Of a stretch of DNA of 40,567 nt, positions 1 to 40,567 are shown piece after piece. Position 1 is the stretch's first letter, and each line of letters starts with the position of its first letter. Position numbers and translations under genes: made by a program. This DNA comes from Clostridia bacterium (GTDB taxonomy: Bacteria > Bacillota > Thermoanaerobacteria > Thermoanaerobacterales > Thermoanaerobacteraceae), in contig DULG01000039.1 in assembly GCA_012840485.1 (NCBI GenBank), positions 1 to 40,567 of the forward strand, written 5' to 3'. The notes beneath the pieces are model-generated. The model saw nothing but the letters and a program-made list of their open reading frames with translations. It did no database searches and was not told where the DNA came from.

Positions 1-197
<197 letters not shown>

Positions 198-209
198 AAA
201 ATAGAAATG

Positions 210-242
210 AATAATGACCCTCGGTTCATGCCGGGGGTTATT
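210..242 (+). terminator. Hairpin after the thiolase gene
   Basis: A stem of about 12 bp with one G-T pair (CCCTCGG against CCGGGGG, extended by AATAA/TTATT) and a loop of six bases lies 12 bases after the thiolase stop. There is no clear T-tract behind it, so it is a possible terminator or mRNA-end hairpin rather than a classic one. Confidence 0.4.
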
Positions 243-336
243 GACTTAGAAAAATTAAATGGAGGAACAATGAAATAATACAAAAATTTTTCTTTGGGGC
301 TAGCCAATTTTTTAACATAAAGGGGGCAGAAAAATT

Positions 337-2037
337 ATGAATCAATATCTTTTGGAAAAAGTGTGGGAAATGATAAAAGATCCTGTGATTATTACTGACG
401 TATCATTTAAAGTCATTAGTGTTAATAATGCTGCAAAACAAATATTAAAAGTTGAAGAAGGGATTTTGCTTTCAGATATAATCAATGAAGCTGGTTTTAT
501 CGAAGAATTAGAAACTGTTTTAAAAAATAAAAGGATAAAAGAAGGCAAAATAAATATAGGACAACATTATTTTTTATGGCAGACAGCCCTATTAGAAAAA
601 GATGTAGAGGAAAAGGGACTTATAATTTTGTTAAAAGATATTACTGCGTTAGAAAAAATGTCTCAAAAGCTTGTGGCGGCTGAAAAATGGAAAGATATCT
701 TGTATACAGTTTTAAATAATGCATATGATGGAATAGTAATAGTAGATGAAAATGGTTATATTACCATGTTCAACCAGTCCTATGCAGATTTTTTAGGTGT
801 TAGGCCAGAGGATATGATTGGAAAACATGTTACAGAAGTGATCGAAAATACTAGAATGCATATAATTGTAAAAACTGGAAAACCAGAGTTCCGTCAGATA
901 CAGCATATTAAAGGTCATAATATCGTATGTGATAGGATACCTATCTGGAAGGAAAATAAAATTGTTGGAGGGGTTGGGAAAATATTATTCAGGGATATTT
1001 CCGAAGTTGACATATTAGCAGAGCAGTTGCATGAATTAAAAAAAGAGTTAGAATATTATAAAGTAGAACTTAAGCGGCATACTCAGCAAACTAAATATTC
1101 TCTAGAAGATATTATAGGTGAAAGTCAAGTTATAAAAGATTTAAAGGAAATGGTAACTAAAATAGCAATGACTTCTTCAACTGTTTTGTTGACTGGTGAA
1201 AGTGGCACAGGAAAAGAGTTATTTGCCCATGCTATTCATAATGCTTCTCCCCGTTATCATTATCCTTTTATAAAAGTGAATTGTGGTGCTATTCCAGAAA
1301 ATCTGCTAGAATCAGAGCTTTTTGGATATGAGGAGGGTTCTTTTACAGGTGCTAAAAAAGGAGGAAAGCCTGGCAAATTTGAATTGGCTAATGGTGGTAC
1401 TATATTTTTAGATGAAATAGGAGATATGCCTTTAAATATGCAAGTAAAACTTTTAAGAGTGCTTCAGGAAAAAGAAGTGGAACGTATAGGTGGTAAAAGA
1501 CCAATACAAGTTGATGTCAGAATTATTGCAGCAACTAATCAAAATCTACAATTGCTAGTAAAACAAGGCAAGTTTAGAAGTGATTTATTTTATCGATTAA
1601 ATGTGGTTAATTTGGAAATTCCTCCTTTAAGAGAACGAAAAGAAGATATCCCGTTATTGGTAGAACATTTTTTATATAAATTAGGCATGAGTTTAGGATG
1701 TGGCAGGAAAAAAATTAGTAAACCTGCGTTGGAGATATTGATGCAGCATAATTGGCCTGGCAATGTTAGGGAGTTAGAAAATGTTATAGAACGTACTTTA
1801 AATTTGATGAATGGACCGGAAATTTTACCTGATCATTTGCCTCTTTATCTTACAGACAATATGGTTTCCAAAAACAGGCCAACAGGCCCTCTAAGAGAGA
1901 CATTAGCAAAAGTAGAAAAAGAATTGCTTGAAAATGCATTAAAAGAAACTAAAGGGGATTGTATATTAGCGGCTCGTTTGCTGGGAATAAGTAAATCGAC
2001 TTTTTATGAAAAAATAGCCCGTTACAAAATACGCTGA
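337..2037 (+). CDS. Sigma-54-dependent transcriptional activator with PAS domains
   Basis: 566-residue enhancer-binding protein. The N-terminus has two PAS-like sensory domains (about residues 8-105 and 118-225) followed by a coiled-coil linker (about 228-250). The AAA+ domain (about 255-490) shows Walker A GESGTGKE (287-294), the sigma-54 contact loop as GSFTGA (334-339, Ser for the usual Ala), and Walker B GGTIFLDE (353-360). The C-terminus (about 530-566) is a Fis-type helix-turn-helix with the AARLLGISKSTFYEK pattern. There is no receiver domain, so it probably senses a small ligand or redox state directly through PAS. A GGGGG ribosome site precedes the ATG. The divergence-free layout and the sigma-54 promoter at 2399 make the downstream CoA-transferase operon its probable target, a PAS-sensing counterpart of AtoC. 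Ligand unknown. Confidence 0.93.
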   Translation: MNQYLLEKVWEMIKDPVIITDVSFKVISVNNAAKQILKVEEGILLSDIINEAGFIEELETVLKNKRIKEGKINIGQHYFLWQTALLEKDVEEKGLIILLKDITALEKMSQKLVAAEKWKDILYTVLNNAYDGIVIVDENGYITMFNQSYADFLGVRPEDMIGKHVTEVIENTRMHIIVKTGKPEFRQIQHIKGHNIVCDRIPIWKENKIVGGVGKILFRDISEVDILAEQLHELKKELEYYKVELKRHTQQTKYSLEDIIGESQVIKDLKEMVTKIAMTSSTVLLTGESGTGKELFAHAIHNASPRYHYPFIKVNCGAIPENLLESELFGYEEGSFTGAKKGGKPGKFELANGGTIFLDEIGDMPLNMQVKLLRVLQEKEVERIGGKRPIQVDVRIIAATNQNLQLLVKQGKFRSDLFYRLNVVNLEIPPLRERKEDIPLLVEHFLYKLGMSLGCGRKKISKPALEILMQHNWPGNVRELENVIERTLNLMNGPEILPDHLPLYLTDNMVSKNRPTGPLRETLAKVEKELLENALKETKGDCILAARLLGISKSTFYEKIARYKIR

Positions 2038-2107
2038 ATTTATTCCGGAAAATAGGAATATAGTCCGAATTTCTGGAATCTATAGAGATAACTGAGATTA
2101 TTAAAAT

Positions 2108-2149
2108 ATAGTAAAGAGCATTCCAAAATTTTGGAATGCTCTTTACTAT
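2108..2149. repeat. Perfect 42-bp palindrome, probable terminator
   Basis: Two 21-base arms meet with no spacer at AAAA|TTTT and pair without a mismatch. As RNA it would form a very stable hairpin about 70 bases past the activator stop codon. No T-tract follows directly. The likeliest role is termination after the activator gene; because it is symmetric and lies about 280 bases upstream of a sigma-54 start site, an activator-binding site is the alternative. Confidence 0.6.
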
Positions 2150-2398
2150 TAAGGAAATTGCACATTGCACAATGTTGTTTATTTATTTTTTTTATATCGA
2201 TATTGAGATAATTATTAAAAGTTTTGATAAAAAATAATAGCTGCTAAGGGACTTTTATTATTTATATATTTTTTATTGTTTTTCATTCTATTTATAACAG
2301 GTGGAAAGCAACATACTTTATTGGTTTAAATTTTTAAAATTTAGGAAGAAATAACTGAATATAACTCTAGAAAATTTGAGAAAACTGTTAAACATTCA
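2150..2398. other. Gene-free region upstream of the sigma-54 promoter
   Basis: No credible reading frame is present. The one ordered piece is at 2156-2174, where ATTGCAC occurs twice in a row and CATTG-CA-CAATG forms a small inverted repeat (2163-2174). Such an element about 250 bases ahead of the promoter could be an upstream activator site for the sigma-54 activator. The rest is AT-rich sequence without recognisable structure. Confidence 0.4.
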
Positions 2399-2416
2399 TT
2401 GGCATATTAATTGCAT
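2399..2416 (+). promoter_or_regulatory. Sigma-54 (-24/-12) promoter of the CoA-transferase operon
   Basis: TTGGCAT-ATTAA-TTGCAT matches the sigma-54 consensus TGGCAY-N5-TTGCW. The GG and GC doublets are separated by exactly ten bases, as the holoenzyme requires. Transcription would start near 2428, giving a leader of about 107 bases before the CoA-transferase. The adjoining gene for a sigma-54 activator supports the call. Confidence 0.85.
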
Positions 2417-2450
2417 TAATTTTAAAGAGGAAATTTTTAATATGTTATAA

Positions 2451-2464
2451 CGCAAACGATTACT
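2451..2464 (+). promoter_or_regulatory. Candidate cre (CcpA) operator
   Basis: CGCAAACGATTACT fits the catabolite-responsive element TGNAANCGNWNNCW with one mismatch at the first base. It lies about 25-35 bases downstream of the predicted sigma-54 start, a position where CcpA could act as a roadblock when sugar is plentiful. A single 14-base match can arise by chance. Confidence 0.4.
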
Positions 2465-2534
2465 GAGGAGGTGAGAAAAGGTTTAGTTTTTAATAAGGGA
2501 AGTTTTTATTTTAAAAACACGGAGGTGCTACTGA

Positions 2535-4094
2535 ATGGCTTGCAAGTTTTTATCGCCAGAAGAAGCAATAAATTTAATAAAAGATGGAGATATTTTAGCC
2601 ATAAATGGATTTGTAGGGAATGCTCATCCTGAAGAATTAACTGTAGCATTAGAAAAACGATATCTGGATACTGGTCATCCGCAGCAGTTGACGTTAGTAT
2701 ATGCTGCTGGGCAAGGTGACGGACAAAATCGGGGCATGAATCATTTAGCCCATGAGGGATTGTTAAAAAGAGTAATTGGGGGACATTGGAATTTAGCTCC
2801 TAAGCTTGGAAAGCTTGCTGTAGAAGGTAAGATTGAAGCTTATAATTTTCCACAAGGGGTAATATCCCAATTATTTAGAGAAATCGCTGCTAAAAGACCA
2901 GGTCTTATAACTCACGTAGGATTAAAAACTTTTGTAGACCCTAGATTAGAAGGAGGAAAATTGAATAGCATTACAACTGAGGATTTAGTAGAACTTGTTA
3001 ATTTTAATGGACAAGAAAGACTTTTTTATAAAGCTTTTCCGATTAATGTCGCTTTTATTAGAGGAACTACTGCAGATGAAAAAGGGAATATTAGCATGGA
3101 AAAAGAAACGGGATGGTTAGAGGCATTAGCTATCGCACAGGCTACTCATAATTCGGGCGGAAAAGTAATTGTTCAAGTGGAACGAATAGCAAAAGGAGGA
3201 ACACTGGATCCCCGTTTAGTGAAGATCCCGAGTATTTTAGTGGATGCAGTGGTTGTTGCTCGTCCAGAAAACCATTATCAAACTTTTGCGGAACAGTATA
3301 ATCCTGCTTATACGGGAGAAATCAAAATACCGCTGGGGCGAATACTTCCTTTGCCTTTAGATGAGAGAAAAATAATAGCACGCAGAGCAGTTTTTGAATT
3401 GTATCGAGGAGCTATTGTAAACCTTGGAATAGGTATTCCGGAAGCAGTTGGAGCTGTTGCAGCAGAGGAAGGGATTAGCGATTATATGACTCTTACTGTG
3501 GAGTCTGGTCTCATAGGAGGAGTACCAGCTGGAGGACTGAGTTTTGGTAGTGCAATTAATCCTGAGTGTATCATTGACCAGCCATCCCAATTTGATTTTT
3601 ATGATGGAGGAGGATTGGATTTAACTTATTTAGGAATGGCACAAATGGATAAAGATGGTAATATAAATGTTTCTAAATTTGGACCTCGAATTGCAGGAGC
3701 AGGAGGATTTATAAACATCAGTCAAAATGCTAAAAAAGTTGTATTTTGCGGTACTTTTACTGCTGGAGGATTAGAAATTAGCACAGGAGAGGGACGTTTA
3801 ACAATACACAATGAAGGCAAACATCAAAAATTAGTAGACCAGGTTGAACAAATCACTTTTAGTGGTGAATATGCACGTCAAAAAGGGCAAAAAGTTTTAT
3901 ATGTGACAGAGAGAGCTGTTTTTGAATTAAGAGCGGATGGAGTTTATTTGATTGAAATTGCTCCGGGAATTGATTTGGAGAAAGATGTGCTTAATAAGAT
4001 GGGTTTTGTTCCTAAAATAGCAAAAGATTTAAGAATAATGGATAAGCGAATTTTTGTAGATAAACCCATGGGAATTAAAGAGTCAAACAAATAA
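2535..4094 (+). CDS. Acetate/acetoacetate-type CoA-transferase (fused alpha-beta)
   Basis: 519-residue family I CoA-transferase in which the two halves found as AtoD/AtoA-like subunits in other bacteria are fused, as in YdiF and propionate CoA-transferase. The catalytic Glu is residue 323 in VESGLIGG, the position where family members form the glutamyl-CoA thioester. Length is typical (about 515-530). It moves CoA between a short-chain acyl-CoA and a free acid, most plausibly activating imported acetoacetate, butyrate or propionate in the cytoplasm. The start is set by GGAGGTG seven bases before ATG. It is the first gene of a three-gene operon with a fatty acid transporter (20-base gap) and 3-hydroxyacyl-CoA dehydrogenase, behind a sigma-54 promoter. 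Exact acid specificity is not visible. Confidence 0.9.
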
Positions 4095-4114
4095 AACAAG
4101 AGAGGAGGATAATT

Positions 4115-5500
4115 ATGTCTTCAAATGAAAAAGTACAACAACGTGGTGGCTTTATTGGAGCTGTAACTAACTTTGCTTATAAATGGATACCTGATGCATT
4201 TGTCATTGCTTTAGTTTTAACACTTGTTACTTTTTTACTAGCTTTAGCTTTTACTGATCATAATCTTTATGCATTAGTAGGTGATTGGGGTAAAGGTTTT
4301 TGGGCACTATTAGAGTTTAGTATGCAGATGGCTTTAATTGTAGTAACGGGATATGCCTTGGCGACTACTCCTTTTGTTAATCGAATTTTGGTTTCTATTG
4401 CTCGTAGCCCTAAAAATGCTACACAGGTTTATTTACTTGGTGTAGTAGCTACATTTATTGCGTATTATATAAATTGGGGTTTTGGCCTTATCTTTGCAGG
4501 AATTTTCACACGTGAATTAGCAAAACAATCTCATTTTCAAGGTATTAAAGTAGATTACCGTTTATTAGTAGCTTCTGCATATGCGACTTTTATGTTATGG
4601 CATGTGGGACTTTCTGGGTCTGTACCTTTATTAGTAGCTACTCCTAATCATTTTATGGTAAAAGAAATGGGTGTAATTCCTGTAACTCACACATTATTTG
4701 CATTTCAGACGATAGTGATTTTGATAATTGTGGTATTAGTAACAATATTTCTTTTTACAAAAGTCTATCCTCCAAAGCCAAATGAAGTTATTACTTTGGC
4801 AGAATTACATCCCGAATATTTGGAAAAATCTTTTGTAATTGAGGAACAAAAATTAGAAGGGGATTTAACTCCTGCACAAAGAATGACACATTCAAAATTA
4901 CTAGCGTTTATCATTGGCTTAGCTTTCTTAGTTTATGCTTATCATCACTTCTTTGTATTGCATAAATCAATAGACATTAATATGGTAAATTTCCTCATGT
5001 TGATGTTAATTATTTTCTTGCATAAAACGCCAGCTAGAGTAATTCAAGCATTTAAAGAAGGAACACCAATGGCATGGGGAATAATTTTGCAATTTCCTTT
5101 TTATGCAGGTATTTTTGGCATAATGAAATATTCTGGGTTAGCAGAGGTAATAGCAAAATGGATAATGGCTATAACCACTCCTTCAACATTCCCAGTATTT
5201 GTATGCATTCTCTCAGCTATTTTAGGATATTTTGTACCTTCAGGTGGTGCCAAGTGGGCTATTGAAGCACCATATATAATTGCTGCAGGGGCACAATTGG
5301 GTGTTCCGCATGCGGCTACAGTAATTGCTTATGCTTTTGGAAACGACTGGATTAATCTTATTCAACCCTTCTGGGCACTTCCATTTTTGGCGGTTGTTGG
5401 GTTAGAGTTTAGAGAAATCATGGGATATACAGCTATTACTTTTGTGGTATTAGGAATTTTCCTGTTATTAGGCTTGTATTTTGTGCCACTAGCAATATAA
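4115..5500 (+). CDS. atoE: Short-chain fatty acid transporter, AtoE family
   Basis: 461-residue polytopic membrane protein with about ten to twelve hydrophobic spans. Family features include an N-terminal FxxxYKWIPDAFVIAL-like start, NWGFGLIFAGIF in the middle, and FVPSGGAKWAIEAP in the C-terminal half. These match the AtoE / TIGR00366 short-chain fatty acid transporter family, whose members are about 440-470 residues long. It probably carries butyrate, acetoacetate or a related acid across the membrane. The ribosome site GAGAGGAGG precedes ATG. It sits between CoA-transferase and 3-hydroxyacyl-CoA dehydrogenase, so import, activation and oxidation are encoded together. Confidence 0.9.
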   Translation: MSSNEKVQQRGGFIGAVTNFAYKWIPDAFVIALVLTLVTFLLALAFTDHNLYALVGDWGKGFWALLEFSMQMALIVVTGYALATTPFVNRILVSIARSPKNATQVYLLGVVATFIAYYINWGFGLIFAGIFTRELAKQSHFQGIKVDYRLLVASAYATFMLWHVGLSGSVPLLVATPNHFMVKEMGVIPVTHTLFAFQTIVILIIVVLVTIFLFTKVYPPKPNEVITLAELHPEYLEKSFVIEEQKLEGDLTPAQRMTHSKLLAFIIGLAFLVYAYHHFFVLHKSIDINMVNFLMLMLIIFLHKTPARVIQAFKEGTPMAWGIILQFPFYAGIFGIMKYSGLAEVIAKWIMAITTPSTFPVFVCILSAILGYFVPSGGAKWAIEAPYIIAAGAQLGVPHAATVIAYAFGNDWINLIQPFWALPFLAVVGLEFREIMGYTAITFVVLGIFLLLGLYFVPLAI

Positions 5501-5519
5501 TCTTTAAGGAGGATGAAAA

Positions 5520-6464
5520 ATGAATATCAAAAAGGTGGCGGTGTTAGGTACTGGTACTATGGGGCATGGAATTGCACAGTTATGTGCCCAAGCAGGTATG
5601 GAAGTGAAAATGTTTGGACGTTCAGATGCCAGCTTGCAACGTGGTTATAACAGCATTAGGAGTAATTTGACTCAATTAATTAATAGTGGCAAAATTACAT
5701 CTCAACAAGCAGAAGAAATAATTTCTCGAATTCATGGTGTTAAGACTATAGCTGAAGCCGTAGAAGGAGTAGACTTGGTAAGTGAATCAGTGGCTGAGGA
5801 ATTAGAACTAAAGCAAAAAATTTTTGAGGAAATGGATGAGTTATGTCCTCCAAATGTAATATTGTCAACTAATACTTCAGGTCTTAGTCCTACTGCTATT
5901 GCTGCTAATACCAGACATCCAGAGAGGATAGTAGTAGCACACTTTTGGAATCCTCCTCAGCTGATTCCACTTGTGGAAGTTGTACCAGGGGTAAAAACTT
6001 CTCAGGAAACTGTAGAAAATACAGTTAATTGGGTAAAATTACTGGGAAAACAGCCGGTAAAGCTTAATAAAGAATGCCTTGGTTTTGTAGGTAATAGGCT
6101 CCAGCTCGCTTTGTTGAGGGAAGCGTTATATATAGTAGAGCAAGGCTGGGCTGAACCGGAAGAAGTTGATAAAGCAGTAGAATATGGTTTTGGACGGCGA
6201 TTGCCTGTTACAGGACCTTTAAAGAGTGCTGACCTTGGAGGATTGGACATATTTTACAATATCTCCACTTATTTATTTGCTGACCTTTGCAATTCTACTG
6301 AACCCTCTTCACTTTTGAAACAAAAAGTGGAAAAAGGTCACCTTGGCTGTAAAACAGGGGAAGGTATGTATAAGTGGTCAGAAGAAGAAATTCAAAAGAT
6401 AAAAGAAGCTCGCAACAAGTTACTGCTTTATTTTATAGAAGAAGATGAAAAGAATCGACAATAA
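5520..6464 (+). CDS. 3-hydroxyacyl-CoA (3-hydroxybutyryl-CoA) dehydrogenase
   Basis: 314-residue cytoplasmic dehydrogenase. The N-terminal Rossmann fold has LGTGTMGHGIAQ (residues 9-20). The catalytic His is near residue 141 in HFWNPPQLIP, and NTSGLSP near 120 replaces the usual NTSSLS. GFVGNRLQ near residue 190 begins the helical C-terminal dimer domain. Clostridial Hbd is about 282 residues, so this one has an extra C-terminal tail. It interconverts 3-hydroxyacyl-CoA and acetoacetyl-CoA with NAD(P). ATG follows AAGGAGG with a 19-base gap from the transporter gene, and a strong terminator closes the operon. Together with the thiolase at base 1 the cluster can take C4 acids to acetyl-CoA, or run the reverse. 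Confidence 0.9.
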   Translation: MNIKKVAVLGTGTMGHGIAQLCAQAGMEVKMFGRSDASLQRGYNSIRSNLTQLINSGKITSQQAEEIISRIHGVKTIAEAVEGVDLVSESVAEELELKQKIFEEMDELCPPNVILSTNTSGLSPTAIAANTRHPERIVVAHFWNPPQLIPLVEVVPGVKTSQETVENTVNWVKLLGKQPVKLNKECLGFVGNRLQLALLREALYIVEQGWAEPEEVDKAVEYGFGRRLPVTGPLKSADLGGLDIFYNISTYLFADLCNSTEPSSLLKQKVEKGHLGCKTGEGMYKWSEEEIQKIKEARNKLLLYFIEEDEKNRQ

Positions 6465-6481
6465 GAAAGTTTGAAATGCTT

Positions 6482-6517
6482 TTGAGGGGAAGAAAAATTT
6501 CTTCCTCTCAATTTTTT
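6482..6517 (+). terminator. Rho-independent terminator of the CoA-transferase operon
   Basis: A 12-bp stem (6482-6493 with 6500-6511, one G-T pair) with a short AT loop is followed directly by six T residues. It lies 18 bases after the dehydrogenase stop. Confidence 0.92.
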
Positions 6518-6528
6518 CTAATATTCAA

Positions 6529-6557
6529 TTGACATCCTAATTAATAAAAATTACAAT
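6529..6557 (+). promoter_or_regulatory. Sigma-A promoter of the agr-like operon
   Basis: TTGACA (6529-6534), 17 bases, TACAAT (6552-6557). Transcription would start near 6564, about 30 bases before the first gene. No LytTR-type repeat is seen here, unlike at agrD, so basal expression may be constitutive. Confidence 0.82.
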
Positions 6558-6593
6558 TATATTGAAATTATGTAATGTAAAAGGGCGATAAAA

Positions 6594-7052
6594 ATGGATA
6601 GGTTAACGATTGGGGAGGCATTTTTGTTTTCAGTGCCGGAGGCAGCAGTCATAATTAGTATTGCTTTTGGTTTAGCAGGAGTAAAATTTCAATTAGAAAA
6701 GATTTTGTACATGAGTTTACTTACCGGAATTATATTATATTTTATAAGGCCATTGGTCAATAGTTATATTTTAAATGTTATACTTTATATCGTGGTATTA
6801 ATGATTTTGTTTTTGGTATTTAAAGTTATGGACTTTTTTAAAGGAATGATGAGCGTCATTTTGGCCGTTTCTATCTACTTAATAATAGAATATTTAAATG
6901 TTACTGCAATTCAATTTTTATTTGATATAGATCCTGTAATTTTATTAAAGGACTATGGCGTACGATTTATGTGTTTTTTGCCTCAGTTATTAATTGCTAT
7001 TTTACTTTCCTTTATTATACGCAAATATAAACTTTATCTATTTATAGAGTGA
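6594..7052 (+). CDS. Small membrane protein of unknown function, first gene of the agr-like operon
   Basis: 152 residues, almost all hydrophobic, with about five predicted membrane spans (near residues 10-30, 35-52, 56-77, 83-105 and 123-145). It ends in a short basic tail (RKYKLYLFIE). I do not recognise the family and see no catalytic motif. ATG follows AAGGGCG. It is the first gene after a strong promoter and lies 21 bases before the LytTR response regulator, so it is almost certainly co-transcribed with the quorum-sensing genes. Possible roles, by position only, are helping peptide export or processing, or modulating the kinase. Confidence 0.8.
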   Translation: MDRLTIGEAFLFSVPEAAVIISIAFGLAGVKFQLEKILYMSLLTGIILYFIRPLVNSYILNVILYIVVLMILFLVFKVMDFFKGMMSVILAVSIYLIIEYLNVTAIQFLFDIDPVILLKDYGVRFMCFLPQLLIAILLSFIIRKYKLYLFIE

Positions 7053-7073
7053 TGTATTGGGAGATGAATTTAT

Positions 7074-7781
7074 ATGCTAAGAGTAGTCATTGCAGAAGAC
7101 GATATAAATTTTAGAAAAGAGATCATAAAAATTCTTTTAACAATTGAAGATGTTAATGTTGAATATTCTACAGGAGATGGAAAAAATGCATTAGAGGCGT
7201 TAATTAAAATTAAACCAGATGTTGCTATTTTAGATATAGGATTGCCTGGAATGTCGGGCATTGAAGTAGCCAAAAAAATTAGAGAATATATGCCTTTTTT
7301 AGAGATAATTTTTATTACTTCCTTTGAAGAATACATAAAAGATGCTGTGAGGCTTTATGCTTCTGATTATATTGAAAAACCTCTTGATAAAAATAGGCTA
7401 GAAGCAACTATCAAGAGAATAGAAGAAAAGTTATTGAAAATAGAAAATTACGTACCCTTAAAAACGAAAGATAGTGTGAGACTTGTCAATCCAAAAGAAA
7501 TTTATTTTGTACAGGCTAATAAAAAGAGAAGTACAGTATATATGCAAAGAGAAAAACTTTTATGCGAATACTCTTTAAAAGAGATAGAAGGGATACTTGA
7601 TAAAGATGTGTTTTTTAGAACTAATCGGTCTTATTTGGTCAATCTTTTAAAAGTTGATATGTTAAAAGATAAAAATAGAACATCTTTTGAGATATATTTT
7701 AAAGGCTCAAATCACAAGGCCTATCTTTCAAAAGAGCTGTATGAGGAGTTTAGAAAGAAGGTAAAAGCAATTTATAAGTAA
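7074..7781 (+). CDS. LytTR-family response regulator, AgrA-like
   Basis: 235 residues. The receiver domain (about 1-120) starts VVIAEDD with the acidic pocket, has the phospho-acceptor Asp54 in ILDIGLPG, the conserved Thr/Ser region ITSFEEY, and the Lys in IEKPLD. The C-terminal domain (about 127-230) is a LytTR DNA-binding domain, with VPLKTKDSVRLVNPKEI and the FFRTNRSYLVNL block typical of AgrA, VirR and ComE. Such domains bind pairs of 9-base direct repeats spaced by about 12 bases, and exactly such a pair is found at 9399-9428 ahead of agrD. It sits 19 bases before the GHKL kinase gene, its likely partner. Confidence 0.92.
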   Translation: MLRVVIAEDDINFRKEIIKILLTIEDVNVEYSTGDGKNALEALIKIKPDVAILDIGLPGMSGIEVAKKIREYMPFLEIIFITSFEEYIKDAVRLYASDYIEKPLDKNRLEATIKRIEEKLLKIENYVPLKTKDSVRLVNPKEIYFVQANKKRSTVYMQREKLLCEYSLKEIEGILDKDVFFRTNRSYLVNLLKVDMLKDKNRTSFEIYFKGSNHKAYLSKELYEEFRKKVKAIYK

Positions 7782-7800
7782 AAGGATTGGAAGAGGATTT

Positions 7801-8670
7801 ATGTTTAAAAATAGTTATAAAAATGCAATGATGATCTATGTGTTACAAATGATTTTAATAGTGGTGTTACTAAACAACAATTTTATGAAAGCTTTTGATA
7901 TTTTCCAACCTAAGAGTCAAGAATTGTTTAGGTTTTTTATAGGAATTTTAATTTTTATATTGAACTTTTTCTCTATTTTTGTATTGAGAGAGTTGTATGC
8001 TAAAAATAAAGAAGAGCGCCAATTTTTAATAAATAGCATTAAATTTAAATACATAGAAGAACAAAATCGCATATACCGAAAAAATCACCATGACCTCAAA
8101 AATCATTTGTTAATTATTTCTGAGTTAGTTAAAGAAAAGAGATATGTTGAGTTAGAAAAATATTTGAATTTATATATGGAAGAAATTGATAAAAATTTAA
8201 TATCAATAAACACAGGGGTAAATGAAATTGATATATTGCTTTATTCAAAGATAAACAATGCTAAAAGTAAAGGAATTGATGTGAAGTTTAAATGTGATAC
8301 TCAAATCCAATGCGGTCAAAAACATGTGTTAAACCTTGTTTCAGTTTTAGGAAATTTAATAGACAACGCAATAGAAGCTTGTGAGGAAATGGAAGGGGAA
8401 AAGTGCATAGTTATAAGTATTGGGGAAGATCCTATAGACTACATATTCCATATAAGAAATACATCGCATTTTGAGGAAATTATAGAGCCTTCTGTTTTAT
8501 TTGAAGAAGGTTTTTCTACAAAAGGGGGTAGTGGAAGAGGAGAAGGATTGTATATTGTAAAAAACATAGTGGAGAAATATCGAGGTGAAATAAAAGTAGA
8601 GACTCAAGAGGGATATTTTGATATTACTATAGAAATTCCGAAATTTTCTTTGGAGGGCGATGGATATTAA
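7801..8670 (+). CDS. GHKL sensor histidine kinase, AgrC-like
   Basis: 289 residues. Two hydrophobic spans (about 10-25 and 45-63) anchor a short N-terminus; this is fewer than the five to seven spans of Staphylococcus AgrC. The phospho-acceptor region is NHHDLKNHL (His near residue 97), the N-box is GNLIDNAIEACE (about 188-199), and the G-box is GEGLYIVKNIVEKYRGE. The ATPase domain belongs to the HATPase_c_5 / GHKL group that pairs with LytTR regulators. It overlaps the agrB start by 11 bases, which suggests translational coupling. The reduced membrane sensor means peptide sensing might need a partner, perhaps the membrane protein at 6594. Confidence 0.9.
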   Translation: MFKNSYKNAMMIYVLQMILIVVLLNNNFMKAFDIFQPKSQELFRFFIGILIFILNFFSIFVLRELYAKNKEERQFLINSIKFKYIEEQNRIYRKNHHDLKNHLLIISELVKEKRYVELEKYLNLYMEEIDKNLISINTGVNEIDILLYSKINNAKSKGIDVKFKCDTQIQCGQKHVLNLVSVLGNLIDNAIEACEEMEGEKCIVISIGEDPIDYIFHIRNTSHFEEIIEPSVLFEEGFSTKGGSGRGEGLYIVKNIVEKYRGEIKVETQEGYFDITIEIPKFSLEGDGY

Positions 8671-9241
8671 TGTTGAAAAATTAGCGGAAAGATTGGCACA
8701 AAGACTGTTTATAACTCAAAATTTGAGAGATATTGAAATGGCAAAAATACAATATGGTATAAGCTTAATTTTAGGGGTAATAATTGAATTTACTGTAGTT
8801 TACGCTATTTCTTTGATATTGGGATTTGGCTTTTACACTGTAGTAATAATGCTTTCTGCTCTTTTTTTGAGAATAAATACAGGAGGAGCTCATTGTTCAA
8901 CTTATAATAGATGTGTGGCTTTTACAGCAATTTATTTCCTGCCCTTTTCGGCGTTAACGAAATTTATAAACTTGTACTTTTCCTTAAAAGTTGAATTTAT
9001 TACAAGTATATTGCTATACTTTATTGTTTTTGCGATAGTGAGGGAATATAAATTTTATAAAATTGTCATTTCCATAAGTGTTATTTTAGATACTTTATTA
9101 TTTTTTATTGGGGCAGCCTTTGGAGTTAAGATATTTTTTATAATTTCAATTAGTTTTATTTTACAATCTATAATGATTACTCCACTTGGAGGAATGATAG
9201 TATCAAGGGCTGATAGTATCCTTAAGAAATTAAAGATATAA
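8660..9241 (+). CDS. agrB: AgrB-like peptide-processing membrane protease
   Basis: 193 residues with about six hydrophobic spans. The AgrB signature RINTGGAHCSTYNRC is complete (residues 71-85), giving the catalytic His78 and Cys85 that cut AgrD and form the thiolactone. Length matches the family (about 190-210). ATG is preceded by GGAGGG at a rather short spacing and overlaps the kinase gene by 11 bases. Unlike Staphylococcus, no agrD follows immediately: the peptide gene is 251 bases further on behind its own promoter. The C-terminal motif PLGGMIVSRADSILKKLKI is basic and probably cytoplasmic. Confidence 0.93.
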   Translation: MDINVEKLAERLAQRLFITQNLRDIEMAKIQYGISLILGVIIEFTVVYAISLILGFGFYTVVIMLSALFLRINTGGAHCSTYNRCVAFTAIYFLPFSALTKFINLYFSLKVEFITSILLYFIVFAIVREYKFYKIVISISVILDTLLFFIGAAFGVKIFFIISISFILQSIMITPLGGMIVSRADSILKKLKI

Positions 9242-9398
9242 TTTTTTTAAAAAATTTTATGGATTTTTATGTAAAACAATACGAATAATGTATTTGTATA
9301 CATAAAATTAATGGGATCCAGTAGAAAATATTACAGTAATTTCATTAAAAAATGTAATTTTTAGTAAATATTTGGATATATTTAGGTGAAAAATGCAT

Positions 9399-9428
9399 TT
9401 TCGTTCCCTAAAATGACACTTTCGTTCC
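9399..9428 (+). promoter_or_regulatory. LytTR direct-repeat operator of agrD
   Basis: TTTCGTTCC occurs at 9399-9407 and again at 9420-9428, separated by exactly 12 bases (21 bases repeat to repeat). Both copies are preceded by AAATG, so the similarity extends over 17-18 bases. This is the arrangement bound by AgrA-type LytTR regulators. It stands about 30 bases upstream of a TATAAT, as expected for an activator site. Confidence 0.78.
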
Positions 9429-9457
9429 GAAATCCACACAAGAGATTTTAAATATTG

Positions 9458-9463
9458 TATAAT
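9458..9463 (+). promoter_or_regulatory. -10 element of the agrD promoter
   Basis: TATAAT lies 35 bases before the agrD start codon. No good -35 hexamer stands at the correct distance (around 9435-9440), which is typical of promoters that need a bound activator. The LytTR repeats just upstream would supply it. Confidence 0.7.
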
Positions 9464-9492
9464 TAGATTAAAGATGAGTGGAGGTGAAGTGA

Positions 9493-9624
9493 ATGAAAAA
9501 AATTCACCCACTATCGCTATTAGGAACGCTGCTTACATTTATAGGCACATTGGGGTTGGCGACGCCTGCTTGCATTGGCTGGTTTTATAAACCCCAAGTT
9601 CCTGAGATTTTGAGTAAAAAATAG
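9493..9624 (+). CDS. agrD: AgrD-like cyclic autoinducer peptide precursor
   Basis: 43-residue peptide. It has an amphipathic, partly hydrophobic N-terminal leader (MKKIHPLSLLGTLLTFIGTL), a Cys at residue 27 in ATPACIGWFY, and the acidic, Pro-containing tail KPQVPEIL that marks AgrD C-termini. By family analogy the mature signal would be a thiolactone ring beginning at Cys27, perhaps CIGWF or CIGWFY, with a few tail residues. GGAGGTG stands 7 bases before ATG. Expression from its own LytTR-controlled promoter would give positive feedback, with AgrB at 8660 as the processing enzyme. The gene is short, but the Cys plus tail pattern and the neighbouring agrB make the call strong. Confidence 0.9.
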   Translation: MKKIHPLSLLGTLLTFIGTLGLATPACIGWFYKPQVPEILSKK

Positions 9625-9704
9625 TATTTTTAAAGTTTTTTACCCTTCCCTCGTGGGTTTCAACATTTCCCCTGGGTTTTTATATATAGATTTTAAATTA
9701 TTTT

Positions 9705-9727
9705 GTGCCGATTTTTCGGCACTTTTT
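9705..9727 (+). terminator. Rho-independent terminator after agrD
   Basis: Stem GTGCCGA/TCGGCAC with a TTTT loop, followed by five T residues and a further T-rich stretch. It lies 80 bases after the agrD stop. Confidence 0.85.
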
Positions 9728-9753
9728 ATTTTTAGCAATTGTTATAAAATTTG

Positions 9754-9771
9754 TTGGCACAATTTTTGCTA
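9754..9771 (+). promoter_or_regulatory. Second sigma-54 promoter
   Basis: TTGGCAC-AATTT-TTGCTA matches the -24/-12 consensus in every conserved position, and the GG and GC doublets are ten bases apart. The start would be near 9783, about 215 bases before the P-loop/Asp23-like gene at 9999. No activator gene is next to it; the PAS activator at 337 is the only one in the window. Confidence 0.65.
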
Positions 9772-9998
9772 TAAAAGAAGTATAGAAGATAAAAGATGTA
9801 TTGACTAGCAAGAGGGAGGGGTTTATAATAAAAATTTAGAGGGATAGGATATGGGGGTATCTCCTCTTGACTTTTAAAGTAAACTGAGGTAAGAAATTTT
9901 TATGATTGAAAAACCATGTAAAAACGTATAATTAATATTATGAAATAGTTTAAAAGATTATTGAAGCAAAAATTAGTTGTGCTCAGGGGGTTGCTCTA
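9772..9998 (+). other. Long leader between the second sigma-54 promoter and the P-loop gene
   Basis: No convincing gene is seen. A hairpin is possible at about 9840-9869, where GAGGGATA faces TATCTCCTC. An 8-codon frame (MGVSPLDF) starts at 9851 after GGATAGG, but it is too short to claim. The region may be an untranslated leader. Confidence 0.4.
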
Positions 9999-10829
9999 TT
10001 GAAAGTTTATTCTTTAATAGGAGAAAGTGGAACAGGTAAAAGTCATCATGCTTCCTTTATTGCAGGAAAGTATGGAATCAGATATATAATTGATGATGGA
10101 ATTTTAATAAGGGGCAATAATATTATCGCAGGAATTTCTGCTAAAAAAGAAACCACAAAAATTGGCGCTATAAAAAGGGCATTGTTTACGGATCCTAAAC
10201 ATGTTGAAGAAGTAAAAAAAGCTATTGAAGAAGCGAAACCTGATAAAATCCTTATAATAGGCACTTCTGATAAAATGGTGGATGCTATAGCTGAAAAGTT
10301 AGGGCTTCCGCCAGTGAGTGTAAGGATATATATTGAAGATGTAGTCCCACCTAAACAGATTGAAATAGCCCGTGAAAAACGCTTGTTAGAAGGAAAACAT
10401 GTTATCCCTGTTCCAACTTTCGAAGTTAAAAAGCAGTTCTCAGGCTATTTTTTAGACCCTCTCAGGATTTTTAGGAGGAATAACAAAGGGTATTTTGAAA
10501 AAACCATTGTAAGGCCTAATTATAGTTATTTAGGTAAATATACCATTTCTGAAAGTGTTATAAATTCAATAGTGGCTCATGAACTTATTTTATTTAATGA
10601 AGTTTACAAAGTTAATAAAGTTTTGACAGAAAAAAGGCCTGAAGGTATAATTTTAAAAGTAGACGTTACAATGAGGTATGGGTACAAAATTATCCCTGTA
10701 TTAAAAGAAGCTATGAAAAATATAAAAAAACAATTGGAGTATATGACGGCCATAAATGTCCTGCAAATGGACATTTATGTAAAAAATTTGTATATAGAAA
10801 AAACAAATATTAGAGAAAAGGGTGTGTGA
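9999..10829 (+). CDS. P-loop NTP-binding protein with Asp23-like C-terminus
   Basis: 276 residues. Walker A is GESGTGKS at residues 8-15, and LIIGTSD near 86 resembles a strand preceding a switch region. The N-terminal half (to about 165) looks like a small kinase-type P-loop fold. The C-terminal part (about 175-270) has SISESVINSIVAHE-like and LKVDVTMRYGYKIIPVLKEAM blocks similar to the Asp23/Gls24 alkaline-shock domain. The start is TTG, chosen because AGGGGG stands eight bases before it and no better start exists. The gene ends one base before the NfnA start, so the two are co-expressed. Function is unknown; a link to NfnAB redox metabolism is suggested only by position. Confidence 0.8.
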   Translation: MKVYSLIGESGTGKSHHASFIAGKYGIRYIIDDGILIRGNNIIAGISAKKETTKIGAIKRALFTDPKHVEEVKKAIEEAKPDKILIIGTSDKMVDAIAEKLGLPPVSVRIYIEDVVPPKQIEIAREKRLLEGKHVIPVPTFEVKKQFSGYFLDPLRIFRRNNKGYFEKTIVRPNYSYLGKYTISESVINSIVAHELILFNEVYKVNKVLTEKRPEGIILKVDVTMRYGYKIIPVLKEAMKNIKKQLEYMTAINVLQMDIYVKNLYIEKTNIREKGV

Positions 10830-10830
10830 T

Positions 10831-13063
<2,233 letters not shown>

Positions 13064-13183
13064 AAATCCAATTTTATGCTATTTAAGTTTAATCTATCAA
13101 AATAATGTATAAGTATGTAGTAAATTTAGCATAATATTTTACTGATTTTAAAAATAATGTATACAAAATGTCAGATAAAGTAG

Positions 13184-13213
13184 ATTATGCCCTTTAATGG
13201 GCATAATTTTTTT
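13184..13213 (+). terminator. Rho-independent terminator of the nfn operon
   Basis: ATTATGCCC pairs perfectly with GGGCATAAT around a six-base loop and is followed by a T-run. It lies 120 bases after nfnB, and the stretch between shows only AT-rich sequence. Confidence 0.85.
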
Positions 13214-13308
13214 AAAAAAAATAGAAACATTACAACAAAAAGACTTTCGTAGTAAAAAAAATTGTGTTAAAATCCATATTAAAATTATTTTGTGGAGGGA
13301 GTATAAAT

Positions 13309-14559
13309 ATGCAAGAAAAGACGTTGAATCCGTTTGAAATTGCAAAGCAACAGCTTAAAATGGCTTGTGACAGGCTAGGAGTTGACCCTGTTGTATACGA
13401 GATTTTAAGTAAACCTCAAAAAGTTATAGAGGTTTCTATTCCTGTTAAGATGGATGATGGAAGTGTCAGAGTATTTACAGGCTTTAGAGCTCAACACAAT
13501 AATGTTATTGGTCCTACAAAAGGAGGAATAAGGTTTCATCCTAATGTCAATGCTGATGAGGTTAAAGCTTTAGCTATATGGATGACTTTTAAATGCTCTG
13601 TTGTAGGAATTCCTTATGGCGGAGGAAAAGGAGGAGTTGCTGTAAAGCCAAAAGAGCTTTCTAAAGAAGAATTAGAAAGGTTATCAAGAGCGTTTATTGA
13701 TGCTATTTATGATGAAATAGGTCCCAATAAAGATATCCCCGCACCAGATGTCAATACAAACAGTCAGATTATGGGATGGATGTTGGATGAGTACAATAAA
13801 ATATCTAGAAAAAATAATCCCGGCGTAATTACTGGCAAACCCTTAAGTGTAGGAGGTTCAAAAGGAAGAGTTGCAGCAACAGGTTTAGGAGTAGCTATAA
13901 CTGTAAGGGAATTAGCTAAGAAAATGGGATTAGAATTAAAAGGAGCTAAAGTAGCAGTTCAAGGCTTTGGAAATGTAGGCAGTTATACTGCTTTGATTTT
14001 ACAAAAATATGGAGCAAAAATTGTGGCTATTTCTAATAGCAGGACTTGTATTTATAGTGAGAAGGGGATAGATGTAGAAAAATTGATAGAATATAGAGAA
14101 AAAACAGAGAATATAGCTGGATTCGCTGACACTAAAGAACTTCCAAAAGAAGAGATATTCACTTTAGATGTTGACATATTTGTTCCTGCTGCATTAGAAA
14201 ATGTCATAACAAGTCAAAATGCAGATGAAATTAAAGCTAAGATAGTAGCAGAAGGTGCAAATGGTCCTACTACTCCTGAAGCAGATGAAATATTGGATAA
14301 AAAAGGTATTGTGGTAATTCCTGATATTTTGGCTAATGCTGGTGGAGTTACTGTTTCATATTTTGAATGGGTCCAAAATTTTTATGGTTTTTATTGGACA
14401 GAAGAAGAAGTTTTAAAAAGAGAGGAACAATTAATGGTTGATGCTTTTAATAGTGTATATGAAATAAGCCGCCAGTATAATGTCAATATGAGAACTGCTG
14501 CTTATATGCTCTCTATAAAGAGGGTTGCAGAGGCTATGAAAGCAAAAGGGTGGTACTAA
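13309..14559 (+). CDS. gdhA: Glutamate dehydrogenase
   Basis: 416 residues, the usual length for hexameric NAD(P)-glutamate dehydrogenase. The substrate-binding region is GGIRFHPNV and the catalytic Lys is in PYGGGKGGV (residues 102-110). The Rossmann motif is VQGFGNVGSY, followed by PAALENVI and the conserved VAEGANGPTTPEADEIL. It links 2-oxoglutarate and ammonia to glutamate. The start at 13309 is preferred over one 45 bases upstream because GTGGAGGGAG precedes it and family proteins begin near NPFEIAKQQL. It is a single-gene unit between terminators at 13184 and 14561. Cofactor preference (NAD or NADP) cannot be read with confidence. Confidence 0.95.
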   Translation: MQEKTLNPFEIAKQQLKMACDRLGVDPVVYEILSKPQKVIEVSIPVKMDDGSVRVFTGFRAQHNNVIGPTKGGIRFHPNVNADEVKALAIWMTFKCSVVGIPYGGGKGGVAVKPKELSKEELERLSRAFIDAIYDEIGPNKDIPAPDVNTNSQIMGWMLDEYNKISRKNNPGVITGKPLSVGGSKGRVAATGLGVAITVRELAKKMGLELKGAKVAVQGFGNVGSYTALILQKYGAKIVAISNSRTCIYSEKGIDVEKLIEYREKTENIAGFADTKELPKEEIFTLDVDIFVPAALENVITSQNADEIKAKIVAEGANGPTTPEADEILDKKGIVVIPDILANAGGVTVSYFEWVQNFYGFYWTEEEVLKREEQLMVDAFNSVYEISRQYNVNMRTAAYMLSIKRVAEAMKAKGWY

Positions 14560-14560
14560 T

Positions 14561-14596
14561 AAACAAAAAAAAGCCGGTTTCGGCTTTTTTTTGTTT
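14561..14596 (+). terminator. Terminator after glutamate dehydrogenase
   Basis: A 16-bp perfect stem made of AAAC, eight A and GCCG against its complement, with a GTTT loop. The A and T runs make it work in either direction. It starts one base after the gdhA stop. Confidence 0.95.
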
Positions 14597-14678
14597 AGAA
14601 AAAATTATATAATAATAATTAACAGGACAGAGAAATATGATAGTTAGTGAGTAAATAAACTCAATGTGGGTGAGGAAA

Positions 14679-15572
14679 ATGAAATATAGCGTGGAAGAAA
14701 AGGGGACAAAGGTAATTGTAAGGGGGATTGAAGACTTTAATCTCAAAGAGACTTTTGAGTGTGGGCAGTGTTTTAGATGGAATGAGGAAGAGGATGGAAG
14801 TTACACGGGAGTTGCATATGATAGAGTAGTAAATGTGAAATTAGAAGGAAATACTTTAATAATTGACAATACAGATTTAAATGACTTTTATGACATATGG
14901 TTTGATTATTTTGACTTAGGAAGGGATTACAGACAAATAAAAGAAAGTCTTTCAAAAGATCCTGTATTAAAAGAAGCGATACAATACGGACAGGGCATAA
15001 GAATTTTAAGGCAGGATACATGGGAGACACTCATTTCCTTTATAGTTTCTCAAAATAACAGAATACCTCAGATAAAAAAGGTTATAGAGAATTTGGCAAG
15101 CTCTTTTGGAAATCCAATTGAATACAAAGGGAAGGTTTATTACACTTTTCCTAAAGCAGAAGAATTAGTTATGTTTGATGTTGAGACGATTGCCCAAACA
15201 AAATGTGGCTTTAGAGCGAAATATATACTTGATGCTGCTTCCAAAGTTTTTTCCGGAGAAATAGACCTGTTAAAGTTGTTTGAATACAGTACTAATGAGA
15301 TAAGAGATATTCTTATGAGTATAAATGGGGTAGGTCCAAAAGTTGCAGATTGTGTTATTTTGTATTCTATAGGCAGGTATGATACTTTTCCTACAGATGT
15401 ATGGATAAAAAGAATTGTTGAATATTTGTATTTGAAAAGAGAAGGAACTCCTTTAGAAATTCAGTTATTTGCGATAGATAAGTTTGGAGATTTGTCTGGT
15501 TTTGCTCAACAGTATTTATTCTATTATGGTAGGGAGATGGGGAAAAAAATTTTTAACGAAAGGAAGAAATAA
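14679..15572 (+). CDS. ogg: 8-oxoguanine DNA glycosylase/lyase
   Basis: 297 residues. The N-terminal half (about 1-115) matches the OGG N-terminal domain with TFECGQCFRW. The HhH-GPD domain follows, with SQNNRIPQIKK, the helix-hairpin-helix MSINGVGPKVADC whose Lys is the expected Schiff-base nucleophile, and the catalytic Asp in FPTDVWIKR. It removes 8-oxoguanine from DNA and cuts the strand. ATG 14679 is preferred over 14664 because GGGTGAGG stands just before it. Its TAA is followed at once by the start of the DUF554 gene, so they share a transcript. Confidence 0.9.
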   Translation: MKYSVEEKGTKVIVRGIEDFNLKETFECGQCFRWNEEEDGSYTGVAYDRVVNVKLEGNTLIIDNTDLNDFYDIWFDYFDLGRDYRQIKESLSKDPVLKEAIQYGQGIRILRQDTWETLISFIVSQNNRIPQIKKVIENLASSFGNPIEYKGKVYYTFPKAEELVMFDVETIAQTKCGFRAKYILDAASKVFSGEIDLLKLFEYSTNEIRDILMSINGVGPKVADCVILYSIGRYDTFPTDVWIKRIVEYLYLKREGTPLEIQLFAIDKFGDLSGFAQQYLFYYGREMGKKIFNERKK

Positions 15573-16268
15573 ATGTTAGGAACTGTTGTAAATTCAATTG
15601 CAATAATTGTGGGTGGTACTATTGGCACTTTTCTTAAAGTAGGAATTCCGGAAAGGTTTAAAAATATAGTCATGCAGGGTGTTGCTTTAAGTGTTTTGAT
15701 AATAGGAATTTCTAGTGGGCTACAGTTTAACAACTTAATGGTAGTAATTATAAGTCTTGTGATAGGCGGTGTGATAGGAGAAGCTTTAAACATTGAAGGG
15801 TATCTCAATAAGTTAGGGGATACCTTGCAGAGAAAGTTAAGCAAAGATAACAGTTCTACGATAAGCAAAGGGTTTGTAACAGCCAGTTTAGTTTATTGCA
15901 TTGGGGCAATGGCAATTGTAGGTGCTTTGAAAGATGGACTTTCAGAAGACCACAGTATACTATTTGCTAAATCTGTTCTAGATGGAATTTCCTCAATAAT
16001 TTTTGCTTCTACTTTTGGAATAGGTGTTGTTTTTTCAGCTATTTCGGTATTTTTGTATCAAGGTTCTATTTCATTAGGTGCATCTTTTTTGCAAGGGCTT
16101 TTGACAAAACCAGTGATTGACGACATGACAGCTGTAGGAGGAGTATTGATATTTGCGATTTCTTTGAATATGTTAGAGATTAAGAATATAAAAGTGGGGA
16201 ATTTGTTGCCAGCTATTTTTATACCTATTTTTTATCAGATTTTACTAAACATGATAAAAGGATTTTAG
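15573..16268 (+). CDS. DUF554 membrane protein
   Basis: 231 residues, strongly hydrophobic, with about six to seven membrane spans. The opening GTVVNSIAIIVGGTIGTFLK, the central YCIGAMAIVGALKDGLS and the C-terminal LPAIFIPIFYQIL are typical of the DUF554 (YdfK/YqgA) family. Its biochemical role is not established. ATG directly abuts the glycosylase stop codon, with AAGGAAG as ribosome site inside the upstream gene. hutP follows after 11 bases, so the three genes are probably one operon. Confidence 0.88.
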   Translation: MLGTVVNSIAIIVGGTIGTFLKVGIPERFKNIVMQGVALSVLIIGISSGLQFNNLMVVIISLVIGGVIGEALNIEGYLNKLGDTLQRKLSKDNSSTISKGFVTASLVYCIGAMAIVGALKDGLSEDHSILFAKSVLDGISSIIFASTFGIGVVFSAISVFLYQGSISLGASFLQGLLTKPVIDDMTAVGGVLIFAISLNMLEIKNIKVGNLLPAIFIPIFYQILLNMIKGF

Positions 16269-16279
16269 GCGGTGTGAAT

Positions 16280-16693
16280 ATGAAGCCAATGAAAAGCATT
16301 GATGTGGCAAGAATTGCAATAAAAATGGCTATGTGTACAAGGGAAGAGGAAGAAATACTAAAAAACAAATATTGGCAACAAGGAGTAAAAGTTGCAGCTG
16401 TTGACTATGGTGGAGAATACGTAAATTCTATATCTAAAATTATTGAAAGAGCGGTAGTAGCGGCTAAAAGAGAAGGAATTATAGAAGACACACACGCTGC
16501 AGAAGGAGCTGTAGCAGGAGCTGCGCATGAAGCTGCTATACAAGTCATGAACAAAGCTATGGGACTTAATGTAGGTGGAAAAATAGGCATTGCCTATGCT
16601 GATGAGCATCTTTGTGTTTGTGTGTTTTTTGCTGTAGGGATGCTAAACTTAAATGAAGTGGCAATTGGACTAGGACATAGGTCATTAAAATGA
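16280..16693 (+). CDS. hutP: HutP family RNA-binding regulator
   Basis: 137 residues. The C-terminal HRSLK ending after VAIGLGHR, the DEHLCVCVFFAVGML strand and the AIKMAMC N-terminal helix match HutP, the hexameric L-histidine- and Mg-dependent antiterminator of Bacillus histidine-utilisation operons (about 148 residues). In the HutP family, residues in the DEH and GH segments bind metal and histidine. The start at ATG 16280 is favoured by GGCGGTG six bases before it. No hut genes are nearby. Its TGA stop forms the left edge of the hairpin at 16692. Confidence 0.85.
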   Translation: MKPMKSIDVARIAIKMAMCTREEEEILKNKYWQQGVKVAAVDYGGEYVNSISKIIERAVVAAKREGIIEDTHAAEGAVAGAAHEAAIQVMNKAMGLNVGGKIGIAYADEHLCVCVFFAVGMLNLNEVAIGLGHRSLK

Positions 16694-16712
16694 GGGGTTA
16701 ACCTCTCATACT
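16692..16712. terminator. Left copy of a duplicated palindromic hairpin, after hutP
   Basis: GAGGGGTTAACCTCTC can fold with one G-T pair. With CATACT it is nearly the same as 16981-17002, the right copy on the other side of the inverted-repeat element. The hutP stop TGA overlaps its first bases. Confidence 0.6.
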
Positions 16713-16976
16713 CAGACTGTTGACAAACTTTCGCAAAGGAGATATTTTGCATAAGGAGTGACTTGTTACAAAGCGGCAACAAAAAAACTTAGCAAGACCG
16801 AGGGTGGAGGCAGGGCCGAAGCCAAGGAAGGCGGAGGCGGGCACTAAGACAAGGATGTCGCCTGACGGGGTACCCTGCCGGAATCCGAAGGTCGAGCTTA
16901 GTTTTGTCGCTTTGAAACATCGGAGCGACGATGCAAAATATCTCCTTTGAATATTTTTAGCTTTGTGAACAAACTG
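16713..16976. mobile_element. Small inverted-repeat element (MITE-like) with GC-rich structured core
   Basis: The ends are an imperfect inverted repeat: CAGACTGTTGACAAAC at 16713-16728 against the complement of 16961-16976 (12 of 16 positions agree). Inside them is a perfect 19-bp inverted repeat, 16734-16752 with 16931-16949. The centre is far richer in G and C than its surroundings. The whole element is bounded by near-identical 21-22 base hairpin copies (16692 and 16981), as if its insertion duplicated a terminator. No reading frame for a transposase is present, so it would be non-autonomous. Whether other copies exist cannot be tested here. Confidence 0.6.
16769..16914 (+). ncRNA. Possible structured RNA inside the element
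   Basis: Nested complementary segments: CAAAGCG/CGCTTTG (16769/16908), AAACT-AGC-GACC with GGTC-GCT-AGTTT (16786-16799/16890-16904), GGCAGGG/CCCTGCC (16809-16815/16873-16879), AGGC/GCCT (16835/16860) and GACA-AGGA-TGTC at the tip (16848-16859). Together they give a long, bulged hairpin. Either strand could be the RNA strand. I do not recognise an RNA family; transcription is unproven. Confidence 0.4.
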
Positions 16977-16980
16977 AAAC

Positions 16981-17002
16981 GAGGGGTTAACCCCCTCATA
17001 CT
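16981..17002. terminator. Right copy of the duplicated palindromic hairpin, after the subtilase gene
   Basis: GGGGTTAACCCC is a perfect 12-bp palindrome within GAGGGGTTAACCCCCTCATACT. On the minus strand it begins at the TGA stop of the subtilase gene (16996-16998). It is probably that gene's terminator and is a near-duplicate of 16692-16712. Confidence 0.6.
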
Positions 17003-18234
17003 TTTTTTAACGCCTCTTCTATATTTATCATTCCACTACCTTGGGTCCATAGACCTGCCTCGTCAATTTTTGTAGCTGTTGCTTTTAATATATTTTTTAT
17101 TTGCACATTGGTCAAATGAGGATTTTTTTCTAGTAACAATGCTGCTGCTCCTGCTACCATTGGTGTTGCCATGGAAGTTCCTGTTGCTGTCCTATAAGCT
17201 TTGCTTATCATTATTTCATCTGTACCAAAGGGTACATTTCCAGAAGCAGTAGATACTATTTTTACTCCAGGAGCCACTACATCTGGTTTATACATATAAG
17301 GTCCTCCTCTTCCAGAAAATTTAGCTATTTCGTCATCACTTCTATCAGGAGTCCTTTTGTCATCGACTGCCCCTACTGTTATTGCATTTCTACTTGTACC
17401 AGGAGAAGTTATTGTATTGTAATTGGGGCCTGAATTTCCTGCTGCGATTGTCGCTACTAAGCCGTTTTTCCACAGAGTATCAATACCCCTCACCAGAGGG
17501 TCAAGAAAAGTAGGAAGAGAAGGAGTTTCTCCTATTGAAAGAGATACTATCTTTATATTGTATTTGTCTTTATTATCCAATATCCATTGCATTCCTGCTA
17601 ATATGTCAGAGGATAAGCCTCTACCATAAGCATCTAATACTTTTACTGATACTATATTAGCTTCTGGAGCTACTCCTTTGTATTTTCCGTTAGAAGCATA
17701 TCCGTTTCCTGCTGCATCTCCAGCTACGTGAGTGCCATGGCCGTTGTCGTCATAAGGCTGTTTTTTTCCGTTTACTACATCGTGAAATGCCACTATGCGA
17801 TTTTTTGGTTTAGTAAAATCAGGATGAGGATATATTCCTGTATCTAAAAAGGCAATTGTTACTCCTTTTCCTGTATAGCCTAAATCGTTGACTTTTCGAG
17901 AGGCAATTTCTTGTGTAGCGATGTTAAGCTGAAGCTTCACAGTTGAATCTTCTGCTATAAAATGGACTCCTTTTAGGGATGCAAAATTTTTTAGTTTGTC
18001 ACAAGGCAAATTTACTGACCAAGCTTTTATAATTGGTAGTTCAAATTTTATGCTGCCACCTATTTTTTCAATTCTTTTTTTTAAAGTTTCATAGGGAAGA
18101 TGGGAATACAAAATTACTGGAACACATTCACTTCTTAAATACAACGCTTTGCTTAAAAGCCTCTTGTCGATTTTATTAGTTACATAAATTTCTTTTGCCA
18201 TTTTTGAAAAAGCAAGTAAGGGAATTATATTCAT
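16996..18234 (-). CDS. Subtilisin-like serine protease, no signal peptide
   Basis: 412 residues, family S8. The catalytic triad is complete: Asp131 (IAFLDTGI), His166 (NGHGTHVAG) and Ser354 (GTSMATP), with oxyanion Asn267 in AAGNSGP. Residues 38-103 resemble an I9-type propeptide with an ILYSHLPYETLKKRI region. There is no signal peptide: the first residues (MNIIPLLAFSKMAKEIYV) are only weakly hydrophobic, so the enzyme may act in the cytoplasm or be exported by another route. The start chosen is the ATG seven bases after GGAAAGGAGG; an ATG two codons earlier is too close to that site. It converges on hutP. Confidence 0.92.
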   Translation of the reverse strand: MNIIPLLAFSKMAKEIYVTNKIDKRLLSKALYLRSECVPVILYSHLPYETLKKRIEKIGGSIKFELPIIKAWSVNLPCDKLKNFASLKGVHFIAEDSTVKLQLNIATQEIASRKVNDLGYTGKGVTIAFLDTGIYPHPDFTKPKNRIVAFHDVVNGKKQPYDDNGHGTHVAGDAAGNGYASNGKYKGVAPEANIVSVKVLDAYGRGLSSDILAGMQWILDNKDKYNIKIVSLSIGETPSLPTFLDPLVRGIDTLWKNGLVATIAAGNSGPNYNTITSPGTSRNAITVGAVDDKRTPDRSDDEIAKFSGRGGPYMYKPDVVAPGVKIVSTASGNVPFGTDEIMISKAYRTATGTSMATPMVAGAAALLLEKNPHLTNVQIKNILKATATKIDEAGLWTQGSGMINIEEALKKV

Positions 18235-18340
18235 TTGCATACCTCCTTTCCTGCTACTAACACAATATGTGAAATATAAAAATTTGCTAGTGCAAATTTT
18301 AAAAAGTGTCACCTTAATAAGTAATGTCATATTATGTATT

Positions 18341-18356
18341 AGGTCTGAAAAGACCT
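18341..18356 (+). other. Hairpin upstream of the small-protein cluster
   Basis: AGGTCT-GAAA-AGACCT is a perfect 6-bp stem with a GAAA tetraloop, 42 bases before the first small gene. It could stabilise the mRNA leader or block read-through. No convincing promoter hexamers were found in 18235-18397. Confidence 0.4.
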
Positions 18357-18397
18357 CCATATATAAAAGGCTGAAGCTTGAAAGGAGGAAAATGTTT

Positions 18398-18511
18398 ATG
18401 CCAGTAGATAAAAGCGGAGCTGGATTTGGCTGGTGGTTTTGGATCATAATAATAATTCTCTTGATCTTCTTGTTTGTACCAGGAATTATTGTTGAAGAAC
18501 CAAAGGCTTAA
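18398..18511 (+). CDS. Tiny membrane protein, 37 residues
   Basis: It starts MPVDKSGAGFGWWFW and continues as one hydrophobic span rich in Ile and Leu, ending FVPGIIVEEPKA. AAAGGAGG precedes it; ATG 18398 is preferred over 18392 because the spacing (nine bases) is better and the paralogue at 19073 also begins MP plus acidic residues. It resembles in design the small YjcZ-type sporulation membrane proteins, but I cannot assign it to that family. First of four small genes in a row. Confidence 0.75.
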   Translation: MPVDKSGAGFGWWFWIIIIILLIFLFVPGIIVEEPKA

Positions 18512-18544
18512 TTCAGGATAAAAAATGGTTAAAGGAGGATTAGT

Positions 18545-18730
18545 ATGGCAGGAACAAGCTCTGTTTTTGGTGAAACCAATTTGCTGTTTTTCTTCTTAAT
18601 ACTTGTTTTAGCGCTTGGTGGAGGCTGGCTGAATGTATCATGGTCTTTAGAAACATTGCTACTTTTCTTCATACTTCTTGTGATAATAATGGATGGCGGG
18701 TTGGGCTGGTTTTTCAATGAAGTAAAATAA
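18545..18730 (+). CDS. Small double-span membrane protein, 61 residues
   Basis: Two hydrophobic segments have the same pattern: ETNLLFFFLILVLAL near the start and LETLLLFFILLVIIM near the end, separated by GGGWLNVSWS. This looks like an internal duplication. The same pattern occurs twice in the protein at 18804. AAAGGAGG stands seven bases before ATG. I know no function. The stop is followed by a hairpin at 18737. Confidence 0.75.
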   Translation: MAGTSSVFGETNLLFFFLILVLALGGGWLNVSWSLETLLLFFILLVIIMDGGLGWFFNEVK

Positions 18731-18736
18731 AGTTAT

Positions 18737-18764
18737 AAGGGCTCTATCCTGTGGTAGAGCCCTT
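18737..18764 (+). terminator. Hairpin terminator in the small-protein cluster
   Basis: AAGGGCTCTA pairs perfectly with TAGAGCCCTT around an eight-base loop, just after the 61-residue gene. The following T-tract is short, so it may be a partial terminator. Confidence 0.65.
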
Positions 18765-18803
18765 TCTACTTAGGAAATTTTAATGTATATGGAGTGATAG
18801 AAT

Positions 18804-18983
18804 ATGACTTTATCTGGAGATACCCTTTTGTTTTTTTTCGTGATTTTAACGTTGGTACTAGATGTGAAATTCGAATTGGATAGCCTTCTATTTTTCTTTT
18901 TATTACTTGTAATTTTGCAACAAGAAAAACCGCGGGAAAAAGCAAAAAAATTTTTATGGTCATTGGCTGGAATCAATTTCTAG
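18804..18983 (+). CDS. Small double-span membrane protein, 59 residues
   Basis: It starts MTLSGDTLLFFFVILTLVL, then a second span DSLLFFFLLLVIL, then a basic tail (QQEKPREKAKKFLW). The doubled [ED]-x-LLFFF pattern makes it a paralogue of the protein at 18545. GGAGTGAT precedes ATG. It was too short for a simple length cut-off but has good ribosome-site support and a clear relative next door. Function unknown. Confidence 0.68.
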   Translation: MTLSGDTLLFFFVILTLVLDVKFELDSLLFFFLLLVILQQEKPREKAKKFLWSLAGINF

Positions 18984-19072
18984 TAACATCTAATCGTAGC
19001 TTTACGTATTATATTAGTAGCCCCACCCATAAAAAATTCCATGTCGTTTATTTTTGAAGGAGGGTAATATTT

Positions 19073-19183
19073 ATGCCAGAAGAAAAAGGAGTAGGTTTTG
19101 TAGCAGGATGGTTCTGGATTTTCATAATAATTATTTTAATATTTCTCTTTATTCCAGGGATAATTATTTGGGAAAAAAATTAG
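19073..19183 (+). CDS. Tiny membrane protein, 36 residues
   Basis: It starts MPEEKGVGFVAGWFWIF and ends LFIPGIIIWEKN. It is clearly related to the 37-residue protein at 18398: both have MP plus charged residues, GxGF, a WFWI entry into one Ile-rich span, and F-[VI]-PGII. GAAGGAGGG stands nine bases before ATG. So the cluster alternates two small protein types, A-B-B-A. Function unknown. Confidence 0.75.
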   Translation: MPEEKGVGFVAGWFWIFIIIILIFLFIPGIIIWEKN

Positions 19184-19191
19184 ACAAAAAT

Positions 19192-19222
19192 AGGGGTAGT
19201 CTATAATAATAGACTAGCCCCT
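19192..19222 (+). terminator. Hairpin after the last tiny gene
   Basis: AGGGGTAGTCTAT pairs with ATAGACTA-GCCCCT, with one bulged C, nine bases after the stop at 19183. No long T-tract follows. Confidence 0.6.
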
Positions 19223-19265
19223 TACATATACTTAGTAAGAGATTAAAAATTAGGGGGAATTTGTT

Positions 19266-20183
19266 TTGCAAAAGGAAATATTGTTAAAAATACTTGCAAT
19301 AGAGCTTTTAATAATAGCTTTTGTAAAATATCAGGTGATGGGAACAGAGGATTTCAAGGAAGAAAAAAAACTTTCAGAAGAGGAAAAGGATAAATTAGTT
19401 CCTCCGCAAGAAGAAAAAAAAGTAGCAGCAGATCTGTATGAAGTAATAAGCAAAGGAAAAGATTTTATGGGAAGTGTAAAGCCCTATTTAAACAAAAGGG
19501 ACCAGTATTATGTAGATATGTTTGCTAAAGTGGCAGAGATAATAGAAATACAAAAAAATTTAATGAGCCTTTCTGAAGAAGAAATTGAGACAGAAGAAAA
19601 AACTGAAGTTGATAAGATAGGGCTTTTAAAAGCAATAAAACCTTACATAACTGAGGATAAACAGGTTGTAATAGATAAATTTTTAAAATTTCATGAGGCC
19701 TTAAAAAATTTGCAAGAAAAGATGCAAAAGTATTCAAAGGAAGAGGATAAAAAAGAAAATATTTTTGATAAAATAGTTGATATTTATGAGGCTATAAGGC
19801 CTATAATTCCAGAAGATAAAATTGAAGAGACAGACAAATTGGCAAAGAATATAAAATTATTAGAGGTACTAAATAAAGCAGAGGGCATTATGAATAGCAC
19901 AAGAGAAGATAAAAAGCAAAATCAACTTCCTGCTAGAAAAGATAAAGAAGAACAGGGAGAAGAAGAAGAAACTGAGATAAAGGAGCATAAAGAAGAAAAT
20001 AAAGAGGAAAAAGATTCATTGACTCAAGACTTGCCAGACCAGCAGTTGGCAATTATAGATAATTTAAAGTTTATGTTGACAAAAGAGCAGCAACAGTATA
20101 TGTATAATATGATCAATTATCTTAAACAGCAGGGGTTAGTTAAATCTGAAGGCAAAAAAGAAGAAAAAAAGGAAGGGGAATAA
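19266..20183 (+). CDS. Acidic, Lys/Glu-rich repeat protein with N-terminal anchor
   Basis: 305 residues. Residues 4-21 are hydrophobic and could be a membrane anchor. The rest is highly charged. About four degenerate helical repeats of about 40 residues are visible: 62-100 (VKPYLNKRDQYYVDMF), 116-153 (IKPYITEDKQVVIDKF), 166-208 (IRPIIPEDKIEETDKL) and a shorter 261-291 (KFMLTKEQQQYMYNM). A Glu/Lys linker (210-250) separates the third and fourth. The start is TTG, eight bases after AGGGGG; no ATG fits. I know no family. It follows the tiny membrane proteins and may belong with them, perhaps in the spore or envelope, but this is only inference. Confidence 0.78.
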   Translation: MQKEILLKILAIELLIIAFVKYQVMGTEDFKEEKKLSEEEKDKLVPPQEEKKVAADLYEVISKGKDFMGSVKPYLNKRDQYYVDMFAKVAEIIEIQKNLMSLSEEEIETEEKTEVDKIGLLKAIKPYITEDKQVVIDKFLKFHEALKNLQEKMQKYSKEEDKKENIFDKIVDIYEAIRPIIPEDKIEETDKLAKNIKLLEVLNKAEGIMNSTREDKKQNQLPARKDKEEQGEEEETEIKEHKEENKEEKDSLTQDLPDQQLAIIDNLKFMLTKEQQQYMYNMINYLKQQGLVKSEGKKEEKKEGE

Positions 20184-20325
20184 ATTTTTCCCTGTATTTT
20201 TTTATTTTAAAATACAAAACAAAGAAATATGGTTTAAATCGATAAATAATGGCATAAAATTATAATATTTTGGGGAAAATCATAAATAATCAGACCATAT
20301 GGCTTAAAATGGGCTATAATCGGGT

Positions 20326-20354
20326 TTGATATGTTTTACCACTTAAATTAATAT
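20326..20354 (+). promoter_or_regulatory. Sigma-A promoter of groESL
   Basis: TTGATA (20326-20331), 17 bases, TAATAT (20349-20354). The start near 20361 lies just before the CIRCE element, so bound HrcA would block it. Confidence 0.85.
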
Positions 20355-20365
20355 AGAGATTGGGA

Positions 20366-20392
20366 TTAGCACTCACAGAAGCTGAGTGCTAA
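20366..20392 (+). promoter_or_regulatory. CIRCE operator (HrcA site)
   Basis: TTAGCACTC, nine bases, GAGTGCTAA: a perfect match to the CIRCE consensus. It gives HrcA-mediated repression of groESL that is relieved by heat. Confidence 0.97.
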
Positions 20393-20418
20393 CAAATGAA
20401 GGAGGAGGGATAAAGAGT

Positions 20419-20703
20419 ATGAGGTTAAAACCACTCGGAGACAGGATTGTAGTCAAAGTAATTCAAGCCGAAGAAGTTACAAAAGGTGGAGTTATTCTAC
20501 CAGGTACAGCTAAAGAGAAACCACAACAAGGGGAAGTTGTTGCAGTAGGGACAGGGCAATACATAGATGGCAAGAAAGTGGAATTGGAAGTAAAAGTTGG
20601 TGACAGAGTAATCTTCTCCAAGTATGCTGGGACAGAAGTTAAATTAGATGGTGAAGAATATTTACTTTTAAGAGAGAGCGATATTCTAGCAATTATCGAA
20701 TAA
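20419..20703 (+). CDS. groES: Co-chaperonin GroES
   Basis: 94 residues, the normal length. It starts [15 protein letters not shown] and has the mobile loop [18 protein letters not shown] that docks on GroEL, and [17 protein letters not shown] near the end. It is the seven-fold lid of the GroEL chamber in the cytoplasm. ATG 20419 is chosen because GGAGGAGGG precedes it and the protein then matches the family start; longer frames run into CIRCE. groEL follows after 14 bases. Confidence 0.98.
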
Positions 20704-20711
20704 GGAGGTAG

Positions 20712-22343
<1,632 letters not shown>

Positions 22344-22345
22344 TC

Positions 22346-22377
22346 AAAAAAGGCTGAGTTGAGGCTCAGCCTTTTTT
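22346..22377 (+). terminator. Rho-independent terminator of groESL
   Basis: Stem GGCTGAG/CTCAGCC, extended by A and T runs, with a six-base loop; six T follow. Confidence 0.95.
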
Positions 22378-22389
22378 AGCTTTTAAAAC

Positions 22390-22418
22390 TTGACACTTTT
22401 ATTATTCTCTGATAAAAT
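22390..22418 (+). promoter_or_regulatory. Promoter of tRNA-Arg
   Basis: TTGACA (22390-22395), 17 bases, TAAAAT (22413-22418). It lies 20 bases before the tRNA. Confidence 0.85.
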
Positions 22419-22437
22419 ACTTTTGTAGCAAAATTAA

Positions 22438-22514
22438 GCGCCCGTAGCTCAGCAGGATAGAGCAGCAGTTTCCTAAACTGCGTGCCGGAGGTTCGAGTCC
22501 TCTCGGGCGCACCA
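22438..22514 (+). tRNA. tRNA-Arg (anticodon CCT)
   Basis: 77 bases including encoded CCA. The acceptor stem GCGCCCG/CGGGCGC is perfect. The D-arm, a five-pair anticodon stem (GCAGT/ACTGC) with loop TTCCTAA, and a T-arm with GTTCGAGTC are all present. Anticodon CCT (22472-22474) reads AGG, an arginine codon. The 3' end is next to a recombinase relic, a common integration setting. Confidence 0.97.
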
Positions 22515-22531
22515 TTTTTAAAACCCGTATA

Positions 22532-22681
22532 TTAAAAATGACCACAAAATGGACACATAAAAAATAATGACCTCTCAAAAGAGAGGTCATCTAATTTTTT
22601 TACTGCTTCTTTCTGCATATTAGGTAAAACATGGGAATAAATATGTAACATTGACTTGGCTGTGGTCCCAAGATCTTGACA
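22532..22681 (-). pseudogene. Tyrosine recombinase (integrase) C-terminal relic
   Basis: About 49 codons remain open on the minus strand, ending at TAA 22532-22534. LGTTAKSMLHIYSHVLP followed by NMQKEAVKKLDDL is the usual end of phage or ICE tyrosine recombinases, where LGH-xxxxT-xxxYxHV carries the catalytic His and Tyr. Here the Tyr is present (HIYSH) but the LGH His is replaced (LGTT), and a stop codon lies upstream (22682-22684). The remaining catalytic residues are absent. It lies 17 bases past the 3' end of tRNA-Arg and points toward it, as in an integrated element. The element itself seems to have been lost. Confidence 0.75.
22568..22601 (+). terminator. Terminator after tRNA-Arg, inside the integrase relic
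   Basis: TGACCTCTC-AAAA-GAGAGGTCA is a perfect 9-bp stem, then TCTAAT and seven T. It is 53 bases past the tRNA. Confidence 0.85.
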
Positions 22682-22717
22682 CTATCTTTTTGTGTCCATT
22701 ATATTGACATGGATCCA

Positions 22718-22749
22718 GTTCTGGGATACAATCGTTCTGGGATACAATC
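22718..22749. repeat. Perfect 16-bp tandem duplication
   Basis: GTTCTGGGATACAATC occurs twice with no spacer (22718-22733 and 22734-22749). It lies between the integrase relic and the S66 peptidase gene. It may be a replication slippage product or an operator; nothing decides between them. Confidence 0.7.
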
Positions 22750-22865
22750 CATAATAAAGACGCCTAAAAGTACTATTACAAACCTTGCAAAGAAACTAGC
22801 CTTTAAAACATTTATCCTTATAGAATATTGTTAGTATAGTTTGGAGCTTAATTGGGGAGTGTTGT

Positions 22866-23813
22866 ATGATAAAGCCAAAAGCATTAAAATTTGGTGATAC
22901 CTTAGGGGTTATTGCCCCAGCCAGTCCTACCAGCTCAGAGGAAAATGTAAAAAAAGCCCATAAAAAGCTAATGGACATGGGTTTCAAGGTGAAAATGGGA
23001 AAAAGCTGCTACGAACGTTATGGCTATCTTGCTGGAACTGATGACTTAAGGGCTGCAGATTTAAATAATATGTTTAGGGACAAAGAAGTGAATGGAATAA
23101 TATGTTTAAGAGGTGGTTATGGAACTCCACGAATTTTGGATTTAATAGATTATAAATTGATAAAAAATAATCCGAAGGTATTTATAGGATATAGCGATAT
23201 AACGGCCCTTCATATTGCAATCAATCAATTATCAAATTTAGTAACTTTCCATGGCCCCATGGTGACGTCAGATATTATTGGAACCTTTAGTGAATTTTCA
23301 AAGGATAGTTTATATAATTCTGTCCTTTACAATGGTTTTAATAAAACTATTAAAAACCCTGTAGGAGAAGAAATAAAAATAATCAACGGCGGTGTGGCAG
23401 AAGGTGTGATTATAGGAGGAAATCTATCCCTAATAGTAGCTACTTTAGGAACTCCTTATGAGATTCGTTTAAAGGGTAAAATATTATTCATAGAAGAAAT
23501 AGGAGAAGAACCCTATAGAATAGATAGAATGCTTACTCAGTTAAGGCTATCAGGCAAACTTCATGAAGCAGAAGGGATAATCCTTGGAGATTTTAAAAAC
23601 TGCATACCCAAAAGTCCTGAACCCTATGATTCTCTGACTTTGGAACAGGTAATAGAGGATATAATCAAGCCCCTGAATAAACCTACTCTATTCAATTTAA
23701 AAGCAGGTCATTGTGAACCTAAGGTAACCCTACCTTTTGGAGTGAAGGCAAGATTAGATGCCGATAAGGGGAAACTAACTCTATTAGAAAGACCAGTTAT
23801 TAACAATGGGTAG
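22866..23813 (+). CDS. LD-carboxypeptidase family protein (peptidase S66)
   Basis: 315 residues. The opening LGVIAPASPTS and LRGGYGTPRILDLIDY match S66 enzymes. The nucleophile Ser is residue 110 in FIGYSDITAL. The Glu of the triad is expected in FIEEIGEEPYRID (near 215-220) and the His in LKAGHCEPKVTLP (about 283). The family includes LdcA, which trims murein tetrapeptides in the cytoplasm, and MccF, which cleaves microcin C. The sequence alone does not choose between them. GGGGAGTG precedes ATG. Confidence 0.88.
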   Translation: MIKPKALKFGDTLGVIAPASPTSSEENVKKAHKKLMDMGFKVKMGKSCYERYGYLAGTDDLRAADLNNMFRDKEVNGIICLRGGYGTPRILDLIDYKLIKNNPKVFIGYSDITALHIAINQLSNLVTFHGPMVTSDIIGTFSEFSKDSLYNSVLYNGFNKTIKNPVGEEIKIINGGVAEGVIIGGNLSLIVATLGTPYEIRLKGKILFIEEIGEEPYRIDRMLTQLRLSGKLHEAEGIILGDFKNCIPKSPEPYDSLTLEQVIEDIIKPLNKPTLFNLKAGHCEPKVTLPFGVKARLDADKGKLTLLERPVINNG

Positions 23814-24204
23814 TTAAAAAGAAGTTAAAAATAAGGGAAAGAAATAGAGCACTTTAAGATATTTTATAAAAATGTAGTGACAACCAAATGACAACATGAC
23901 AACGCACGAAGCAAAAAGTTATAAAATACTGTGGTACAAAATGGAATATACAAAGCTTAAAAACCTTGAGAAATCAGCATTTTATAAACCACAATAATAT
24001 ATGGTCAAAAAAATTAACGAATAGATTAAAACATGTTAAAATTTTTAATAAAATATATTTGTATTACTTTAGAAAGTGAATAAAGATACTAGTTAAAAGA
24101 GTGGAACAAATACAGTAATGGGTTTGTGATAATCAGATGTCAGATACTTTTTCTTTTATCGTACCATAAAGGAATAGAGTAATAAAGGTGAAGTATTAAA
24201 AAAT
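23814..24204. other. Gene-free AT-rich region
   Basis: I see no reading frame with a ribosome site, no clear promoter and no strong terminator. A weak hairpin GTGAA-N-TTCAC (about 24189-24207) may end the GNAT gene on the minus strand. This may be decayed sequence, but I could recognise no relic in it. Confidence 0.4.
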
Positions 24205-24807
24205 TCACAACTCTTTTTCCATCTTAAAAAATTGAAAAATTTTGTCCTTAATCTTAAAAAAATCTGATTTTTCTATTATCCTATAACCTAATTTTTCATA
24301 AAGTTTAATCGCCTTTTCATTTTCTACTTCTACATCTAACACTATTCTTTTGCACTTTAGTTTTTTTGCCTCTTGTTCTATTTCCTCTAGCAGCTTATTT
24401 CCCAATCCAAGATTTCGAAACTCAGAATATACTGCAATATTGCTTAGGTAATATTCTTCTTTTGCAATTTTTCCTAATATCTTTGAAGCTTTAAATAAAA
24501 GAGGAAGCTTTCTTACAAAATCGAATTTTAAGTACTTAGCAAGAAGCAAACCAGTATTTAACTCTTCTTGCACCTTTTGTTCGAAATCATATCCTAAAGT
24601 CATGCCAGTTATTTTGTTATTTACTTCAATGAAAATCGAATGTTCAAAACTGAAGAAATTCTTAGGCTGTTTAAATAAATATTCCATTAATTCTTTTACT
24701 TTAGGTCCAAAAAGATAGGAAAAGAAAGAGGGAGCAGAAAGTAAAATGAGTTCAGAGAATTCTTTTGCATATTCAGGTTTTCCATTTTTTACAAAGATAT
24801 TATTCAT
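24205..24807 (-). CDS. GNAT family N-acetyltransferase
   Basis: 200 residues. The acetyl-CoA loop is seen as SEFRNLGLGNKLLEE (motif A, about 130-145, R/Q-x-x-G-x-G/A with Leu in one position). After it comes VLDVEVENEKAIKLYEKLGYRI, the normal end of a GNAT domain. The N-terminal half has the ITGMTLGYD strand. The substrate cannot be named. GGAGGAG precedes ATG on the minus strand. It is alone and divergent from guaB. Confidence 0.88.
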   Translation of the reverse strand: MNNIFVKNGKPEYAKEFSELILLSAPSFFSYLFGPKVKELMEYLFKQPKNFFSFEHSIFIEVNNKITGMTLGYDFEQKVQEELNTGLLLAKYLKFDFVRKLPLLFKASKILGKIAKEEYYLSNIAVYSEFRNLGLGNKLLEEIEQEAKKLKCKRIVLDVEVENEKAIKLYEKLGYRIIEKSDFFKIKDKIFQFFKMEKEL

Positions 24808-24892
24808 TTTTTACTCCTCCAAATATTCATCAAAATTTTGGATTATACCATAATTCTATCATAATCCAGAAGAAATGTTGAAAATTGTCCTG

Positions 24893-24921
24893 TTGACAGG
24901 GACATTGAAATTTGATATATT
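24893..24921 (+). promoter_or_regulatory. Promoter of guaB-guaA
   Basis: TTGACA (24893-24898), 17 bases, TATATT (24916-24921). Start near 24928, about 36 bases before the riboswitch aptamer. Confidence 0.82.
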
Positions 24922-24963
24922 GAATAATAAATTGTCGAGAAAAATGGATATTTTAAAAAGAAA

Positions 24964-25032
24964 GTCCATATAATCCTGGGAATATGGCACGGGAGTTTCT
25001 ACAAAGCAGCCGTAAACTGCTTTTCTATGGGC
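24964..25032 (+). promoter_or_regulatory. Guanine riboswitch aptamer upstream of guaB
   Basis: It has the purine-aptamer core ATATGGCACGGGAGTTTCTAC with GCCGTAAACTGC and TTCTATG. P1 is GTCCATA/TATGGGC. The base equivalent to position 74 of xpt is C (TTCTATG), which selects guanine over adenine. Guanine or hypoxanthine binding should lower guaB transcription by termination at 25053. Confidence 0.95.
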
Positions 25033-25052
25033 GGAATTTGCCTTTACTTTTT

Positions 25053-25080
25053 ACCTGAGGAATTCTGCCCTCGGGTTTTT
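25053..25080 (+). terminator. Riboswitch attenuator terminator of guaB
   Basis: ACCTGAGG/CCTCGGGT forms an 8-bp stem with one G-T pair and an eight-base loop, then five T. GGGCGGAATT (25029-25038), which overlaps the 3' strand of P1, can instead pair with AATTCTGCCC (25061-25070) to make an antiterminator. Confidence 0.88.
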
Positions 25081-25182
25081 AATTTTCAAATTGTATAAAC
25101 TGTAAAATTTTGAACCATTCTAATTAATTAGCAAAGATTTTATTTGATACATATGATATAATAAATCAAAAGGGAGATGTAA

Positions 25183-26640
<1,458 letters not shown>

Positions 26641-26653
26641 GAGGAGGATTTTG

Positions 26654-28192
26654 ATGGGGATTAAACGTGAAGTTGTTCTTATTTTGGATTTCGGCGGACA
26701 ATACACTCAATTAATTGCAAGGAGAATAAGGGAAGCTAATGTCTTTTGTGAAATTGTTCCTTATAATATTTCTCCTGAAGAAATAAGAAAAAAAGAACCC
26801 AAGGGTATTGTACTTTCTGGAGGGCCAGCTAGTGTATACGCCAAAAATGCTCCAGAGTGCGATAAAGAAATTTTTGAATTAGGATATCCTGTACTGGGTA
26901 TATGTTATGGAGCACAGCTTATGACAGAGCTTTTAGGAGGAAAAGTGGCTCCGGCACCTGTAAAAGAATATGGAAAGACAGAAATTGTACTTAATAATAC
27001 TATTCCTTTGTTTAAAGGTATAGAGAGAGATACAATTGTTTGGATGAGTCATACAGATCAAATAGAACTCCCACCTCCAGATTTTAAAGTCGTAGCTTCT
27101 ACTGACAATTGTCCTATTGCAGCTATTGCAAATGTGGAAAAGAACTTATATGCAGTTCAATTCCATCCTGAAGTTTCACACACTCACAGGGGTACAGAGA
27201 TTATAAGGAATTTCTTATTTGAGGTATGTGACTGTGCAGCAGATTGGACTATGGATTCTTTAATTGAGCAAACAGTAAAAGAAGTGAGGGCAAAAGTAGG
27301 CAATCACAAAGCAGTTTGTGCTTTATCAGGGGGAGTAGATTCGTCAGTTGCTGCAGTATTAGTAGACAGAGCAATACACAACCAATTAGTGTGTATTTTT
27401 GTCGATACAGGTCTTTTAAGAAAAAATGAAGGAGACATGGTGATAGAAACTTTTAGAAAAAATTATGACATGAACATAATTCGCGTGGATGCAAAAGACA
27501 GATTTTTATCAAGACTAAAAGGAGTTACAGATCCAGAGGAGAAAAGAAAGATTATTGGAAATGTTTTTATAGAAGTATTTAAAGAAGAGGCAATGAAGAT
27601 TGGAGATGTAAAATTTTTAGTGCAAGGGACTTTATATCCTGATGTAATTGAAAGTGGAAATGGAATATCTTCTACTATAAAAAGCCATCACAATGTAGGA
27701 GGATTGCCTGAAGACATAGGGTTTGAACTTATAGAACCTTTGAGAATGCTTTTTAAAGATGAAGTAAGGCAGGTAGGCAAGGAATTAGGTATTCCCGAGG
27801 AAATATTGTATAGACAACCTTTTCCTGGGCCAGGATTGGCAGTGAGAATCGTTGGAGAAGTTACAGAAGAGAAGCTGGAAATTTTAAGGCAAGCAGACAG
27901 TATAGTTTTAAGAGAGATGAAAAAATTTGGGTGGTACAATAAGGTGTGGCAGTCCTTTGCGATTTTGCCTGGTATAAAAAGTGTCGGTGTCATGGGAGAT
28001 GAGAGAACTTACGCTAATGCAATAGTGCTTAGGGTGGTAGATAGTTATGATGGTATGACAGCAGATTGGACAAAATTACCCTATGAAATTTTGGAAAGCA
28101 TATCTACAAGTATTACTAATGAAGTGCCAGGAGTAAATAGAGTCCTTTATGATATTACATCAAAGCCTCCAGCTACAATAGAATGGGAATAA
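26654..28192 (+). CDS. guaA: GMP synthase (glutamine-hydrolysing)
   Basis: 512 residues. The N-terminal class I glutaminase has the Cys in GICYGAQLM and His/Glu in QFHPEVSHT. The ATP-pyrophosphatase domain has the PP-loop [12 protein letters not shown], and the C-terminal dimerisation domain ends PPATIEWE. It converts XMP, glutamine and ATP to GMP. ATG 26654 is chosen over a TTG one codon earlier because of spacing from GAGGAGG. It is transcribed with guaB. Confidence 0.97.
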
Positions 28193-28201
28193 AATACGAA
28201 C

Positions 28202-28239
28202 ATTAATTAAAAATTTTTATAAAAAATTCGTTAATTTTG
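28202..28239 (+). terminator. Weak AT-rich hairpin after guaA
   Basis: ATTAA and AAATTTTT segments at 28202-28218 can pair with AAAAATT-CG-TTAAT at 28222-28236, and a short TTTTG follows. It is weak and may not terminate well. Confidence 0.35.
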
Positions 28240-28268
28240 TTGACTTATATTAAAAAAGTTGATAAGAT
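28240..28268 (+). promoter_or_regulatory. Promoter of the purine permease-pur operon
   Basis: TTGACT (28240-28245), 17 bases, TAAGAT (28263-28268). The start near 28275 is about 20 bases before the first aptamer. Confidence 0.75.
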
Positions 28269-28293
28269 ATATTATGGAAAAATGAATAAAGAA

Positions 28294-28364
28294 CACTCAT
28301 ATAATCTCGAGAATATGGCTCGAGAGTTTCTACCGAACAACCGTAAATTGTTCGACTATGAGTG
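28294..28364 (+). promoter_or_regulatory. Guanine riboswitch aptamer (first of a tandem)
   Basis: P1 is CACTCAT/ATGAGTG. Core features are ATAATCTCGAGAATATGG, AGTTTCTACC, the P3 hairpin GAACAACCGTAAATTGTTC and GACTATG. C at the position-74 equivalent selects guanine. P1's 3' strand, GAGTGAAA with the linker, is complementary to TTTCACTC at 28468-28475. Confidence 0.95.
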
Positions 28365-28367
28365 AAA

Positions 28368-28460
28368 GTGTACCTAGGGTTCCAGCCTAGTTAGAGGTGT
28401 TTGGTCCGAGCGGTACAGGTATATTTTCATATACTACACCTTAGGGACAAAAGCCCGGGA
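28368..28460 (+). promoter_or_regulatory. PRPP riboswitch aptamer (ykkC subtype 2b), second of a tandem
   Basis: ykkC-type conserved blocks appear in order: CCTAGGGTTCCAGCC (28373-28387), TGGTCCGAG (28402-28410), CTACACC (28434-28440) and GGGACAAAAGCCCGGGAGG (28444-28462). A purine context directly behind a guanine aptamer marks the PRPP-binding subtype, described for guanine-PRPP tandems in Thermoanaerobacter. PRPP binding keeps AAGCCCGG in the aptamer and so prevents terminator formation. Confidence 0.88.
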
Positions 28461-28520
28461 GGATAGGTTTCACTCGCATTGTATCATGAAATCTATTCTT
28501 TTCCGGGCTTGATTGTTTTT
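28451..28520 (+). terminator. Shared terminator of the tandem riboswitch
   Basis: AAGCCCGG (28451-28458), inside the PRPP aptamer, pairs with CCGGGCTT (28503-28510). The inner ATAGGTTT/AAATCTAT segments (28463 and 28490 regions) extend the stem. GATTGTTTTT follows. Confidence 0.85.
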
Positions 28521-28567
28521 ATTTGTTACAGCAGGCGGGAAAATAATACTAGAACAGGAGGATCACA

Positions 28568-29950
28568 ATGGAAAAAGTGAGCAAAGTGCATTATAAAAAT
28601 TCTTTAACAGGTTTAGCTAATAGGATTTGGAAATTAGAAGAACACAACACCAATGTAAAGACAGAAATGCTGGCTGGCATTACTACTTTTATAACTATGG
28701 CTTATATTATGTTTGTAAATCCTATCATTTTAAAACAGGCGGGAATGGACCCAGGGGCAGTTTTTGTGGCTACCTGTCTTGCTTCAGCAATTGGAACTCT
28801 TATGATGGCTTTTTATGCTAATTACCCCTTTGCACAGGCTCCAGGTATGGGACTTAATGCTTTTTTTACTTACACTGTAGTTTTAACAATGGGATACACT
28901 TGGCAAGAGGCTTTAGCTGCTGTATTCTTTTCAGGAATTATATTTATCTTAATTACTGTTTCTGGACTTCGTGAGATGATTGTGGATGCTATTCCAATGT
29001 CATTAAAGTATGCTGTAAGTGGCGGAATAGGTTTATTTATAGCTTTTATTGGGCTTAAAAATGCAGGTATTATTGTGGCAAATGAAGCTACTTATGTAGG
29101 ATTTGGGGATTTGACTAATCCTGGGACACTTCTTGCCATTGCGGGACTTTTTATAACAGCGATATTGATGTCAAGAAACGTAAAAGGTTCAATACTTCTT
29201 GGCATATTGATAACTACAGTATTGGGACTTTTTACTGGAATAGTGAAATTACCCTCTGATTTTAATATAATTAAAATGCCACCAAGTCTTGCACCTACGT
29301 TTCTTAAATTGGATATAAAAGGACTTTTGGGAATTGGCAAGGATATAGGTTTTCTTTCACTTTTCACCAGCATGCTATATGTAGTTTTATCTTTTACTTT
29401 TGTAGATTTATTCGATACTATTGGTACTTTTATAGGAACAGGTTCAAAAGCTGGAATGTTAGATGAAAACGGCAAAATGCCTAATATGAAAAAAGGACTT
29501 ATGTCAGATGCTATTGCCACCACGATAGGCTCTCTTTTAGGAACTTCTACTGTTACTACTTATGTTGAAAGTGCTGCAGGTATTGCAGAAGGCGGAAGAA
29601 CAGGTCTTACTGCTTTTGTGACAGGTATTTTGTTTTTAGTGGCACTGTTTTTCTCACCAATAGCTTTGCTGGTACCTACGCAAGCTACTGCTCCTGCTCT
29701 TATTATTGTTGGCGTCTTAATGATGGGCTCTATTAGAAATATAAACTTTGAAGATTTTACAGAGGCTATGCCTGCTTTTCTTGCTATAATTGCTATGCCT
29801 TTCACTTTTAGCATTGCTAATGGTATTGCTGCAGGTCTTATTGCGTATCCTATTGTAAAAATTGCAGCAGGAAGAGCAAAAGAAATTCATCCTATTGTGT
29901 ACATTCTTGCGTTTTTATTCGTATTGCGTTTTGCTACACTTGCTGGTTAA
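28568..29950 (+). CDS. NCS2 family purine permease (guanine/hypoxanthine type)
   Basis: 460 residues with about 12 to 14 hydrophobic spans. AGITTFITMAYIMFVNP at the start and PGMGLNAFFTY are typical of the AzgA/PbuG branch (NCS2, COG2252). DLFDTIGTFIGTG and TTYVESAAGIAEGGRTG carry the conserved acidic positions. It imports guanine, hypoxanthine or adenine. The start follows AGGAGGATCAC. It is the first gene behind the tandem riboswitch, and only a hairpin and 62 bases separate it from purE. Confidence 0.93.
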   Translation: MEKVSKVHYKNSLTGLANRIWKLEEHNTNVKTEMLAGITTFITMAYIMFVNPIILKQAGMDPGAVFVATCLASAIGTLMMAFYANYPFAQAPGMGLNAFFTYTVVLTMGYTWQEALAAVFFSGIIFILITVSGLREMIVDAIPMSLKYAVSGGIGLFIAFIGLKNAGIIVANEATYVGFGDLTNPGTLLAIAGLFITAILMSRNVKGSILLGILITTVLGLFTGIVKLPSDFNIIKMPPSLAPTFLKLDIKGLLGIGKDIGFLSLFTSMLYVVLSFTFVDLFDTIGTFIGTGSKAGMLDENGKMPNMKKGLMSDAIATTIGSLLGTSTVTTYVESAAGIAEGGRTGLTAFVTGILFLVALFFSPIALLVPTQATAPALIIVGVLMMGSIRNINFEDFTEAMPAFLAIIAMPFTFSIANGIAAGLIAYPIVKIAAGRAKEIHPIVYILAFLFVLRFATLAG

Positions 29951-29953
29951 AAA

Positions 29954-29988
29954 TAAGACCCCAATTAGCATGACTAATTGGGGTCTTA
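29954..29988. terminator. Perfect hairpin between permease and purE
   Basis: TAAGACCCCAATTAG pairs perfectly over 15 bp with its complement around CATGA. It lacks a T-tract and is directly followed by AAAAGAATAGGGGG, the purE ribosome site region. It may be a partial terminator, an RNase site or a stabiliser that sets the ratio of permease to pur transcripts. Confidence 0.55.
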
Positions 29989-30012
29989 AAAGAATAGGGG
30001 GTAATATTAATA

Positions 30013-30477
30013 ATGATACCTAAAGTTGCAATCATAGTTGGAAGTAAATCTGATTTGCCAATTATTGAAAGGTGCACAAAAATTTTTGACCAATTCGAAA
30101 TTTCTTATGATGTTAAAGTTTTATCTGCTCACAGAACTCCTTTTGAGACGCAGGAGTTTGCCGTAAACGCCGATAAATATTATGATATCATTATCGCGGC
30201 AGCCGGGAAAGCGGCCCATTTACCGGGGGTCATTGCCTCTTACACATTGTTACCAGTTATTGGACTTCCAATAAAGTCTTCTATTTTAGATGGTCTTGAC
30301 TCCCTTTTATCAATTGTTCAAATGCCCAAAGGTGTACCTGTTGCAACAGTAGCTATAGATGGAGCAGAAAATGCAGCACTTTTAGCTTGTCATATTCTCT
30401 CTTTGAAGTATCCTTATTTGAAGGATGTGCTGACAGACTATAGAAATCAAATGGCGGAAGAAATATTAAATAATTAG
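30013..30477 (+). CDS. purE: PurE, N5-carboxyaminoimidazole ribonucleotide mutase-type (class I)
   Basis: 154 residues. GSKSDLP and LSAHRTP are typical of class I Pur[12 protein letters not shown] replaces the more frequent GAGGAAHLPG, with Lys at the variable Gly. [20 protein letters not shown] follows. It forms CAIR, the substrate of PurC. No purK lies in the operon, so either purK is elsewhere or this enzyme uses CO2 and AIR directly. First pur gene, after AGGGGG. Confidence 0.92.
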
Positions 30478-30502
30478 AAAATATGAGAAAGGAGAAGTAA
30501 AA

Positions 30503-31210
30503 ATGATAAAAAAAGAATTGCTTTACGAAGGGAAAGCAAAAAAAGTTTACAAAACAGAAGACGAAAACTATTATATCATTGAGTATAAAGATGATGCAAC
30601 TGCTTTTAATGGACTTAAAAAAGGTACAATTTCTGAAAAAGGAGTGTTAAATAATAAGATCTCGGCAATATTATTTGCATTATTAGAGAAAAATAATATC
30701 CCTACTCATTATGTAAAAAGATTAACTGATAGAGAAATGCTGGTAAAAAAGGTTGAAATCTTGCCTTTAGAGGTTATTATCAGAAATTATGCTGCAGGAA
30801 GTATTTCTAAAAGGTTAGGCATTGAAGAAGGAGTTAAGTTCAAAACACCAGTCTTAGAGTTTTGCTATAAAAATGACGAATTAGGAGATCCGATGATTAA
30901 TGAATATCATATAGAAGCACTTGAACTTGCTACTAAAGAAGAAGTTGAAGTGATAAAAGAAAGTGCATTTAAAGTCAACGAAATTTTATCAGAATATTTT
31001 TTATCTAAAGACATTATTTTGGTAGATTTTAAATTAGAATTTGGGAAAAGTAGTGAAGGAATATTATTAGCTGATGAAATTTCTCCAGATACTTGCAGAT
31101 TCTGGGACAAAAACACTATGGAAAAGCTTGATAAAGACAGATTCAGAAGAGATTTAGGCAAAGTAGAAGAGGCATATTTAGAAATTTTAAAAAGACTTGG
31201 AGGTATGTAA
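30503..31210 (+). CDS. purC: PurC, SAICAR synthetase
   Basis: 235 residues. [10 protein letters not shown] at the start binds [17 protein letters not shown] holds the phosphate loop region, and [10 protein letters not shown] and [12 protein letters not shown] are diagnostic. It joins CAIR and aspartate with ATP. AAAGGAG precedes ATG. Its last bases contain the ribosome site for purS (GGAGG at 31199), and they are separated by one base. Confidence 0.96.
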
Positions 31211-31211
31211 G

Positions 31212-31460
31212 GTGCTAATTGCAAAAGTTTATATAACTTTAAAAAAAGGAATATTAGACCCTCAGGGAAAAGCAGTAAAGGGAGCTTTACACTCATTGGG
31301 ATACGAAGAGGTAAAAGATGTGCGGGTTGGAAAATATATGGAATTAACTTTTGAGGATGGCGATTTATCCCTCATAAAGGACAAAGTAGATGAGATGTGC
31401 GAAAGGATACTGACAAACCCAATTATTGAAGATTACACCTTTGAAATTGTGGAGGGATAA
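31212..31460 (+). CDS. purS: PurS subunit of FGAM synthetase
   Basis: 82 residues starting at GTG. The start codes [22 protein letters not shown], the usual PurS beginning, and GGAGG lies eight bases upstream. A TTG 15 bases earlier is open but inside the ribosome site. PurS is the small bridging subunit that lets PurQ-made ammonia reach PurL. purQ follows after two bases. Confidence 0.94.
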
Positions 31461-31462
31461 AG

Positions 31463-32137
31463 ATGAAATTTGCTGTTATAGTTTTTCCAGGGTCCAATTG
31501 CGATGTGGACTGCTATTATGCCGTTAAAGATGGGCTTGTTGAAGAAGTAGAATATGTGTGGCATCAAGAAAAAAATTTGAGTAAGTACGATGTTATAATG
31601 TTACCAGGAGGATTTTCTTATGGTGATTATTTGAGGGCAGGAGCTATTGCTAGGTTTTCGCCTGTCATGGAGGCTGTCAGAGAAGAAGCAGAAAAAGGAA
31701 AATTTATTATAGGCATATGCAACGGATTTCAGATACTTACAGAAGCAGGGCTTTTGCCGGGAGCTTTGAGAAAAAATGAAGGTCTGAAATTTATTTGCAA
31801 GACTGTCAGCATAATAGTTGAAAATGACAAAACTCCTTTTACTACAAGGCTTAAAAAAGGGCAGGAGATTTTACTTCCAATTGCTCATGGAGAAGGCAAT
31901 TATTATGTAGATGACAAAACTTTAAAAGAACTAAAAGAAAACAATCAAATTGTTTTTAGGTACAAAGAAAATATCAACGGCTCTGTTGAGAGAATAGCCG
32001 GAGTTATAAATAAAAAAGGAAATGTTTTAGGAATGATGCCTCATCCAGAGAGAGCTTATGCCCCCTTGCTGGGTAATACTGACGGGCTTTATATCTTAGG
32101 GTCAATAGTGGATAATTTTGTAAAAGGCGGGGTTTAA
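31463..32137 (+). CDS. purQ: PurQ, glutaminase subunit of FGAM synthetase
   Basis: 224 residues. The class I amidotransferase nucleophile Cys is in GICNGFQIL, and the His and Glu are in MPHPERA. The start [15 protein letters not shown] is typical. GGAGGGAT stands before ATG. It releases ammonia from glutamine for PurL. purL starts two bases after its stop. Confidence 0.96.
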
Positions 32138-32139
32138 GG

Positions 32140-34338
32140 ATGGATAAAATATGGAGAGAATTAGGACTTACTGATGAGGAGTATGAGAAGATTATTTCGA
32201 TATTAGGAAGAGAGCCTAATATAACTGAATTAGGTATGTATAGTGTTATGTGGTCTGAACATTGTGCCTATAAAAACTCTAAACCTCTTTTAAAATATCT
32301 ACCTACAAAAGGTGAAAGAGTAATACAAGGACCGGGAGAAAATGCAGGAGTATTGGATATTGGAGATAATTTAGCAGTTGTGATGAAGATAGAAAGCCAT
32401 AACCACCCTTCTGCAATTGAACCCTATCAAGGAGCAGCTACAGGTGTTGGGGGAATAATAAGAGATATATTTACAATGGGGGCAAGGCCAATTGCTCTTT
32501 TAGATTCTTTGCGATTTGGGACTCCTGACGACAAAAGAACCAAATATATTATTGAAAATGTAGTAGCCGGAATAGCAGATTATGGAAATTGCATGGGTAT
32601 TCCCACAGTAGGGGGAGAAACCTACTTTGAAGAAAGTTATAAAGGAAATCCTCTAGTAAATGCTATGTGTGTGGGGGTAATTGAAAAAGACAAGATAAAA
32701 AGAGGTGTAGCACGGGGAATAGGAAACCCTGTCATGGTAGTTGGGTCTACTACAGGAAGAGATGGAATTGGAGGGGCAAGCTTTGCTTCACAGGAGTTGA
32801 ATGAGGAATCTGAAGAAAAGAGGCCTTCAGTTCAAGTTGGTGACCCCTTTATGGAAAAACTTCTTTTAGAGGCATGTTTAGAGCTTTTTGAGACTGATGC
32901 GGTAGTTGCCATACAGGACATGGGTGCGGCAGGACTTACCTCTTCTTCATGTGAAATGGCCGCTCGCGGGGGAGTTGGGATGGAACTAGATCTTGATAAA
33001 GTACCTTTAAGAGAAGAAGAGATGACACCTTATGAGATAATGCTCTCTGAATCTCAGGAAAGGATGTTGGTGGTAGTACAAAGAGGCAGAGAAGAAGAAG
33101 TAGAGAAAGTATTCAAAAAATGGGGATTGAATGCGGCTACAATAGGGAAAGTCACTGATGATGGGATGATAAGGGTTTTAAAAGATGGAAAAATAATGGC
33201 AGAAGTCCCTGCTAAGTCCTTAACTGATGCTCCTCAATACATTAGAAATGAAAAAATCCCTTCTTGGCAACAAGAACTTAATCAGTTAAATGTAAATGAA
33301 ATAAAGCCTCCAGAGGATTTGAATAATGCCTTGCAAGATGTGATTTCTTCTTTGAACATTGCCAGTAAAGAATGGATATACACTCAGTACGATTATATGG
33401 TTAGAACAGACACAGTGATAATACCGGGAATGGATGCGGCTGTTTTAAGAATAAAAGGGACAAATAAAGGGATAGCACTTGTCACAGACTGCAATGGAAG
33501 ATACTGTTATTTAGAACCTTATGTAGGGTCTCAAATCGCGGTAGCTGAAGCAGCTCGAAATCTTTGTATGGTAGGTGCTACTCCTATAGGGGTTACTGAT
33601 TGTTTGAATTTTGGAAACCCAGAAAAAGAAGAGACATATTGGCAGTTAAAAAATTCTATACTTGGCATAACAAAAGCCTGTGAGGAACTTGGCATTCCTG
33701 TGGTGAGTGGCAATGTAAGTCTTTACAATGAAAGCGAAGAAGGGCCGATCTATCCTACGCCTGTAATAGGAATGGCAGGGCTTATAGAAGACATCTCAAA
33801 AATCTGCACAATGGATTTTAAAGAGGAAAAAGATGCAGTTATAGCATTAGGGGAAAACAAAGGGGAAATTGGAGGAAGTGAATATCTTAAAGTCTGTTTT
33901 AGAATGGTGGAAGGTTTACCTCCTCAATTGGATTTAGAAAAAGAAAAGAGATTGCAACAGTTGGTTTTAGAGCTCATTAAAAAAGGTTTGATTAAGTCTT
34001 CTCATGATATATCAGAAGGAGGCTTTGCTGCAGCTTTAGTTGAAAGTGCAATTTCAGGTAAAAAGGGTGTAAAGATTTCTTTAAATACTTCTTTGAGGGA
34101 AGATTTTGAGCTTTTTTCTGAATCTCAATCAAGAGCTGTGATAAGTGTAAGTTCTGACAAAGTAGAAGAAGTTCTAAAAATGGCAGAAGAATATAAAGTT
34201 CCAGCCCAAAGAGTTGGAATTGTAGAAGGAGAAAATATTATAATTGAGATAAATGGCAAAAAAGTGATAGACCTTCCATTAAAACTCTTAGAGGAAAGCT
34301 GGAAAGGGAGAATAAAATGGGAAATGGAGAAAAATTAA
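32140..34338 (+). CDS. purL: PurL, FGAM synthetase large subunit
   Basis: 732 residues, the short form that works with PurS and Pur[14 protein letters not shown], the ATP-binding [11 protein letters not shown] and [12 protein letters not shown]-like GGETYFEE are conserved, and the second half repeats the AIR-synthetase fold. It makes FGAM from FGAR, ATP and ammonia. The ATG follows AAGG. The end overlaps purF by 22 bases. Confidence 0.97.
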
Positions 34339-35714
34339 AAGAAGAATGTGGTGTTTTTGGTGCTTTTAGCTTATCTTCTTTAGTTGCTTTCAATATATAC
34401 TATGGTTTACAAGCCTTGCAACACAGAGGTCAAGAAAGTGCAGGTATAGCTGTCTACGATGGAGAAAAGGTAAATTGCATTAAAGGATTAGGACTTGCAA
34501 CAGAGGTTTTCAACAAGGGAAATTTGAAAGTATTAGAGGGGAAAATGGGGATAGGGCATGTGAGGTATTCTACAACAGGCAGCAATGACATTGTAAATGC
34601 TCAACCTCTTGTGGCAAATTTCAGGAAAGAGTACATGGCTCTTGCTCACAATGGAAATTTGATAAATGCAGAAGAATTGAGAAACCAGCTAGAGGATGAA
34701 GGCAGAATATTTCAAACTACCAGTGACAGTGAGATAATCCTTCATTTAATCGCAAAAAATTTTCAGAAAGGCTTAATAGAGGCTATTCAAGAGACGATGA
34801 GGCAGATAAAAGGTTCTTACGCTTTGGTCATACTCACTGACCACAAATTAATAGGTGTAAGAGATGTAAACAGCATAAGACCTCTTTGCATTGGTAAAAA
34901 AGGCGACACTTACTTTTTAGCTTCTGAGTCCTGTGCCTTTGATGTGATAGGGGCGAAGCTGATTAGGGACGTAGAAGCTGGGGAAATAGTTGCAATTGAT
35001 AAAAATGGCATAAATTCTTTTAGATTAGAAGTAGAAGAGAAAAAGATGCCCTGCGTATTTGAATATATCTATTTTGCAAGACCTGACAGTGTAATTGATG
35101 GGAAAAGCGTATATTTTACTCGGCTGGAAATGGGAAAGAGGTTAGCAATAGAATCTCCAATAGAAGCGGATTTAGTAGTGCCTGTGCCTGATTCTGGTGT
35201 TGCTGCGGCAAGAGGGTATTCTCTGCAGTCGGGTATCCCTATGGGAGAAGGACTTATAAAAAACAAATACATTGGAAGGACTTTTATCGCTCCTGACCAG
35301 AAAGACAGAGAGACAGGTGTAAAGATAAAATTAAATGTTTTAAAAGAACTGGTGAAAAGCAAAAAGATAGTTTTAATAGACGATTCAATAGTGAGAGGCA
35401 CTACCATGAAAAGACTGGTAAATCTTTTGAAAAGTGGGGGTGCAAAAGAGGTTCATGTAAGAATAAGTTCTCCTCCTGTTAAATATTCCTGTTATTTTGG
35501 AATTGATACTCCTACAAAAAAAGAACTCATAGGGGCTAGAATGTCAGTTGAGGAAATACGGAAGGCAATAGGGGCGGACAGCTTGCATTTTTTGAGTATT
35601 GAAGGCCTTAAGAAAAACATAGGATTAGAATCTATTTGCACAGGCTGTTTTGATGGGAATTATCCTTTAGAAGTATCAAAAGGAAAAAGCAAGTATCTTT
35701 TTGAGAAAAAATAA
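34317..35714 (+). CDS. purF: PurF, glutamine PRPP amidotransferase
   Basis: 465 residues. The N-terminal nucleophile is Cys11 ([10 protein letters not shown]), preceded by a ten-residue propeptide that should be removed. The PRPP motif is [12 protein letters not shown]. Cys in [16 protein letters not shown] and ICTGCFDG are those of the [4Fe-4S] (Bacillus-type) enzyme. It commits PRPP to purine synthesis. It starts inside purL, with GGGAG before ATG. PRPP, its substrate, is also the ligand of the riboswitch of this operon. Confidence 0.97.
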
Positions 35715-35732
35715 AAAAGTAGGTGTATAATT

Positions 35733-36743
35733 ATGAAGTATAAAGAGGCGGGTGTAAATATAGATGAAGGAAACAGACTGGTGGAGATGATAAAACCAAT
35801 TGCGAGGGAAACTTTAACAGAAGGTGTTTTAGAAGGGATTGGGGGTTTTGCAGCTTTATATAAGATAAAAAATTATAAAAATCCGGTGCTAGTGTCAAGC
35901 ACGGATGGAGTTGGAACAAAGCTTAAAATAGCTTTTATGATGGACAAACATGACACTGTAGGGATAGACCTAGTGGCTATGTGTGTAAATGACATAATTG
36001 TGACAGGCGCCAAGCCTCTGTTTTTCCTTGATTATTTTGCTACTGGAAAGTTAGAAAGTGATAAAGCTGCACAAGTGATTAAGGGAATAGCAGAAGGCTG
36101 CAAAATGGCAGGTTGTGCCCTTATAGGGGGAGAAACTGCCGAACTTCCCGGGTTTTATAAAGAAGGAGAGTACGATTTAGCAGGCTTTTGTGTAGGAATT
36201 GCGGAAAAAGAGGAATTGATTGATACAAGGGCTATAAAAGAAGGAGATACAATAATTGGACTTTCCTCTTCTGGAATTCATAGTAATGGCTATTCTTTGG
36301 TGAGAAAAGTCTTTTTTGAAAAATACAATTTTTCAGTAGGAACGTTTGTACCAGATTTAGGCATGAATTTAGGGGAAGCTCTTTTGACTCCCACTAAAAT
36401 ATATGTAAAATCAATAGAGGCTTTAAAAGGATTAAAAATTAAAGGAATGGCTCATATCACAGGAGGAGGGTTTATTGACAATATCCCTAGGATTTTAAGA
36501 GGTGGCATTTCTGCTAAGATAAACAAAGGAAGCTGGGAAATACCAGTTATCTTCAATACAATTCAAAAATTAGGAGATATTGAAGAAAAAGAGATGTATC
36601 GCACTTTTAATATGGGGATTGGAATGGCAGTCATAATTGACCCAAAAGATGTAGAGGAAGCTTTAGAGATATTAAAACAAGTAGGAGAAAAAGCTTATGT
36701 GATAGGAGAGATTGTGAATGGGGAAGGCGGTGTGATTTTATGA
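35733..36743 (+). CDS. purM: PurM, AIR synthetase
   Basis: 336 residues. [12 protein letters not shown] at the start, [26 protein letters not shown] and [15 protein letters not shown] are the family blocks. It closes the imidazole ring of FGAM with ATP. ATG follows TAGGTG. Four bases overlap purN (ATGA). Confidence 0.97.
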
Positions 36744-37348
36744 GATTGGTTGTAATGGCATCAGGAAATGGGACAGACCTGCAGTCCATAATTGATGCCA
36801 TTGAAGAAGGGTATATAAATGCAAAGATAATTGCCATAATAAGCGACAAAAAAGGCGCCTGTTCCCTTGAAAGAGCAAAGAAACACGGAATTGATGCATA
36901 CTGTCTTCCCAAAAAGGAATTAAAAGAAAATTTCCAAAAAGAACTGTTAAAACTTCTTGAGAAATTAAACCCAGAAGGAATAATTCTTGCAGGCTTTTTG
37001 ACAATTTTGAGTGAAGAGATTGTGAATAGATTTCCTAACAAGATAATAAATATCCATCCTTCTCTCATTCCTGCTTTTTGTGGAAAAGGACTTTATGGTA
37101 TGAAAGTTCATCAGGCAGTCTATGAATACGGAGTAAAATATACAGGCTGTACAGTGCATTTTGTAGACAAAGGTACAGATACAGGACCTATTATACTACA
37201 AGAAGTTGTAAAAATTGCAGAAGAGGATACACCAGAGACTATTGCCCAAAAAGTTCTTGAAGTGGAACATAAGGTTTTGCCTTATGCTGTTAAACTTTTC
37301 ACAGAGGGGAGATTAAAATTAGAGGGGAGAAAGGTGAAGATATTATAA
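36740..37348 (+). CDS. purN: PurN, GAR formyltransferase
   Basis: 202 residues. The substrate start [15 protein letters not shown] is typical. The active-site Asn and His are in [11 protein letters not shown] and the Asp in [11 protein letters not shown]. It transfers a formyl group from 10-formyl-THF to GAR. Start ATGA overlaps the purM stop, so translation is coupled. Confidence 0.96.
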
Positions 37349-37381
37349 AAAAGCTATAGAACAGAAAAAGGAGGTCAGCTT

Positions 37382-38908
37382 ATGCCTAAAAAAGCCTTAA
37401 TAAGCGTTTCAAAGAAGGAAGGCATAGTTGAATTTGCAAAAGAGCTTAACGAATTAGGCTATGAAATTATATCTACAGGAGGCACATACAATCTTCTCAA
37501 AGAAAACGGAGTAAATGTAATAAAAGTTTCTGAAATAACTGATTTTCCTGAAATTATGGATGGAAGGGTAAAGACTCTTCACCCTAAAATTCATGGAGGG
37601 CTTCTTGCCATAAGGGATAAGGAAGAACACATGAAAGCTCTTAAAGAGCACGGAATAGAGCCAATAGATATAGTCGTGATAAATTTGTATCCTTTTAAAG
37701 AGACTATTTCAAAAGAAAATGTGAGTTTAGAAGAGGCAATTGAGAACATAGATATTGGTGGGCCTTCAATGATAAGAGCTGCTGCTAAAAACTATAAATA
37801 CGTCACTGTAGTTGTGGACCCTAAAGATTATGGAAAAGTCCTTGATGAGATAAGGCAGTACGGCCATACAAAAGAAGAGACAAGGTTTTACTTAGCTACA
37901 AAAGCCTTTGGGCATACAGCCTTTTACGATTCTTTGATATACGAATATTTTAGGGGAAAAAATGGCATACAGTTTCCTGAAATTATCACTTTTGCATATG
38001 AAAAAGTGCAAGACATGAGGTATGGAGAAAACCCACATCAAAAAGCAGCTTTTTATAAAAACCCTATCAAAACTTATGGAATTGCACAATGCGAGCAATT
38101 GCACGGAAAAGAGCTTTCTTTTAACAATATAAACGATGCAAATGCTGCAATAGAGCTTTTAAGAGAATTTAAAGAGCCCGCAGCAGTTGCTACAAAACAT
38201 ACAAATCCTTGTAGCGTAGCAATTGCAGATAACATATATGATGCCTATTTAAAAGCATATGAAGCTGACCCTGTCTCAATTTTTGGAGGAATTGTGGCTT
38301 TGAATAGAACTGTAGGCACAAAGACAGCAGAAGAACTTGTAAAAATATTTCTGGAGATTGTAATTGCTCCAGACTTTGAAAAAGAGGCTTTAGAAATTTT
38401 GAAGAAAAAGAAAAACTTGAGAATTTTAAAATTAAAAGAAGGCTATCACCAAGAGTATGACTTAAAGAAAGTAGAAGGTGGAATTTTAGTGCAAGAAAAA
38501 GATGAAATAGATCTTGATGAAAACAACTTAAAATTTGTGACTGAAAAAGCGCCTACACCAAAAGAAATGGAGGATTTAAAGTTTGCCTGGAAAGTAGTAA
38601 AGCATGTAAAGTCCAATGCCATAGTTTTGGCAAAAGATGGGGTAACAGTAGGCATTGGAGTTGGACAAGTTAACAGGATATGGCCTACAGAGCAGGCAAT
38701 AAAACAGGCAGGAAAAAAGGCAAAAGGAAGTGTACTGGCATCCGATGCTTTTTTCCCTTTTCCTGATGTGGTAGAAGCGGCTTCAAAAGCAGGAATCACT
38801 GCAATAATTCAACCGGGTGGTTCACAAAATGATGCTTTGTCAATTGAAGCAGCAGACAGAGGTGGCATTTCAATGATTTTCACAGGTATAAGGCATTTTA
38901 AACACTGA
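37382..38908 (+). CDS. purH: PurH, AICAR formyltransferase/IMP cyclohydrolase
   Basis: 508 residues, bifunctional. The N-terminal IMP cyclohydrolase has [15 protein letters not shown], and [11 protein letters not shown] and [10 protein letters not shown] follow. The C-terminal transformylase has KHTNPCSVA and [15 protein letters not shown]. It carries out the last two steps to IMP. GGAGGTCAG stands before ATG. purD follows after 12 bases. Confidence 0.97.
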
Positions 38909-38920
38909 GGAGGAATTGGC

Positions 38921-40180
38921 ATGAAGGTGTTGGTTGTAGGGGGAGGAGGAAGAGAGCACGCTCTTGTCCATAAACTTTCACAAAGTCCTAAAGTTGAAAA
39001 AATCTACTGTGCTCCAGGAAATGCAGGTATCAGCTATTTGGCCGAATGTGTTGACATAAAAGTTGGAGATATTGAAAAGTTTAAGGAATTTGTCATAAAA
39101 AATAATATAGATTTGACAGTTGTAGGACCTGAGATGCCCTTGGTCCAAGGAATTGTGGATGAATTTGAGAGGAAAGGACTTAAAATTTTTGGACCTAATA
39201 AAAAAGCGGCTTCTATTGAGGGAAGCAAATATTTTGCCAAGCAGTTTCTTTCTAAATATAATATTCCTACTGGAAGGTTTAAAGCTTTTGACAAGTATCA
39301 GGAAGCCTTGAAATTTTTAAAAGAGACATGGTATCCAGTTGTTATAAAGGCAGACGGACTGGCACAAGGCAAAGGAGTGTTTATTGTAAAAGACTTTATA
39401 GAGGCAAAAGAAGTTCTTGATTTAGTGATGAAAAAGAGAATTTTTGGTACATCAGGAGACATCATAGTAGTAGAAGAGATGCTCTTTGGAAAAGAAGCTT
39501 CAGTGTTTGCCTTTGTAGACGGCAAAAATATTTTGCCTATGGTCACAGCAATGGATTATAAGAAAATCTATGAAAAGGACGAAGGACCAAATACAGGGGG
39601 AATGGGAAGTATAGCTCCTAATCCTTGTATAGATAAAGAAACTTTAGATGAAATAATAGAAAATATTTTAAAACCAGTGGTAAAGGCTTTACAAAAAGAA
39701 GGAATTGTATATAAAGGAGTTTTATATACGGGTTTAATGCTTACAAAAGAGGGACCAAAGGTTGTGGAGTTTAATGCAAGGTTCGGAGACCCTGAAACTC
39801 AAGTTGTACTTCCACTTTTAAAGACAGACCTTGTTGAAATAATTGAAGCTACCTTAGAAGGAAAGGTTGATAAAGTGCAAATTGAATGGGAAGATAAAAA
39901 AGCTGTATGTGCTGTTATAGCCTCTTCTGGCTATCCAGGGGAGTACAAAACAGGTTTTGAGATAAAAGGTTTGGAAAATATAAAAGAGGCCTTTGTTTAT
40001 CACGCAGGTACAACTTTAAAAGAGGGCAAGATCGTTACCTCTGGTGGAAGAGTGCTTGGTATTACTGCCACAGGGAATTCTTATGAAGAAGCAAGGGAAA
40101 AAGTCTATCGGGAGATACAAAAAATAAATTTTGAAGGAATGTACTATAGAAAAGATATTGGTATTGTAAGCCAGGTATGA
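38921..40180 (+). CDS. purD: PurD, GAR synthetase
   Basis: 419 residues. The start is VLVVGGGGREHALV. The ATP-grasp part includes VIKADGLAQGKGV, NTGGMGSIAP and VVEFNARFGDPETQ. It couples phosphoribosylamine and glycine. GAGGAGG precedes ATG. Its final three codons and stop form the 5' arm and loop of the operon terminator. Confidence 0.97.
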   Translation: MKVLVVGGGGREHALVHKLSQSPKVEKIYCAPGNAGISYLAECVDIKVGDIEKFKEFVIKNNIDLTVVGPEMPLVQGIVDEFERKGLKIFGPNKKAASIEGSKYFAKQFLSKYNIPTGRFKAFDKYQEALKFLKETWYPVVIKADGLAQGKGVFIVKDFIEAKEVLDLVMKKRIFGTSGDIIVVEEMLFGKEASVFAFVDGKNILPMVTAMDYKKIYEKDEGPNTGGMGSIAPNPCIDKETLDEIIENILKPVVKALQKEGIVYKGVLYTGLMLTKEGPKVVEFNARFGDPETQVVLPLLKTDLVEIIEATLEGKVDKVQIEWEDKKAVCAVIASSGYPGEYKTGFEIKGLENIKEAFVYHAGTTLKEGKIVTSGGRVLGITATGNSYEEAREKVYREIQKINFEGMYYRKDIGIVSQV

Positions 40181-40193
40181 ACCTGGCATTTTT
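40170..40193 (+). terminator. Terminator of the pur operon, overlapping the purD stop
   Basis: GCCAGGT pairs with ACCTGGC around loop ATGA, and ATTTTT follows. The 5' arm codes the last residues of PurD and the loop contains its TGA stop. Confidence 0.88.
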
Positions 40194-40194
40194 A

Positions 40195-40203
40195 TGGTAT
40201 AAT
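40195..40203 (+). promoter_or_regulatory. Extended -10 promoter of the methyltransferase relic
   Basis: TGGTATAAT is an extended -10 element. No -35 is seen at the right distance. Confidence 0.4.
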
Positions 40204-40240
40204 ACTACTAACATCTGTCTTAAAAAAGCGGGGAAAAACA

Positions 40241-40451
40241 ATGCCCAAAGACCATGTGAAGCTTTTTGACACCATTTCTCCAGCTTATGCCTGGTTTTTA
40301 ATTCCCAAGTGGCATATTACAGAAAAGTATTGGATATTTTAAAAAAAACATCAATTTAACAAACTGTTGTGTGATTCTCCATGATTACAATCAAAGTAGA
40401 GATTTTATTACTTCTTTTATTGAATGGCTAGAGGGAGGTGACAACAGTTGA
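40241..40451 (+). pseudogene. Class I SAM methyltransferase, decayed
   Basis: The first frame reads MPKDHVKLFDTISPAYAWF and is stopped at 40340-40342. One shift away the sequence continues AYYRKVLDILKKTSI, as expected for the helix after this start, then stops again. The last frame, HDYNQSRDFITSFIEW then LEGGDNS (40378-40451), looks like the C-terminus of such an enzyme. The methyltransferase core with its SAM-binding glycines is missing, so most of the gene is deleted and the rest is shifted. A promoter and a modest ribosome site (GCGGGG) remain. Confidence 0.68.
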
Positions 40452-40475
40452 AATAAACAGTAAAAATGATATAAT
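40448..40475 (+). promoter_or_regulatory. Promoter of the gene at 40495
   Basis: TTGAAA (40448-40453), 16 bases, TATAAT (40470-40475). The start would be near 40482. Confidence 0.6.
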
Positions 40476-40494
40476 TTTTATTGGGTGATAATAA

Positions 40495-40567
40495 ATGCTA
40501 TTGACTATAAAAAATATTAAAGATCTGTATAATATAAGCAGAATTACATTAATAAACTGGGAAAAAG
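40495..40567 (+). CDS. Start of a gene with a helix-turn-helix-like N-terminus
   Basis: The window ends after 24 codons: MLLTIKNIKDLYNISRITL then INWEK. The pattern I-K-D-L-Y-x-I-S-R-x-T-L-x-N-W resembles the MerR/excisionase-type winged helix often found at the beginning of DNA-modification or transposon-related proteins. GGGTGAT precedes ATG and a good promoter stands upstream. The family cannot be fixed from this fragment. Confidence 0.55.
   Translation, partial: MLLTIKNIKDLYNISRITLINWEK

Follow-up and report, generated by a model that had tools for sequence, protein, structure and literature searches.

In Staphylococcus aureus, agrBDCA brings together AgrB, AgrD, an AgrC-type kinase and a LytTR regulator, and paired direct repeats, the AgrA sites at P2 and P3, lie upstream of activated promoters (PMC4227749). 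The gene order is agrDCB in Clostridium autoethanogenum (PMC8748961). For Clostridium acetobutylicum (agrBD plus agrCA, and CA_C0082), the sections of the report considered here divide the agr genes between separate transcription units, with agrB and agrD together, and describe agr control of a lanthipeptide-synthetase-like gene; second-tier regulators are not described in these sections (PMC10301443). In the thermophile Clostridium thermocellum, the AgrD pentapeptide (Clo1313_2818) has a five-residue ring cleaved just before a Tyr; this ring is a lactone with Ser, and cognate agrB, agrC and agrA were not identified there (PMC5322536). LytTR class II bacteriocin systems and LytTR Regulatory Systems (LRS) have 9-bp repeats with a 12-bp gap on bacteriocin promoters (PMC6193735).

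Here we analyse a locus in a window of 40,567 nt, the whole stretch of DNA under study, from a Thermoanaerobacter genome. The locus has the components and paired repeats of the S. aureus system, but its receptor is, judged by homology, encoded in two genes, agrD is a transcription unit of its own, the site precedes agrD instead of the operon, and further sites head regulators, some of them at bacteriocin clusters. As in C. acetobutylicum, the agr genes do not form a single transcription unit, although agrB and agrD are separated here. In contrast with the LytTR bacteriocin systems and LRS, the repeats are found on intermediate GAF-LuxR regulators. We regard the system as a real, new variant of agr. 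Our search of open-licence literature on Thermoanaerobacter with agr or bacteriocin found no earlier report of it, which is weak evidence of novelty.

Results

All features lie on the forward strand. The operon (6594–9241) encodes a 152-aa membrane protein with five transmembrane segments (6594–7052), an AgrA-like response regulator with receiver (PF00072) and LytTR (PF04397) domains (7074–7781), a GHKL histidine kinase with two transmembrane segments (7801–8670, PF14501) and AgrB, the processing and export protease (8660–9241; PF04647 score 66.5 bits, threshold 23 bits). After 251 bases follows agrD (9493–9624), which encodes a 43-aa signal precursor (TIGR04223 score 28.9 bits, threshold 19 bits) with a hydrophobic leader, a ring Cys and a Pro-containing tail; its ACIGWFYKPQVP is invariant in nine genomes. 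The gene is preceded by the ribosome-binding site GGAGGTGA (9480–9487) and followed by a terminator (GTGCCGA...TCGGCAC with a T run, 9705–9722) that is kept in relatives. The original prediction of an Agr-type system in this order and at these positions thus agrees with the family models. The regulator is the only LytTR match in this genome, and the AgrB gene is its only copy. Our genus sample comprised 10 genomes (Caldanaerobacter subterraneus included); the locus is missing in one, G007, and its layout is identical in the other nine.

Ahead of agrD stands a LytTR-type tandem site (9390–9428) with two exact copies of TTTCGTTCC (9399–9407 and 9420–9428) 12 bases apart, within the 11–13 bp typical of such 9-bp direct repeats upstream of promoters. 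They belong to a longer 21-bp tandem repeat, in which AAAATGnCAyTTTCGTTCC occurs two times, starting near 9390. Both the gap and the constant 29-bp distance to the −10 agree with published LytTR sites (PMC6193735). Even with up to 3 mismatches, only 0.13 matches are expected by chance in the window, and the ten genus genomes gave 29 matches with ≤2 mismatches, whereas the reversed pattern gave 6. The −10 hexamer TATAAT (9458–9463) begins 29 bp after the second half-site and has no −35 element. The operon promoter (TTGACA-17-TACAAT, 6529–6557), the best promoter-like match of the region (11/12) and invariant in all nine loci, carries no LytTR site, the nearest site-like sequence having 7–9 mismatches, as expected by chance. 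Both the repeats before agrD and their absence at the operon promoter had been predicted, as had a separate agrD promoter; comparison of the agrD promoters in relatives bears this out, since the site block, which precedes agrD but not the operon, is near-invariant in nine genomes, while the remainder of the agrB–agrD gap has diverged. The tandem repeats are predicted to bind the agr LytTR regulator.

The further expectation that feedback would act on the peptide alone is not supported in that form, because near-identical promoters stand elsewhere in every genus genome. With the same repeats and a −10 usually exactly 29 bp away without a −35, they lie mostly ahead of GAF-LuxR regulators, 101–121 bp 5′ of most close copies. 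A site with ≤1 mismatch precedes 10 of the 13 copies that retain their 5′ end. Several site-bearing regulators adjoin gene clusters for class II bacteriocins or radical-SAM peptides, and genes for class II bacteriocins (TIGR03949, 37.6 bits with a threshold of 21.5), C39 transporters, PqqD and radical SAM proteins are neighbours of some sites; at some loci no recognised peptide gene was found nearby. Upstream scans found no site at one regulator copy of this genome and one of another genus member, or in a related regulator subfamily. The second target gene is broken in the window's own genome, which leaves the agrD loop as the one clearly intact branch there. Second-tier regulators are intact in, for example, T. 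wiegelii.

Duplication or mobile elements might have spread copies of these promoters along with the regulator genes; their likeness would then reflect shared ancestry rather than control by the agr regulator. They are indeed alike over about 75 bp, the regulators are multicopy with several broken, sequence resembling transposases or group II introns is present close by, and sites remain in genomes lacking the regulator. However, the unrelated gene agrD has the same site, spacing and −10, genes of the sister genus have the same site at mostly the same 29-bp spacing, and the repeats stay intact while their flanks diverge. In total, the distance from second half-site to −10 is 29 bp in 33 of 37 scorable promoters and 28 bp in four. 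We consider descent without control unlikely.

Ahead of the class II bacteriocin genes we also found an inverted repeat, ACTACA-N6-TGTAGT, a candidate operator. It was found neither in the radical-SAM clusters nor in the loci of this genome, and is thus confined to class II bacteriocin clusters. An Rfam search of the bacteriocin leaders found no riboswitch, only parts of group II introns.

How agrD itself is transcribed has to be weighed as well. A terminator scan found none between agrB and agrD, so basal read-through from the operon is possible, and it could be argued that read-through is the main source of agrD expression, with the repeats a minor or repressing element. Against this, the −10, the ribosome-binding site and the conserved terminator form a monocistronic agrD unit, and the lack of a −35 beside LytTR repeats suggests activation. 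Predominant read-through seems to us quite improbable.

The original prediction overlooked that the membrane protein is, by homology, the missing half of AgrC. In profile comparisons, this protein and the kinase map without overlap onto full-length AgrC (99.8% and 100% probability; control 0.6%). The 152-aa protein matches AgrC residues 1–154, with a gap-free alignment over 156 columns, and positions 1–149 of its HMM align to 1–149 of a 448-aa AgrC. Its AlphaFold2 model has a pLDDT of 87.6, and a fold search found no relative of known structure. The kinase matches AgrC from about residue 190, its alignment to the NCBIfam AgrC model starts at model position 138, and in the PDB the AgrC kinase module 6e52 gives its best sequence match. 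Judged by these alignments, each of the two proteins is one half of an AgrC receptor, with the regulator gene lying between the sensor-half and kinase-half genes. Together they span the polytopic sensor and the GHKL kinase of AgrC; a single polypeptide is typical of AgrC, and the mechanism does not require it.

Regulators of LRS are LytTR proteins that are not known to carry a receiver domain, whereas the regulator here has one. That the 152-aa protein instead inhibits the LytTR regulator from the membrane, in the manner of streptococcal LRS (HdrRM, BrsRM), is very unlikely: the two genes do adjoin and LRS regulators likewise control bacteriocins via 9-bp repeats 12 bp apart (PMC6193735), but the protein is homologous to AgrC, the kinase lacks exactly the AgrC half that this protein matches, and homologs of the protein with E < 0.01 in 42 scanned loci are all agr-associated.

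Split receptors are also found in other Bacillota. Four loci have a similar small membrane protein gene, a 2-TM kinase, AgrB, a regulator and a separate agrD, and three of these have 21-bp-period repeats before agrD; the repeats are short, and shuffled sequence was the only control for them. Three further loci also carry a split receptor. Gene order in these loci differs from that of Thermoanaerobacter. The description of agrD as unlinked is therefore right in that it lies apart from agrB, but the feature is not unique to the genus, since distant Bacillota also have agrD after a gap.

For the signal, either CIGWF or CIGWFY had been proposed as the ring. Because the C. thermocellum ring has five residues and is cut before a Tyr, and a Tyr directly follows CIGWF here, the thiolactone ring Cys-Ile-Gly-Trp-Phe (codons 9571–9585) is by analogy the most likely structure, and CIGWFY is less likely. 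Among relatives, the ring codons show synonymous changes only.

The agr regulator is the sole LytTR protein in three genus genomes, this one included. In 6 of 10 genomes there is an additional, longer LytTR protein with an open frame of 260–281 aa, and G007 has no LytTR protein besides it. Sites are kept in G007, in one genome with a broken regulator and in two without a regulator ortholog; such sites may reflect decay, an incomplete assembly or binding by some other protein. The sister genus has kept the regulator and the kinase, while the receptor sensor half, AgrB and AgrD are missing, and its site stands at the regulator–kinase operon itself, which likewise speaks against feedback on the peptide alone.

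Discussion

We propose an agr-type quorum-sensing circuit with a split receptor and LytTR sites at agrD and at second-tier regulators, a reading to which we assign a probability of about 0.78. A constitutive-type promoter would drive both receptor halves, the LytTR regulator and AgrB. AgrB would trim AgrD, yielding a cyclic peptide whose most likely form is the thiolactone ring described above, and the two AgrC halves, which we infer to pair into one receptor, would sense it. The phosphorylated regulator would then bind the tandem repeats and activate promoters without a −35. One target would be agrD, giving positive feedback on the signal; others across the genus would be GAF-LuxR regulators, several of them at bacteriocin or radical-SAM peptide clusters.

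A more specific form of this circuit, to which we give slightly less than even odds, has two tiers. One peptide, identical in all the sampled species of the genus, would be sensed by the two-gene AgrC, and the LytTR regulator would switch on a set of GAF-LuxR regulators, which would move along with their promoter into various bacteriocin and radical-SAM peptide clusters. Each of these would act via its own operator, for which ACTACA-N6-TGTAGT is the candidate at class II bacteriocin genes. In the sister genus, this regulator, kinase and site would operate with no cyclic-peptide branch.

Our results give a defined candidate agr regulon in thermophilic anaerobes, in which a cyclic-peptide signal would be linked to several bacteriocin and radical-SAM peptide clusters. 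The unchanging predicted signal suggests that Thermoanaerobacter species could share one signal, in contrast with the diversified staphylococcal groups. The sister genus may serve as a natural experiment in rewiring, with the same regulator and site and another gene feeding the loop. Moreover, the homology of the two genes indicates that AgrC can be split, which would let its sensor and kinase halves be studied apart.

Results

The agr operon is preceded by TTGACA-17-TACAAT (6529-6557), the joint-best promoter-like match of the region, and begins with a gene for a 152-aa membrane protein (6594-7052) that gave no Pfam match. Genes for a LytTR response regulator (7074-7781), a GHKL kinase (7801-8670) and AgrB (8660-9241) follow, each assigned by family-model match; agrD (9493-9624), which matches the AgrD model, comes 251 bases after agrB, exactly the order of the original prediction. 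A terminator stands after agrD (9705-9722), and a scan of the region found none between agrB and agrD. The predicted repeat pair ahead of agrD is also borne out by two exact copies of TTTCGTTCC (9399-9407 and 9420-9428), and such repeats are absent from the operon promoter (6529-6557). Chance expectation for this site with ≤3 mismatches is 0.13 in the window. Further downstream, between agrD and the gene at 9999, there is a strong promoter-like TTGACT-17-TATAAT (9801-9829), followed by a GGGGGTATCTCC hairpin.

Nine of the ten Thermoanaerobacter genomes (Caldanaerobacter included) carry the locus with like gene order and agrD gap; named records are T. wiegelii, Thermoanaerobacter sp. A7A, T. 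thermocopriae and Caldanaerobacter subterraneus. The proposed comparison of agrD promoters in these relatives gave the site plus TATAAT without a -35 element at 9/9 loci, and the operon promoter is invariant and site-free at all nine. The site block is near-invariant, with the remainder of the agrB-agrD gap variable. The amino acids of ACIGWFYKPQVP in AgrD never vary, although most of their codons show synonymous changes and AgrB identity falls to 47% in G008; because of this invariance, the predicted signal would be identical in every species seen. Between the two rings originally proposed, CIGWF and CIGWFY, the analogy with C. thermocellum, in which a five-residue ring is cleaved before a Tyr (PMC5322536), favours CIGWF.

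Across the genus, 29 site matches with ≤2 mismatches were found versus 6 for the reversed control, and in 17 genomes of other families matches were no higher than control level. Of 37 scorable promoters, 33 have 29 bp between the second half-site and the -10, and the other four have 28 bp. Most sites outside agrD stand ahead of ~258-aa regulators whose DNA-binding end is of LuxR type (PF00196) and whose GAF-like sensor part reaches PF01590 in one subfamily and has a DhaR-like match in both. Among 13 copies of the closest subfamily with a 5′ end, 10 have a site at ≤1 mismatch; in one copy the site has decayed, and the other two lack it. On contig C76 of the window's own genome (31976-32005, minus strand), a broken GAF-LuxR-type gene has a near-identical promoter, the second in this genome, with one mismatch and equal spacing to TATAAT. 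The same contig carries an intact GAF-LuxR regulator without a site (41492-42268), after glycogen-type genes; just ahead of it (42372-42629), one frame resembles a putative Cys-rich glycocin core, CPLDWVCGGIGKMCDPYC.

In G003, G006 and G010, GAF-LuxR regulators lie beside genes for class II bacteriocins with double-glycine leaders, accompanied in G003 by a C39 transporter; in G003 and G004 their neighbours also include PqqD-like and radical SAM genes along with small precursor-like ORFs. At some loci, e.g. in G002 and on contig 5 of G010, no recognised peptide gene lies close to the site. Peptide genes of the class II clusters have a common conserved leader of ~200 nt (L047, 10399 and 11734; L059, 1088, 2378 and 6879; L052, 1086), without an Rfam match. 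In these leaders the inverted repeat ACTACA-N6-TGTAGT lies ~18 bp ahead of a -10-like sequence and may serve the second-tier regulator as its operator.

The kinase matches the NCBIfam AgrC model only from position 138. Profiles built from Thermoanaerobacter proteins were scanned against 42 loci, comprising 40 agr loci retrieved by their AgrB from distant Bacillota, L181 (G034, same order) and the window. Within one full-length 448-aa AgrC, the 152-aa profile aligns to positions 1-149 and the kinase profile to 166-442. Profile-profile comparison matched the 152-aa family to AgrC residues 1-154 at 99.8% (156 columns) and the kinase to the rest at 100%, versus 0.6% for the AgrB control. All matches of the 152-aa profile at E <0.01 in the 42 loci are agr-associated, and the modelled protein has five membrane helices with good confidence. 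On these grounds the two genes are, at the level of homology, very likely two halves of one AgrC, and the halves presumably assemble.

AgrC is likewise split at L189, L196, L197, L199, L223, L225 and L181, so the split form recurs; no published description was found in the open-licence literature. At ten further Bacillota loci (L188, L192, L195, L198, L203, L207, L209, L216, L221, L222) a sensor-half gene adjoins AgrB and AgrD with no kinase nearby within the scanned stretch, and there the sensor half may serve an unlinked kinase. The distant locus L199 has two agrD genes (6506-6637 and 9520-9651), each behind near-identical repeats of 21-bp period.

In the sister genus, which we infer to be Thermoanaerobacterium, seven of nine genomes carry regulator orthologs (49-51% identity), and the kinase is 38-39% identical in the four of these seven checked, beside the same chromosomal neighbour gene. 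No 152-aa gene, AgrB or recognisable AgrD lies at the regulator-kinase locus, and genome-wide searches at the thresholds applied found neither of the first two. The sensor half is missing exactly where AgrB and AgrD are missing, in agreement with a role in sensing the cyclic peptide. The regulator-kinase operon has a site of its own, and several genomes have another at agrD's expected place, before a conserved 47-aa peptide (MDMQLT...FSKSNIDMEFA.KFLQTL.KLSIKKK) without a Cys ring (L069, 7273-7416; L182, 5888-6031, reverse complement of the locus; L183, 6200-6343). Other sites in this genus lie ahead of genes for a secreted 144-aa protein and for a regulator whose sensor part is related.

Discussion

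We infer that the agr regulator reads the sites, most strongly because it is the only LytTR protein in G000 (the window's genome), G005 and G008. Sites are nevertheless retained in G007 without an agr locus, in G009 with a broken regulator, and in G017 and G019 without a regulator ortholog. In G009 (T. thermocopriae, L066), the regulator gene (C3:29124-29826) has several stops and frame changes, and the sensor half, kinase, AgrB, AgrD and sites are all retained. The simplest reading is decay after loss, although another protein may bind the sites. We put the probability of a feedback loop on agrD at about 0.8.

Apart from an AgrC that is not a single polypeptide, the locus fits the definition of an agr system. 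It would work like agr of S. aureus, but with feedback acting on agrD instead of the whole operon. A cascade from agr to the bacteriocin regulators has close to an even chance, if slightly under, since its basis is promoter likeness and gene neighbourhood; such a cascade would resemble the control of bacteriocins by LytTR regulators, with an extra layer of regulation.
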